Positions 1-64,000 of a stretch of 64,000 nt of DNA are shown piece by piece. Location of the stretch: positions 8,687,811-8,751,810 of the forward strand of contig JAOWCC010000237.1 of the NCBI GenBank assembly GCA_030867875.1, in the 5' to 3' direction. A program made the position numbers and the translations under genes. The stretch comes from Actinernus sp. WN-2022. Taxonomy: Eukaryota; Cnidaria; Anthozoa; Actiniaria; Actinernidae. Each line of letters starts with the position of its first letter. Position 1 is the first letter of the stretch. The notes beneath the pieces were generated by a model. It was not told the origin of the DNA, did not search any database, and saw only the letters and a program-made list of their open reading frames with translations.

Positions 1-275
1 AACGGCGGGTTCCCTATGGCCTGTTCTCTCTCCATGCTGCGTCCTCTTCCCCGTGTCTGGTGTATCGGTCTGCCTGTGGGGCCTTGGATTCCCGGTCTGG
101 GCCAATCTGGTTTTGACGAACTGGTCTTCCTCGGTTGCCTGATTGCTTGTTTTCCCTGACTGCTTGTTTTCCCTGACTGCTTGTAATAGCTGAGTAAATA
201 AGCTTTCAATTCTTGCCATTGATTGATTTGCTTGTGGATCTTGAATCTTCGTAGGACCCTCTGTGGGCTGCTTGC

Positions 276-821
276 TTACTTGTCTTGCTGCTCTAGTATG
301 CCCCACTTGCTTGCCAAATGATACGATTCCAGCTCTAGGGCTATTTCCAATGCCTCTTGTATGCTTTTGGGTCTGCCCTGACGAACCTTTAACCTGGTCT
401 CGTCATCTTGCAGCGCGTCGATGAATTGATCTTTTGCTAAGACACTTTGTAGTTCAGGCTCAGCGCTCTTATACGCAAGTCTCACGAGGCGCTCAATATC
501 TGCTGCAAGTTCTGGTAAACTTTTGTCTTTGCGTTTTATTCTGCTTTTAAACTGTGCTCTGGCTAGCTCTGATTGATGGGCTCCACCAAAACGATTTGAC
601 AAGGCGGCGATCAAAGCAGTATAATCTCGGCGATTTTGAGGTGCCATATTACCGAGGATAAAAGTTGCGTTACCATGGAGACCGCTAGCGAGGTAGGAGG
701 CTTTCTCAGTATCGCTCCAGTTATTAAATTCTGCGACGATTTCAAATTGCGCGTAATAGGACTCCCACGGCGTACTGCCGTCGTATTTCTGTATTTTCGG
801 CTTTCTCGGCCTTATATTCAC
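276..821 (-). CDS. Ty3/gypsy gag core fragment
   Basis: A 181-residue reading frame resembling the retrotransposon Gag capsid domain (Retrotrans_gag type). Visible features are an N-terminal YDGSTPWESYYAQFE segment, a helix-rich middle with LASGLHGNA and LSNRFGG, and a C-terminal run ending in a glutamate-rich helix (EALEIALELESYHLA). Gag builds the cytoplasmic virus-like particle of LTR retrotransposons. It lies downstream, on the same strand, of the coiled-coil piece at 1073-1480, the primer-binding site and the LTR, which is the order expected for a minus-strand gypsy element whose pol gene runs off the left edge. The frame stops at 276 before any zinc knuckle, so the gene is probably broken. 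The family-level call is from recognisable sequence style, not a search. Confidence 0.75.
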   Translation of the reverse strand: MNIRPRKPKIQKYDGSTPWESYYAQFEIVAEFNNWSDTEKASYLASGLHGNATFILGNMAPQNRRDYTALIAALSNRFGGAHQSELARAQFKSRIKRKDKSLPELAADIERLVRLAYKSAEPELQSVLAKDQFIDALQDDETRLKVRQGRPKSIQEALEIALELESYHLASKWGILEQQDK

Positions 822-1072
822 ATAATCCAGGTTTTTTTTCCAGAAATGATTCCGCCCGGCTCTTCGGCTGCGGTTCGGGTAATGCTCGGTTCAGTTGCGG
901 TTGGGCTCGGTTTCATCCCGCGTTCGGATAAGGCTCTGGAAGAATTCCGCTCGGCTTGATTTTGCTCGCTTTTGTGCTTTCGTCTATTTGCGGATTCCTT
1001 GCTTGCTTTTGGAAGTCAATTTCGCTTGACCTTCAACCAAAGTTCGGCCTTCCAATCTGCTGAGTCTTTGTT

Positions 1073-1480
1073 CTAACCCAATACATTCTCCTCCCATCTA
1101 CAATAAATCCTCTGCATTTCATCCTTTTGGCTTCCCAATAAATAAATCAGATTGTTTAACTGCGCGGTAAATTCTACCCTCTCACTTTCTGCCTCTAATA
1201 TTTTGCTTTTAAGCCCCTCAAACATTTCAATCATTTGTACCTCTATCTTTTCAATTTCTCTCTCCCCTTCGAACGGTTCTTCTAATCTCCCTGTCGCAGA
1301 CATAGTTCCTTGGTGATCTCTTTCCCTTAAAGTTTGGTCTGTGGTAATACGCAAGTTCTCAACTTGTTCCACGTATTGTTCTTCTAAATTGAATGAGACC
1401 CCTGGATCCTTCTGTTTGTCTCCGTTATCAACCACTTCTTCCCGCTCTCTTTGCATCGCCTGGGACCGAGTTTCAGGCAT
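1073..1480 (-). CDS. Gag N-terminal coiled-coil region of the same gypsy element
   Basis: A 135-residue, highly charged frame beginning MPETRSQAMQREREE, with long heptad-like stretches (EREIEKIEVQMIEMFEGL, then ESERVEFTAQLNNLIYLLG) that should form a coiled coil. It starts about 265 bases inside the primer-binding site, in the place where gypsy gag translation begins. The 250 bases separating it from the capsid-like frame at 276-821 are in another frame, so gag appears shifted or decayed in between. No enzymatic motif is present. I infer it is the N-terminal part of Gag from position and composition only. Confidence 0.55.
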   Translation of the reverse strand: MPETRSQAMQREREEVVDNGDKQKDPGVSFNLEEQYVEQVENLRITTDQTLRERDHQGTMSATGRLEEPFEGEREIEKIEVQMIEMFEGLKSKILEAESERVEFTAQLNNLIYLLGSQKDEMQRIYCRWEENVLG

Positions 1481-1599
1481 GAATGAAACTAAAAAAAATT
1501 ATAATTAAGAAAAATGTTGGTATATTTACCCTGTCCTTTTGCTTTCGAGTAAATTTTTTTTTCACGTGGCGCTCGCCATTAGTGCTTCTCTCAGTTCCT

Positions 1600-1750
1600 C
1601 TCGATTTCTCGTGGTTTCTCTTGGTTTCCCGTGGTTTCCTTTGTTTTCCCGTGGTTTCCTTTGTTTTCCCGTGGTTTCCTTTGTTTTCCGTGATTTCCCT
1701 TGATTTCCCGTGATTTCCTTTGATTTCCCGTGATTTCCTTTGATTTCCCG
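1600..1750 (-). repeat. 20-bp tandem repeat in the gypsy leader
   Basis: Pyrimidine-rich tandem repeat with a core close to CGTGGTTTCCTTTGTTTTCC, about seven imperfect units, the later ones drifting to TGATTTCC. It fills the leader between primer-binding site and gag start. Read on the element's own (minus) strand it is a purine-rich run, giving a low-complexity Gly/Lys/Arg-type translation in every frame, so none of the frames here should be taken as a gene. Confidence 0.8.
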
Positions 1751-1762
1751 TCTGAGCCCCCA
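1745..1762 (-). promoter_or_regulatory. Primer-binding site, proline-tRNA-like
   Basis: The minus strand reads TGGGGGCTCAGACGGGAA two bases after the LTR end. The first nine bases equal those of the well-known tRNA-Pro primer-binding site of gammaretroviruses (established knowledge). The position, directly after an LTR ending in GTAACA, is exactly where reverse transcription of a gypsy element is primed. Confidence 0.65.
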
Positions 1763-1764
1763 AA

Positions 1765-2053
1765 TGTTACAATCCACGTCTGGTTCTGTTACTTGGATAA
1801 ACCACCACAACCAGTATCTACAGTAATCTTTACAGCACGAGGTCCCGCTACATCTCTCCTTATTTCTTAATCTTTTGAGGCCGCGATTGCTAAATCGAGC
1901 CCCTATTTTATGCTCTATACTTGATAAATGTTACGTAACATAGTTATGTAATTGTCATTTCTTGCTCAGCAAACATTTGAGTTATGTGCATTCTTAAACT
2001 AAACAATCGCTATTCAGCCGTAACATTACAATCGTTGCTATTCAGCCGTAACA
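1765..2053 (-). repeat. 5' LTR of the minus-strand gypsy element
   Basis: The segment begins TGTTAC and ends GTAACA, matching inverted termini typical of LTRs, and abuts the primer-binding site. Two candidate outer ends exist, 2025 and 2053, because CAATCG..CTATTCAGCCGTAACA is duplicated in tandem 28 bases apart at the outer edge. The LTR is therefore 261 or 289 bp. The partner LTR lies beyond the left edge. Confidence 0.6.
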
Positions 2054-2321
2054 ATACCATTACCACCACCACAAATTGTATTGTGAACATCTATGAATAT
2101 CTGGTCAATAAATGTAACCCTATTCACTGAGGACCCACCTGAATTTGTAAAAAAAGGGGGGCTGCCGCAGTTCCTCGCAGGGAGAGGGTAATTCAAAAAC
2201 ATGCTGTCAGAGCAGGACATGCACCAGGGTGCCGTTGAATGAGAATTGAATAAGGCCATTAACAGTGTTTAAAATTAAGAAAAATGACCCGCAAGGAAAT
2301 TACTACTGGTCTAACATCTTG

Positions 2322-2666
2322 TTGTATGTAGTTATGATATAAAATCATGTTTGCCGCGTAGCACTAGTAAGTGTAAAGAATGTGATGTAAAGTGGTAAGC
2401 TGTAGTGCTAAGTGTGCACGCCCTACGAGGGAAAGAGAAAAAATCTCTGACCCAAGTGGGACTCAAACCCAACGACCTCCAGGTTACATGTCTGGCGCTC
2501 TACCAACTGAGCTATCAAGTCCGATGAGAGCAATCGTGGGTGTTGGTGCGTTTTATGGGGTCACGGCGATTCTATATGTATTTGTAGTTGTGATATTAAA
2601 TCACGTTTGCCGCGTAGCACTAGTAAGTGTAAAGAATGTGATGTAAAGTGGTAAACTGTAGTACTT
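2322..2666. repeat. 85-bp direct repeat pair around a tRNA-like unit
   Basis: Positions 2322-2409 and 2582-2666 are near-identical direct repeats sharing TTTGCCGCGTAGCACTAG and AAAGAATGTGATGTAAAG, 257 bases apart. The tRNA-like segment at 2452-2522 lies between them. The layout could be a tandem duplication of a composite repeat or a SINE dimer. Confidence 0.7.
2452..2522 (-). repeat. tRNA-Thr-like head of a SINE
   Basis: The minus strand shows an A box (TAGCTCAGTTGGTAGAGC) and a B box (GGGTTTGAGTCCC) at tRNA spacing, with an anticodon-like loop CATGTAA (anticodon TGT, Thr). The acceptor arms do not pair properly, so this is more likely a tRNA-derived SINE than a working tRNA gene. The A and B boxes would be its internal Pol III promoter. 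Confidence 0.7.
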
Positions 2667-2669
2667 ACA

Positions 2670-3660
2670 ACAACTTGTTAATCTGACTAAGTTGAAGCAT
2701 AGAGCTGACTTGCCTGAGGCTACAAACTGTGGCTACAGACAAATTCGCCAACTCGTAGAAAGGGAAAAAAAGACTAGTGAAGACATCGCCTGAAAGCGGC
2801 ATGCATGATAGCTAGAATCTGAAATGGAACTAGAGCAGTTAACAAGCCTGCATAGAATAGACTGTGTAACTGGTAGTCGTGTCATAGCAAAACCCCACTT
2901 TCCCATGTCCTTTCAGCATTTGAACAATGAAGCCTGTTTTAGAGTGATCTGGAACTCCAGCAATTTTATACGAATAACCCAATGCCGAAACATAAGTATA
3001 GGTTGAGGGCATACAAATAAGCTATAAACAGGGCCATAGTGACTTGGGGGGGGGGGGGGGGGGGTAAGACTGGAGCATGGAATTAATTAAAGAGCCACCA
3101 TGGTCGCTGATATGTTGGAAGTGAGGATGGTTATAAACTAGACTTCAGTTTGAAAGGCATGTTGGATATCAATTTTTCCTAGGAAACAACCTGCTCGTTG
3201 AACTAAGGTGCTTGAACTGAAATGATTAAACATCCGGAGAAGCCCTCGGATCCAAACCTGACCGAAGGTCAAATTTCAGTCGCCGAACGAAAGAATGGCC
3301 TAAAATTAAAACTTTAGGGGGATGAAAGGCCACGAGGACGAACAGCAAACGCACCACCAACGTAAGAAAAATGTCAAAGGAAAAAACTTTTAGGGCGATG
3401 AGAGGCCATGAGGCATGAGGATGAACAGCAAACGCATAAAGTATGAATGAAAACGGAGTAGAAGAACGATCAGAGAAAAACGAACTCGTTCCGAGAAAAT
3501 AGGAAAACCGTAGAATATCGAAAAAAAAAAAGAAAAAGGGGGAAAAAACTCACTGTAAAAGAAGCAAAAATTAAGTTGACCTTGTCGCTTCTGACAGCTA
3601 CCCGCGAGTGAGGCCGAACACTGCTGACCCCTAGAGGGGGTGTGTTTCATTGTGTTACAA
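2670..3660. other. No recognised gene; G19 tract
   Basis: I recognise no gene here. The only clear structure is a 19-base G homopolymer at 3046-3064, a likely sequencing and replication slippage site. The region 3300-3560 has two related AAAAACTTTAGGG..GATGA..GGCCA motifs about 90 bases apart, a small degenerate duplication. Confidence 0.5.
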
Positions 3661-3689
3661 CCCACAGAGGGGGTATATTAAATTATTAC

Positions 3690-4740
3690 CCCTTAGTCAA
3701 TACCACACGTGACAATGCATGATAATTTATTTCTAAAGATAACAGAGAAATGTAATAGAGAGGGGATAAGTTCCTTGAATATAGGGTGGGTGTGCGCGTC
3801 AAATGCCTCCTTGTTAATGATTCTAATTGCACATTTTTGAAGCATAACAATACGATTAAGGTGAGCCCCAGACCGTAACACAATATTGAAGATGTGGATA
3901 TACAAGACAATAGTATAAAGTACGTACGGATGGCTTGGAAAGGCAAAAACTTGATTTATATATAATTCCAACTGATTTAGAGATTTTACTGGCAACGTGG
4001 GAAATATGCGGTTTCCAAGACATATGCTCATCCAAAATTACACTAAGGAATATAACCTCTTTGACCTGATCGATCCTATGATTATTTTGATTATGATTAT
4101 TTTGCTTTTTTTGTCTTGGTTTAAAAAACATATAATTGGATTTATTTACATTGATTGACAGCTTATTAGCCTTAAGCCATACAGATAACTTGTTCATTTC
4201 AATGTCAATTGTATTCATCAGACAGGGTAACTATTTATGAGAAAAACATAGATTGGTGTCATCAGCAAATAAAACTAGTTCAAAACATTTGAGGCATTAC
4301 AAAGATCATTAATGTATACCAAGAAGAGCAGCGGGCCGAGGATTGACTTTTGACGTGATCCACACTTAATACTATTAAATAAGGAACAAGTGCCATTATA
4401 TTCAATATATTGTAACCTATTAGAGGAGTAATTCTTCATCCAGTCAAGGGCCAATACGCGGATACCATAATGCTCAAGTTTGTCAAACAAAATCTCATGG
4501 TTCACAGTATCGAATGCCTTAGAAAGGTCAAGAAAAATTCCCACTGTATATTTTTTCTGGTCGATTGCTGATGTTATTTTATGAAATAAATATAATAGAG
4601 CTAAAGAGGTTGAATGGTTTTTCCTAAAACCGTATTGGTTTTTAAACAGAATATCATATTTATTAAAATATTTAATTAAGCGGTTATACACAACACTTTC
4701 TAACAATATAGAAAAGATTGGCAAAACCGAGTATTGTCAT
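3690..4740 (-). pseudogene. Decayed LINE reverse transcriptase (CR1/Jockey-like)
   Basis: Minus-strand pieces of a non-LTR retrotransposon polymerase. At 4724-4275 is the fingers/palm part, with FRKNHSTSLALL, the catalytic palm strand GIFLDLSKAFDTVNHEIL and a damaged GSRQKSILGPLLFLVYINDL. The FADD catalytic box is still readable near 4240-4260 but in another frame, after a TAG stop. The thumb and C-terminal part (NKLSINVNKSNYMFF, LDEHMSWKPHI, RTLYYCLVYPHLQYC) follows at 4218-3690. Endonuclease and 5' sequence are missing, so this is a 5'-truncated, frameshifted copy. Confidence 0.85.
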
Positions 4741-4954
4741 GTTATAGTGTTGTTTGCAACAATTGCATATGGAATGGGTATAAATACCAAGTGACTGGAA
4801 ACTTTCATTCATATTGGGCCATCCAAGAACTAAGAGGGATATGTACAGGAGAGTGGTAGGTGTGGCAGAGGAGGGGAGCAAAGCAGGGCAATAGTGTTGT
4901 TCAACAATAAGACGTGTGTTTTCTGCAATAAAGGTATCAAGGATTATTTGCTTT

Positions 4955-5668
4955 CAGAGGAATGCAGACGCAAGATCCTAATAGAACCACTTGATTCTGG
5001 TTCCATTATATATAGATCCCCTGAGGTTCTTCACAATTGTTGTGATAACTGTGCTAAATAGTGCGAGTGTGACCATGCAGAGTGCCAGTCATCAATCTTC
5101 GTGCCTGCTAGTTCAGCATGTGAAGAGTCACCATTAGCTAAAAAGAGGGATGTCTCTCTTATCCAGAAGGAACTCCTACAAGTCAAGTTACAGGCTATGA
5201 GAAAGTCACTTGTGATGAAAGCTTGCAAGGGGACCAGAAAGGAAGAAAAGCTACTATCATTTCATGTCCAAGCTCTTTTCTTGAGTTTACTGATGTCTAG
5301 ATTAAGCAAGTTTTAGACAACAGTGAATTTATTTCGAGCATTGCTGACGTGATGTTATGTGTAGAGGTTTGGCAGTATAAACATGCTGAAGCAATATATG
5401 AGTTGTTTTATGAAGTATTTCAGGATGTACCTGCACCTTCACCAGGAAGTGAAGATACTGAAGACAGTGATGATGAAGAGTTGTTGTTGAATGAATAGGC
5501 TGATCTGATAGAGGATGACTCATTCCAGCAAATGTTGAACTCTGGTCTCTTCAGTGACTCCTTTCAAGTAAGTGGACTAATTCCAGATACGGAAGAAGAG
5601 ACTCACCAAGCAAATTACCCTTCTATATTGGATTCAGTTTTCCAAAATGTTGACATGCATGAATAGCA
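4955..5668 (+). pseudogene. RecQ-like helicase C-terminal remnant
   Basis: Translating from about 4961 gives a RecQ-type zinc-binding tail: a CRRK start, HNCCDNCAK, then an in-frame TAG, then CECDHAEC. This resembles the four-cysteine region that follows the helicase core in RecQ proteins. It continues with Lys/Glu-rich helices (KKRDVSLIQKELLQVKLQAM) and, after a frameshift near 5275, an acidic tail (SEDTEDSDDEE) ending at TAG 5666. The helicase motor itself is absent. RecQ-like genes are carried by some animal DNA transposons, so it may be element-derived. One nonsense codon, an internal TAG after LLLNE and the shift mark it as dead. Confidence 0.5.
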
Positions 5669-5669
5669 A

Positions 5670-8240
5670 AAACATTAACAAAATGAACTTGAATAAGCAC
5701 TACTACATGTAGTTTAACAAATCAATGAGAAAAATAATTCTAGTTGGAAATTCAGCAGACCCCAGGAATGAGCTCAGAATTTGGCTGATTTTCAGGATAG
5801 AAAGATTCCTACTATAAACAAAATACTAAGCTTTCATTGAATTAATGTGTTTATATGTACAGTAGATTAAGCAAAGGACTGCCTTCTGTAACAATTAATA
5901 TACCGTAGGAACACTTTCCTAAAACACGAAGAACTGTCTGACAGAAACATAATTACCAGAATTATTGAAAGGATATGAAAATATTCATTCTTAAAAGTCT
6001 AGTTATGTACTATTGATTCGTTGTAAAATAAGTAGGGTTGTACAATGTTCTTTTTTATTTTAGTGTTGCGTAGCCTGATAAAACAGCAGCCTCTAGTCAG
6101 ACTTGATTCAATCGTAGGATGTCAAACCAGAAATTGACTGTTGTCTTTCTCCTTGTGAATGGAATTTTATGCTTTTCACTAAATGATTCATATTTTGAAC
6201 TACAACATCAGTTGGTTACAACTAATAGAATCCTTTTCGAATTCTTTTTACGATTTCTGTTAACTCCGAGAATATCAAGACAGTAGTCCAAATTAGAACT
6301 TATAAAAGGTGCAAAGGATCATGGTAGTTGTACTCAACCGACGTAACAGCGGAAAACTGCCTATTGGCAAAATATTAATATAACATGGATGTTTATTAAA
6401 GGTAATTTATCTCTTCCATAATATTTTTTGTATAAATATACATGAACATGTAAATTGAGCATGGGACAAATAAAGAATATTTTTTTTACACGTCTGGACA
6501 GTGTAAAATGCCGGAAAACAATGGCATTTTCAGTGATCCATCTACCTCTGCATCCTGCGTCTCTGACTCACTGCTTTTGGACTGGGACTCACACTTTGAT
6601 AACCTTGCGAGTCCCAGGACTCACTTCTCTAAATTTCTAGATGGATTACTGCATTTTATACATGTAGTGTTATTGTGTTGACCCCTGGATTGATGTCACA
6701 TTCACATATATGGCTCAGCTATTTCAAAGAATGTAGGGTATTCCCAGATTGAAATGAATTATCAACCTGGACAACTTAGTTTATGGTTTATGTATCCATG
6801 TTTAGCCTGTATACAGCTGTTCAACATATTTATAAAAATGCCTTAATCCCTCATACCCATTCACTAATGCCATATCCCAGATAACGATCAGTCCAAAATG
6901 CGTGTTCTGATTGGTCGATAGTCAATCTATTACAGGACAAATAACATCATCAGTGCATGCAACCAATTTCTCAACTTGTTTTGATTGGATCGTTTCATAC
7001 TTTTTAGTTTGGGATTACTACATAAAACTAATATATTCCATTCTGCAATGCGTCTGTCCTCCTATACATGTAGATGGACAGATAATGCCAAAACATGAGG
7101 AAAACACCAGTTACTCTACTCGAGGACAGATGGATGGCTGAATGGAATCTATTTGTTAAATATTTAAAAAAATTGTTAAGTACATTTTTCCGGGGCAACT
7201 AAAAATTTAAACCTGGGCAACTAAAAACGATAAAGGCAAACCAGGCCTTTGGGAAACCAGCCTAAAACCTTGTTGTCAAGCGCTACCAGACATGGTTGAA
7301 ATGGTCCCTTGGAATGACTTGGGAGGTTTCTTAATATATATATTTTTTTTGGGGGGGGGGATGTGAAGCCCATTACTTTTTGATCCCCCCTCTAAATTCT
7401 CAATAGATTCTATTGTCCCCTCCAATGCCTCTGACAGTGTTTGTCATTGTTGAGTCCCTGACGTTTGTCGATTAATTGAGTTAATATGTAGCACAATATT
7501 TCTAATGTATAGTATATGGCTATGCCAAGATTTTTAAATCTTACTATGACTACTGTATAACCAGGACCACTTAGACAATGAGAACCAATCACATTGTAGA
7601 ATGAAAACAAACATTCCAACTGAGGCAGCAGCTGAGGCGGCAGCTGTATTTCAGGCTAACTGTACTTTGGAATGCTTTATTTTCAATTGCAATGTGTTTA
7701 GTACTTGTTGTCTATGTGGTTAATGTAGTTGGCACTAGTTTTTATAAAGTGTTGTGTAGAAGATTAAACAGTATCTCCAAGCTGCCATGTAATAATCTGT
7801 TTATTATTCACAAAGCCATAAATTACCAACTCACATGCCTATCATAACAACAACAAATCACATCTGTTTATTTTCCCGTTTCACTTTAAAGGGGGACTGG
7901 ACCCAAACATATTTTATACTAAATGCAAAGAAAATGGCAACAATATGCTCAAGACTGACAAATGTAGCCCACAATAACAAAACAAAATACATGGCTACTG
8001 GAAAATATTTGCTGTCTTGAAAATGGTTTTACCCTGTGGCCTGAACTACAGCCATCTCTTAGCGAATGGACCCCTGGAACAAACTGAGGTTGGGATATAC
8101 TCAAGGGCTCAGCAGGAAGGTCCACGTGAAGAAAAACTGGATATAAAAACTGGATATAAAAACTTGGTATGTTATGGCTTGGTGAACAATAAAATTTATA
8201 TTAAAATTTCATAAACATCACTGATGATTTTTACATATTA
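5670..8240. other. 2.6 kb without recognisable genes
   Basis: AT-rich sequence on which I can support no gene. Only short frames occur. A 9-10 base G run lies near 7351-7361, and a short AAAAACTGGATAT duplication near 8135-8165. The piece CTGAGGCGGCAGCTGTATTTCAGGCTA near 7633 recurs in similar form near 16185, showing that this stretch contains dispersed repeat material. Confidence 0.4.
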
Positions 8241-8247
8241 ATAAGAG

Positions 8248-8559
8248 CTATTGGGCCCTCCTGTTAAGCAGAATGTACTTTGTGTGACTGTTTATCCACT
8301 TATACAGAGATGACATCTCTATATCCTTAATAGGGCTCCTCTGGAAGTCACAAAAATGATGGTATTTCCTTCCAGGTGTCTCGGTCAATGACTTTTCTTT
8401 TACCAGATGATCAACCAAGATACCAAGGTCTTTCAAGTCAGATTGCTGTACGTGTTCACCAGATCTCTGTCTGATCTTGCTCTCAGAATCAAAGTTCTCA
8501 ATGACCTCTCTTGCAACCTTGCTGGAATGACAGATTCTTGTGACTGCTGATGAGTTCAA
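8248..8559 (-). other. 103-codon frame, unrecognised
   Basis: A 103-residue frame with a charged helical profile (REVIENFDSESKIRQRSGEHVQQSDLKDLGILVDHLVKEKSL) followed by TPGRKYHHFC. I cannot name a family. It lies directly downstream, on the same strand, of gag-like and recombinase-like remnants, so it is probably another fragment of a mobile-element protein. No catalytic motif is visible. Confidence 0.3.
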
Positions 8560-8800
8560 GTTCCTGCGCAGCTTCTTTCATGCTTCTTTGATGTAGTTAT
8601 TGTATGTCCATTCTTCGCTAATGCCAGCAGACGAGATTGTTGGCCTCTTGACTTTTTCCACTTTGGCAGCGGCCGCCTGGGTCGAGGCTGTGTTGTGGAT
8701 GGTAGCGTGAGCAGTGATGAGTGCTGCCGCGATGATACCGTCCACGTCAGCAGTGACATAGGTGCAACCTTCGATTGGACGTTCAACTTCTGGCATGTTG
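8560..8800 (-). pseudogene. Gag-like fragment of an LTR retroelement
   Basis: The 72-residue frame starts PEVERPIEGCTYVTADVDGI and contains IIAAALITAHATIHN, a lysine-rich linker (AKVEKVKRPTI) and the ending GISEEWTYNNYIKEA. This resembles the N-terminal part of Gag-like proteins of cnidarian LTR retroelements, where a C2H2-like head precedes an SEEW helix. It breaks off after about 75 codons. The assignment is by sequence style only. Confidence 0.4.
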
Positions 8801-8996
8801 AGGTTGCGGGATTGACGTTTTGTTTTTGTTTTCGGTTTCGCTTGGCGATTGTGTCACGTCGTCTTCTGAATATCAAGTCTCTTCATAGACAAGTGTCATT
8901 TATTGTGGAATCCGTGTATGGTCCATTAACAATGATGAGACTTAATATTCAACCTGAAATATGACAGAACGATAACGTTAACTATATGACTTGGGT

Positions 8997-9535
8997 TCAC
9001 CGGAGAGACTCGATGACTCGATGGAGCTGTCTGACTTGTGACCGGTAACAGCCCTGATGTGCTTCTACATTGTTATCGGAGAGAACTGTGACTAATGTAG
9101 CACGTACACAGTGGTTAGTTAGATGTGGAACGATCCCGGCTGCTGTTGGCATATTTCTCATCATGTTTGGGAGTTTTCGCCGACGGGGGATTGCATTACC
9201 AAACTTCCTCATTTTGCGGCTGGAACTTCGTTGACACCTCTCTTGGCCGGTGAAACAGGACATCCAGGTTTGGATTTAGGTGCCTTAGGAAGTTTTCGAC
9301 GGTTTTCACTGGGCAGCGTTTTGAATCGGGCACTTCAAACATTTTGCCATCGGACTCGTCGGTATTGTCTGCCAAACCACATTGATGATTTTTCGATGAG
9401 AGTAAGCTACGAAACTCGTAGTGCCGTCGCCCTTGAGCTGTGCTTCGAAGAACCAACATATATTTGGTAAGTTTTCTTAGATTTTCACGTCCCCTTTTAC
9501 CGAAATAAAAGGTTACGTAAAACCAAGCTATGCGG
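8997..9535 (-). pseudogene. Crypton-like (DUF3504) recombinase, C-terminal half
   Basis: The catalytic half of a tyrosine recombinase of the DUF3504/KIAA1958-like kind, which is related to Crypton transposons. The 5' piece (9535-9196) contains WFYVTFYFGKRGRENLR and SDGKMFEVPDSKRCPV. After a frameshift the next piece (9263-8997) has the active-site block [21 protein letters not shown], giving the His-x-x-Arg pair, and a damaged final helix where the nucleophilic Tyr should be. Its N-terminal half lies 3 kb away at 12565-12880. Deleting the LINE between them joins the two halves in one frame. Frameshifts in the C-terminal part make it inactive. Confidence 0.75.
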
Positions 9536-12500
9536 TTCAAGTTCAAGTTTATTTCACACTATTTATAATATTTACAATAAGGAGAGTAGATAAAAATATA
9601 TAAACAAAATAAGTACATGGAATAAAGTAAAAGATTCAAGTGTACAGTGGTCAAAGTAGCTAGAAGCTTTCCAGTTGGCCACTGCTTACATGCAAGTCGA
9701 ACTTGAGAGGAACTACAATATGAGAAAACGAAAACGAATTATAATAAAAAAGAAATCAAGAGAAAAATAGGAAAGAAAGAGAGGCTTAGAAGGAGAAATA
9801 GTTATTGTGAGAAGATTTATAAACAAAGTAAAATGGTGCTCTTAAATTTTATGATTAAGGAGGTAAACTTTATATTGTTTTTTGAAATTGTTTGTTTTTG
9901 TTAGGTGCTTTAGGCTAGTAGGTATAGTTTCCCAAATTTTTGTAGCAGTATATTTAAAAGTAAATTTACCTAAGTTGGTTCTAATTTTAGAGGGGTAGAA
10001 ATATTTCCTAGCTGCATACCTGGTATTGTAATTATGTACATTTGTTACAGGTATTAGGAAATCGTGAAACACGGAGGGGATATCAGATGGATTATTGGTT
10101 TATGTGATAAGGTACAGATGTTCAACTTAACAATATTTTCAAATTTTAAAATGCTCAGAATTTGGTAATAAGGAGAAGCAGATTCTCTGTTGTTGGCAAA
10201 AAAGATACTTCGAATGCATTTATTTTGTTTAGTACATATTTTTGTTAAGTTGGTTGGGTATGTGTTTCCCCAGCTGATGGATCCATAGTTTAAATAGGGA
10301 TATAAAAGTGTATAATAGAGTTGTTTTAGCATTTGAAGGCTGAGGTAATTCCGTAATTTGTAGAAAATTCCTATATTTTTGCCTATCTTGTTATCGATAT
10401 GGGTGATTTGACTTTTCCAATTGATATATTCATCTAAGTATATTCCTAAACATTTAATGTTCTTTTTCCTTTCAATATTTAGAATATTCATTTGTGGGAG
10501 GGTCTTTCTGGGTGAAGTAATTAACATATAATTGGTATTTTTCATGTTGACAGAAAATTTGTTAATATTACAGTAACTGAGAACATGTTTTAATTCAGTA
10601 TTCATAACTGTTTCAAGTTCCTTTGGATTTTTGCAAGAGTAAAATATATTGGCATCATCAGCAAAAATTCGGAAAGATAATACTTTTGTTGATGAATTAG
10701 ATATATCATTTATGTATAGGAGGAATAATAATGGCCCAAGCGTTGATCATGAGGAATACCACAAACAAAACTTAAAGGGTTGGATTCAGTATTTTCATTT
10801 TTTCCATATTGGGTTCTATTCGAAAGATAGCTCCTGAACCAATAAAGTGGTTGTCCACGTATCCCATACTTATATAGTTTCTTTAACAATATACTATGAT
10901 TAACAGTGCCAAATGCTTTAGAAAAGTCTAAGAAAAGGCCACAACTTATGAGGTTTTTGTCTACTGATGATTTGAGACTATCAGTTATTTCTAAAATAGC
11001 TTGCTCAGTGGTATGACCTTTCCTAAATACAAATTGATATTGGAAGAGTATATTATGTTTTTCTAAAAATAGGTTTAATTGGTTGTAGACAATCTTTTCT
11101 AGTGTTTTACTGAAGGGTGACAAGATTGCTATTGGTCTGTAATTATTAGGGTCAGTTGAAATGCCATTTTTATAAATTGGAGTTACTCTAGAGACTTTAA
11201 GCATATTTGGGACTATACCTGATGAGATTGTTTGATTATAAATAAAAGTAAAGGGTATGGCTAATAATCTACAAGCAATTTTTATTAGTTTGTTGGGGAT
11301 ATGTAATGATGCCTTTTTATCTTTAATTCTGAGAATAGCTGGGATACATAGTCTTCAGTCACTGGAGACAGATAAAAGCTATGAGTGGGGGTATTTTTTA
11401 TGTACTTTGTAGGATCATGTTTATCAGTATTTTCAATTAAACTAGCTAAGGTTGAACCTAGATTAACAAAATGGTGATTAAATTGCTCTGCAATATCAGA
11501 TTGTTTAGTGTAGGTCTTGTTATTGCGTATAATTCTGGATGGATAAGACTGTAGACCTTTTGATTTTCTTTTGATAAGTGTCACGATAAGTTTCCATGTT
11601 TCCTTAAGGTTGTCTTTATAAAATTGGAAGTGCTGATTATAATATTCATCTTTTGCTTTAGTTTTTATTCGATTAAGTAGATTTGAGTATTGTTTGTAAG
11701 TTCTAACATTTGTTGGGTCATTTCCTAAAAAAAAATGAGTGTTACATCCTTTGTTTATGTTTGATTGATTTTAATAAGCCTTTTGTTAACCATGGTTTTG
11801 CTAATTGTTTCATTTTATTTAGAGAAGCTTGTTTCATGGGGATATATATGGCTTTAAGGTTATCTGATATATAAAGACATGTACCTCCAGCAGCAGTTTC
11901 TGAATCAGTGTAAACAAAATTATAGTGGTGTAATATTAGTATTTACTACACTTTTGTTACTTAATTTTGTTTCAGATATGGCTAAAACATCAGGTCTAGC
12001 ATCTAAGGAGTATAAGAGATCGTTAAGCAGAGTTAATTTTTTGGGTAGGCTCCGTATATTGCAATGAAATAGAGTGAGACTTTTCTTTTGGTTTATAATT
12101 CTTTAAGAATTGTTAAGTTTAGTAATGGAGTAATAATTAGAGTTTGGAGAGGTTAGCATAAAGTCGGAATCCTTATCATCAAATTTATTAGGATTTGGCA
12201 TTATATTATAGAGATCAATATCCGTGTTAGACAAATTGTAATACCAAGTTCCAGTAACAGCTTTAAATTCTGCATCAGATAAGTTTGAAAAGGGTAAGCA
12301 CATAAGATCATTGTGATTATATACACTCATCCTTGCTTTGTAGTACATCGTGCAATTTCAAGTTCAGGTCAGTCATTGATTCTTTACTTATCTCAGTTAT
12401 GCATCCACCGGCTCTGAAGGATTAATAAATTCCTGGAACTCATCCTCAGTTGTGAAGTGGAATATATTGGACGTTTCGGTCTCACGTAGGTGGATTATTC

Positions 12501-12564
12501 CGTTAGTCGTCAACAGAAATTTAAAGTTGTTGTCTTTCTTGAATGCATGTATTTTCCCGAACAG
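9536..12564 (-). mobile_element. CR1/Jockey-type LINE inserted in the recombinase gene
   Basis: A 3.0-kb non-LTR retrotransposon on the minus strand. Its 3' end at 9536 has the short tail repeat ACTTGA-ACTTGA after AATAAA. Its 5' end abuts recombinase sequence at 12565. Order from the 5' end: leader, an N-terminal segment with LPFSNLSDAEF (12348-12103), the start of an AP-type endonuclease (HCNIRSLPK..) near 12100-11770, then an internal deletion of most of the endonuclease, reverse transcriptase (11584-10710, with DFSKAFGTVNHSILL) and C-terminal region (10605-9842, ending in the HNYNTRYAARKYF type motif). A CCG at both joints may be a short target duplication. Confidence 0.85.
9842..11800 (-). 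pseudogene. LINE ORF2 reverse transcriptase, broken
   Basis: Consecutive minus-strand frames carry the LINE polymerase. 11584-11285 is the linker before the RT. 11204-10710 covers the RT fingers and palm: NYRPIAILSPFSKTLEKIVYNQL, FRKGHTTEQAILEI, the palm strand GLFLDFSKAFGTVNHS, and a damaged CGIPHDQRLG where the Gln-Gly loop belongs. The catalytic ADD region is near 10660 in a different frame. 10605-10054 carries the thumb, with LDEYINWKSQITHIDNKIGK, and 10072-9842 the C-terminal motif. At least three frameshifts separate the pieces, so it is inactive. Confidence 0.85.
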
Positions 12565-12880
12565 CGGAGGAGTTGAGCGGGGTCCGAAGTGTCACATTCA
12601 CCGAGCTGCTCGGTTTTGTAGAGCTGTTGCAGTTGTTCGCTTGTGATGGGATGTTTGTGTAAGGTCGGCCCAACTTTTCCATCTTTCATCATTTGTTTGC
12701 ATATTGCATTTAGGGTTTTATTGGCTTTTTCAAACTCTGGGCCGCCGACAATTGACCAAGCCTTGTTGTGAGGAGGTTGTTTTAAATAGCGGTCAATGGC
12801 TGCTCGAATCGCTCTTAGTGAGAAAATTTTGAACTCGCTACCATCTTTTTGCCTCAATGCAGCATAGAAAACTTATAAGA
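12565..12880 (-). pseudogene. Crypton-like (DUF3504) recombinase, N-terminal half
   Basis: Carries the core-binding helices of a DUF3504-type tyrosine recombinase: RQKDGSEFKIFSLRAIRAAI, then RYLKQPPHNKAW, then FEKANKTLNAICKQMMKDGK, then the helix PITSEQLQQLYKTEQLG. A frameshift lies at about 12855, just before RQKDGSE. The frame runs to the LINE junction at 12564/12565 and resumes at 9535 beyond it. This half would bind DNA; the catalytic half is at 8997-9535. The order and exact junction make one interrupted gene the simplest reading. Confidence 0.75.
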
Positions 12881-13305
12881 GCTCCTCTTTCGTCATCTGC
12901 TCTAGCTAGGTAGTGAAATTTGTCTTGCTTGAAAACCATTCTGTAGTTTGTCAAAATGAAACAATGTCAGCTTATTAAACTAAAAATACATTCGGTAGAA
13001 ACTATTTGAATGTTGCATTACTCGCAAAACTTGTCATACTTTCCTAATTTTGCATGCATTCTTACCATTAAAAATCTTCATCCCATATTTTGTTGCTTTC
13101 TTCGTCTTTCCTAGAATTGAATTGTCTAATAAATTATTCAAAAACTCATTGGAAACCAGCAAAACGCGAGGCAACCGCTATTGTTTTGATTTGGAAAACC
13201 GCCGTTTTCCCCTACCATGGGTTATCACAAATAGACCAATAGTAAGGTAGCCAATCAGAATGCAGGATTTGTAATAGTCCACTAGTTGGTTTATATTAAA
13301 ATGTT

Positions 13306-14160
13306 TTAGTCTGAAATAGGGTCATGTTTTGGAGACCAAGGCAGCACACCAGACTCAATATTCCTGCGATTACCTCCTGGTTTACTGGAGTACTTACCAC
13401 CTCCGGACCCTACATACCAACCAATCCCTGAGCACACTTGATATTTATGCATCATCTGGACTTTTACCTTATTATCAGGTTGGGCCATTTCCTCACTATA
13501 CTTGTGATGGATGTGTTTTTGGACAGCACTCTTCAGATAACCCAAGACAGCAATGTAGTCAACAATGATTCGTTCCCCCAAGACAGTGTAATTATCTCGG
13601 TTGTTGAGATTATCTATTGCCTGTGGTAGGACTGAACCATTAGGTAGATCAAACAACCCACAGATAGGCTCTTAATTTGCAAGGTGCTTTTTACACAGTT
13701 GTGATTTGTCCAGTGATAATCCTTGTTTTGGTTATCACAGGTCTTATCTTTCACTTCTTGCCTCGAATCAAAGTTATCCATGACAAACTGGATCTCATTA
13801 CCAGCAGATGCAGTTGTTGGATGAGTTGATTCACATGGTATGGCTGCTGAAGCTACATGTGAGGTTGATTGACATGGTACGGCTGCTGAAGCTAAGGTTG
13901 ATTGACATGGTACGGCTGCTGAAACTAAGATTTACTTCATGTGGTAAGGATGCTTTACTGTGTTCAACCAGCATCTGCTGAAATTTTTCTCTTTAAATAA
14001 AGCTCTTTCCTTAAGTGCTTGGAAACTTTAGCTCTCTCATGTAGTACTTCCTCGTCAACCTTCTTTCCATATTCATCTAGCTTTCTCAGCAATGTTGAAT
14101 TGGAAACCGATAACTTCATTGCACAAAGCCTTGTATAGAGAGCCTACAGACACGAAGAAA
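13306..14160 (-). pseudogene. Remnant of an unidentified mobile-element protein, possibly DUF6589-like
   Basis: Minus-strand frames between 13656 and 13306 contain FDLPNGSVLPQAIDNLNNRDN and a helix ending YLKSAVQKHI. Upstream, near 13700-13800, another frame carries FVMDNFDSRQ followed by HWTNHN. This combination recalls DUF6589-type proteins of cnidarians, which have an aspartate-rich (V/M)DN segment, but I hold that only weakly. Region 13845-13930 has three copies of a GACATGGTACGGCTGCTGAAGC-like 30-base unit. Several stops and shifts break the frame. Confidence 0.3.
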
Positions 14161-14319
14161 TTTACTTGTTAGAATTTGTAATACTTTTAAGAGATGACAA
14201 TCATTTTTACAGACCAGGGGGGATCTGGTATATCCATGGTTGTCAATATTTTTTAATGAATTGAATGTTTCATTACACTGTACATTGCCGGTTACTTTCT
14301 CCTTTATAATATCAATCAA

Positions 14320-15110
14320 CAGACAATTAAACTTTTGCTTGACTAAGCCTTTCTACAGATGCCTACTTTCCTATGTTGACCTGCTACTCAAAAAAACGTT
14401 TTGAAAGCTCTAGCTCAAAAGGGAATTCCTGGTGGATGTACATTAATTTGTATGGAGGTCTCACCCTGGAACATTGAAAAAAAATTGATACTCAACAATC
14501 CCATTTTCCAATACAGGTATTTTGCTACACAGTTTTACTTCTAAAGTGAGTTACAGGAGTACCCATGACACCCAATCAGCTCACTCGTGGCAGCTGTTAG
14601 GGGATTTTTCAAATGAGAAGTAAAAATAACCATACATTATTTACAGAGTTTAAAAGGTAATTTATATCATTTTAAATATTTCCCAAAAGGTTTGCAAAAA
14701 AGCCTTGTAATAAAACATTTGCCAATTAAGATTAAATAAACAATGTTACACCTAAAAGGTACCAATAGATAACTAGCAAGATCATTTTTGTTTTCCTGAG
14801 GCACTGTTCATTATTTAGGGCTTGGGGGGGGGGGGGGGGGTACAATAAAAATAGTGTATTTCTTGTTGTTTTCATAGTAAAAATACCAATGTTGGGCATT
14901 ATTGAGGGGGGAATATATGTTTCTATATTGTAGATGGAGGGGGAAATGTTAAAGTGCTTGGGTTGATAACTACATTTAAACACCCTTTGCATAAATAACG
15001 AACAGTTTAATTTTCGAGTGCTACTCCAAAATTATGTTTTATTTGTTGGAGTTGTAAACTACATTGATCTACATGTAGAAAGTGTTTGCTGCTAGCAAAG
15101 GAGCCCTTAC
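14320..15110. other. No recognised gene; G-run
   Basis: Nothing here reads as a gene. A poly-G run of about 17-18 bases lies near 14823-14840, the second such tract in the window. The rest is AT-rich. Confidence 0.4.
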
Positions 15111-15121
15111 TTCAGGCTAAG

Positions 15122-15231
15122 TGTAAAGAACCCGTATATTGTATGTAGGAGCGATGTTTTTATTCTGATTATAATGGTAGCAATCTATAACATCACGTAC
15201 ACGTAACCTGATAAGCTGGTATTACGTTACA
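15122..15231 (-). repeat. Short gypsy 3' LTR (110 bp)
   Basis: Read on the minus strand it starts TGTAACGTAATACC directly after a polypurine tract, contains AATAAA and ends GGGTTCTTTACA. TGTAA..TTACA termini, a poly(A) signal near the end and the adjacent polypurine tract are all expected of a short gypsy LTR. The partner LTR is not in sight. Confidence 0.55.
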
Positions 15232-15241
15232 TCCTCCCTCC
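15232..15241 (-). promoter_or_regulatory. Polypurine tract
   Basis: The minus strand reads GGAGGGAGGA immediately before the LTR start. In LTR retrotransposons this RNase H-resistant tract primes plus-strand DNA synthesis. Confidence 0.55.
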
Positions 15242-15408
15242 TATAGAGACCTAGCATTTCAACCTAATGTTCACTGTTCACTTATCAATAATTACTAAAT
15301 AGTCCTGTCCATTACTGTCTATACAATAGGGGTCATTGTATTGTATAGCGTGTTAGTTTACTCGTCTAGTCCATGCTTAGTTATAGTTGTGGTAGCATCA
15401 CAGGTTGG

Positions 15409-15880
15409 CTATGGCATGTAGTCTTTCAAGTATGCTGGCTCTTTCAAGGATCTCTGCGACCTTCTGATAGGTTCAGCTGGAGGTGCTTGTTCAGCAGGTG
15501 TTTCCATGGAGCATTCTGGGTTGTGTGCTTTAGACTCAGCACACTTGTCTCCTATCAATGGTTGAGCTGTCAGTTTTTCATCACTGCTTGAATTGGGGCA
15601 CATGGACATAGCTGCAGGGGTCTTCCTCAAATCCACTCTGTTTCTTCGGTAGGTACCACTGTCAGACTCGAGCTCGTAGGATCGCTCTTGAAGCCGCTTA
15701 GTAATTGCAGCTTTCTTCCAATCCTTCTTGCCGATTACGAAGGGTCTCAATTCGCACAGTATTGCCTTCGTCTATAGCCTCCATATCTCTTGCATGCCTG
15801 TCGTAGTAGTGGGCTTGCTTTGTTTGTGCATTCCTTGTAGCAGTCTTGACCTGTTGAGTGTTAATGCTGAGTAGTGACCT
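15409..15880 (-). pseudogene. Gypsy integrase C-terminal tail
   Basis: The 113-residue frame at 15750-15409 shows the integrase C-terminal domain pattern of Ty3/gypsy pol: RPFVIGKKDWKKAAITKRL, then SYELESDSGTYRRNRVDLR. A polar, unstructured tail ends the polyprotein (RRSQRSLKEPAYLKDY). Upstream, in a shifted frame, is the preceding helix with the HYYDRHARDMEAIDEGNTVR-type signature (about 15880-15750). The catalytic DDE core is absent. It is followed by a polypurine tract and LTR in the right order, so it is the 3' end of a truncated element. Confidence 0.75.
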
Positions 15881-16149
15881 TTTGAATTCCTTCTTTGTTG
15901 GATCGGCCTAGGAGCTTTATCTGCGTGGAACTGGCTTCAGAATTGCGACAGAGGTTCACACACTCTGACAGGGTCAACTTGGTTCACATATTTTCTACCT
16001 CAAGGGTCATGAAAACAAAGCCTCGCAGCTAACACAATGTCGCATGACAAATCATGGCGGATTTTGCGGGAGATCTTAACATTTGCATAAATTAACATTT
16101 TAAGTTAAAGTGACGTCATTGGACGGCATTAGCGTCCATTGAATTCAGA

Positions 16150-16884
16150 CGTCTCTCTCGGGGAATGGACCCTGAAACTAGCTGAGGAGGCGGCTGTATT
16201 TCAGGCTATCATCTGTCAATGGTAAAACTGTTGACAGTTTGGGTCAGGTATTGTTAAAGTCCAACCACACAGCTAAGGCATGTTTTACGACAGAATAACT
16301 TAGCTAGAGAGTCTTTCTACTGGATTGAGAGACCTTAAAAAATGTCTGCCAATATGGGGAAAACTGAAGAAACCCTCATTGAGCTTGATAACCATGTAAC
16401 AAGAACAATTCTGCCGGTAGAGTTTTACAAAACTTAGTTAAGCAGATGTTTTTAGTGTATATCCGAATGCTGTGCTCGTTTTTTGGATGAAGAAATAAAC
16501 TAAAGGGGACCTCTTCAGCTACGTTTTCCCGAGATTTAGTTTGAGTCTTGTCATCTGACTATATCGTATATTTAGTTCAGTTTAGGTGTTCTAGTGGAAA
16601 TCGTGAGCGAATTAAGTTGCAAGACAAATTGCAAAACATACGATAAATAGTACTCGGCGTTAACAGAGCGGACATGGAAATGTTTGTGCCGTGTCTAGTG
16701 TGCGAAAACTTCAAACAGTTCCGTCGAGCTAAACTTGCCAGTTAAACTACTTCGGTCCGAGGGGTAGTTTGAGACTTGTCATCTAACTATATCGTATATT
16801 TAGTTTAGTTACAGTAGGTGTTCTAGTGGAAATTCTGAGCGAATTAAGTTGGAAGACACATTGCGAAACATAAGATAAATAGTA
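16150..16884 (+). repeat. Dispersed repeat R1, copy 1 left part
   Basis: This stretch matches later parts of the window in the same orientation. CTGTCAATGGTAAAACTG..(16210-16330) recurs at 40610-40745. GGGGAAAACTGAAGAAACCC..(16355-16530) recurs at 42363-42535. TATCGTATATTTAGTTCAG..to the CTTGCCA near 16740 recurs at 42585-42765. In this copy the 110-base unit TTAGTTTAG..GATAAATAGTA is duplicated (16560-16650 and 16795-16884). It ends exactly where the Harbinger TIR starts, and more R1 sequence resumes near 39390. Confidence 0.8.
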
Positions 16885-17211
16885 GGGACCTTTAGCACCG
16901 ACGGTTTTTGCGACGGCGACGATGGCCGGAAGTCAGATTTACTTCCGGTAGACGTCTCAGATGTTGGCGGGCAGCCGTCGTAGCTCGGCGCGGATGTGAG
17001 AGAAGGGAGTTTGGCGTTGTCGAGAAAACGTGAGTTCATTTTCCTCTTTTTACATATTCAAACTGAAAAAAGAATAACATAATAACATCCCAAAAGTTCA
17101 TGTAGGATCTGAATAACATAGATATCGATTTTAATTGGGTTGACATACAAAGAAATGTTAAAATTATTTGTTTTAATTTCCAGCTGTGCTGAAAGTGAAG
17201 CTCGAAAAATA

Positions 17212-18580
17212 ATGGCTGCAAACGCAAGTGAAGGAAAAACCGCCAAGTAAGAAAGCATTCATTCATTTTTAGTACAATAACATGAATCACTAGTTTTATG
17301 ATAGCCAGATGAAGGTCAGTTCTTATATCTAGTATCATTGCAGCAGCTATAAGCCCTAGAATTCAGAATTTCATTCATGCTTCGACATTATAAATCCAGT
17401 GAAAATAGCTACCAGTCAGCATGCTCTAAACCGTTCAAACTCTCAATTTAATAACTTATTACATGCAGAATTTGCTACATATGTAAGTTAAGCTTCATAA
17501 CATAGGCTTTAAAAATCTATTGTATAGTCTTTAGGATTTGTTGGGCTTTTTTAAGGTTGTTTTTTTCAGCTAGTTGGAAAGCTCTCTTCAATGAATTCAG
17601 TCAGTAAAAATAACTTACATTCGGAATTGTAGCTGAAAGCCTCGTCAGTGGAATTCCTAACCCTTTGCAAACAAAATAAATGAAACTATATATATCTAAC
17701 TAGTCTTATAAATAGTATCATTTCAATGGGTAAAGTAGTATCTTTTATGCATGGCATAAAAATAGTTTGATTGGGATAACACATTCTGTTAACTTAAGAC
17801 AATTAATTTCGCACAAGATCGAAAGCTGAAGCCCATGCAATCACTAATCAGGTATAGATTTATTTATTTTCAACTCATTTTTGTTTTTATTTTTTGCTTC
17901 GCAGGGCAATGGAGCGGTCTGGACAGCATGATGTGTTCATGCTGCGGGAAATGCTGATAAGCGACATATTTACACATAAGAAAGGAAGCGTTGGCCGGGG
18001 CGATCCTTGGGACGGAATCACTGAGAAGCTCAATAAAATAAATACACCGCAATTTCGCATCAAAGATAAGAGGGGAGTGAGAGAGCGCTGGGTGCTACTC
18101 AGGCGTAAATTCAAGGCGAAAATTAGGGAAGAACAATCGGCTAGCGGGATTGAAGTTGACGATATGTCAGAAAAGGGGGTTTTGATCGAAGAGTGTATAG
18201 AGAAAGAAGAGAGCTTTGCCGCTATAAAAGAGGCTACCTCAAGCCAACAGAAATAGGATAGGGAAACAGCTGAAGATATCAGAAAGAAAGCAATGGAGAG
18301 AATGGGGCAAACATAGAAAAGAAACCTGTCAGGTGATAGCAATGAAGATGCCGAGCCACGTAAATCAACCGGCAAGAAGAGGTGCACCCAGCCTTTGATT
18401 GATTTTTTAACTGAAAAGGCCAGCGCTGACCGTGAGCTGCGGCAAGCGGAGTTGGACTTAAGAAAGCAAGAGCAAGAGCACCAGCAGAATATGATGAAAT
18501 CGATGCTCGAGCAGCAACAACAACAGCAGAAAATGAACACGGCCTTTTTATCCGTTGTAAATAAACAACTTGAGAAGTAA
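17212..18580 (+). pseudogene. Harbinger Myb/SANT-like DNA-binding protein
   Basis: Two exons: 17212-17246 (start MAANASEGKTA) and 17905-18580, joined by a GT-AG intron whose ends are CCAA/GTAAG and TTCGCAG/GGCA; the frame is kept. The product opens with a Myb/SANT-like trihelix: HDVFMLREMLIS, WDGITEKLN, then VRERWVLLRRKFKAKIREE. It ends in a long Glu/Gln coiled coil (ADRELRQAELDLRKQEQEHQQ, then QQQQQQQKMN). In Harbinger systems such a protein binds the transposon ends and carries the transposase into the nucleus. Two in-frame stops, TAG at 18254 and TAG near 18314, break the gene. Otherwise the reading frame is continuous. Confidence 0.75.
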
Positions 18581-18837
18581 GCCGGAACAAAACTCTAACT
18601 CACGTTTTTCAGTATTTACACTGACAGTGTTTATAGACTATAGACTCCAGACTTCTATACATTTGTAAACTTAGATTTACAGTTCGTTTGCCTTCTCTTA
18701 TTACATGTATTAAATTATAACTTAATTTAGTTGAATATTTATAATTGTACACTGTTGCATGCAAACATCATGGTACCCGAATATCACTATTTGTTCTTGC
18801 TACAAGTACAAGTTTTAAAAGTCCGTTTTTCACATAA

Positions 18838-19245
18838 TCACTGGAAGTATTCTTCTAGGGTTGGAGGCTCTAGTTCAAAGAAATGAGATGTCTGACTTCG
18901 ATAAAGGCAAGTTAATGAATTGCGAAGCAATGCACAAACAACATGCATCTTTCCAATGCTACTGAGTTCGATATTCAATTTTTTTTTTTAATTCTAGAAA
19001 TTTGAAGGAGGTGAAAATATCCCCAAATAGCCATTGCACCGAGATTCTAACGGCACTCATTGCAGCATTAAAGACCTCCATCTCTGGTGTAATCAGGCCA
19101 TGGCGAAATGGAGCCTGCAGATGAATCCTGAGAGGGTAAGCCGGATAGGTACACATGGGCTGGCCTGTAGGGGAAAACGCTAGTAGCTGAAGGTCATTTA
19201 GAAGCCCTGAGTCAGCCAACATTCCTGCATCGTGTTTACGACCCT
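18838..19245 (-). pseudogene. Harbinger transposase, last exon
   Basis: Final coding exon of a DDE_Tnp_4-type nuclease. It opens after TTTCAG at 19245 with GRKHDAGMLADSGLL, followed by the damaged TYPAYPLRIHLQAPF block and FNAAMSAVRISVQWLFGD, which carries the last acidic catalytic region. The frame slips at an A10 tract near 18980. Reading continues in the next frame with GKMHVVCALLRNSLTCLY to EEYFQ and a TGA at 18838-18840. Spliced to the exon ending at 22152, it gives a clean GPVEGRKHD join, so the splice sites are intact although the protein is not. Confidence 0.85.
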
Positions 19246-19897
19246 CTGAAATCCAAAATTCAAAATCAGTTCATTCCAGCTAATTATTTTACTAGCCACT
19301 ATATATATTTATATATATACCCGATCAAAACAAAAGATGACACTCCAGAATATATATATATATATCCCCATGTGTGTGTTTGTTTTGCCTGGGAAGGCAA
19401 TAGCATAGGGAGCGGTAAGAGTACAATGCGCAAACAATCGCTTCGTGTAGTGCCTAAATGCCTAACAATTTTTTTTAGCACAAATGTTCGAAATAAAGGA
19501 AAGTTTAAGTTTTTATAGTGAAGCATTTATTTTCATTGTTCGGTTTTCTCTTCGGGTTTAAACACATATGGGCAAAAATCAGATAATACAGTTGAACCAC
19601 GCGCGTAACTGCCGTGGTTGCGAAATGTTTAGTTCCCAGGCTATTTGTCTTGTTGCGGCCCTATAAAAGGTAGGGGTTTAGTTATAATTTTGGCTTTCAA
19701 AATATATTTAAAATTCAAACAAGTGTTGTTCCCCTTACTTTCCTGAGACGTTTCTTGTTTATTGTAGTAAATTCTGCATGAGATATTTTTTTTTGAAAAT
19801 ATTAATCACAATACAACAATGGTAGAATGTACTTTCGTTTCTTAATATATTCAATTAAGGGATTTAGTCACCTAATCGGAACGCTTGAAAACTCTCA

Positions 19898-20064
19898 ATA
19901 GGCCATTTTGACGATGTTGCGCACGCATTGAAAACAAAAGCATGTGGCCAGCCAAAAACCAGAATGTGGCCCGCCAAAACTCAATGTTGCATAACAATCT
20001 TTTGTTTTCTTGATTGCTTGTATATTGTTCTCAATGCGCGCGCAACGTCGTCAAAATGGCCTAT
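19898..20064. repeat. 167-bp MITE nested in the inverted-repeat element
   Basis: Perfectly placed 33-bp inverted ends begin ATAGGCCATTTTGACGA at 19898 and mirror at 20064, with two mismatches. The inner arms CATTGAAAACAAAAG and CTTTTGTTTTC extend the fold. It has no coding capacity. It lies just inside the left arm of the 19322-21787 element, so it inserted later or marks a second palindrome. Confidence 0.75.
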
Positions 20065-21420
20065 ACTCCGTATTAATTACAAACAATCTTGCCTCTTATA
20101 TTCGTTATATTAAGAAATCACTAAAGAAAACTGCTCAGAATCGGAGATAAATATTAATTAATATTGATAGGCCTGTGAAACAAAAATATTTTGCTTACTT
20201 CAATCTTTAAAAACAAAAGCTTGTGTTTGCTTTCGTAGCATAATCAAACGTAAACAAAAAGCGGCCGCGATTCTGGTCAGGTGAAGAAATAATCGCTTCC
20301 GAAAGAATGAAAAATCCGCGCGTTTATCGGCCAAGAGACACTAGAAGCCGTCTATAACAGTTTCCTCGGTAAAGCACGCGGCATTTATTTTTAGTTAACG
20401 TTTTTATAGCGGAATTTGTGTTACCTATCTGATCACTTTGTTCACTGGAAACCCTGACCGAAGTTACGTTGCAATATTATATCCTATTTAGCTACTTAAT
20501 CAAACAATTACGTAGTTTTGCTTGAATTCTAGCGCGTACATTTAATTTTGCTCAGACCGGTGAGCGATGATCAATTTCTACATATACCGTTCACTTCAGC
20601 CTCTGGTTCTACAATTCAGTACTTTTTAAAAGAGAATCCAACTCTATGTTCTGATGTGAAAGAAATCATGTTGCTTTTGTAACAGTGGTGCCGCCGGAAA
20701 CCCTCTCGGATATAAGACACGAAGAAATCAGAACACATTTTTCGAGAAAAAAAATCAAAAATTAATATCTCGATAACGTTCTACCCAACCGATTTCGTTA
20801 CTTTAAAAAAAAAAAAAATTAGCAAAGTAAGGAGAAGAACACTGATTTTATTTAGATCTAAGTTTTTAAATAATTTTGTTTTGTCGAAACCCCTATTTTC
20901 CCTTCTAGCTGATCACCACCGTGGCACAGCAGCAGACGAGGCACCACCGCCGGACTACTGATACAATGTGATACAAAACAAAATCCTTTACAATTTCATG
21001 GCTTTAGGTTTAGTATTTTGTTCTAATTTGATGAAAACTTTCAAATTGCTAATTCCACTCCTGTCTTCTTCGTAGCCGTTCAAAGGGTCGTCACGTAACG
21101 CTGGCGTTACTGAAGCGAAGGAAAAATTTCAACATGGCCGAAAAGAAATTGGTAGAAATTTCGATACAAAATCCTTAACCCATAAAAAAAACCTGCCCTG
21201 CTGAATACACTACTGTAGACATTTATTTTGATTATCAAACAGAATTATTTCAAAGTCTGCTCCTATTTTTGGGACCCATAAGATGAGCAATGTTTTTAAT
21301 TTTTCATCCGCACGGTAATTCCTGCACTTGACCAGATAGGCGGCCGCGTTTTTCCTGTTTAGGTCGAATTATGTTATTGAAGCTAACGAAAATGGTTAAT
21401 TAATTTTAGTTACTATGGGT
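20065..21420. other. Interior of the inverted-repeat element, no gene seen
   Basis: AT-rich sequence without a supportable gene. It includes an A12 run near 20806-20818. The segment 20690-20960 has short repeated CACCGCCGG/GTGCCGCCGG motifs in opposite orientation, but I cannot define an element from them. Confidence 0.4.
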
Positions 21421-22151
21421 GTTTGATGCTTTTCAAGCGTTCCGAACAAGTGACTAAACCCCCTAATGATTTGGCATCGCAATATATTCTTTTCTAAAAA
21501 CCATTCTTAAGGCAAAGTTGGTACTTAGTTAAATTTGTTTTAAAGCCCCAAGAGAAGATTAAACAATGTGAAAAAATGCTGCGCTATAAGAACTTTAACT
21601 TTCCTTTATCTCTAATGTTTGTAAACTTCATACCCACTGGCGCTAAGACAGATTGTTAGGCATTTAGGCACTAAACGAAGCGATTGTTTGCGCATTGTAC
21701 TCGTATTGATCCCTATGGTATTGCTTTCCCAGGTAACAACAAAGACATGAGGATATATATTCTGGAGTGTCATCTTTTTTTTGATCGTGTGTGCATTCGT
21801 TTATCCTTCTGTTGCTTTTTTGCACATTGATCATTTCGGAAGCCATTTCACTGCAGCTACCAAAATAAGATATCGTTACTAAAACTAGTACTAGCCCTTG
21901 ATTTATCTGTGTTCTTGAGGTCCACGAATTTATCAGTTTATCTACTATCGAGTGTACATTCACCCTCATTATAAAATAAACATTGTTTTTTTGCTAATGA
22001 CTTTGAAAAGTAGAAAGTAATTATTTTTAGCCCGGCTATTCTTTTCAACAAAAATATTTTGTTTCTTTATGTTTTCATTTTAAACAGATTGGACTAATTG
22101 TTCGTTATGCGTATACCATGTACCAGCTAAAGAAACTTTTCAGGTTTTTAC

Positions 22152-22453
22152 TTACCTACTGGGCCAAAGACATTGGCAATGAGCCCATTTGGCAAAGCCA
22201 ACGACTGGAACTTCAGGGCGTGAACTCTTTTATGCCCATTGTAAACAATTCTTTGATCAGCTCCTGGCCGGGAGATTGGTCACACGGTCCCATCTATGAA
22301 ACTAAAACAGTTGTCTAGAAGCGAACCTTTCCTCGAGATAGAGTCGGCATAGCTCTGGAGAGCATGAGGATTCAGGATATCTTGGTTCCATTCTGTTATC
22401 AGGTGGCCATGGGTTTCGTAAATGTAATCCAAAGTATGGGTTTGTCATCAGGC
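22152..22453 (-). pseudogene. Harbinger transposase, central catalytic exon (3' part)
   Basis: The minus strand encodes the DDE core: LDYIYETHGHLITEW, then the first catalytic Asp in CFSFIDGTV, an in-frame TGA where Arg is expected, PISRPGADQR, and VYNGHKRVHALKFQSLALP, which contains the Harbinger YNGHKR signature. It ends at GGCCCAGTAG followed by the donor GTAAGT at 22151. The upstream part of the same exon is 16.5 kb away (38971-39018), separated by the Kolobok element that inserted at a TTAA. A one-base slip near 22435 adds to the TGA as an inactivating lesion. Confidence 0.85.
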
Positions 22454-22732
22454 TTAAAGTGCTACTATGACGAACATTTTGTATTTGCTTTTCGCTGTTT
22501 CTTATCGTAACTCGAAAATATAGGTCTTCGAATATACTTCTGGCCAAAAATTTGATCACAATATATTAATGCAACATAAATATAGACCTCTAAACACGTC
22601 AAATTTACGTCCGCCATTACTCTGAACTCATTTAGTGAGCCGGCAATTTTTGTTTGAGAGAGCGGCATTCTCTGACGTCATCCAATCAACCCTGGCTAGC
22701 TGCAGTCAATTTTGATCTTACAACGCACTGCA

Positions 22733-24545
22733 AAATGGCTTCGTGTTTGGATTCTTCCTCCAGCTCTTCTTCTTCTGAAAATGACCAGGAAACCCTCTCA
22801 GATTCTTCTGAACTTGGTAATGAAGTGTATCTTCCATATGACGAAGATCTCGAGCCTCTGGCAACGGAGCAAGAGGCCGCCGATAATGTTGCTGAAGTTG
22901 CCCGCGAAGAACAGGAGGAAGCAGAGTATCGGAGGAGATTTACTGGGGAAACTAGTCTTAACGTTTGGTATGTAACAATCATTTGACTATATGTTACTTG
23001 CCAAGAGTGCCAACATGTTTTCGATAGTTTTGTGTATTTCTTTACCTAAGGCCCAGCTTTCTAAGTACGAGTTTCAGTGTTTGGCTAGCTACAGCATCTC
23101 ACACCTAACATGCAGATATTAATAAACTTACTTAGACTTGAGCTCGAGTCGTGTAAAAACGTAAGACCCATCCGCCGCAGACAAAGATCCAAGTCAGCCC
23201 TGAGTTCTGAGTTGAGCACGAGCTATTTATCCGCTACCTGGTTGTAGCCGTCAACGACAATACTACAATTGAATCAGTTACAAACACAAAATTACTTGGA
23301 ATCTATCTCGATACTAGCCTTTCTTGGGACACCCAAATCGAGTACGTTAAGGGCAAGATCTCCAAGAGACTCGGCCTCCTCAGAAGAATAAAACAGTTTC
23401 TAACACCAAAAGCAAGAATATTATACTACAGCACACTCGTCCAGCCCATCATGGACTATGGATCAACAATTTGGGGAACAACGTCTCAAGCGAATTGTGA
23501 AGTTATGGTCCGCCTACAGAAAAGAGCAGCTCGGATAATTTTAGATGCCCCATGGGATACCCCTTCTTCAACGCTTTTTACGGACTTGAACATAATTCCT
23601 TTCCCTGAACGAGTAAAACGCCTCAAACTAATGCTGTTGTATAGGACCCTCAATGGTAAAACGCCTGAATACGTCCGAAATAAATTCAAATTGCTGAAAG
23701 ACACACACTCGGTTAACACAAGGAACGCTGCCCACAACTTTATGCTTCCAAAGGTTAAGCAAACCTTTGGCAAGAAAACTTTCAGTTTTAGCGCTGCTTC
23801 TCTATGGAACAAACTACCAACTGAACTAAAACAAGCAGCCTCAAGAGATTCATTCTCCTTCAAGTTGAACGCATACTATGCAGGTTAACCTCACTGCTTC
23901 CAATGATTATTGTAATTCGAAACTGTCTTTATTAGTGCTTAGTTGTTACTGTTATTAATCATCTATTTTATTTATTTTATTTATGTTGAGGGCCACGTGT
24001 ATATTATCTGTACGATATTAAGTGCTACCCTCGATAAATAAAGCAATATTATTATTATTATTATTATTATTCTCGATCCAAAATGAGCTTGCGGGAAACG
24101 GTGATAAATGTAAGTTGTAACTATGACTTTTAGCAGAATTTTCAAAGTGAATTGTTCATTAGTCTTACATAATGAGTAATGGTTACCTACCTGTACCATT
24201 AATGTGAGTGAATATCAGATTGTGAAAAAGCGGTAAACTATCTTTTTAAGTTTTCTCAAATAATTGATTCCCTCATAGTCTTGGACTCTGCTTTTGCCTT
24301 GACTGTATTCTTACATATGATAATAATATGTATAATTTTTCATGCTAGGTGCAAATGCTCCAACTGTTCAACCGAGCTTGTTACCAAACCTGAAGAGTGT
24401 ATCTGATTGATAGATGTAGTGAGACTATGGAGGCACTAGACAAAGAGAATGAATGTATAACGTTGCACCCAGGATTCAGGGATGTTTGCCTCAATATATG
24501 GGTGCTTGAGATCGCTGCCTTAGGGCTAAAAACTCCTGATGCATG
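22733..24545 (+). pseudogene. P2X7-like zinc-domain protein carried by Kolobok
   Basis: Exon 1 (22733-22967) starts MASCLDSSSSSSSS, continues with an acidic stretch (YLPYDEDLEPLATEQEAAD) and ends ..NVW at a GTATGT donor. Exon 2 (24349 to about 24542) begins after CATGCTAG and completes the motif WCKCSNC, followed by the Cys/Asp-rich segment (EECI.., IDRC) and ITLHPGFRDVCLNIWVLEIA. This is the pattern of the C-terminal cytosolic domain of P2X purinoceptor 7, abundant as stand-alone proteins in cnidarians. The channel part is absent. A deletion and stop after EECI break exon 2, and I find no third exon. A LINE piece occupies the intron. Confidence 0.65.
23242..24072 (+). mobile_element. 5'-truncated CR1/L2-type LINE
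   Basis: Only the polymerase thumb and C-terminal region remain. It begins with a TKLLGIYLDTSLSW motif near 23290, then an intact 145-codon frame at 23451-23888 with QKRAARIILD and the final FSFSAASLWNKLPTELK signature, followed by a 3' UTR, AATAAA and a (TTA)n tail at 24047-24071. The tail and truncation show a normal dead-on-arrival insertion, here in the intron of the P2X7-like gene. Confidence 0.85.
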
Positions 24546-24549
24546 TATG

Positions 24550-25480
24550 TTTGTATCTTTTAGGGCTATTTAATACATTATTTAGGCTAATATTCATATA
24601 CTTTTAGGGTTAATTTAGAAAATTCTTGCCAATAGGCCATTCGCAGCTAACAGTCACGTGCTTATATAATATTTCGTTAACAAATGAATTGATGCTGGAG
24701 AGCAAGCTATCTTTAAAAATGCAGTTTTAGAAAGATTGGCAATCGATTGGAGGTGAAAAATTGCATTTACAAACAGGTTTTACTAAAAGCAACACCGATC
24801 TCCCCCCGGTCTCTACCACGTTCATAGCCGAGTCCCCTCTCCCCGGTGGGACCCTTGAAGACTCCTCTGCTGTTCATTTAGTAGACACTTGAGGACAGTT
24901 ATGCACTTGTATAACTTTAGGGGGTACCTATTGAAATAGTAATGAATCTTGCACTTCTTGAATACCACAATAGACACTGAAATAATAATAATTAGAATAA
25001 CCACAGTAGATGAAGTTTAGAAAAATAACTTTATCAGAAGAAGCCTTTGAAACAATGAGTAGATAGATGCCTATGGCCATATGGCCTTTCTTGATCTATT
25101 CCTCACTTTTTTTCTCAATTTTCTTTCACTTATTTATTTTTTAGACTGTATGCAATTTGTTGTAAAAGTAGTCTCATTATAAGCTAGAATAACAGTAACA
25201 CTACATGTACATACAATATAATGCTTTTCATTTTCATAAAATTCACAAGTACTTCACACTTGTGCCTTGAACTTTCCACACATAAATTAATTAATATAGC
25301 TGTATTAATAAATATATTTGAATATTAACACATCCAAAAGGTACTTCTTCCACTAAAAATATAAGAGTGCACATGCCTAACTCTGGTTAACAGAAATATG
25401 GTTACCAAGCATGAAAATTTAATCTAGTCTACTGTATGTAAGAGTTAAATACCAAGAACCGAGGCATTTAACTGACTTAT
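24550..25480. other. No recognised gene
   Basis: AT-rich spacer between the convergent Kolobok genes. I can support no exon or RNA gene in it, although a missing third exon of the P2X7-like gene would be expected here. Confidence 0.4.
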
Positions 25481-25487
25481 TTTATTG

Positions 25488-25671
25488 TTATTCAATAACC
25501 TAACATTGCAGTAAATTTCACTATAAAGACCTGATTAGGTATTCAAGAGCCTTTGTATAGCTCGTTAGATATTCAAAGTCTATACGTCATTTAAAGACCT
25601 CCATGATGAAAATCCCTTGAATATCTAATGAGCAATATATTGAAATTAGTGAAATAAAGGTTATCGAATAA
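25488..25671. repeat. 184-bp foldback repeat
   Basis: Ends TTATTCAATAACCT and its complement at 25658-25671, and an inner pair GCTCGTTAGATATTCAA / TTGAATATCTAATGAGC, form a long imperfect hairpin. No coding capacity; a MITE-like unit. Confidence 0.7.
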
Positions 25672-25740
25672 AAATAGAAAATGAAATAAATAAATTTAAT
25701 ATATAATTTTCGATGAAATACCAGTGTATATTTATTTCTA

Positions 25741-25811
25741 AAAAGTGATATCTTCACGTGAAGATATAAATGATATCTTCATACGTGAAGATATCACTTT
25801 TGAAAATATGA
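25741..25811. repeat. 71-bp perfect-arm hairpin
   Basis: Arms AAAAGTGATATCTTCACGT (25741-25759) and its exact complement (25793-25811) flank a loop that repeats the same GATATCTTCA core. Such a structure would extrude readily as a cruciform. Function unknown. Confidence 0.8.
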
Positions 25812-25888
25812 CTTGCTTTCAAAGATTTCTAGCCTTTTTGGGAAGAGATTGAAACTGGTTATTCATCGAAAATTTTATATTAAACAGA

Positions 25889-26028
25889 ATATTACATGGC
25901 CGCTTGGAGATACGAATTTTATCTTCTCATGTCGATGAAATATCTTACTCGTTCGCTGCGCTCACTCGTAAGATATTTCATCAACACTCGAAGATAAAAT
26001 CCGTATCTCCGCGCGGCCATGTAATATC
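25889..26028. repeat. 140-bp foldback repeat
   Basis: Arms of about 60 bases start AATATTACATGGCCGC and run to GATGAAATATCTTAC. They are mirrored from GTAAGATATTTCATC to GCGGCCATGTAATAT, around a centre of CGTTCGCTGCGCTCA. It is a MITE-like palindromic repeat with no gene. Confidence 0.8.
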
Positions 26029-26029
26029 C

Positions 26030-26380
26030 TCTATATTGCACTGGAAGAAGCTGTTAAAATATTTATATATTTTTTTATATGTTGTCAAATCATCTACGTA
26101 GTGACACCTGTATAACAACACCTTTTCAGCCAAATTTTCGTTCAAGATCGGGGTGTGGCTTATCTACGGGAACAGCTAGAAAAGGTACCACAGTTTTGGC
26201 AGCATAAATCAGTATTTCTTTTAAAACCCTATATGGGTACTAGTAAATGCTACAATGTTTACAGTATACCAGATAAAATATTTTCTTCATACAAAGTCAT
26301 GTGTATGTCAGGTTGTTGGTTTGTTTTTGCTTGTAACATAATTCCAATTATAAATAAATATTGATACATCAACTATCATA
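26030..26380. other. Spacer, no recognised gene
   Basis: Contains a 69-codon plus-strand frame at 26155-26364 with no recognisable motif. I do not treat it as a gene. Confidence 0.35.
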
Positions 26381-29036
26381 GCACATTGTTGTCTGTTTGG
26401 CATTGCCCTCTTTTGTGTCCTTTCCTTGGGTTACCACATGTCTTGCAAGTCGGTGATCTTCTCGGTCTGTTTGTTGAAGTTGTAGCATTAGGTGTATCAC
26501 TTTGCATCAGTCCTTGAAGTTCAGCATCTAAAAGACATCCAATTATAGAAACTTAATTTCATATTGGTTTCATTTTTTGGTTTGAATAATAGACATTATA
26601 GTTTCATTGATACTTGTACATAGATTTGTTTGTTTTGTATTTTCTTTCAAAAACGTCCAACTTTTATTACCGTGCGTCAACCAAAAATCACTCCAGTTTG
26701 TTGGCAACTTCTTCAGTTATCTCAAGTAAACACTTAGTAAATGGTGGACTAGCAGTAAATGAGTAGACACAGTATATGGTTTTCAAAATGTACTCCAATA
26801 CCTTACCTGTACATGTTGGAGGGCAAATTACTGTTTCCTTCTCTTTCCTTGACTGGTGCTTCTGGATGGCTTCCTCTTTTGATTCTTTCTCTAGCATGGA
26901 ATGCATGGGATCTGGAACCTCTATATCTAACTCCTCTTTTAACTTCTTAAGGTCTTGTCGTGATGTTGTCATCATGGTTTGGAATACTTCAGCAACATAT
27001 TCTAAAAATAGAGTACTTAGATTAAGAAATTTAGCATATTAATCAACTAACTCTTAGTTGATCATATACAATGTTTTTATCTTCCATTCTGAAGCTAGTG
27101 AGCCATGTTTTAAATAATAATTTATTATAATACAAGTTCTATGTTCGTTACCATAGGTTGGAGGTACTCTTGCTTCCCTTACTGTTGCTTCTCCATGCTT
27201 ATACTTCGGATAAGACATAGATAGTCTTGGCTTCCCATTGTGGTCCACTTTATTTTCTCTCTGAAGGTTGTAATTGAAGTGCAGAGGAGATAGTATTGCC
27301 CTAAGGAACATTTTATCAAAATACACGACATTGAACATTAATCAATACATTTGTATTGGTGGTGAAATGGAATATAATTATTTTTATTGGTGTTAAAAAA
27401 AATTGCAAAACCACTAAGTAAAAAGACAACTATGAAAACACAGTTAAATTAATGATGATGATCAACAACAAAAAATATTTCATACATGTAAGGTTTATAT
27501 ATATGTACCTGCAAAGCATACCCAAGTAGGAGAAAGCTAGCATCTCAGGTGCGAATTGGTTGACAACCGAATGATATCCCTCGAGGCAACTGGTTTGGCC
27601 AACAGATGATGCTTTCTTGATTGCTTTCTTTAAATGGATCTTGTTTAGTGCATCACAGATTTTTTCATATGCATCTTGACCCTAAATGCATGGAACAAGA
27701 AAACAAAACATTGAATGAGATCTGTTTTCAGTGACATTCCACACCTATTTTGTATTACCCTTTCTGCCTTCCTTGCAGTTAAGGTTAATATTTGTGCACA
27801 TTATTGTACTTAAATGGCCAAGTTTGCTTTGCTTAAATCAGTATGAATGTGTTTCATCCCCATTCATCTTGTGAGCACGTTAGCATACCTTTCGTCATCC
27901 AAACTTTTGGCTTGGTGATTGCACCATGCGTACATGCATTGGACAATCTGTTGGGCAAATTCTCATGCCTGTTGAGGACATGTGACAGGAAGGCTTGAAA
28001 CTTGGCCAGTTTCACTTCCCCTAATCGTTCCTGTGTGGATGTCACTGACCAGTAAAAGTGGCGAACACAAGTTTTCCTCCAACGGCCAATTACTTCACAA
28101 TCGGTTTCCTTGCTGAGTTTCAGGAGGATCTTTGTGATTTCTAGATAAAAAATATATATGTTGTTTTATAAATACATTGTAGCATTTAGTACATAGAACC
28201 CAAATAATCAATTACCTTAGTTACATGTTTTGTGGGCTTCTATCTATTTTGCGTCATTAGGTCATGTCAAATATTTATTTTAAAGCCTACCATAGGTAGG
28301 GAATTTTGTTTATCACAGAAGTATTATAATTTCTGTCATTCAAATTACACACTTTTTCCAATATGCCAGAGACCTTCCCCATCTGCCTACACAGTTTTGG
28401 ACATTCTTCATGTCTTTATTATCATTCCTGTTGTCAAGAGGAAAGCAAATGCCCTTTGGTCTCCAAGGAATTCCATAGCCGAGCTGTTACCTGCCTCATT
28501 GACCTGTGAAACAATTATTGTAAACAAAAATTAATTAAATGAGAATATAATAAGAATTAATTTATTAGGACATCCTATTTTCTTGTTTATCAGTGATACA
28601 ATTGATTGATTTATCAAACATTTTGTTCCCACAAGTCCCAGCTTTAATTTCTAAGGGTTATTATTAGTTTTGTGGGCCACAAGTTTAGAAGCTAACAAAT
28701 TTTACTAATTAATAATTGGACCACAAGCCCAAGTTTTCTAGGAGGTGATAGTCAACAAGGCATAGCCAAGTTGACTATCACTTGTAGAAAAGAGGTTGAG
28801 TGGTCTAATTGTTTTAGTAGAAATTGTCATGGTCTAGATGACAACAGGTTTCAAATTTCCCAAATTTTCATGTGAGATTCGGCCCAAAAAAAAAAGGGTC
28901 TTGACTGTGCCTCTCGCGATCATTGACTATCGGCGAATAGTCAACGAATGGAGGGCCAATCAGATTAGTGGATTCGCAATAGTCCATGGCAAGTTTCTAC
29001 TAATACCCTATAAATTATATCAATGTGTGTGACTTG

Positions 29037-29396
29037 CCTGAACAAGGACTATGTGTATTATCAAGCCAACAGTACAGCAGAAGATGGTATAGGTTCCATA
29101 TTTGGCACAGTGTCCCATATTGTCATGCCTGCCATCACCTGCCAGAACCACCTCCTTTCCTTTCAGGGACTCCAAGATCTTGGCCCGATAGGTTTTCCAG
29201 AAGGATACAATGGTTGGGATGAGGAGATGCCTCTGGTGGTAGTAATATATTGGCCGGAAGACCAACAACACTTTCTTGACGGAAGCACCAGCACAGAGAA
29301 GGGCAAAACTAAGAATCAGGTTTCCAGCAGGGAACTTGCCAAACAAGTGGGGCTGACTTTTCCATGTGTAGGTCTCCTTGCATTTTGGGCATGATG
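29037..29396 (-). pseudogene. Transposase catalytic exon, downstream part
   Basis: This is the best-preserved part of the Kolobok transposase. It starts inside the interrupted exon with SCPKCKETYTW, a zinc-binding Cys pair, then FGKFPAGNLILSFALLCAGAS. It carries the DGRHDNMGHCAKYG block, where the first catalytic Asp of the DDE-type nuclease lies. It ends CAG/GCAAGT, a GC donor. Cysteines CHLCLYPNPK on the far side of the insertion (about 35850) belong to the same zinc-ribbon-like unit, showing that the insertion cut straight through it. Confidence 0.75.
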
Positions 29397-30077
29397 AGTG
29401 AATGGTTAGCCTGGAAAACCAGCCGACTCTTATCGCTCCCCACTCGCGAAAGAGACGTCTGGGAAGTGAGGCAGAAAATGTCATACTGATGACGTAGCAG
29501 ATAGCCGTTTCACGATGCATAAATTAGTTGCAATTCTCAGAAGCCGAATGCGAACAACAGAGTTCTTTTCAAGGAATATAACTACCGTGGCTGCTCGTAT
29601 GCTTGGTAGTTTATCACCGTCACGAACAACTCATGAAATTCAAGCCTATTTAGCGTGTGCCGGTGCTGTTGTTGGCTCCTTTGCAGACTGAGTTATTTCA
29701 GCGGCTAGTAAAGCGAAATGTCGTACTGTCAAAACATTTACAAGAAAGGTACCGACTACTGTCATAGTTGTTTATAATTTCATACCAGTAAACCTACATA
29801 CACTGAGCTATCACAAAACACTGGATGAGTTGTTGTTGCGGCGGATAAATCGTTCAGACAGTGAATCTGGGCTATGAATAAACATAATTACATGTAAGTG
29901 TGCTATGAATCACGAACCAAGTGTGATATGAATCAATCACCCAAGCAAACGGGCAGCCACGGTAGTATACCTGAAAATAACCGCTGCATTCTGTAGCTAA
30001 CCTCTTCGGCTACTGACCTGACAAAAGAGCTGGCTTGAAAAGTGGCTTGCTGTGCTGTGTGTAGGTTTTGAAATTAT

Positions 30078-30200
30078 TAACTTGTCTATCAAATTGTATG
30101 GAGGGTAGGTGCCATATTTTATGCCAGATCAAAGCAATGATAGGGCAAGCAACGAGCAGCTAAGGATGTAACCATGGCAACCACGCCACGGGTCTACCCC
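30078..30200 (-). repeat. Ngaro repeat B2
   Basis: Starts TAACTTGTCTATCAAATTGT and ends CACGGGTCTACCCC. Near-identical to B1 at 30454-30569, in the same orientation, with small indels. It forms the 3' terminal repeat of the element. Confidence 0.8.
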
Positions 30201-30282
30201 CGGCACCTGTCACACTGATTTCTCAGTGGAAGTATACTTACGTTAATCCTGTGAGCACCCAAAGCAGCGGTGGGAGGGTGGG

Positions 30283-30453
30283 GCAATATAGCAGGCAAAT
30301 ACAAAGCAAGCTGAGCAATGGCGGACCACGAGGGCAAAGTACACGAGCTAACATGCGCATGCGCAAAGCTGATGACATGCACATGCATCATAGGCGATAA
30401 CCGCTGGCCAGTAATTTATCTCCCAGTTAACTATGATTATTAATAATCTCATT
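30283..30453 (-). repeat. Ngaro repeat A2
   Basis: Begins GCAATATAGCAGGCAAATAC and ends TTATTAATAATCTCATT. It is a direct copy of A1 at 35310-35479 and contains the alternating CATGCGCATGCGC segment. In the split-repeat model it lies between B1 and B2 at the 3' end. Confidence 0.85.
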
Positions 30454-30569
30454 TAACTTGTCTATCAAATTGTATGTAGGTGCCATATTTTATGCCAGAT
30501 CAAAGCAATGATAGGGCAAGCAACGAGCAGCTGAGGTAACCATGGCAACCACGCCACGGGTCTACCCCA
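30454..30569 (-). repeat. Ngaro repeat B1
   Basis: Direct copy of B2, starting TAACTTGTCTATCAAATTGT immediately next to A2. It contains GAGGTAACCATGGCAACC, a motif also found in the second Ngaro-like element near 50671 as GAGGTAACCATGGTAACC. Confidence 0.8.
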
Positions 30570-30907
30570 AGCACATCCTACAAGCTACCATGCGGTTGCT
30601 TGGAGATAGTAGGACCGTGGCAGGGAGGCCATAGGGACCAACTAACTTCCCAGAACTAGGACTCCAAGAACCGCAGACACCACTACCCTCTAGTGGAGAA
30701 GGCTTAACAATACATGTATGAATTAGCAAAGTGGCATCCCATGTCGAAAACAGCTAATAATACCAGCTAATACTTCTGCTAACATAATCAAGACAAATAT
30801 GGCTACGGGTATGGCTATACATTTAGCATCGGAGCAGGCATGCATCCAACAGATCCAGCCAAGGTCTAGTACTACAACAACTATAAGAATAGTCTGACTT
30901 ACCGTTG

Positions 30908-31843
30908 TTAGGATAATTTCTTTGCTGTGCTCGCAATCACCTCTTTTGGGGTCTGTATGTATCGTTTGTAACAGTCACTTCTCCATCGGCCAAAAACTTG
31001 AATCAAGTGATCTGGAATACCAGCTTTTGCTGCCATGGTTGCACCCCCTATTCGAAAACTATGGCTGGAGTAATTGCCTGGCACTCCTGCGGCTTGAATA
31101 ATAGACCTCAACCGCTGAGTAACCAGGTCTCTTGTCAAAGGCTGGCCACTGGACAGCAGGAATAATGGCCCCGGACTGTCGCCCCTTAGTGTTAGGTATC
31201 TCACAATCGCCTGAACAGCACACAAAGGCAGGTTACCTTCACCGATGTAGATAGAGCACCCTTGGCGAAATGGGTCAGTTTTTGAAGCTTTTATTGTGAC
31301 TTGGAGGCATGAGGGATTCGTCAAAGAATCAACTGCAATATCGGCTACTGTTATGTGGGTTGTATGATTAAAGGAAGAGAGGGAAGGCACGGTAAACTCA
31401 GCGGACCTTAAAAATCCAAAATAGGCTAAAGTACAAGCTGCCCAGAACATTGCATCATTGTAGATTGACAAATCCAGGCCAGAAATCACTAGGCTTAGGA
31501 TGTCTGCTGTTATTGGGAGACGTTGATTAGCACTTTTTACTCCTTGTAGGCGTTTTATTCCCCTTAAAACTCGCTGAAGCTGCAAGCAGTTTTTTAGTGG
31601 ATCGTCAAATCCATGATCAATGTGAAGGGAGCGAACTGCTGCCAGATAGACTTTTATCGAGGCGTGCCGTAGTGATTCAGCTAGAAATGTTGTAAATAAG
31701 TAATAAACGTCCATTCGTCTGTAGGAAAGGGGGAGCCATGAGAATTCAATCGTGCACTCATGTAACAAAAGTTGATGAATTTTTTTGGGCACTAGAATAA
31801 CATCGTCGAGTTGAGGTAGCCAGACCATGGTACATAAGCGCAT
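30908..31843 (-). CDS. Ngaro tyrosine recombinase
   Basis: Intact 311-codon frame for the integrase-like tyrosine recombinase that circularises or inserts the cDNA of Ngaro elements. The N-terminal helical core-binding region runs to about residue 110. The catalytic domain shows the first Arg in GFLRSAEF (about residue 146), the His-x-x-Arg pair in SHSFRIGGAT (His261, Arg264), GRW at 285-287 and the nucleophile Tyr295 in CYKRYIQTPKE. All key residues are present, so the protein could be active. The first ~25 residues may be non-native, because related sequence upstream continues in another frame (31949-31855). Confidence 0.85.
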   Translation of the reverse strand: MRLCTMVWLPQLDDVILVPKKIHQLLLHECTIEFSWLPLSYRRMDVYYLFTTFLAESLRHASIKVYLAAVRSLHIDHGFDDPLKNCLQLQRVLRGIKRLQGVKSANQRLPITADILSLVISGLDLSIYNDAMFWAACTLAYFGFLRSAEFTVPSLSSFNHTTHITVADIAVDSLTNPSCLQVTIKASKTDPFRQGCSIYIGEGNLPLCAVQAIVRYLTLRGDSPGPLFLLSSGQPLTRDLVTQRLRSIIQAAGVPGNYSSHSFRIGGATMAAKAGIPDHLIQVFGRWRSDCYKRYIQTPKEVIASTAKKLS

Positions 31844-31855
31844 AACAGCGATACT

Positions 31856-32461
31856 CTAAATTACGTTTGACAGCTGAAGGATTAACTGCTGGGGGACTGA
31901 CACTGGAAACTTCTTGGCTGTGGGGGCCAACTTGCGGAAAGCCTGCCAATTGAAACGTGATAGAGCGTCAGCTATACCATTCTCCACCCCCGGCACATGC
32001 ACTGCTGCAAATGAGAAGTTATGGCGGGCTGCGAGCAAGAGCAGACTTCTCAATAAATGCATAATATTGGGGTCTCGTGAGGTTCTTGAATTCAAAAGGT
32101 ACACTACTGCTTCATTATCGACCTTAAATAGGGCTCGTTTTCTACACCACCTAGTGCACCAAATATGGGCGGCAATGACAACTGGAAATAATTCTTTGTA
32201 TGCAATTGAGAGGCCCATCTGTTGAGGGAGCCATTTACCGTTGAACCAGTGAGATTCCATGTATGCACCATATCCCTTGGATCCTGAGGCGTCAGAACCA
32301 ACATAAAATTGAGGCAAAGGCTCCAGTCCCGGTAACTGAAAGAAACTGATGCCATTCCATTGTCCAATGAATTCAATCCACCATTCCAGGTCCTTTTTGA
32401 ATTCGGAATTGAGCCGGACCGGGTGATTGTCGTTGCGGAAACAACTCAGTAAGTTGATCAT
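31856..32461 (-). pseudogene. Ngaro RNase H region, frameshifted from RT
   Basis: A 201-codon frame with a DIRS-type RNase H: FYVGSDASGSKGYGAYM (first Asp), SIAYKELFPVVIAAHIW (catalytic Glu), KVDNEAVVYLLNSRTSRD (Asp) and PGVENGIADALSR (final Asp). All four acidic positions of RNase HI are visible. It should continue from the RT frame, but a one-base loss near 32462 separates the two. It degrades the RNA strand of the cDNA hybrid. Confidence 0.8.
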
Positions 32462-33382
32462 ACGACGATAAAAGTTCGGCCTGGCCAGACGACCTTACAT
32501 GCATGGTGTAGTAACCCAACCAGGGATTGTAAATCTCTCTTGAGGCACCACTTCCTCCTTGACCAAGTGTCGAGGAGTTGACGAGTGGCTGCTAGCTTGT
32601 CCGAGGGGAGTCGAGCGATCTGGGCTACTGAGTCCAATTCTATTCCCAATACGACCATGCAGGTTGCCGGTCCAATACATTTCTGGGGATTAAGTGGTAG
32701 ACCCAAAGCCTTTACTATGGAAAGAGCTACGTCCAGCTGGAGGCCGCAATGTGGTGCCTCCGGTGGCCCGGCTAAGATGAAGTCGTCCAAATAATGCAGT
32801 ATGTCCTTTATTTGATAATTATTCTTCAGGATCCACTCCACCATAACCGCCACTGAATTGAAGATGCAAGGAGCTGAGCGCAGTCCAAATGGTAACATTA
32901 AGTCGACAAAGAACTTTAGACCTCCATTTCATTCCTAACAAGTGACGGTCTGCTGGATGGACTGGAATGTTCCGAAAGGCACACTCAACATCAAACTTGG
33001 CAAGGAGAGCACCTCTTCCAAATTTGGTAAGCATATTGACAACGTCATCAATTTTTATGTATTGAAGTGACCAGGACTCAGGATCGATGCCATCATTAAC
33101 ACTATGTCCAAAAGGGGAGGACAGATCAATGATGAGGCGCCACTTTCCGGGTTGACCCTTCTTTGGTATCACACCAAAACTACTTATCTGAAGCGACTGC
33201 AAAGGGGGGGAATGAAACGGGCCTGCTACTCGACCAAGCTTCACTTCATTGTTCAGGTAAGCATCGATGACATCAGCATGCTCGTATGCCGATGGTTTGT
33301 TCTTTTGAGCTGCTTTGAGTTTAATGGGAGCCTGAAAACCAATGTGGAAGCCCTCTAAAATACCCTGAAGGATATAGGCCAC
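32458..33382 (-). pseudogene. Ngaro reverse transcriptase, frameshifted
   Basis: Two overlapping frames. 33382-32819 holds the fingers and first palm strand: FGVIPKKGQPGKWRLIIDLS, then LLAKFDVECAFRNIPVHP with the first catalytic Asp. After a shift near 32900, 32898-32458 continues with MLPFGLRSAPCIFN and the catalytic ILHYLDDFILAG. YLDD instead of YxDD-Met, and the HP-rich VHPADR motif, are usual for DIRS-order elements. The shift inside the palm makes this copy inactive. Confidence 0.85.
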
Positions 33383-33479
33383 TTTTTCCTGGTCAGGATG
33401 GGATCTTAGCTCAAATGCAAACTTATCATAATTGAGGTGACAAATTTGGAAATTTCCGGGAGGGATGAAGGTGGACCTG

Positions 33480-33885
33480 AAATGAATTTTGTTCGGTTAG
33501 TATCAACTACACAGTGAACTGGGTTCATATACTAGCTGTAATTCACATCTGTAAGGAATGTAATATCAGGGGCATACATGAATGGATGCAATTGATAGCA
33601 TCAATAATTTCAAACAATGTGTTAACTGAAGGTGAACTACATGTAGCACCATGCAACAGGGACATAAAACAATGGTAGTGTCGAACAAATTAATTGACAA
33701 AAAGAGCTGGCACCATGAACAGGAACCTATATACAACTGCAATGTCAATAAGTTAAACAATGCATTAACTGAAGGTGAGCTAACATGTCAATGGCAAATA
33801 ATGGTTTAAACTGGAGAAAGCTGATACTGCGCAACAGGGACGTACTAATCAGAAATGTCCGTAATTCAAGTCTGTGAGGTATCAA
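33480..33885. other. Gap between Ngaro gag and RT
   Basis: About 400 bases that are not clearly coding. Two copies of a GTTAACTGAAGGTGA.CTA..ATGT motif lie about 150 bases apart (near 33620 and 33765), with a CAATG..A-rich surround. It may be a spacer or a decayed part of gag-pol. Confidence 0.4.
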
Positions 33886-33887
33886 TG

Positions 33888-35160
33888 TTATTTTCGACGC
33901 TTGGCATCCTCAGGCTGCAATGATCTAGCCCGCTTCCCATTATGACCGTAAAAGGGGCGGGTACAATCACGACCACGGTGATCACCGTCACACTTGGTGC
34001 ATGCATGGCGAAAGCGGCATCTGGGAGATTTGGCCACACATCGACCAGTATTCCAAGAAATACAGAGAACTTTCTCAAATGGGTGACCTGTGGGCTCCAC
34101 ATCAGGGGTGGGTGTAAATACACGAGGGCGAACTTGGGCACCAGCCGTGTTAAAGTTGTATAGCTGAACGTTCATGACGGACCAATCAGTAAGCCGTTCT
34201 GCTGCCGCATGTTCTCTGAATTCTTTGTCATAGTTCAGCCATGCCAGCCCACTGAACTGGCGGTAGGTTCGAAGAATAAGCAGTTTGTATTTAGATAAAT
34301 CGATCCAACGGTGGGGGAAATAAGTGCCCAAGATAAGTGCATAAATTGAAAATGCTTCTACCCAGGAGATTATATCTGCAATTTGGCGTTTTGTTTTTCT
34401 CACAGGGGCGGTTAGAATGAGACGGCCGTCAAACAGCAGTTGCGGTTCAGCATCTTGCGTTATATTTTCAGACAGGAGATCGTCAAATGCTACAAATTTT
34501 CCCGTGGTAATGAGACACTACCTTGTAAGGAACTGGGGAGTAACCGGGTCCGACAATGAATGGTTGTTGAGAAGGTAAATGTGGTTGCGGATCTAGAGCC
34601 AGACCAGAGTTAAAGAACGAGCCCATCGGGGGAAACACAGTTTGGCCAAACGAAGACAAAGAGCTAGTTGATGGGATATGTGTGGATACGCAAGGGCCGG
34701 CAAAAGTTGACATAAACGAGGGAACAGTTAACGGCCTACCTGATGATGATGAACTCCCGTGCGGAGCGGCAGAAGGTCTTGAGAAAGAAGGCAAAGTGGA
34801 GCTAGGAGCCCAAGAGGGAACGCCCCCAATTTGACCGAAACCTGCGGCCTGTGATTCCAAGGAATTCCCTTGCTGTTCGACAGAGGTCGAAGACGGCAGT
34901 GTAGGGGCGGACGAAGAAGAAGAACTAGCAGAACCAATTCCCGCCGAAATCAGGGCAGCCTGGACCATGGACGATAGTGGGGCTTGGATGGCCTCGACCA
35001 CGGATGCAATCAGTTCTTGGGATGGCTGACCAGAAGATTTCGAAACTGTTGGTAGTTCCCCTGTTGCTGCCGAAGATGAAACTGCGGGAAGGGGAGTTGT
35101 AGCGGCGGGAGGCACGTTGTGAGGAAAACAATCCTGACTGTTGCGAGACGTTCGAGGCAT
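33888..35160 (-). pseudogene. Ngaro gag-like protein, one frameshift
   Basis: N-terminal frame 35160-34483 is a low-complexity Ser/Pro/Ala protein (SSAATGELPTV, SSASSSSSSAPTLPSS) ending near a shift at an A-run at 34500. The continuing frame 34403-33888 has conserved-looking helices (WVEAFSIYALILGTYFPHRW, then LILRTYRQFSGLAWLNYD) and a Cys/His-rich tail, CISWNTGRCVAKSPRCRFRHACTKC, typical of a nucleic-acid-binding zinc motif. The same architecture occurs in the second element at 54367-55590. Presumed particle or RNA-binding protein of the element. Confidence 0.75.
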
Positions 35161-35309
35161 GATGAAGGAACTTGCTAGATGATCCGCCGTACCGGCCCGA
35201 GATTTTTAAAATTCGCTACAAAGGTTACTTGTGACACACAAGGAAAATACCACGAACTAAGTAGAGCACACTCGAAGCTTCTAGGCACTTCGAGAATCGA
35301 GAATCGAGA

Positions 35310-35479
35310 GCAATATAGCAGGCAAATACAAAGCAAGCTGAGCAATGGCGGACCACGAGGGCAAAGTACACGAGCTAACATGCGCATGCGCAAAGCTGAT
35401 GACATGCACATGCATCATAGGCGATAACCGCTGGCCAGTAATTTATCTCCCAGTTAACTATGATTATTAATAATCTCAT
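35310..35479 (-). repeat. Ngaro repeat A1 (5' end)
   Basis: Direct copy of A2 at 30283-30453. It lies about 150 bases upstream of the gag start and likely contains the promoter. Beyond 35480 the right arm of the host long-TIR element begins. Confidence 0.85.
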
Positions 35480-35833
35480 TAAACAACTATTAATGTTTTG
35501 ACAGTCGTAGGACAAATTCTCTTGACCGGGCCGAGCCGCTGAAAGAACGAAGCAAGCGAGCTACCAACACACGCTAAATATATAGGCTTGAATTTCATGG
35601 TTGTTCATGACGGTGATCCACTGCGAAGCAAACGAGCAGCCTCGGTAGTTATATTCCTTGAAAATAACTCTGTTGTTCGCATTCGGTTTCTGAGAATTAC
35701 AACTAATATATGCATCGTGAAACGGCTATCTGCTACGTCATCAGTATGGCATTTTCTGCCTCACTTCCCAGACGTCTCTTTCGCGAGTGGGGAGTGATAA
35801 GAGTCGGCTGGTTTCCCAGGCTAGTGAATGGTT

Positions 35834-36650
35834 AGGAGAGTTCCTGACTGGGATACACTGACTTTGGGATTGGGATACAGGCAAAGGTGGCAATATTGAA
35901 ACAGGAGTAACAGCTTTGAAAGGAACACATTTCCCTTTGGCTCTACACGAACATCTTTCCCCTTGATGTCCAACATAATTTGAATAAATTGTATATAGAC
36001 TTATTTTTTTGAAGAATTATAGGGAGTATAGACCCCCCCCCCCCTCCCCCCCCCATCACTAACCAATTGTCTGACAGCACTTAGGAACTGAGCATTTGTG
36101 ATGTCCCAAAAAATCCAGTGTATTAAAATTGTACCCCCACTTAATTTTCAAAGAGAAAATATACCCCCTCACCCCTACAATCACAGTTTTTAAAATGTAC
36201 TCCCCCTTCCACCTTCGAATAGTCTCATTGCCCAACTTGTTCACATAATTTATCATCTGAATTCATTCATTTCATAAGTTTTGGGTTGAATGTTGAGAAG
36301 ATCCTGGGAATGGTGGGAGGGAGAAGGGGAGGGAGTGGGGGTGGCATGGGAAGAAGGGAAAACGAAAGGAGAGCCTGATACTTGGGTTATCTGCAAATAG
36401 GGAAATACTATCTCGGGGGCGCCATGTTGCAGGTTATTCAGACAATCAGACCATTTTGATGTTTTCAGTTTCTTTCCTTTCTTTCTTTTTGTGTGTGGTA
36501 AATACACTGTTGAAAATCACAATTAACCAATTAAACTTTTAAAAATGTACCCCCACTTTCAAATGATTTTTAAAATTGTATCCCCCCTCTAAAAACACAT
36601 CTAAAAAAATTGTATCCCCCCTCTGTACTTATTTCATAAATACAATATAA
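35834..36650 (-). other. Transposase exon edge and intron with C/T tracts
   Basis: The right-hand part of the interrupted Kolobok exon (QYCHLCLYPN on the minus strand, 35834 to about 35980). The following intron has a poly-C tract near 36033-36053 and several AAAATTGTACCCCC-type repeats at 36120-36200 and 36540-36620. No other gene. Confidence 0.5.
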
Positions 36651-38970
36651 AGTTTACCTGGGGTTTACATTTCCTTTGCTATCATCATCTTCTCCCATTG
36701 TCTGGTATATGTCCTCCAATTCCTGGAGGTTCCAGGTTGGGTCCTCCTCATCGCTCTCTTCCTCACCGGGCACTTCCATTGGATCATCCGCAACCGGCTG
36801 TTCACATTCTGGGCTGCAATCTGTTTGAGTAGCTGAAATAATAACAATTGGCATCTAATTAATAACAATAAAACAATCATTATTTGACAGGGTTATTTTA
36901 AATGAAACAAGTGCCATATATGTAAACATATGCAGGTATATTATATGCATGCAAATGCTTTGATATAATTATTGTTTCTCCTAGCCTATACTGTATATAA
37001 TTACCTGAAGTTACAGTGCTCGTATTTTTAAATTCATCAAATGTGCGGACCCACTGCTCCAGGTTTTTTATTAGGCGATTCTGGAGTTTTGTTGTCCTCG
37101 TTCTCAGTTCTGTATTTTCCTTTTTCAGGACTTGGCATCTTCTGCAAACTACATTGTGTGAGATACTTTCCTAAGTGAAAAAATTGTGATAACAATTTGG
37201 ACAAACATATAAAATTATTTAATATTTGTATTTCTGCTCAAATAATACTTTTGTATAAGCTGTGTATAAGCACTCTAGTTTTTATTTACAGAAACAGATT
37301 ATAGTGAGCCAGTAATAATGATTGTATAGTTTTATTTACCCCAAAATTACGTACTTGAGGATTCTTCGATAAGAGCTTCAGTTGATTCCATGTATAGTGG
37401 TACTTGGATTTGGCTTGAGGAGTCTGACATATTTAGGGCAGCGGACTCTGCTGCATGTATCTGAATCGAGTGGGCATGAAACAGTTTTAATACAGAATTT
37501 AATTATTTTTTATGCAATACAGTTACTTGAAATCTGTGTTCACATGTGTACTTACCATAAATGTAGCAATATTAGCTGTTGGCTCGTCTCCCCTTGCTGG
37601 CATCACACCTAACTGCTGTGACACTAGGACCTCCTCTACCCTATCCAGCAGTAAAGCATCATCTACTGCAGGTAACCTCTCTGTCTGTACTTGAGAATCA
37701 CCTACAGCTGGTAAAGGACCTCTAGTGGTAACTCCTCTGGAACAAGTGGATCCTCGGCTTGGCCAGGACTTGATAGTTGTACATTTTGGCAATGGGTCTT
37801 GTTTGGAGTTAGCAATTCATTTATCCTTTAGAAAAATTATGAAAAATACAAAATTAATATATTATAATAGATTTCTATAAAACACAAAACCGAGAACGTT
37901 TTTGCAGTTGTTATTTACAGTCGTACGTGAACTTGATTTTTGGCAACTGGTGACAAGGGCGATTTTAATTGTTTAAATCAAAATTCCAAATGGAAAGCAT
38001 ACAAATATTTATCACGATTTAGGAAGAAAAATAACTATCAAATAACCAAAAAGGATAATAGATCGCGAGTACGAGTGAAGAAACGAGATCGTGACCCGAG
38101 GTATGAATACTAATTCATGAAAACATTAGTCTCTGCAAATGTGAAAGCAACGCAACGCGCGATCACAACTCCAAATACACTATGTTTTTTAAAGAAAGTG
38201 AAAGCTTGTAAGCTAGTCCTAATCGTACAAACTATAACTGCAAAATATTGATTCAATCAAACCTTTTGATTAGGAATATGCACATGGTAATGCGTGCATT
38301 AGTTTCGCCCAGGGTTTCCATGCACGTCTCACTTACCTTGCGTCGAGCCCTTTCAGCCCTTTCGTTAGGCACTGCACTCGAACTTGTAGCTTTTCTCCAA
38401 ATCGTCGGGAGAGATCCAGCCTCATATGAGCTCCTTCAGCTGGCATAACAATAGCTCTTGTAAAGCAAACCTCCGAGAAATGATCGGAACAAATAAAACA
38501 TCGTCCTTTAGGATCAAAATTCGCATGGTGTGTACACACGAATGTTTGCATTTCGTCCGCTCTCGCTTTTCAATGGGGCTGTTGTGCAGTGAAATCCTAG
38601 CTGCTGGATTCGACTTATTGTCGCATCCCTGCACAACACAGCGACTAGCAGGCATACCTTCAAGGTTTTTTTCTTGCTACGAGTGAGCTCTGGCTGCATT
38701 TGACGCTATCGCATACGAGAGTAGCCACCATGTTTTGATCTGGGTTGATTGGATGACATCACATCCGGCCTCAACGTTCTCGACCCAGTTATGCGCGGCC
38801 ATTTGAGTTCCGAGCAATGGCGGCCGATCAGAACTGGAATGAATCGCTAAAATAATCAGACTTTCCGTTCGAATTTCGACTTAAGATTTTCCATGATTAT
38901 TATTTAGTAGTTTATCTTTCATAATCTGTAAAAAAAAAATTGTTTAATTTTCCTCATAGTAGCCCTTTAA

Positions 38971-39321
38971 AACTTTAAACCATGGCATCATATCTACATA
39001 TTTGCATGGGTACGCCAATCATTTTAGAAGCATGCACAGTCCTTCAATGCTGGCGTACACACTCCTCTGCTGGCACTTGAACGTTGGTGGTAGCTGTAGG
39101 GCTTCTAGAAGGCGAGGAAGATCGGCCTTTTCCAAACGGAACTCTGCTTTGCAGTCTGCTGGATCGATGTTGTCAAGATTAAATGAGTCATAGCATTGAT
39201 AATTAAAATCAGGATTTTTAGACTGATATGCGTCATAAAGAAGAACACATTCTTCGTCAGAAACAGTGTTATCTACGTAGCTAAGTAAGAGTAGTTCTCG
39301 AATGCTCTTAAATGTATACAT
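38971..39321 (-). pseudogene. Harbinger transposase, N-terminal part
   Basis: Start at 39321 with MYTFKSIRELLLLSY. It contains CKAEFRLEKADLPRLLEALQLPPTF and SIEGLCMLLK, the helix-turn-helix-like N-terminal region of Harbinger transposases. An in-frame TGA follows at once, then LAYPCKYVDMMPWF. Kolobok sequence takes over at the TTAA 38967-38970. The frame resumes at 22453 beyond the Kolobok element. Confidence 0.85.
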
Positions 39322-39374
39322 TTTTCAGTAGAGTTCTGAACAGTACCGTCGAATATTCTGTTTGCAAAAGACCC

Positions 39375-40060
39375 TGAAGACAAAAAAGTCGGAGACGGAG
39401 AAGATTGTGCAGTGTCTAGTGTGCGTTAACTTCACACAGTACTTGCCAGTAAAACTATTTCGGTTCTTATTTTTATGTCTGCCACTTTAGAGTGTAGTAA
39501 ATATGCTAGTCATGAAGTTGCGAGTTGTGAATCCAAAATCCTAACCCAACATTAAAAAATACTCTAACCGTCAACAACGGGTGACTAAGTAATTTAGGGT
39601 GTTAAGAGCTGGTCACTAATTTTGGGTTTTAGAAATACATCACCCTAATCCAAATCCTAACCCTACATTTAAAAATACAACTTGCAACACTAGCAACTTC
39701 ATTACTAGCAATATACCTGTACCCGTTCACAACACTCATTTATTATGATGAGCAGATTACGAGTAAGCGAATTGCGTTCACCGGCAACGTTTGGCGCGGT
39801 GGTAGACTAGAACGAGACATGTCTAAAAGGTCAAGACATGCGGACGGTAACCGGAAGTGAGCTATGTGAGCGTGCCGAACCGAAATATAAATATAAGGTA
39901 CAATAAATAACATCGTACAGCCGTCCGTTTGAATGGCGTTCCCCTAGGATATAAAAAATAAAAAGTTGGAACGCACTGATAACACAGGTAACCCAGAACA
40001 ACTAGGCCGATAAAACAGGACATGCGGACGGCAACCGGAAGTGAGCTATATGTGAGAATA
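39375..40060 (+). repeat. Dispersed repeat R1, copy 1 right part
   Basis: Resumes the R1 sequence broken at 16884. GTGTCTAGTGTGCGTTAAC corresponds to the 42712 and 16690 copies, and 39720-40030 matches 42805-43090, with GGCGCGGT, AAGGTCAAGACATGCGGAC, GTACAGCCGTCCG and GCGTTCCCCTAGGATA in order. A short stretch at 39500-39690 (CTAACCC..ACATT) is extra in this copy. Confidence 0.75.
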
Positions 40061-40600
40061 TATACCGTAGAGTCCCGAAAGTGGCGAGGGTCGTTACTTT
40101 CGATCTTTGCAGCCCTGACCAGACGTTACTTTCGAGGGGTCGTTACTTTCGAGGGATCGTTTCTTTGGAGGGGTAAATTTAGTTTGAAAATTCCTGAAAA
40201 CTAATCATATCAGGTCCAACTTAAACTTCTGACTCAGACTCCTGTTATCTTCTGAGAGGTATAGAGGTCTCGCAAGTCGCATTACGAACTTTTAATAAAG
40301 TCAGGGGGTCGTTACTTTTTAATCTTATGATTCTTGTAAAGGAACTGTTATAGACCCAAAAATACACCAACGTAATACATTCGATCTGCGCTGTCTGAAC
40401 AAATCTAATCCGTGAGCGAAATACAATCTCAGCTTAAGTGTATCCAAACACGTTTAGATATATAAGGTATCGAATTATAATCTCGGGTTAGATTTCGTCA
40501 GGCGCGCTCAGATTAGAAAGGTCAAAGCTCTCAGACAAGTCGAGACGAGGAGGTATCGATTTCGATGAGTCATTGTCAGAAAGCGGGCCGTAAAATTATG
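40060..40600. other. No gene; GGTCGTTACTTTCGA repeats
   Basis: Contains at least four scattered copies of GGTCGTTACTTTCGA-like sequence between 40080 and 40320. I see no gene and cannot assign an element. Confidence 0.45.
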
Positions 40601-40856
40601 CAATACTACCATCTGTCAATGGGTAAAACTGTTCACAGTTTGGGTCTGGTATTGTTAAAGTCCAACGTAACCACACAGCTGAGGCATGTTTTACGACAGA
40701 ATAACCTAGCTTAAGAGAGAGTTTCTACTGGATTGAGAAACCTTATACATGTATGCGCGCTTCTACGCTTCAGTTAGCATGCCTCCGCCTCCTTCAGTTG
40801 TAGGCTCCGCCTCCTAAAGACAATGATGCCATTTGGAACTGACTGGTCATTCATCT

Positions 40857-41830
40857 AACGCGTCAAAAGCAAATAATAACGTTGTATTCAGAATAATTCA
40901 AGCTTCAAATTGAGACGTTGCTCATGTTCGTACGTGCTCTAGAAGTATTTAAAAGCTAAAAAACATCGCCCATGCAGCCGAGTTGGCGGCAAAGTACTTT
41001 CAAACTGAAGCTGAGTACTGAAAGGCAACCGCGACAAAACAAATCTTAGTGAGCATTAAATAAAAACTATAAACTTAGCGTGTCAAAAGCAAATCATAAC
41101 GTTGTATTCAGAATAATTCAAGCTTCAAATTGAGACGTTGCTCGTGTTCGTATGTGCTCTAGAAGTACTTAAATGCTAAAAAAAATCTTCCCGGCGGAGT
41201 TGGCGGCAAAGTGCATTCAATCTAAAGCTGAGTAAAGGCAACCACGACAAAAAAAATCTTAGTGAGCATTAAATAAAAACTATAAACTTAGCGCGTTAAA
41301 AGCAAATCATAACGTTGTATTCAGAATAATTCAAGCTTCCAACTGAGACGTTGCTCATGTTCGTATGTGCTCTAGAAGTACTTAAACGCTACAAAAATGC
41401 CCCGGCGGAGTTGGCGGCAAAGTCCATTCATTCTAAAGCTGAGTAAAGGCAAACGCGACAAAACAAATCTTAGTGAGCATTAAATAAAAACTATAAACTT
41501 AGCGCGTCAAAAGCAAATCATAACGTTGTATTCAGAATAATTCAAGCTTCCAATTGAGACGTTGCTCATGTTCGTACGTGCTCTAGAAGTACTTAAACAC
41601 TAAAAGATATTCCAGGCGGAGTTGGCGGCAAAGTCCATTCAATCTAAAGCTGAGTAAAGGCAAACGCGACAAAACAAATCTTAGAGAGCATTGAATAAAA
41701 ACTATAAACTTAGCACGTCAAAAGCAAATCATAACGTTGTATTCAGAATAATTCAAACTTCAAATTGAGATGTTGCTCATGTTCCGTACGTGCTCTAGAA
41801 GTATTTAAAAGCTAAAAACATCGCACCGGC
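40857..41830 (+). repeat. Satellite, ~213-bp unit, nearly five copies
   Basis: Units start near 40859, 41078, 41291, 41504 and 41715. Each has GTCAAAAGCAAATCATAACG, a TTCAGAATAATTCAAGC core, GCTCTAGAAGTA and GGAGTTGGCGGCAAAG. Units are about 90-95% alike by eye. No gene inside. It lies within an R1 copy, since R1 blocks flank it on both sides (40608-40745 and 42360 onward). Confidence 0.9.
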
Positions 41831-41879
41831 GACCTCAAAGTTATAACTTTCTCCGTTTTATACGATTCATAGGAAAAAA

Positions 41880-42355
41880 AGTAAACCAACACGATTGTTT
41901 AATTTCTCAGAGATAAACTAAGCGGCGATTCGAACCATGGATTTAACACAAAACTTTTACAAAGACAAAGTATCTTAAACTTTGAATTGATAAGTTTTAA
42001 GTCTGTATCTGTGTAATTGGCCCACCAAGGAAATAACAAGATCGAACAGACGAAAGGCTTTGCTTTTAAACTTCAGGGGCGGTAATGACAAATGGGCTTC
42101 TGATATAACAACATCAGTTAGCGTGATGACCTTCTTTAACGAGCTTTGGGAGTCCACTATTCCCATGAAGCGAGCAGTTGACAGTGATTGACATGTGCTT
42201 CATGTGATGTGGGAGTAAAGTATTCCCAAACCAATTTGTCAAAAGCCAATCACAATCGCTCTCCCGCAGAATTAATTAGCAATGTTATAATTATTCCGTC
42301 CTCACTTTAACCTCTCGGCCGTAAGTACATGTCGCCGAGAACAATAGAATTCTGC
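41880..42355. other. No gene seen
   Basis: Sequence between the satellite and the next R1 block; a 63-codon minus frame at 41975-42166 shows no recognisable domain. Confidence 0.35.
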
Positions 42356-42359
42356 GCGA

Positions 42360-43095
42360 TGATGGGGAAAACTGAAGAAACCCTCATTGAGCTTGATAAC
42401 CATGTAACAAGAACAATTCTGCCGGTAGATTTTTACAAAACTTAGTTAAGCAGATAGTTTTAGTGTATATGCGAATGCTGTGCTCGTTTTCTGGTTGAAG
42501 AAATAAACTAAACGGGACCTCTTCAGCTAAGTTTTCCCTTATCCGAGTCCGAAATGTAGATTGAGGCTTGTCATCTAACTATATCGTATATTTAGTTTAG
42601 TCTAGGTGTTCTAGTGGAAATCGTGAGCGAATTAAGTTGGAAGACAAATTGCAAAACATACGATAAATAGTAGTCAGCGTTAACAGAGCGGACATGGATA
42701 AGTTTGTGCCGTGTCTAGTGTGCGGAAACTTCACACAGTTTCGTCGAGCTAAACTTGCCAGTAAAACTACTTCGGTTCTGATTTTTATGTCTGCCGCTTT
42801 AGAAAACGGCCCCCGTTCACAACAATCGTTTATTATGGTGAACAGATGACGAGTAAGCGAGTACACGTTTGGCGCGGTCGTGGACTAGAAAGAGTCTAAA
42901 AGGTCAAGACATGCGGACGGTAACCGGAAGTGAGCTATGTGAGCGCGCCGAACTGAAATATATATATATAGGGTACAATAAATAACACCGTACAGCCGTC
43001 CGATTGAATCGCGTTCCCCTAGGATAACACAGGTAGCCCGAAAACACAAAGACGGAACGCACTGATATCACAGGTATCCCGGAACTACCAAGGCG
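42360..43095 (+). repeat. Dispersed repeat R1, copy 2
   Basis: Uninterrupted version of the R1 right half: GATAAATAGTAGTCAGCG shows the sequence as it was before the Harbinger insertion seen in copy 1. A further inverted fragment lies at 43905-43965 (CGGACGGCTGTACGATG). Shorter ACACAGGTAACCCG pieces lie near 46755 and 43828. The low coding capacity suggests a non-autonomous or satellite-derived repeat. Confidence 0.8.
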
Positions 43096-43099
43096 ATAA

Positions 43100-44080
43100 C
43101 ACAAGTTTTATTATTTTATTATTATTATGATTTTGTGTTAATTAAATCATGAAGCGCAAGTGCACTCATCTTCACTCCTGTTCTGACTCGTGGGAGTTAT
43201 AGTTCAGATCCTAATAGTATTTGGATCGTAGTATTTTGGACTACCTGTGTTTATCTAGGGTATCCTGGCTTACGTGAAGTTGCTCATTCTTATTCGTGTT
43301 CTACTTGCGTGCACAACGTCTAAACAAAGATGTATTCAAAGACATAAGTTCTGTTATTTTATTTTTCTGTGTTGCGCGTCTTTGAAGAGAGAATTAGTTT
43401 TCAAGTTCGATTCTCCGCTGATAAATGTAGATTATGTGGCGGCTCAATTCAGTGCAAATTTCATAATATCGACCTACAGCACAAAGAAAACACAGTGGAT
43501 TCGTTCTTAATTAGGAGCCGTTAGTCCAGCTTTTCAATGTCGGGAACTGACGTCACAAAATGCAAGATTTGAGCCGTGTGAGCGGATAGACGCGTAACAT
43601 AGAACAATTAAATATATCGCAATATATATTTAATCCGAATACATCTTTGCATAGATAACGAGTTCATGTTAGGGTTTAGTTCTCCTGCATGCAGCTTTTT
43701 GTTACTCAAGCGCTGCTACTGTGCATGCATACTTTCGTATCTGATTGTCCATTTAATCCAATTTGACTGGTTGTACATGTGTACTAACAGTGATCTGACT
43801 GTGTGCATACCAATAACGATGTGAACACAGGTAGCCCGAAAATACAAAGAGAGGGTACCTCACTAAAAACACAGGAAACCCGAAATAACTAGGGTATATG
43901 AATACTGATCGGACGGCTGTACGATGTTATTTATTGTACCCTATATTTCGGTTCGGCAGAACGAACCTTCTTAAGGGGTTTTATATTAGACATTATATAC
44001 AGCTGATTGGCTAAGCGAAATATGAAATGGAACCGTCTGATGTAATGAGATATAATATATTGTAATGTCGTAAACAAAGG
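43100..44080. other. Repeat-derived spacer
   Basis: Contains the stretch 43190-43310, similar to 49560-49650 (CTACCTGTGTT..TCTAGGGTA..CTGGCTTAC), and the inverted R1 piece near 43905-43965. A 78-codon plus frame at 43274-43510 has no recognisable motif. Confidence 0.5.
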
Positions 44081-44084
44081 CAAT

Positions 44085-44835
44085 GCGACTTGTAACTATA
44101 GTAATTTTCGACAACTGTATGAACTTTGAATCTCAAGTAACTGCTATATGCAAGTCTTCTTTTTTTCGTAATATATCTCGCATTCGTAAATACCTATCTG
44201 TTGACAGTTACAAGACTTTAGTTCATGCTTTTATAACTTGTAAACTTGATAATTGTAACTCATTACTTTATGGTCTTCCTCAATGTCTTACTCATAGACT
44301 TCAACTTATACATAACTAGGCTGCCCGACTTATATTTTGCAAAAGGAAATATGACCATGTAACTCTGTTACTGATAGAACTTCACTGGCTACCTGTTACT
44401 CAACGTATTGTTTTTTAAGATTTTGTTACTGTCGTTCAAAGCACTCAATGGGCTTGCGCCTAAGTATATTACTGACTTACTCGCGAGATATATTCCTGCA
44501 CGATCATTAAGATCGTCCTCTCAAAAACTTATTGGTGACAGAGCTTTCTCTGTTTGCGCTCCAAAACTATGGAATGGATTACCTGGACACTTGTGACCGA
44601 TCTAATATAATTTAAAAGTAATCTTAAGACGTATCTATTCCGTCAGACCTATCCCATTTAGTCCAGCTATTTCTATTTTTAATATATATTCTTAATGTAT
44701 ATTTTTAATGTATATCTTAATATCGTAATTATAGTTTAGATTTATTATTGTTATATACATATATATTCCTGTAAAGCGCCTTAGAACTTTCGGATCATGT
44801 GCGCTATATAAATTATATTATTATTATTATTACAA
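44085..44835 (+). pseudogene. L2-type LINE 3' end
   Basis: Starts with the thumb region (IFDNCMNFESQVTAICKSSFFRNISRIRKYL, then VHAFITCKLDNCNSLLYGLP). After a TAG near 44317 and shifts it continues with FKALNGLAPKYITDLL and FSVCAPKLWNGLP. The 3' UTR reads TGTAAAGCGCCTTAGAAC..TGTGCGCTATATAAAT, then (TTA)n, characteristic of L2 elements in animals. 5'-truncated and dead. Confidence 0.85.
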
Positions 44836-44859
44836 GGAGAACAATGTGTATATGTAAAG

Positions 44860-45175
44860 AGTAGCGTTATATTTCATCGCGTCTTTTCATTCCGTGAGGC
44901 CGTTCTAAAGTGTTAGCCTTAGAGATAATGTGTTCCCTAGCTTTATGGACACTGTCTCTGCTGTTGTGAATAGTTTCTAACGGTATGATTTGTAAGTCAT
45001 CAAGTGAGTGTTTGGTTTTTGTTTGGTGAGATTCCTTCCATTAGTAGAGTGTTCAACTGATCTGCGATGTTCTCCAAATCTGTCACTAAGATTGCGTTTA
45101 GTTTCTCCTATATATTGGCAAGGTTTGTTTGCACTCGATCATGTAGATAATATATTTGAAGCAACTTATACGAGG
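44860..45175 (-). pseudogene. GIY-YIG endonuclease fragment (Penelope-like)
   Basis: On the minus strand, YMIECKQ is followed, after a frame slip, by IGETKRNLSDRFGEHRRSVEH and then a helical tail with HNSRDSVHKAREHIISKA. This matches the GIY-YIG nuclease fold (YI..IGETKR.L..R..EH) found at the C terminus of Penelope-like retroelements and in related stand-alone cnidarian genes. The catalytic Arg and following His are visible; the GIY part is degraded. Fragment only. Confidence 0.6.
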
Positions 45176-45179
45176 AGAC

Positions 45180-46370
45180 TTCACCCGAAAGGGTACCTTT
45201 TCAGGCAGGAGGTATATGAAAGGGTAGGGATTTCACGAGATGAAGTATAGAAAAGGGTAGGGAAAACTGTCATTTATGTATTTAAAAGGGCCTTTAAAAA
45301 TATCTCGAACAAACTCACCTAACGGCTAATTAATCCAAGTATTTTAAGAGGTTACTCAAGTGAAAAGGTATGTGTATGGGGTACCATTATTTTATGGAAG
45401 GTATATGAAAGGGTTAAACATAACCAGACTTCGAGCGAAAAACATGAAAAAGTAAGTAAAAACTTATATTAGCATACTTAACTTTAACTCCATTGTCAAC
45501 CTAATCTCCTTTGTCCACTTAATATAACCAAGCTCAATAATCCTACCAGTTCATTCAATAAAATTCGGCGACCTAACATTTTATAAACAAAATGGCTGAC
45601 GCATAGAATTAGCCGTGTGTATTTGCGTGTTGGGTTAGGCCTGGGCCCGAGGCAGAAACACGCGACCGTCTCAGAGCACCTCTGCGATTTAGGTCCTAAC
45701 AGACTTCCTAACTCCTGAAGAAGGAGTCTGTTAATCAGAAATACACGCTTGGCAATTAATTCTAATGCAGCCTTAATGTAAAAGTATTTTTCACATATTT
45801 TTACTCTAAATTATTTTACTCTAAATATTTTAGATAAATAAAATAAAATGCATAGGGGGGGGGGGGGGGTAGAATGAACATCATTTAACCAATAATGATT
45901 ACAGTTATATACTAGCTTAAGACATATTTTAATACTCAATATTCAAAGAAAATATTTATTTCCATAATATATTTTTCCCCTACATATCATATTTTATCAA
46001 ATCATATCCATGGCATAATCACGTTAATAAATTTTCATACCACTATTTATATATTTCATAATAACCCACTCTTCAAATTATCACTCAACATTTTTAGAAT
46101 AAGTATGAATTGGTGGTGCTTGCTTACACAAGCACACTAACACAAGCACACTAACACTGCTTGCTTGCACAAATACATTAACACCACATACATGTATAAT
46201 ACCTTCACCCATATAATATAAACTTAGACTTAGTTAACACCTTCACTCATAATAGTCCTTCTATTATTCATAATAAAAAAACTATACTTTTTAACAATTT
46301 CACTGATACTAAATAAGTTAGAAAATAAGTAAGAATTTGGTGGTGCTTGCTTGTACAAGTACATTAACAC
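45180..46370. other. No gene; A/G-rich repeats and G-run
   Basis: Contains scattered GGTATATGAAAGGGTA-like pieces (45210-45420) related to the inverted-repeat end at 46378, a G17 tract at about 45856-45872, and AT-rich sequence. No supportable gene. Confidence 0.5.
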
Positions 46371-46375
46371 TCAAA

Positions 46376-46990
46376 AATGGTATATAAAAGGGTAAGGGTT
46401 TGGACCTCGGGGCGGAGCCTCCCCGTCTAAAACTTCGTTGAGTACCCCCCACCCCTCCCCCCTTCGCCAGTAGAAGAAAAAGAATCGGAAGTGCGGGTAT
46501 GTTTTACATTTTGTGGGTTCGGACCGGAATTTTCCTGGTACTTGTGTCGTTTTTGAAAGATTGGCTTTTACTAGAAGGTCACGGAGGTTATTCGTTCTAC
46601 GATATAACATAATTTGTTTTTAATTCTAAATGTTGGTTAATTAAATGATGAAGCGCTAGCTGGTGTGCTCGTGTTCACTTGTGTGGAGTTCTAGATCAGA
46701 TCCTCATAGAATTTTGATGCAATTTGTTTTGGGCTGGGTACCGCGCTGATAACACAGGTAACCCGAAACAACTAAGACGATAAAACAATTATTATAATTG
46801 TTCATTATAATATTCATTGGTTAATTAAATTATGAATCGCTGTGCACTCGTGTTCATACGTGTCCTGACTCATGTGGAGTTTTAGATCAGAACGTTTTAG
46901 ATCAGAACGTCTAAATAGGTTTGTTCCGGTGTCATGCGTTTTAGACGGGGAGGCTCCGCCCCGAGGTCCAAACCCTTACTCTTTTATATA
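46376..46990. repeat. Inverted repeat pair, ~55 bp
   Basis: TATATAAAAGGGTAAGGG..GGACCTCGGGGCGGAGCC at 46380-46436 is mirrored at 46938-46990. The unit may be a small foldback transposon of about 615 bp. Confidence 0.7.
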
Positions 46991-47069
46991 CGTTCTGATC
47001 TAAAACTCCACATGAGTCAGGACACGTATGAACACGAGTGCACAGCGATTCATAATTTAATTAACCATT
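46819..47069. repeat. Long near-perfect hairpin at the LINE 5' end
   Basis: Arms of about 78 bases begin GGTTAATTAAATTATGAATC and run to TTTTAGATCAGAACG. The mirrored arm is 46990-47069. The loop contains a second copy of TTTGTTCCGGTGTCATGCG, which is also the first LINE sequence at 47095. Thus the host flank and the first bases of the LINE were duplicated in inverted order. Confidence 0.8.
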
Positions 47070-47091
47070 AACAGAAAGTGGTTAACAGAAA

Positions 47092-49350
47092 GTGGTTTGT
47101 TCCGGTGTCATGCGTCTTGGCATAAGCGACCATGACTTAGTTTATGCTTACCGCAAAATCTCAATTCCTTCAAAAGTCGGTCACAGGTTCATTAGCTATC
47201 GGCAAATGAAAAACTTTGACCCCGACAAGTTTAAAGCAGACCTAGGAAATGTCCCATGGTTTCTATTGCAAAACTATGAAAATGACGTTGAATCCATGTG
47301 GTCACAATGGAAACATGATTTTCTAAAAATAGTAGACAAACAAGCACCGATGCGTACTAGACGAGCACGTCAAAAGAAATCCCCATGGGTCAATCAAAGT
47401 TTGTTAACGAAAATGCGACAACGGGACCATCAAAAGAAAGTTGCTGTTAGAACTAATGATCCTAACGACTGGTCGCAATACAAAAAGTTAAGAAACGAAG
47501 TAAATAATTTAGCACGTCAAACAAAGGCAGACTATTATAAGAGCAAACTTAATGATAGCAACACGACATCAAAAGAAACGTGGAGAATTATTAATGAGGT
47601 CACTGGACGGAATTCCAAAAAAGGTGAAGGAGTCATGAAAATTGATTTTGATAATAAGGAAATTACAAAACCAGCTGAAATGGCCAATGCGTTCAACAAA
47701 CACTTTGTAAACATTGGCCCCAGTCTAGCTGAGGTAAATTTCGGCAACAGAGTTTCTGATGATTTTATTCAATATTTGCCCCAGTGCAAAACCTCATTTT
47801 CTCTCCGGCACACAACCAGAAATGTTGTTCTGAAACATTTAAAAAAGCTATCTGCCTCAAAGGCAACCGGACTAGATAATATACCGTGTAAAATTTTGAA
47901 AATAGGCGCCGATACTGTTTGCGAGTCACTTACATGGCTGTTCAATACGTCAATTTCACAGGGGATCTTCCCCTGTGAATGGAAACATGCAAAAGTAAGC
48001 CCCGTATATAAAAGTGGGACGCGGTCTGATACAAACAATTATCGGCCAATATCCGTAATTTCAGCTATAGCTAAGGTATTTGAGAGGATCATCTATGACC
48101 AACTATATACCTATTTGCAAAATAACGGTCTATTAACTAATTGTCAATCTGGTTTCCGAAAGTTACACTCAACAGTGACCGCTTTGCTCCATGCAACGGA
48201 CAAATGGTCGTTAAATATTGACAAAGGTCTGATTAATGCAACTGTTTTTGTAGACCTGAAAAAAGCTTTTGACACCGTTGACCACAATGTTTTGCTTCAA
48301 AAGCTAGAAAGTTACGGCTTGACTTCTCCAAGTATTGCGTGGTTTAGATCGTATCTCAACGAACGAAAGCAAAGGTGTGTGGTCAACAGTGAAATGTCAG
48401 ACTTTGGGGTACTCTCCTGTGGCGTCTCTCAAGGAACAATTTTGGGACCCTTGTTGTTCCTAATATATATAAATGACCTTCCTGATTGCTTAAAATTCTC
48501 AGACACTCAAATGTACGCAGATGACACTTGTCTTACAATGGCAAGTTCATCATGTGATGACATTGAATCTAAATTGAATACAGACTTACAACATATTTAT
48601 GAGTGGCTGAAAGCAAACAAGTTGAGTCTGAATGCTACAAAAACAGAGTTTTTATTAGTAGGCTCTCGCCAGAGATTATCTCATGTGGCATGTCCAAATC
48701 TGGTAATTGGAGGCGAAAGCATCCCTAAAATAGCGTTCGTTAAGTACTTAGGGGTGCACATAGATGAAACATTGACATGGTCAAAACACATTGAGAAGAT
48801 CTCTAAGCAATTATCATCTTCTATTGGAGCTCTCAAGCGCGTACGGCCCTACGTGCCCATGTCCTCCCTCAAGACTATGTACCACTCATTTATTCAACCT
48901 AAATTTGATTATTGCAGCATAGTTTGGGAGAGCCTGGGTACTGAACTCGCAAATAAACTCCAAAAACTCCAAAATAGGGCTGCTAGAATAATAACACAGT
49001 CTAGTGTCGATTCTAGCTCTGGCCCAATACTTCACGAACTGGGTTGGGACAGATTAATAATACGCAGGCGCAAACTTTTACCAATAGAAATGTTTAAGAT
49101 CTATAATAACCAAGCGCCTGGGTATTTAATACACAAATTTAATAGGGTTCATACACCATATAACACAAGAGGTTCATCATCAAAATTACAACTGTCCCTC
49201 CCCAAAACAAATTATGGTAAAAAGCGATTCGGCTACAGAGGAGCACATATTTGGAATAATTTAACAGAAGACCTGAGGACTAGCAAATCGTTAAATACAT
49301 TTAAAACTAAGCTAAATGGTCTACCTCCCTGCTTCTTTGACGCCTTATAA
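47092..49350 (+). CDS. LINE endonuclease tail and reverse transcriptase, 752 codons open
   Basis: Largest frame of the window. It begins with the last part of an AP-endonuclease domain (LGISDHDLVYAYRK, residues 9-22, the SDH catalytic His), then a basic linker (RARQKKSPWVNQSLL). The reverse transcriptase follows: NYRPISVISAIAKVFERIIY about 316, FRKLHSTVTALLHATDKW about 355, palm Asp in FVDLKKAFDTVDHNVLL at 386-402, GVSQGTILGPLLF at 444-456 and YADD at 475-478. The thumb (YLGVHIDETLTWSKHI), a C-terminal YNTRG segment and the final IWNNL signature follow. All polymerase residues are intact, but the endonuclease is truncated, so this copy could make only a partial protein. Confidence 0.92.
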   Translation: MVCSGVMRLGISDHDLVYAYRKISIPSKVGHRFISYRQMKNFDPDKFKADLGNVPWFLLQNYENDVESMWSQWKHDFLKIVDKQAPMRTRRARQKKSPWVNQSLLTKMRQRDHQKKVAVRTNDPNDWSQYKKLRNEVNNLARQTKADYYKSKLNDSNTTSKETWRIINEVTGRNSKKGEGVMKIDFDNKEITKPAEMANAFNKHFVNIGPSLAEVNFGNRVSDDFIQYLPQCKTSFSLRHTTRNVVLKHLKKLSASKATGLDNIPCKILKIGADTVCESLTWLFNTSISQGIFPCEWKHAKVSPVYKSGTRSDTNNYRPISVISAIAKVFERIIYDQLYTYLQNNGLLTNCQSGFRKLHSTVTALLHATDKWSLNIDKGLINATVFVDLKKAFDTVDHNVLLQKLESYGLTSPSIAWFRSYLNERKQRCVVNSEMSDFGVLSCGVSQGTILGPLLFLIYINDLPDCLKFSDTQMYADDTCLTMASSSCDDIESKLNTDLQHIYEWLKANKLSLNATKTEFLLVGSRQRLSHVACPNLVIGGESIPKIAFVKYLGVHIDETLTWSKHIEKISKQLSSSIGALKRVRPYVPMSSLKTMYHSFIQPKFDYCSIVWESLGTELANKLQKLQNRAARIITQSSVDSSSGPILHELGWDRLIIRRRKLLPIEMFKIYNNQAPGYLIHKFNRVHTPYNTRGSSSKLQLSLPKTNYGKKRFGYRGAHIWNNLTEDLRTSKSLNTFKTKLNGLPPCFFDAL

Positions 49351-49555
49351 TTTACTCTCTTTCAATTACAATTACTATAGTATAATATATCGTAAACGAA
49401 CGCTAAAAGAACTGACTCTGGCGTTTTTAGCAGATTTTAATGAAATGTAATATCATTTAATGTTGATGTACAGATTTTTACACACGGCTTTTATGTAAAC
49501 CAGTCTTAGTTACTGTTAAAACTACCGTGTCTAAATAAAGTTTCTATACTATTTG
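47093..49555 (+). mobile_element. Young 5'-truncated CR1/L2-type LINE
   Basis: Non-LTR retrotransposon with an open polymerase frame (47092-49350), a 200-base 3' UTR and AATAAA just before the end at about 49555. The 5' end is cut within the endonuclease domain. Flanks on both sides belong to the R1-like repeat family (CTACCTGTGTTATCC at 49577). Confidence 0.8.
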
Positions 49556-49559
49556 GATC

Positions 49560-49960
49560 CCAGTTATATTTGGGCTACCTGTGTTATCCTAGGGTACCCT
49601 GGCTTACTTGAAGTCGCTTGTGTTCTACTTGTGTTCACTCGTATTCTGACTCGTGTGTAGTTTTATATTAGAACGACTGTGTGTGCGTACTTTCGCATCT
49701 GGTTGTGCGTTGTAATGTGCCAAACACGCAGGTATATGAGATCATCCGCGTTGCAAAAGAAACGCCGGAGTTCAAGCTGCGTGAAGCTTCTTGTTTCTTT
49801 AGAAAGAACTCGCAAACAGTGTATATTCGATCTCTATAAATCGATGTTGTTGTGAAGAAAGACGCCATGGAGAATAATGCGTTAATGAGATGACATCGAC
49901 CCAGGCTTTTGTTTACGCGGTCATAGGTCAGGAAAGGTCACATTTTCACGATTTCAAACA
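49560..49960. other. R1-related repeat flank
   Basis: Sequence like 43190-43310 (CTGACTCGTG, CCTGGCTTAC) at 49560-49680. Beyond that, nothing recognisable to 49960. Confidence 0.5.
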
Positions 49961-49969
49961 CACGTAGAA

Positions 49970-50488
49970 CATGAGTATTCTCTGTAAACCAAAACGTTCT
50001 TCACAGAAGTACTCAAAACTTGATATTTATGATAACAAAATAAACGTAAGGTGCACTTTAAATGTACATGTCTTAATAACCTATCTGACTGCAGCCTTGC
50101 GTTAAAAATGCCCTCTTGGCTGTGTTCAAATTGTTTAAAATGTTCTTTTCCTTTCAACCATCTTGACGATGCTTATTTCGACTACTGTATTTATGAGCTA
50201 GCCAATGGTCCTCTAAATTATGATTACGACAGGTTAGCAACTTTAAACTTTAAGCCTTTATTTAATAATCCTGATGTTAATTTAACTTTATTCCAGGACC
50301 TAGATCCTGATTTGAACTTCAATTGCCCTAAAACCTGCGATTACTTACTCGTTGACCAGTTCAACAACTTGTTCAATACCTCAGCTCCATACCCAGAGTC
50401 ATCTTCACTTTCATTTATGCACTTAAATATTCGGAGTTTGTCGCGCAATTATGATAAATTGACTTGGGCGTTTTGGGCGATTATTCTT
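49970..50488 (+). pseudogene. LINE N-terminal fragment, cut by Ngaro-like element
   Basis: Cys/His-rich start (LCKPKRSS.., frameshift, HFKCTCLNNL, LCSNCLKCSFPFN) resembling the PHD-like finger that opens many CR1/L2-type proteins. An acidic linker and the first endonuclease strand FMHLNIRSLSRNYDKLT follow. It ends abruptly at 50490, where repeat A of the second Ngaro-like element starts. The remainder of this LINE is not seen beyond 55.8 kb. Confidence 0.65.
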
Positions 50489-51104
50489 GGGCCCCTGTTA
50501 AGCTTATAGGGTGCCCACACAGTTAAGGGTGAAACCGCTGACCAGCAATGCCTCAATTTTAACTTTGCCTAAATTGCATTTATCCACATTTAAACTCATC
50601 GACATAAGATGAGGTTGGGATTAGGTGACTAGAGATAGTCATACTGGATGCGCATGTCCACACACGACAATGAGGTAACCATGGTAACCCCTACCACGGT
50701 CCACCACCAAACCACTACCGGTGCTTGAAAACCGGAGGGACAGTGGAATGGTGCACCAATGGACCTCCGACTCCAAACAATCCCAAGCACCGGCCCAACC
50801 ACAGCAGAAGTGCTCTTCTTGTAACTGTTAGATCCGCAACGAGCTGCTCCATGAATGCTAGTTGATCCGCAACGATCAACTCAACAAGCGCAAGCACTAG
50901 CCCAACCACAGTAGAAGTGCTCTTCCTGTAACTTTAGATCCGCAACGATCCGCAACGATCAACTCGGCAAGCGTGGGCTGCTGGTATGAGAGCCACCGAC
51001 AATCATTGACGCAAGCCTACATGTAACTTATATAATATAGCCAACATAAGAAATTACACATACCTGATACAGTCAAACCAAGTGACGGGAAAGGCTAGCC
51101 AATA

Positions 51105-52525
51105 CCTCAGACGGAGTTCGAATATAGAGCTGGAAAGCACTGCTGGCCCATCGCCCTTGTGTCTGAATCAGATGATCTGGAACACCGTTCCTTGCAGCTA
51201 CTGTAGCAGCGCCTATGCGGAAGCTGCTTCTGATCTACTGAAGAGTTGCGCGAAACGTCCCAGACGTGTCTGTAAATCCAGCGCGACATGCAACGGCTTA
51301 GCTGATAACAATCGATCCCATATGTGGTATTCCCGAAGATTTCCACCTCTATTCGGTAGCCATCGGTTATTCTCTCCGCTTTGGCTGCGATAACAGAGGT
51401 TTGAAGTCTAGCCATCATAGCCATCAGATCTACACTGGTTATCAAATCCGCTTCTGTCGAAATCCCGCTCTTGAACACATCTGTAACGATAAAATAAATA
51501 CGGATTAGAAAATTACATGGTATCTGGCCCACCTGTGGTACGGCCGACGGGGCCTTCCACGCGGGGGCCTTCCACGCGGGGCCCTTCCACGCGGGGCCCT
51601 TCCACGCGGGGCCCTTCCACGCGGGGCCCTTCCACGCGGGGCCCTTCCACGCGGGGCCCTTCCACGCGGGGCCCTTCCACGGGGGCCCTTTGTACACATT
51701 CGGCAACAGGGCCTTTTGTCTGACTCGTGGCGGCCGACAGGGCCCCACTACTGAGTCTTCACACTGACTCGTGGCGGCCGACAGGGCCCCGAATAGTTAC
51801 CAGGAACACCAGTTCCCTCCAAGATGCGTCTCAGCCAGCTAGTTAGAAGGGAGCTAGCTAATGGCTGACCAGATTGCAGTAAGAATAAAGGACCTGAAGT
51901 ATTGCCTCTCAAAGCCAAATAAGCTAGCACTGCCTGTACTGCACACAAAGGTGGACTAGCTCGACCAATATGGACAAAACAGCCTTTGCGAAATGGATCC
52001 ATCTTGGAGGCCTTGATCCGAACACTTAAACAAGAAGGATTCAACACTGAGTCCACTGCAATGTCACCCACCACCAGAACCGTGAATTCTGCCGCTCTCA
52101 AAAACCCAAAGTACCCAAGTGTACATGCTGCCCAAAGCATGCAATGGTCATAACAGCTCAAATCCAATGACTTGATAATAATAGACATGATGTGATCAGT
52201 GACAGTAAGGCGTTGAGCTCTGGAGGAACCCTGAACAAGCTTGATCCCCCTTTGTAGCCTAGGACAATCTGCTAGCGGATCTGAAAAGCCTAGTTCGATG
52301 TGAAGAGCTCTGACCGCAGAAATATAAACCTTGATTGAAGTATGTTGGATAGAGCCCGCCAAGAACGTTGCAAAAAGACACAGGGTCCATTCGTCTACAG
52401 GGCAAGGCGAACCGGATGCATGTAGCTTGCCAAGTTGCTGACAGAAGTTGACGAATTTCCGCTGACCAGATGCATATGATCGTCACGTAGAAGCAGCTAA
52501 ACCATGAGTGTGAGAACCCCTGCAC
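51105..52525 (-). pseudogene. Tyrosine recombinase of the second element, interrupted
   Basis: Frames 52525-52259 and 52362-51748 give the N-terminal part and most of the catalytic domain (YFGFLRAAEFTV with the first Arg; VLAYLALRGNTSGPLFLLQSG). The frame is then broken by about 530 bases of foreign sequence (51245-51790). It resumes at 51240-51105 with SSFRIGAATVAARNGVPDHL (the His of HxxR replaced by Ser), GRWASSAFQLYIRTPSE and the Tyr. Insertion, frameshifts and the substituted His make it inactive. Confidence 0.75.
51245..51790. repeat. GC-rich insertion with a 15-bp minisatellite
   Basis: 51549-51690 is about nine tandem copies of TTCCACGCGGGGCCC. At the right side a 44-bp unit with CTGACTCGTGGCGGCCGACA is duplicated (51720 and 51764), ending at the recombinase break. 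GC content far exceeds its surroundings. All six frames of a 15-bp repeat stay open, so the frames here (WKGPA or RGRAP repeats) are artefacts of periodicity. Confidence 0.85.
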
Positions 52526-52532
52526 TGGTGCT

Positions 52533-54010
52533 CTAGAGAGGAGAGCTCAAGTCGTTGAGGAGCCATTGAGGGATTGCAACAGGAGATGAGTGTGCCCTGG
52601 GGGCCAAGCGCCTGAATTCCTGCCAATCGAAGCGAGAGATAGCATCAGCAACAGAATTGTTAACACCTGGAATATGTTGGGCGGCAAAGGTGAAGTTGGA
52701 TCGGGCTACTGACATAAGTAAATGCCGTACGAAATGCATAATGCTCGGAACCTTAGAAGTCCTGACGTTTTAAATGGCGACCACTGCCTCATTGTCCGAC
52801 CGGAACAAGACATGCTTCTTAGACCAGCCTGCCCCCCAAACTCGTGCAGCAATAACCACCGGGAATAGCTCCTTGTAAGCGATTGACAAGGGCTTTTGAC
52901 TATTTGACCAAGAACCATAGAACCATTGATCACCATAGAAGGCCCCAAACCCAATTGCCCCTACAGCATCTGACGTTACTTCCAAATCAGACTTGAGGAC
53001 CATTCCTGGAAACAACCAAAAGTTCACCCCGTGCCACTCAGATAAAAACTGGCGCCACCACTGAAGATCTAATTGGAACTCCTTATTCAGGCGAATGGGA
53101 TGATCTCTCCTGCGGAAGCACCTAAGAAGATCAATCATGCGTCTAATGAAGGTCCGACCAGGCCATACCACTTTTGCTGCATGATGAAGATGGCCAATCA
53201 AGGATTCCAACTGCTGCCTATTGCACCAGCGCCTCACAACCCATGACTCAATTAGTGCCCGCAGAGCAATTAATTTGTCAGACGGGAGGCAAGCTGTCTG
53301 ATTAACATAATCAAGTTGGATGCCAAGTACTACCAGAGATGTAGAGGGACCTTCACACTTTCTAGGGTGAAGAGGTAGGCCCAGCTGTTTACATACCTCT
53401 AAAGCAATGAAAAGGTTCTGGGCACAGACTGAAGAAACCCGGATGACCAGCCGAGATAAAATCATCAAGGTAATGAACTTAGTAAAAAATAAATGGGGCC
53501 GAGCGCAACCCGAAGGGGAGAGTTAAGTCAACGAAATCTAGAAGAAAACGATCTTCTGGGTGGGTTGGAATATTGCGATAGGCTGCCTCTACATCGAATT
53601 TTGCCATAAGAGCACCTTGACCATGTTTGGCTATCATGGGAATAATCTCGTCTATCCTAATGTATTGAAGTGTATATTGATTAGGATCAATCCCATCATT
53701 GTCGCTAAAGCCCCCCGGAGAAGACAAATCTACAATGAGGCTCCATTTCCTAGGCTGTGCCTTCTTGGGAATGACCCCAAAGCTGCCTATATGCAAGTTT
53801 GGTCAGGGCGGGGAAGAAAAGGGGCCTGCAACCCTCCCCAAAGAGACTTCATTAGCCAGATAGTCGTCAATTACTCTAGCACATTGGTAGGGCTGAGGGC
53901 TTGGCCGGTTTAAGTTTTGAATGATGATAAAAACCTAGCCTGAAGCCATTATGCAGCCCCTCTAGCACATAAGAAACACGGTCACGGTCTGGATGATTCC
54001 TAAGCTCCAT
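52533..54010 (-). pseudogene. Second element RT and RNase H, frameshifted
   Basis: 54010-53479 has the fingers (FGVIPKKAQPRKWSLIVDLS) and palm (LMAKFDVEAAYRNIPTHPEDR, LPFGLRSAPFIFY). The YLDD box is near 53470 in a shifted frame. 53468-52770 carries the connection and RNase H (EVTSDAVGAIGFGAFYG, AYKELFPVVIAARVW, RSDNEAVVAI), and 52739-52533 the last RNase H helix (PGVNNSVADAISRFDW). At least three frame breaks. Domain order equals that of the first Ngaro element. Confidence 0.85.
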
Positions 54011-54366
54011 AGCGAATTGCTCCACTAACAGGGGGCTGACCCTAGCTACTAGGGGAAGGCCGGCAGCTGCAGGAAAAGAGAAACCCCAATATAAATACTA
54101 ACTAAACCAAAGATAGGCTTTAATTCAGATAACCCTTAAGGTATACAAGTACTAAGGCCAATCATACCACTTGTCTGGGCATACATGTAGCCTCAAAATT
54201 AAACAGTATGGAAAACCTCTGTAGTACAAACTAACCAGACTTACAGGACATGAAGACAGTCAAATAATCCTAGCCAGGCATGCAACTTGGACAGAAAAAA
54301 AATAGGTTAAGCCTGCCACTATTGACTCTTAGTCTCGTATTTTCAGTTGATGACTGTCAAAGAAAC

Positions 54367-55590
54367 CTAGCTAAGCATGCGACTAACGTATGTTGGCCTT
54401 AGACCCATCCCGAGATGACACTGGAGAGCGAGATCTATATGCCTGTGCTCAGACTTAGATGAACCTGAGCAGACCTGTGCCCTATGAGCGCCTGCACATC
54501 CACTGCACTTATGCGCATACTTGCAAAACGCGTAAGTTGCAGAGCACCTCCCACGATTCCACGACCTACACACAATGTCGGAAGAAGTGGAACCAACGGC
54601 TCCAGAACACTCGGGAAACACTTTCCCAGGGAGCGAACGAGCTTGAAAGTTGTACAGCTGTACATTGATGGATGACCAGTCGGTAAGTTTGATTGCAGCC
54701 GCATGTTCGCGGAAAGCTTGATCATAAGAGAGCCACACGCGCCCACCGAACTGGCGATAAGTGCGCAAGATAAGTAGCTTGTAAGCTGTCAAATCACTCC
54801 AACGGTGAGGAAAATAGGAGGTCATAACCAGGGTAATCAGAGTGAAAGCCTCCACCCAATTTAAGATGTCCTCGATCCGGCGGCGTTGCTTTTTGGAGCC
54901 GGAGGTGAGCACTACGCGGCCATCGAAGAACAGCAATGCGGTTCAGCGTCAATCAGGACAAGATTGGCAGCCATTAAATCGATTAAATCGATGTACTTTC
55001 CGGCACTAATTTGGGCCACAAGCTTGGCCGGGATGGGGGAAAATCCAGGGCCCACCACGGAAGGCTGATCAAGAATGGGGGCAGGAAGGAATGCTTGGAA
55101 TGCTCGAACCAAATGTGAAACTCGTTTGAGGCAAAGTGCTACCCAACGATGGCACAGAGGAGGCTAGTGGCAACGAAAAAGTGTTCACAAAGGACGGCAC
55201 AACATTCGAAGACCTACCTAGCACACCAGGGGGCACTGTAGAATATTGAGGCGCCACAAACCCAGTCCCCGACAACAACAGATCTGTGGTTCTCGAGTTG
55301 AGGCCCGCCCCTTGCGAGACACACGTGGAAGGGGCGCTCGACGGGAAAGAGCTTGATGAAACCGACGAAATTGCCGTTAGAGCCGGATTTGAGGCTTGCA
55401 CTGCCGCCAACGCCGCTTGTGTAGCTGCAGCTTGAATCGCCGCCAAAACCTCCGGTGACAACTGCACACTCGGCGAAGACGTTGAAGGGAATACCGAGCT
55501 GGATGTTGTGATCCCAGCACTGGGGGATGCAGACGCACTGGCCACATCCGAAGTTGTCACGGACGCCACAGGAAAGAGCGAAGCATTCAA
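54367..55590 (-). pseudogene. Second element gag-like protein
   Basis: 55590-55069 is a Ser/Pro/Ala/Val-rich disordered segment (ASASASPSAGITTSSSVFPS). After a frame change, 55112-54912 and then 54936-54367 give the folded part (WVEAFTLITLVMTSYFPHRW, LILRTYRQFGGRVWLSYDQ), the same motifs as the first element. The zinc-motif tail CRSWNRGRCSATYAFCKYAHKC follows. Two frame breaks. Confidence 0.75.
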
Positions 55591-55802
55591 ACTATCTCGT
55601 GACTTATCAACTATTTTAGCGTGTTTTAAGCAAGCAAATTTGAGTTATGCAGCGAGGAATAGATCCGCCACGATCTGCAACGTTGAGCACATGTACGCCA
55701 AGCCCCTGCTAAGCTTATGGGGTGCCCCCACAGTTAAGGGTGAAACCGCTGACCAGCAATGCCTCAATTTTAACTTTGCCTAAATTGCATTTATCCACAT
55801 TT

Positions 55803-56500
55803 CATGCTCAAATATGTGATACGTGGATAAATAAACTACTACTACGTTCCTAGCTTGATCATACCACATTCCTTTCATACTTTGCGCCTTGTGTCATGTG
55901 GTGTATTATTGTTTAACTCTTTCGGGTCCGAGCCTGTCAATATAGGTCCCCTGGGACCTATATGAGAAAAAAATATTGCATCACATCTAAACATTCCGGA
56001 AAGACGATGTTGCGATATTATGTGAAGGGATGTATGGCTTCAAAGTCAGAGCTGTAACAGGGATCGCTTGACTCTTTGACTATGGAGTAAAGCTCATTTG
56101 TTTTGGCGATCTTTTTTGTTTCTTCGATTTTCACGAATTTTAAGGAGCTAAAAATCGGCTCAAAACACCCTTCCCATTCGCACTTGAAATCAAAAGTAAA
56201 CAGAAAATCAGCACTCAGTCGTTACAGTACCTTCTTTAATCTTTCCAACCATCAGGTTTGTTTGCACAAAACACACCAAGCGACTGTGAACCGCGCTATT
56301 CTTGTCACTGCATTTCTCTTCACCACGTTTTCCTGTACCCACCTCCAATTGCATGCTGGGTAATGGACAAAAAATCGATAAGGGGGTTCCCCCCTCTGCG
56401 ACTCCTGTAGGTTTCTTTTTTTATATAAAGTATTTTACCCCTACAACCAAGAGCGGTGATTTGGACTCAAGCCGATGCTTTAAAGTGACAAAAACACATC
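55803..56500. other. Spacer before the virus-type block
   Basis: No gene found. Two notable points: a TTAA at 55913-55916 followed by CTCTTTCGGGTCCGAG, then a 24-base palindrome ATATAGGTCCC/GGGACCTATAT at 55940-55963, the style of a piggyBac-type end; and AAAAAAATATTGC thereafter. No matching right end is visible. Confidence 0.4.
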
Positions 56501-56506
56501 CTAATA

Positions 56507-56638
56507 AGTAGTATAGTCCAGAAATTCGCTTTATGACGCCCCTTGTGCAAGAAAACAAGGCGTCCATAACATTCACAACCTTTTAAGTTTATCTTGCACA
56601 AGAAAAAGTGGTATTTAACTGACTCCGACTATACTACT
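56507..56638. repeat. 132-bp imperfect inverted repeat left of the virus-type genes
   Basis: AGTAGTATAGTC at 56507-56518 faces its exact complement at 56627-56638, and CTTGTGCAAG at 56542-56551 faces CTTGCACAAG at 56593-56602. It could be a small MITE or a folded end of the integrated element. Maverick-type ends usually start AG, which fits, but no second copy is in view. Confidence 0.6.
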
Positions 56639-56828
56639 AGGGGTAACTAAGGGTCATTCAAAGTGTCACTAGACATTCTTGTACATAAAATCCAAACTTG
56701 AAGTATATGTTAAAGGAATGATTATTATACTGTATATTGGCACCGAATGGTATTAGTATATATTCTTTATTCCATGACATTAGCATTCGTTGTCATCTTA
56801 GTACGCATTAATACCATACAGATCGAAC

Positions 56829-57275
56829 ATGTCGAAGAAGAACTCAAATGTAGACGCCGCAATGCCTGAGACGACTTGTGATTGGTTGATGAGAGGGAAG
56901 GACACGAAATGCACAAAGAAGATTTCGAAGACAACAAAGTTCTGTTCCCAGCACAACTACCAAATCTCAAAAGGCTGTGCCCCATATGTACCATGCTCGA
57001 AGTGCGGTAAAGGATGTCGTACTGATTACGAGCTTTGCTCAGGATGCGACCGTCTCACCATCAAGGTGAAGTCTTCCGGTGTCTATATAAGACGCGCTAA
57101 GAAGTCCAGCAAGAAGCTAGAGGATCCAAGAAAGGAGGAGCCAAACATGGTGGAACTGGAGGTAGCATTGCCCGCTGAATCGAGAGTGCTGGAACCAGTG
57201 GAAGGTCTCGGAGAGTCTCTCAACCATGCACTCAATGAGGTGTTGGCTGCCTTGAGGAATGAGAAGGACGCTTAG
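56829..57275 (+). CDS. Cys-rich putative zinc-binding protein (virus-type block)
   Basis: 148 residues, intact. The N-terminal half has about ten cysteines in pairs with a His (TCDWLMRGKDTKC, FCSQH, CSKCGKGC, LCSGCDRL), suggesting two zinc-binding modules. The C-terminal half is Lys-rich (RRAKKSSKKLEDPRKEE), then an acidic helix. No known family recognised. It is the outermost gene at the left end of the block. The start sits in GATCGAACATG, resembling the TTCAACATG starts of neighbours. It is followed by a strong hairpin terminator-like structure. Plausible role, by composition only: a nucleic-acid-binding or regulatory protein. Confidence 0.75.
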   Translation: MSKKNSNVDAAMPETTCDWLMRGKDTKCTKKISKTTKFCSQHNYQISKGCAPYVPCSKCGKGCRTDYELCSGCDRLTIKVKSSGVYIRRAKKSSKKLEDPRKEEPNMVELEVALPAESRVLEPVEGLGESLNHALNEVLAALRNEKDA

Positions 57276-57290
57276 GAATAGCCACGAAAA

Positions 57291-57355
57291 AAGAAAAAAA
57301 GGAAGAATGAAGAAGGTCGTTGCGTGGCCCTCTTCATTCTTCCTTTTTTTTTTCT
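57291..57355 (+). terminator. Perfect 20-bp hairpin with T-run
   Basis: The stem is 57294-57313 pairing exactly with 57331-57350, with a GGTC/GGCC mini-stem inside the loop. It ends in ten T's and lies 20 bases after the stop of the Cys-rich gene and 33 before the next start. Hairpins at 3' ends direct transcript ends in mimivirus-like giant viruses, and T-runs do so in pox- and asfarviruses (established knowledge). Its use here is an inference. Confidence 0.7.
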
Positions 57356-57387
57356 TCTATTGAACGTACGACATCTATAGTTGTATC

Positions 57388-58380
57388 ATGGATGAGCTAA
57401 TCAGATTGTTTGGTCCTGGAATTTGTAGAAGCCTGAATATCGAACCACAAGTGGAACATATTAACGCCAGTGAAACATGTCCTGATTGTCTCTGCCCCTT
57501 TGAAATACAAGGAACGGAATTCGTATGTCCCACCTGTGGTCTTGTTTCCGAGGTCGAACCATGTGAAGAAACTAAGATCGATATTATTACTACTCGACTG
57601 CGTATAGTAGGTCCGGACGGGTTTAAGTATCAAAGTGATCTAGATCGCGCAAAACCAAAGCAAAGCGATGATGACATAGAACTGAAACGACGAACGCTAC
57701 TACAAGAACTACGAGCATACAACACTATTTACAAACAAAGTTATGATCTATCGTTCCCTATGAACGCGTTAGAAATCGTAGCCGACGCATTCACCCAAGT
57801 AATGAAAGTTTGTCTCAAGCGTAGCGATGCTAAGAAAAATATTTTAGCTGCTCTACTCTACCATGCATGCATACAATGTGGATTCGTCCGATCTAAAAGT
57901 GAGGTTGCTCGCTTCATGCAACTAAGAAACGAAGGCATCCATAGTGGAGAGGTCTTCATACGTTCTCTGTGTGACGACAATAAGATTGATGTAGACTTGG
58001 ATGCGGAGCGCCTAGTTCCTCACATTGCAACGACTTTCCTACAACTAGATCTTGTAGGAGTACCTAGGGACGTTCAACAAATAGTCCACGAGGTCGTTAC
58101 TAAGGCAATGGAAAACAATATAGGCCCCAAATCAATGCTTAAGACGAAAGTCGTTGGAGCAAGTTACGAGGTGCTACGTCGCTCCGGATCGTCTATGTCT
58201 TTTAAGGATGTCGTTAAGCGATGTGACATATTTGGAAATGCGGTCAAGCGTTTTGTCAAGGAGTTGTCTTCTTACCATTCCCACTTCGAACCAATCTACG
58301 CTAGACATGGGCTAACTAGCAGTAGGACTTGGCAAAGTGAAAGTGAGAGCCATGTTCGTTTCTTTCATAGGAAACGTTGA
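57388..58380 (+). CDS. TFIIB-like transcription factor (virus-type)
   Basis: 330 residues, intact. N-terminal zinc ribbon with Cys31, Cys34, Cys47 and Cys50 (C-x2-C-x12-C-x2-C), then a charged linker. Two cyclin-like repeats seem to follow: about 125-205 (KNILAALLYHACIQCGFVRSKSEVARFM) and about 215-315 (VPRDVQQIVHEVVTKAMENN, VVGASYEVLRRSG, FKDVVKRCDIFGNAVKRFVKELSSY). That ribbon plus double-cyclin layout is TFIIB's, and viral TFIIB-like proteins occur in several nucleocytoplasmic DNA viruses. It would recruit RNA polymerase to the viral promoters. The stop is 3 bases from the stop of the opposing gene. Host origin is unlikely: no introns, and sequence far from animal TFIIB. Confidence 0.65.
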   Translation: MDELIRLFGPGICRSLNIEPQVEHINASETCPDCLCPFEIQGTEFVCPTCGLVSEVEPCEETKIDIITTRLRIVGPDGFKYQSDLDRAKPKQSDDDIELKRRTLLQELRAYNTIYKQSYDLSFPMNALEIVADAFTQVMKVCLKRSDAKKNILAALLYHACIQCGFVRSKSEVARFMQLRNEGIHSGEVFIRSLCDDNKIDVDLDAERLVPHIATTFLQLDLVGVPRDVQQIVHEVVTKAMENNIGPKSMLKTKVVGASYEVLRRSGSSMSFKDVVKRCDIFGNAVKRFVKELSSYHSHFEPIYARHGLTSSRTWQSESESHVRFFHRKR

Positions 58381-58383
58381 TTC

Positions 58384-58995
58384 TTACATTCCAAGTTTTT
58401 CTCGCATTTCCTTTTGCACTTCTTGCTTGAGTTCGGCTCGAACCCGATCCGTGCTTTTTTCACCTTTGGAAGCCTTGCGACGAATTTCAGATCTCATGAT
58501 CTCATACTTATTCGCTTCGTTCAGGATGAGACTGTATTCGGAGTCGGATATGTTTTCATCGCGTAAGGCCTTCGATACTAGATCGCGAATCGTATTGATT
58601 TTCGCCTTTGCCAACATAGTTGTCCTTTCATGCTTAGAAACCTTCATTCCTAACTTCTTAGCTCCAACGGTCGTAGATGCTGAAATTAATCCACATAGAC
58701 CACCAATAACTCCAAGTGGTAGACCAATCACTATTCCAACCCCAGTCAACGCTGCACCCAATCCAGATCCAGATAAGATCACAGATAGACCTCCAGTTAC
58801 CACTGCGATGCCATGAACTATTCCTTGAGAACGTGCATATTTCTTGCGCACACCTTCGTAGTGCCTTTCTTGAACTTCGATGTCCGAAAGCGTGTCTCGG
58901 ATCGTTTGCAGTCTGAAGTTCTTTCCAGTGTCACTAACAATCTGTGGATAGATACTTGGTGCTGAGGGAAACGGTGGAATCGAATCGCCTTCCAT
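58384..58995 (-). CDS. Glycine-rich membrane protein, virus-type block
   Basis: 203 residues. A soluble N-terminal helix (TIRDTLSDIEVQERHYEGVRKKYARSQ) precedes a ~47-residue Gly/Val/Leu-rich hydrophobic stretch at residues 59-105 (GIAVVTGGLSVILSGSGLGA, GVIGGLCGLISAS), enough for two membrane passes. A helical, charged C-terminal half ends EKMREKL-like. I recall proteins of this plan as a recurring family in cnidarian genomes linked to the same kind of element, but I cannot name a function; membrane remodelling or a virion membrane protein is possible. The start at 58995 lies 19 bases beyond the stop of the next gene, with GTATAACGTACAATG acting as its likely promoter. Confidence 0.7.
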   Translation of the reverse strand: MEGDSIPPFPSAPSIYPQIVSDTGKNFRLQTIRDTLSDIEVQERHYEGVRKKYARSQGIVHGIAVVTGGLSVILSGSGLGAALTGVGIVIGLPLGVIGGLCGLISASTTVGAKKLGMKVSKHERTTMLAKAKINTIRDLVSKALRDENISDSEYSLILNEANKYEIMRSEIRRKASKGEKSTDRVRAELKQEVQKEMREKLGM

Positions 58996-59014
58996 TGTAC
59001 GTTATACATATGAC
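58996..59014 (-). promoter_or_regulatory. Short promoter-like gap
   Basis: On the minus strand TATGTATAACGTACA runs right up to the start codon of the glycine-rich membrane protein, a variant of the TATAA..TTCAACATG arrangement seen at the other starts of this block. Confidence 0.45.
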
Positions 59015-59689
59015 TTACTCAAGCTTCAACACGTATCGTATCGGGCGACCACGGAAGTCTATCAGATTGCCTTTCTCATCACGAATCGTAAGGCGAAGGC
59101 TGCTTTGCATTGTCCCTGGAGCTCGAGTGGTTGTTGGGAGTAGAGAGGCGTATGTCGATTTTGCGAATCTTTCACCTCGGATCTCTATCGTGGCTAGGAC
59201 TTGTGATCGTTTTCCATCTCGAATTGAAAAGCTGGAATCCACCACATCGCAGTGGACATACACTGTTTCGATATCTTTGAGCACCAGTTCATGAATACCT
59301 TTTAGTACTATCAGCTCGCCGTTATCCCTCGCATCTTTATTACATTCGATGCCCAACAGCGTGCAGAGATTTTCACTTAATTGGATTGGTTTCTTGACTT
59401 CTAGGGTCCAAGCCTCTGTAGGTACAGGTTTCGCGAATTTCACAATGCCAGCATCAATTGCAGGTTTAAAGTATGGTTGGATGCTTGCCATATCGTGATG
59501 CCCCATAGCGATATTGTATGGGAACCCCACACCTTCTTTATTCCACCACGAGAACGAAGCCTTCGTTTCTAGGTTCCACCAACTGTTCTCAAAAGTGACC
59601 TCAACTAGCGAAATATTATTGATAAGAATTGGATCGTCGAAGTAGACAGTATGGTCGGCCAATGTTGTGGTGATATATAAGAGAACCAT
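59015..59689 (-). CDS. Probable minor capsid (penton-like) protein
   Basis: 224 residues, taking the Met at 59689 because the promoter-like motif lies just upstream. Mostly beta-prone sequence: ITTTLADHTVYFDDPI at the N terminus, a WWN pair, LGIEC, VYVHCDVVDSS, and the ending LRLTIRDEKGNLIDFRGRPI. An N-terminal strand series and the terminal 'DEKG..IDF' strand are the style of minor capsid proteins of Maverick- and adinto-like viruses. That family match is from memory and modest. Its neighbours (capsid-like protein, ATPase) support a virion role. It shares a promoter with the 564-residue gene. The longer frame from 59734 would overlap that promoter and is less likely. Confidence 0.5.
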   Translation of the reverse strand: MVLLYITTTLADHTVYFDDPILINNISLVEVTFENSWWNLETKASFSWWNKEGVGFPYNIAMGHHDMASIQPYFKPAIDAGIVKFAKPVPTEAWTLEVKKPIQLSENLCTLLGIECNKDARDNGELIVLKGIHELVLKDIETVYVHCDVVDSSFSIRDGKRSQVLATIEIRGERFAKSTYASLLPTTTRAPGTMQSSLRLTIRDEKGNLIDFRGRPIRYVLKLE

Positions 59690-59732
59690 CTTATGTGTTG
59701 AAGGTATAACTATATATACGTATAACTTCAAC
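59690..59732. promoter_or_regulatory. 43-bp symmetric bidirectional promoter
   Basis: The gap between two divergent genes is a dyad: TGTTGAAGGTATA on one side, ACTATATATACG in the centre and TATAACTTCAACA on the other. Each arm reads TATA(A/C)(C/C)TTCAACA towards its own gene, placing TTCAACATG at the plus-strand start. A shared TATA-like core with initiator-like arms is inferred. Confidence 0.7.
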
Positions 59733-61427
59733 ATGAGGAGGTCCGGAGGTCTTTTCAGTTACCATTACGGAGGGAAAGACGAAGAGGAAGAGTTCCCAAC
59801 ACCGAATGCTAACATAAGGTCAAAGGCTGAGAATCAAGCTAGGAGAGAGAATCAAGCTCGGATAGATAGAGAAGAGGTGAAAAGTAGAGAGGTTGCAACA
59901 TTGAATGCAGATCTATTAGCGAAGTTCAAGAAGAAATACCCACATGCAGATCTTCACAAGTTCTATCCCTCTACGGAAGTGAACGGTCCAGGCAAGTATT
60001 CGACGAGTATTTGGTTTCGAGATGGAGATTCTAGCTATGTCGTTTACGGCAATGATGTCTCAAAGCTACCTGCAGTCACTCAAAGACGCATCGATAATGC
60101 GTTGTGGGATATGCATAAAGGTTTCCCATCTACGTTGATCCTAGATAGGAGTGCGAAATATCCTATTACAGCAGTTCCTTCTACTGGACCGGCACAAGAT
60201 ATCGATCTCACTAATCTATGGATATATGGCACCCCAAAGGATAGGTTCAAAGCAGGCGTTCCAAATATATTCAAGGAGACCGTCGTAAAGCATATGACAG
60301 CAAATGAGTCCTACCATTGGTTACATGGTCCGGATTTCAAATACTGGCCTCAACAATTGAATTTCGCAACGTGGTGTGCGACTTCTGGATGTGGAGTGTC
60401 ATTGCTTGATCCTATTTTCAAAACGTATCCACCAGTCGTTCAGGGGTTCCTACGATTCCATGTTTATTTCACGATACGAAGAATTCTACGTGAACTTGGT
60501 GGTACTCATGGAGTTCCTTTACCTGGTAACTCTAATTTCAAGCAAATGGATAACCCCTATAACAAATCAGCTCTTGAGAAATTGTGCATCGAATTTGGCA
60601 TATCTCGAACACCAGATTTCCCACCAGATTTCCGATGGCACGGAGGTAGGAATAATGGACTAGGAGATATATTCCTTTTGTACCCGGGTTGGCTAGGATA
60701 CGTAAACGTCCATGAAGACCGAAGCTATGACAAAGGTGCAACCACATGGCCTCAGAAACATAATTTATTTGCAGACCAAGGAGGTAAGGAGGATCAGGGC
60801 GATCTTGTGGCCTTCATTAGGAACGATGAACATGAAGGAAAGCAATACAATTGGTTTACACCACCAATCGGAAAGGGTTTGACAGATGTTGGATTGGGTA
60901 GGTTGGATAGATCTGTCGAGGCTTTTGGTCATTGCATGCTTGGTGCTCAAGCCGACTTGAACGGATCCATCATAGATAGCCATAACGTCAAAGAAAAGTT
61001 TAAGAGCTTAGTCGAAGATGCTATTCTCGAAAACGACTTAGTGGTGAGCTACAAAAACTATCCTACTGCTATAACGAGGACACATAAGAGGCTCGATCTA
61101 GCAATAGCTCCAGGTGTGCGATTATTGCCAAGCGATCTAGTGTACTATCTTAGTGAGAAAGATGGCTATAAGAATCCAATCCCGAAAGCTACGAAAGATA
61201 TGGTGCTAGGCACTAACGACGTCAATGCAGAAGGCAAAGGACATCTACCTCTTCCTATGAAAGGACCACCAGATAAGAAATTGGTGCAGCCTCCCGAGAA
61301 ACAAGTTCCTGTACCAAAGGCAAAGGCAAAGGCAAAAGCAAAGGCAAAGGCTGTCTCACAACATGAGATTAATCTCGCAGTGACATCCATTGCCACAGCT
61401 GGAATTGCATGGATGTTGTTTCGTTAA
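59733..61427 (+). CDS. 564-residue virion-type protein of unknown function
   Basis: Start chosen at 59733 (MRRSGGLFSYHYGG), directly after TTCAAC; an earlier in-frame Met at 59667 lies in the neighbouring gene. The N-terminal 70 residues are charged and helical (IRSKAENQARRENQARIDREE). The middle is a folded domain rich in aromatic residues (HWLHGPDFKYWPQQLNFATWC, RFHVYFTIRRIL, WHGGRNNGLGDIFLLYPGWLGY). It ends with an (Lys-Ala)6-type linker and a C-terminal hydrophobic tail (TSIATAGIAWMLF) that could anchor it in a membrane. Similar proteins occur in related cnidarian elements as I recall, without assigned role. Its stop codon overlaps that of the facing gene in a shared TTAA. Confidence 0.7.
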   Translation: MRRSGGLFSYHYGGKDEEEEFPTPNANIRSKAENQARRENQARIDREEVKSREVATLNADLLAKFKKKYPHADLHKFYPSTEVNGPGKYSTSIWFRDGDSSYVVYGNDVSKLPAVTQRRIDNALWDMHKGFPSTLILDRSAKYPITAVPSTGPAQDIDLTNLWIYGTPKDRFKAGVPNIFKETVVKHMTANESYHWLHGPDFKYWPQQLNFATWCATSGCGVSLLDPIFKTYPPVVQGFLRFHVYFTIRRILRELGGTHGVPLPGNSNFKQMDNPYNKSALEKLCIEFGISRTPDFPPDFRWHGGRNNGLGDIFLLYPGWLGYVNVHEDRSYDKGATTWPQKHNLFADQGGKEDQGDLVAFIRNDEHEGKQYNWFTPPIGKGLTDVGLGRLDRSVEAFGHCMLGAQADLNGSIIDSHNVKEKFKSLVEDAILENDLVVSYKNYPTAITRTHKRLDLAIAPGVRLLPSDLVYYLSEKDGYKNPIPKATKDMVLGTNDVNAEGKGHLPLPMKGPPDKKLVQPPEKQVPVPKAKAKAKAKAKAVSQHEINLAVTSIATAGIAWMLFR

Positions 61428-62518
61428 CGTCGTTTGTATTGCTCTATAGTGATCACCACTATTGCTACGATGAATAACCAAACGTTCTGCGCTAGTACTC
61501 CCAGAGCTTTACCAGCCATGGTAAATATGAAACTCGCAATCGATCCAATCATTCCAGGTAGGATCTGTCCAAGTTTCTTTCCCATTTCTTTCAACAACCC
61601 CCCAGTCGTTTGCAATCCCTTCTTTACTGCATCTGCTGCTTTATCAATACCACCCTTTACTGGTTTCGGTACGGATCTCGACAACAGGGAAACTATCGTA
61701 CTAATGATGGCGCCAACGGAAGTTACCACTGCAAGAACGGTCATTCCATGCTTTCTGAAAATGTATTTGATCCTTTCACGTAGCGACATACGTTCTAGTA
61801 TGGCTCCCTCTTGACGTTCAAGTAATTCTATTTCGTTATGGATGTGTACTTTCTCTTTCTTAGCCGCTTCCTTCTGATCCTCAGTTGACGTTAGGTCTTG
61901 AAGTATGCTATCTTCTACTTTGAGATGTTCGGCGGCCTTTTCTTGACCTTGGCTGACTTGGTCTTCTCTTTCTGCATCTGTAGGACCTAGGGCAAATTTG
62001 AGATCTTTACCCATACTTTGATATCTTTCACCCTTCACTGTGGTCAAAGGTATGGGCTTCTCTTTACTTCCAAGTACGTGAAGATAGATTCTAGCCAGTT
62101 CCTTATTGGCCTCCCATATTCCAGTTATCTCAAGGAATCCTCCACGAATCCCTACATCCACATAGTGTTTCCATACAGTATCGAATAGCATTTGTTTCAT
62201 TTCATCCGATGTGCCTGTTTTGAAGACTACGCGGCGATCGCTAAATTTCGGATGTTTGATTCTATCCTCATCCTCCGCAACGAGTTCGTCGAAGTAATCG
62301 TTATCTTCTACGGTAAACGAGGTTTCCCGATTCTTTGGTCGAGCACCTTCCTTGGCGAAGTCGCGTCTAGTTTTCAGGTTTAATGATTCACTCGGATCCA
62401 CATTCGTAGAGTCTGACGCCAATTTCCGTGCTTCTTCATTGACAGTATCATCGTTGTCGTAGTCTCTTCCTCTTTCAGCTTCATCAGTTCTTTCATCATA
62501 CCTACCCTCAGAGGCCAT
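61424..62518 (-). CDS. Coiled-coil multi-pass membrane protein, virus-type block
   Basis: 364 residues from Met at 62518 (MASEGRYDERTDE), chosen because the 34-bp shared promoter lies immediately upstream. Acidic disordered N terminus to about 90; a mixed domain at 95-165 (VWKHYVDVGIRGGFLEITG); a coiled coil about 210-250 (KEKVHIHNEIELLERQEGAI). Three hydrophobic segments follow: 259-280 (VLAVVTSVGAIISTIVSLL), about 318-340 (ILPGMIGSIASFIFTMAG) and 343-358 (AQNVWLFIVAIVVITI), with a basic tail. A role as a virion membrane or scaffold protein is plausible, not shown. Confidence 0.7.
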   Translation of the reverse strand: MASEGRYDERTDEAERGRDYDNDDTVNEEARKLASDSTNVDPSESLNLKTRRDFAKEGARPKNRETSFTVEDNDYFDELVAEDEDRIKHPKFSDRRVVFKTGTSDEMKQMLFDTVWKHYVDVGIRGGFLEITGIWEANKELARIYLHVLGSKEKPIPLTTVKGERYQSMGKDLKFALGPTDAEREDQVSQGQEKAAEHLKVEDSILQDLTSTEDQKEAAKKEKVHIHNEIELLERQEGAILERMSLRERIKYIFRKHGMTVLAVVTSVGAIISTIVSLLSRSVPKPVKGGIDKAADAVKKGLQTTGGLLKEMGKKLGQILPGMIGSIASFIFTMAGKALGVLAQNVWLFIVAIVVITIEQYKRR

Positions 62519-62552
62519 GTTAAACATATCTACATATATAGTTATATTCAAC
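62519..62552. promoter_or_regulatory. 34-bp symmetric bidirectional promoter
   Basis: The only sequence between two divergent starts. The right arm ATATTCAACATG leads into the capsid-like gene and the left arm, read on minus, ATATGTTTAACATG into the membrane protein. The centre is CTACATATATAG. It has the same design as 59690-59732. Confidence 0.7.
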
Positions 62553-63788
62553 ATGATCTCGTTAACATTGGATCCCACACAAGTACGAAGAGAGCCTCAT
62601 GCACTCAAGGCTCCGCGAGACTTGTATAGGAAAACTTTCACTCGATCATCTGCCAATCCAGGTGAGACTCTATACGTAGAAGTTCCAAAGCTAGCAGAAG
62701 ATGTAGTACTAGTACCTGGTAGCTTAGCGCTATTGGGCGACATCGTACTATCTGGTGGACATGCGAATAACAGAGTCGTTTCGAACGTTGGACGCTGTTT
62801 GGTCATGCGTAGAATCTGTAGGATGGGAGCTGAAACAGTAGAAGACCTTGTCAGGCCAGACCTCCTACAAACATACTCCGATGTATACCTATCTACGCAG
62901 GAGAGAGAGTCTAGAATACAACAAGGCATTCAATCAGAGAACTTGAATAAGCTACGATCGAAAGCTGGTGACGCAAGTACTTCATCTGCTGCAGACAACG
63001 CGCTCCTAACTGCATGTGGTTCTAAGTATAGGATTCCCTTAGATGTTGACATTCTGACACAACATGGAGTTCTATATCCACATGCCTTAGAAAGTACCAT
63101 TACGTTCGAGTTAACTCTAGCGGCTGCCAACGAGGTTGTAATTGGATCGGATACGACGAAGATAGGTACGTACCAACTTACCAACATCCAACTAGAATAC
63201 GAAGCAATCAGGAACGAAACGCTGGCTAGTAGTGCACTTCACAAATATGAAATAGGTACTGCATTCCTATACAACTACGCTGTTCACTTCAAAACAGTAG
63301 ATATCGCTAAAACGTCCGATACTTTGATATCTCAAAACATCAATGTTCCACGACGATCCTTTGCTGGCCTACTTCTACTATTCATAGATCCACCTACCAT
63401 TGGCACGCGAGATAGTGAAGCATTCTCGAATCCAGATATCTTAAAGGTAGAAGTAGATGTCAATGGGATTCCCAACAGACTCTTTCCAAGCGGCATGCTT
63501 CCCCTAGATTTCTGGGAGGCTGCAAGAAGCTGGTTTGGCACCCCCAATACTTCTATGACTCCAAAGAAGTTCTTTGAAAATAGATTCTCTATTCTAATCG
63601 ATTGTCGCACAGCAAAAGATTCCACCGTTCATGGTGATGGCTTGGCACAAACCGGTAGTGGAAAGGACATCGACATTCGCATACATAGAACTGCAAAGGG
63701 AAGTGGAAATGTGAAAATGCACATCTATGTCCTTGCGGATGCTCAGGTCACGATATTGAACAGATCTCTGCAGAGTATATTATACTGA
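62553..63788 (+). CDS. Probable double-jelly-roll major capsid protein
   Basis: 411 residues from Met at 62553 (MISLTLDPTQVRRE), right after TTCAAC. Predominantly beta-prone: VLVPGSLALLGDIVLSGG, then IPLDVDILTQHGVLYPHAL and TITFELTLAAANEVVIG, then TYQLTNIQLEYEAIRNETLAS (end of a first barrel), NVPRRSFAGLLLLFIDPP, and a second half ending FSILIDCRTAKDSTVHG and MHIYVLADAQVTIL. The 'IPL..LYP..' and 'LTNIQLEYE' strands and the C-terminal small-strand pattern resemble hexon-type capsid proteins of Maverick/adinto-like and NCLDV viruses. Size and place next to the packaging ATPase fit. Confirmation needs structure prediction. Confidence 0.55.
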   Translation: MISLTLDPTQVRREPHALKAPRDLYRKTFTRSSANPGETLYVEVPKLAEDVVLVPGSLALLGDIVLSGGHANNRVVSNVGRCLVMRRICRMGAETVEDLVRPDLLQTYSDVYLSTQERESRIQQGIQSENLNKLRSKAGDASTSSAADNALLTACGSKYRIPLDVDILTQHGVLYPHALESTITFELTLAAANEVVIGSDTTKIGTYQLTNIQLEYEAIRNETLASSALHKYEIGTAFLYNYAVHFKTVDIAKTSDTLISQNINVPRRSFAGLLLLFIDPPTIGTRDSEAFSNPDILKVEVDVNGIPNRLFPSGMLPLDFWEAARSWFGTPNTSMTPKKFFENRFSILIDCRTAKDSTVHGDGLAQTGSGKDIDIRIHRTAKGSGNVKMHIYVLADAQVTILNRSLQSILY

Positions 63789-64000
63789 TGGATTCTCTCG
63801 TAGAGCACGTGCCGTTCAACGCACTCATAGTCGGTCCAACTAATTGTGGGAAGACTGCGTTTCTCATAGAACAACTTCGTGGAGCATTTCGTGGTAAGTT
63901 CGATTACATAGTACTGATTTGTCCTACGTATGCCCACAACAAAACTTATCGTGGATTTGCAAATCGAGATCCTCGTTTCTTCGTCATATCACCACCGCAG
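63788..64000 (+). CDS. A32/FtsK-HerA-type genome-packaging ATPase, 5' part
   Basis: Starts in the overlap TGATG with the stop of the capsid-like gene and runs off the window with 71 codons open. Walker A is GPTNCGKT at residues 16-23, preceded by the hydrophobic strand NALIVG. The second strand follows (YIVLICPTYAHNKTY, then FFVIS). P-loop with this spacing and the ICPT element are typical of the A32-like DNA-packaging ATPases of Bamfordvirae viruses. The Walker B and sensor regions are off the window. Overlap with the capsid gene implies one transcription unit. It would pump the genome into the capsid. Confidence 0.7.
   Translation, partial: MDSLVEHVPFNALIVGPTNCGKTAFLIEQLRGAFRGKFDYIVLICPTYAHNKTYRGFANRDPRFFVISPPQ

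Follow-up and report, generated by a model that had tools for sequence, protein, structure and literature searches.

A virus-like Polinton/Maverick element encoding a TFIIB-like factor beside a shared promoter signal in Actinernus sp. WN-2022

Genes and features at the locus

The window analysed here (64,000 nucleotides of contig JAOWCC010000237.1) carries at its right-hand end a compact gene block, which is the left half of an integrated virus-like Polinton/Maverick element of about 15,000 bases and which ends together with the assembly piece. All eight frames that a sequence-only reading had placed between 56829 and 64000 are present there. The block does not begin at 56829, as that reading had it, since its terminus (AGTAGTATAGTC) lies further left, at 56507. 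This left end (56507..56701) is a remnant of the terminal inverted repeat, in which the 12 terminal bases AGTAGTATAGTC are followed by a jump to the centre of a terminal near-palindrome; the outer arm is deleted in this copy, a point that counts against the explanation we prefer.

Reading inwards, gene A (56829..57275, forward strand, 148 aa) has zinc-ribbon-like matches, all of them weak, and is followed by the TFIIB-like gene (57388..58380, forward, 330 aa), with a putative zinc ribbon and cyclin-like repeat. On the reverse strand lie gene C (58384..58995, 203 aa), whose middle (58-110) is hydrophobic, and gene D (59015..59689, 224 aa, or 239 aa if started from 59734), a candidate minor capsid or surface protein. 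Gene E (59733..61427, forward, 564 aa) differs between copies, and gene F (61424..62518, reverse, 364 aa, with longer starts available) has hydrophobic C-terminal segments and is very variable between copies. The last two genes, both on the forward strand, encode the major capsid protein (MCP; 62553..63788, 411 aa) and an A32-type packaging ATPase (63788..64000), of which the first 71 aa are present, the frame being open at the window end. Putative bidirectional promoter regions separate D from E (59690..59732) and F from MCP (62519..62552). The tight spacing described earlier holds for most of the block (gaps of 3-43 bases, or overlaps), except for the 112 bases between the first two frames.

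The 411-aa protein is confirmed as the major capsid protein by its predicted fold, a double jelly roll; the coral Oculina patagonica supplies the one named capsid relative among the 120 matches listed, with 46% identity. The 564-aa product of gene E, for which structure prediction had also been advised, matches no family in Pfam or NCBIfam. The suggested Walker A and A32-like start is borne out by Pfam (Pox_A32, PF04665), with an E-value of 1.3e-5 for the 71-aa stump and 2.3e-11 for the 206-aa protein of a sibling copy (L010). A PHROGs search gave nothing convincing. The capsid protein, the ATPase and the TFIIB-like factor are all encoded by one integrated DNA virus-like element.

Sibling copies and integration

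The host genome contains very many near-identical copies of this element. The start of the ATPase recurs at 99-100% identity in at least 150 places and the TFIIB-like protein at 96-100% identity in 121 scored places, and chance frames are therefore rejected. Contamination of the assembly, which the sequence-only reading had named as a refuting outcome, is unlikely and was rejected, since the 19 copies for which both termini could be located sit within contigs of 26-190 Mb and 17 of them are flanked by 5-bp target-site duplications (a 6-bp duplication fits none of the 19). Two further copies, for which no ends were found, and the window copy, whose right end is unassembled, stand outside this count. 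Terminal inverted repeats are present in 10 of 10 siblings. The earlier proposal of a virus or virus-like transposon is upheld in part.

The absence of integrase and polymerase from the window had, together with the TFIIB-like factor, led to the suggestion of a poorly described lineage; this absence is artificial, because the contig stops inside the packaging ATPase gene and the right part of the element is unassembled. Looking further right, as had been advised, was done in the siblings, which measure 14.9-15.8 kb in total, and yielded the integrase (in L010, rve, PF00665, 1.8e-10, with D-D-E motifs), the B-family polymerase (in a sibling, PF03175 at 3.8e-11 plus exonuclease and palm motifs) and the inverted repeats. 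An OTU-like domain, assigned by motif only, may precede the polymerase exonuclease. The protease also expected was not among the finds: the frames searched in window and siblings gave no Pfam match to a cysteine protease of the Ulp1/adenain type, a search that a diverged protease could escape; this counts against the preferred explanation. Taken together, the block very probably represents one integrated copy, about 15 kb long, of a Polinton/Maverick-type virus, with its left half in the window.

That the block belongs to a virus lineage of its own, whether NCLDV-like or new, without integrase and polymerase is extremely improbable: the contig ends in the ATPase gene, the siblings possess both genes together with the repeats and duplications and are therefore Polintons/Mavericks, and PBCV-1 VP54 has already been reported as the sole significant match of a Hydra Polinton capsid protein (PMC4028283).

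The terminal near-palindrome is 233 bp long, matches its own reverse complement in 220 of 235 columns and folds at -126 kcal/mol (z -28.7). Replication through hairpin ends (flip-flop) is rejected, as 37 of 38 ends are nearer to the common orientation, by a margin of only 4-13 bases in the most diverged copies; the sole flipped one is the left end of L016.

Some siblings are damaged, which weighs against the preferred explanation. In C635, MCP and F each match in two frames. In C1380, E matches in two frames and there are stops in TFIIB and o183; stops also interrupt D, MCP and o183 of C398, whose polymerase region is a different one, partly broken.

The TFIIB-like gene, the promoter signal and the D-E-F module

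The proposal of a TFIIB-like factor is supported by distant matches: a weak one in Pfam (1.1e-3, below the cut-off), NCBIfam NF001658 at 8.8e-5 (far below the curated cut-off of that model) and, by profile, archaeal TFB 1ais at 2.9e-5, covering the first repeat only. The zinc-ribbon cysteines 31, 34, 47 and 50 are invariant in 30 aligned sequences. The search found 33 related proteins, which share 32-43% identity with the window protein and are mostly unnamed; two carry the JGI names TFIIIB Brf1/TFIIB, and P0132 from Elysia marginata bears the name BA71V-C315R.

The genes of the element have in common a promoter signal, TGTTGAA upstream of a TATA stretch, which was discovered and scored on the same genes (a further point against the preferred explanation). 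Between D and E it occurs on both strands, with boxes that overlap the opposite start codon by no more than its first base. Based on this motif, we give an even chance to the possibility that the TGTTGAA-TATA promoters are recognised by the TFIIB-like factor, which most likely would load these promoters of the element with the RNA polymerase of the host.

The gene might instead have been captured from the host and play no role for the virus, or encode a decoy acting on host transcription. We find this rather doubtful, even though the similarity to TFIIB is distant and its dN/dS within the main group is high (0.42-0.80 in pairs that differ by more than a handful of changes, which also tells against the preferred explanation; the value of 2.9 between the window copy and C635 rests on very few changes), because the relatives form a family, the gene is under purifying selection between subfamilies and a promoter signal of its own is present in the element.

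Genes D, E and F appear to be exchangeable as a module, which most likely encodes exposed or host-interacting parts of the virion. When copies are compared, the middle of gene D is hypervariable and its ends are conserved, as strong positive selection in place would leave it. We consider selection in place, rather than exchange, quite improbable, since synonymous sites have diverged more as well (dS within the main group is 0.39-0.82 for D versus 0.005-0.15 for TFIIB and 0.045-0.09 for MCP), an effect not produced by selection on the protein alone, and since the dN/dS of D is 0.30-0.61. Exchange, in turn, implies that diverged lineages met.

Relatives and proposed life cycle

The element resembles the animal Polintons/Mavericks (polintoviruses, adintoviruses) in size, in inverted repeats with AGTAGT ends, in its short target-site duplication, and in its rve integrase, B-family polymerase with OTU-like motif, A32 ATPase and double-jelly-roll capsid protein. 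It differs from them in the terminal near-palindrome, in the lack of a detected protease, in the different polymerase region of one subfamily and in carrying, unusually for a Polinton/Maverick, a transcription-initiation factor of its own next to the shared promoter signal. That a DNA virus should encode a TFIIB-like factor recalls C315R of ASFV and other NCLDV factors; NCLDVs exceed the present element by far in size, and most of them supply an RNA polymerase of their own, for which the frames searched in window and sibling gave no match. Mavirus has a rve integrase and a protein-primed polymerase; the present type of element shares the former and, judging from motifs, the latter. Cnidarian Polintons were reportedly treated by Stephens et al. 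in 2024.

Integration, inverted repeats and a short duplication are also shared with mavirus and endogenous mavirus-like elements; a duplication of 5-6 bp is given for mavirus and Maverick/Polinton elements. The 6 bp of vertebrate Mavericks differ from the 5 bp found here, and this counts against the preferred explanation. The cnidarian Polintons of Hydra, Nematostella and Stylophora (PMC4028283, PMC10120064, PMC11071308) are the same kind of element; the word TFIIB does not occur in PMC10120064 and PMC11071308. A search by title and abstract showed no paper on a TFIIB gene in Polintons, and the word was missing from the papers looked up; as TFIIB and Polinton (or polintovirus) occur together in PMC6746690, PMC12085832 and PMC12638062, this is weak evidence of absence. 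Nucleocytoviricota genomes are put at about 100 kb upward in PMC11253617, a size which the siblings do not reach.

In the proposed life cycle, the rve integrase would insert linear DNA by a 5-bp staggered cut (the duplications are seen in siblings), the polymerase, judging from its motifs, would use a protein primer to copy the element from its inverted-repeat ends, and the ATPase would package the DNA into the predicted double-jelly-roll shell. Nevertheless, a purely intracellular transposon with capsid genes as passive cargo has to be considered, as there are very many copies within one genome, capsid genes are broken in some siblings, and scans of IMG/VR viral contigs (with the capsid as single sequence and profile, TFIIB profiles, the polymerase and the ATPase) gave no confirmed relative. 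Such a transposon seems unlikely to us, given that within the main group the constraint on the capsid protein (dN/dS 0.08-0.19) matches that on the polymerase (0.14-0.24), that the ATPase (0.06-0.08) comes close to the integrase (0.04-0.06) in this respect, and that the exchange of D-E-F implies encounters between lineages. Against C398, the capsid protein (0.30-0.33) is less constrained than ATPase and integrase (0.08-0.10), which speaks against the preferred explanation. Purifying selection on these four genes means that the copies descend from lineages that used all of them, and suggests passage of the element through particles.

Tentatively, we regard as possible a living, particle-forming Polinton, whose TFIIB-like protein would read TGTTGAA-TATA and hijack the host RNA polymerase for the element's own genes only, whose D-E-F alleles would be swapped among lineages infecting together, with selection favouring new host surfaces or escape from immunity, and whose recent amplification would have produced the very many near-identical copies. 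Whether animal Polintons are transposons or infectious viruses is an open question, and the abstract of a 2021 paper on vertebrate Mavericks states that particles had not been observed so far (PMC8097293). With the many near-identical ATPase matches, the constrained capsid genes and the promoter signal, expression and particles become testable in living material. Additionally, among DNA viruses that steer the transcription of their host, an element of 15 kb with a TFIIB-like factor would represent a minimal case, one that bears on the origin of the larger transcription systems of giant viruses.

Extent, gene content and ends of the element

The eight compact frames that the sequence-only reading placed at 56829-64000 are present, and the element starts left of the first of them: its terminal sequence, AGTAGTATAGTC, is at 56507. 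Only its left half is visible in the window, because the contig ends at base 64000, within the ATPase gene. The supposed lack of a polymerase and an integrase does not extend to the sibling copies in stretches L010, L011 and L012 of the same genome, which encode both: right of the ATPase these carry frames of 182-183 aa (o183) and 142 aa (o142), an integrase (INT) of 347 aa and, on the minus strand, a DNA polymerase (PolB) of 1196 aa, all open (Pfam was run on L010). The rightward extension that had been proposed thus yielded polymerase, integrase and terminal inverted repeats in siblings, but no protease (Pfam, in the frames searched). In the polymerase, OTU-like motifs begin at residues 169 (GDNLC) and 260 (GHAFYI), an exonuclease motif at 442 (VYDFEAY), and palm motifs at 781 (GYDANALYL), 950 (KLLGNSAYG) and 1050 (DTDSAYI); the integrase has the D-D-E motif. 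PMC11071308 gives the polymerase domain order as TP-vOTU-EXO-PALM.

Throughout the genome surveyed (1.39 Gb, 1772 contigs), the first 71 aa of the ATPase are matched at 99-100% identity in at least 150 places, and all 150 listed are free of stops. The number is a minimum, and the listed places are the best-scoring ones (150 scored among 4001 first-look candidates). Copies L010 and L012, which come from two separate contigs, share 99.88% identity across 7518 bp and end at the same base. Element length is 14,865-15,799 bp, and the left and right ends form inverted repeats that align along 299-405 bp and, within a copy, are 94.6-100% identical (10 copies each). Both ends were located in 19 of the 21 copies tried; an exact target-site duplication of 5 bp flanks 17 of these 19, and one of 6 bp none of them. 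The count is less sure in L018 and L078, whose flanks consist of a simple repeat. Both ends are present and the duplication is absent in the L015/L012 and L022/L023 copies, which are possibly recombinants or assembly joins.

The last 233 bp of the element form an imperfect palindrome, and 37 of the 38 ends are nearer to its common orientation, so that hairpin flip-flop replication is not supported. The near-palindrome at 969-1201 of L016 is inverted relative to the 37 other ends and matches the flipped form at 230 of 233 positions. The window copy has lost the outer arm, so that its 12 terminal bases lead straight into the palindrome centre. Of the 11 left ends fetched, 9 have some 700 extra bases between inverted repeat and gene A (about 1181-1915 in L013). 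Neither the window copy nor L018 has them, and the divergence of L026 is too great to judge. Elsewhere, the window holds a satellite-like tandem array (40859-41831; a unit of 211 bp present in 4.6 copies with about 90% matches) and a GC-rich 15-bp tandem repeat, CGGGGCCCTTCCACG (51548-51690; 9.7 copies).

Constraint and exchange among copies

Within the main group (the window, C635, C540 and C1380 copies), dN/dS is 0.08-0.19 for the major capsid protein (MCP); among C635, C540 and C1380, the ATPase gives 0.06-0.08, INT 0.04-0.06 and PolB 0.14-0.24. Against the diverged subfamily C398, the values are 0.30-0.33 (MCP), 0.08-0.09 (ATPase) and 0.09-0.10 (INT). MCP constraint thus equals that of PolB within the main group, and is weaker than that of ATPase and INT against C398. 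Frames are broken in several siblings, with two-frame matches in C635 MCP and F and in C1380 E (judged by match coordinates) and stops in D, MCP and o183 of C398 and in TFIIB and o183 of C1380.

Main-group dS reaches 0.39-0.82 in gene D, compared with 0.045-0.09 in MCP and 0.005-0.15 in TFIIB, and is also raised in E (0.16-0.32) and, for C1380 pairs, in F (0.97-1.72). Identity falls to 56-84% in gene D (four copies compared), whose variable middle is flanked by conserved ends, to 55% at the start of E in three copies, and to 57-72% in F of C1380. TFIIB and MCP, by contrast, are 96-100% identical when the window copy is compared with those of C635 and C540, a pattern which indicates that the D-E-F module has been swapped between diverged lineages. 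The main-group polymerase as such was not found in C398 (22% over part, with a stop), and the corresponding region of that subfamily (L060, 4026-6428) holds a different, 800-aa frame with a weak recombination endonuclease VII match (PF02945, E 4.5e-5); the replication gene therefore seems to have been exchanged too, or to have decayed.

The TFIIB-like factor and a common promoter signal

The TFIIB-like protein matches NCBIfam NF001658 at 8.8e-5 (21.7 bits, where the curated cut-off is 384), archaeal TFB 1ais by profile at 2.9e-5 (first repeat only) and the Pfam TFIIB repeat at 1.1e-3, below its cut-off; the four zinc-ribbon cysteines are invariant in 30 sequences. Single-sequence search gave 3 relatives and profile search 33 (8000 candidates scored), from jgi, lgn, ena and ncbi, the majority unnamed; two are called TFIIIB Brf1/TFIIB by JGI and one, P0132 of Elysia marginata, BA71V-C315R. 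Together with the one named capsid hit, this sea-slug record would suit a cnidarian or other marine invertebrate as host. In the element's own genome, the 121 copies scored (the best of 2944 candidates) are all full length at 96-100% identity, one with a stop. Among 20 fetched stretches, identity is 93.6-97.0% in 13, 83% in one and, over almost full length, 64-65% in two; three hold the gene in pieces, and it is absent from L057 as taken. Its dN/dS is 0.29-0.33 against C398 (dS about 0.65) and 0.42-0.80 within the main group, the window-C635 pair giving 2.9 on very few changes.

A TRTTRRA box, followed 4-18 bases on by TATA or TATG, stands in the 60 bases before 9 of 12 genes, the motif having been derived from the same genes on which it was scored. 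The box is missing before A and o142, and INT has it without the TATA part. Since D/E and F/MCP have common bidirectional regions, the nine genes amount to 7 of 10 independent regions. The composite signal occurs in 100 of 14270 host 60-mers, and in 38 of 2032 and 18 of 1992 element-piece 60-mers, true sites included. With no preset motif, the top shared 10-mer (one mismatch allowed) lay in 5 of 12 stretches versus 1-3 in 30 shuffles, the F stretch being placed 6 bases off. Other copies have the composite in 9 of 13 stretches (before MCP, ATPase, D, PolB and TFIIB of C398, C1380 or C540); in two stretches before INT the box stands alone, it is missing before TFIIB of C398, and the C398 E stretch was off the true start. 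Because TFIIB classically contacts DNA next to TATA, the simplest mechanism would be an element-specific TFIIB that reads the box.

Nature of the element

The boldest reading, a living, particle-forming Polinton with promoters run by its own TFIIB, D-E-F alleles swapped between co-infecting lineages and recent amplification, is in our view doubtful; broken frames in siblings and the looser constraint on TFIIB within the main group make it, and the best explanation with it, slightly less likely. The same two observations slightly raise the odds of two rivals. That the TFIIB-like gene has no viral role, being a captured host factor, or is a decoy acting on host transcription, we consider unlikely, and a purely intracellular transposon with capsid genes as passive cargo is slightly less likely still.

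By the features tested, the element is very probably a Polinton/Maverick, new as a variant in its own TFIIB-like gene, common promoter signal, exchanged module and very high recent copy number.
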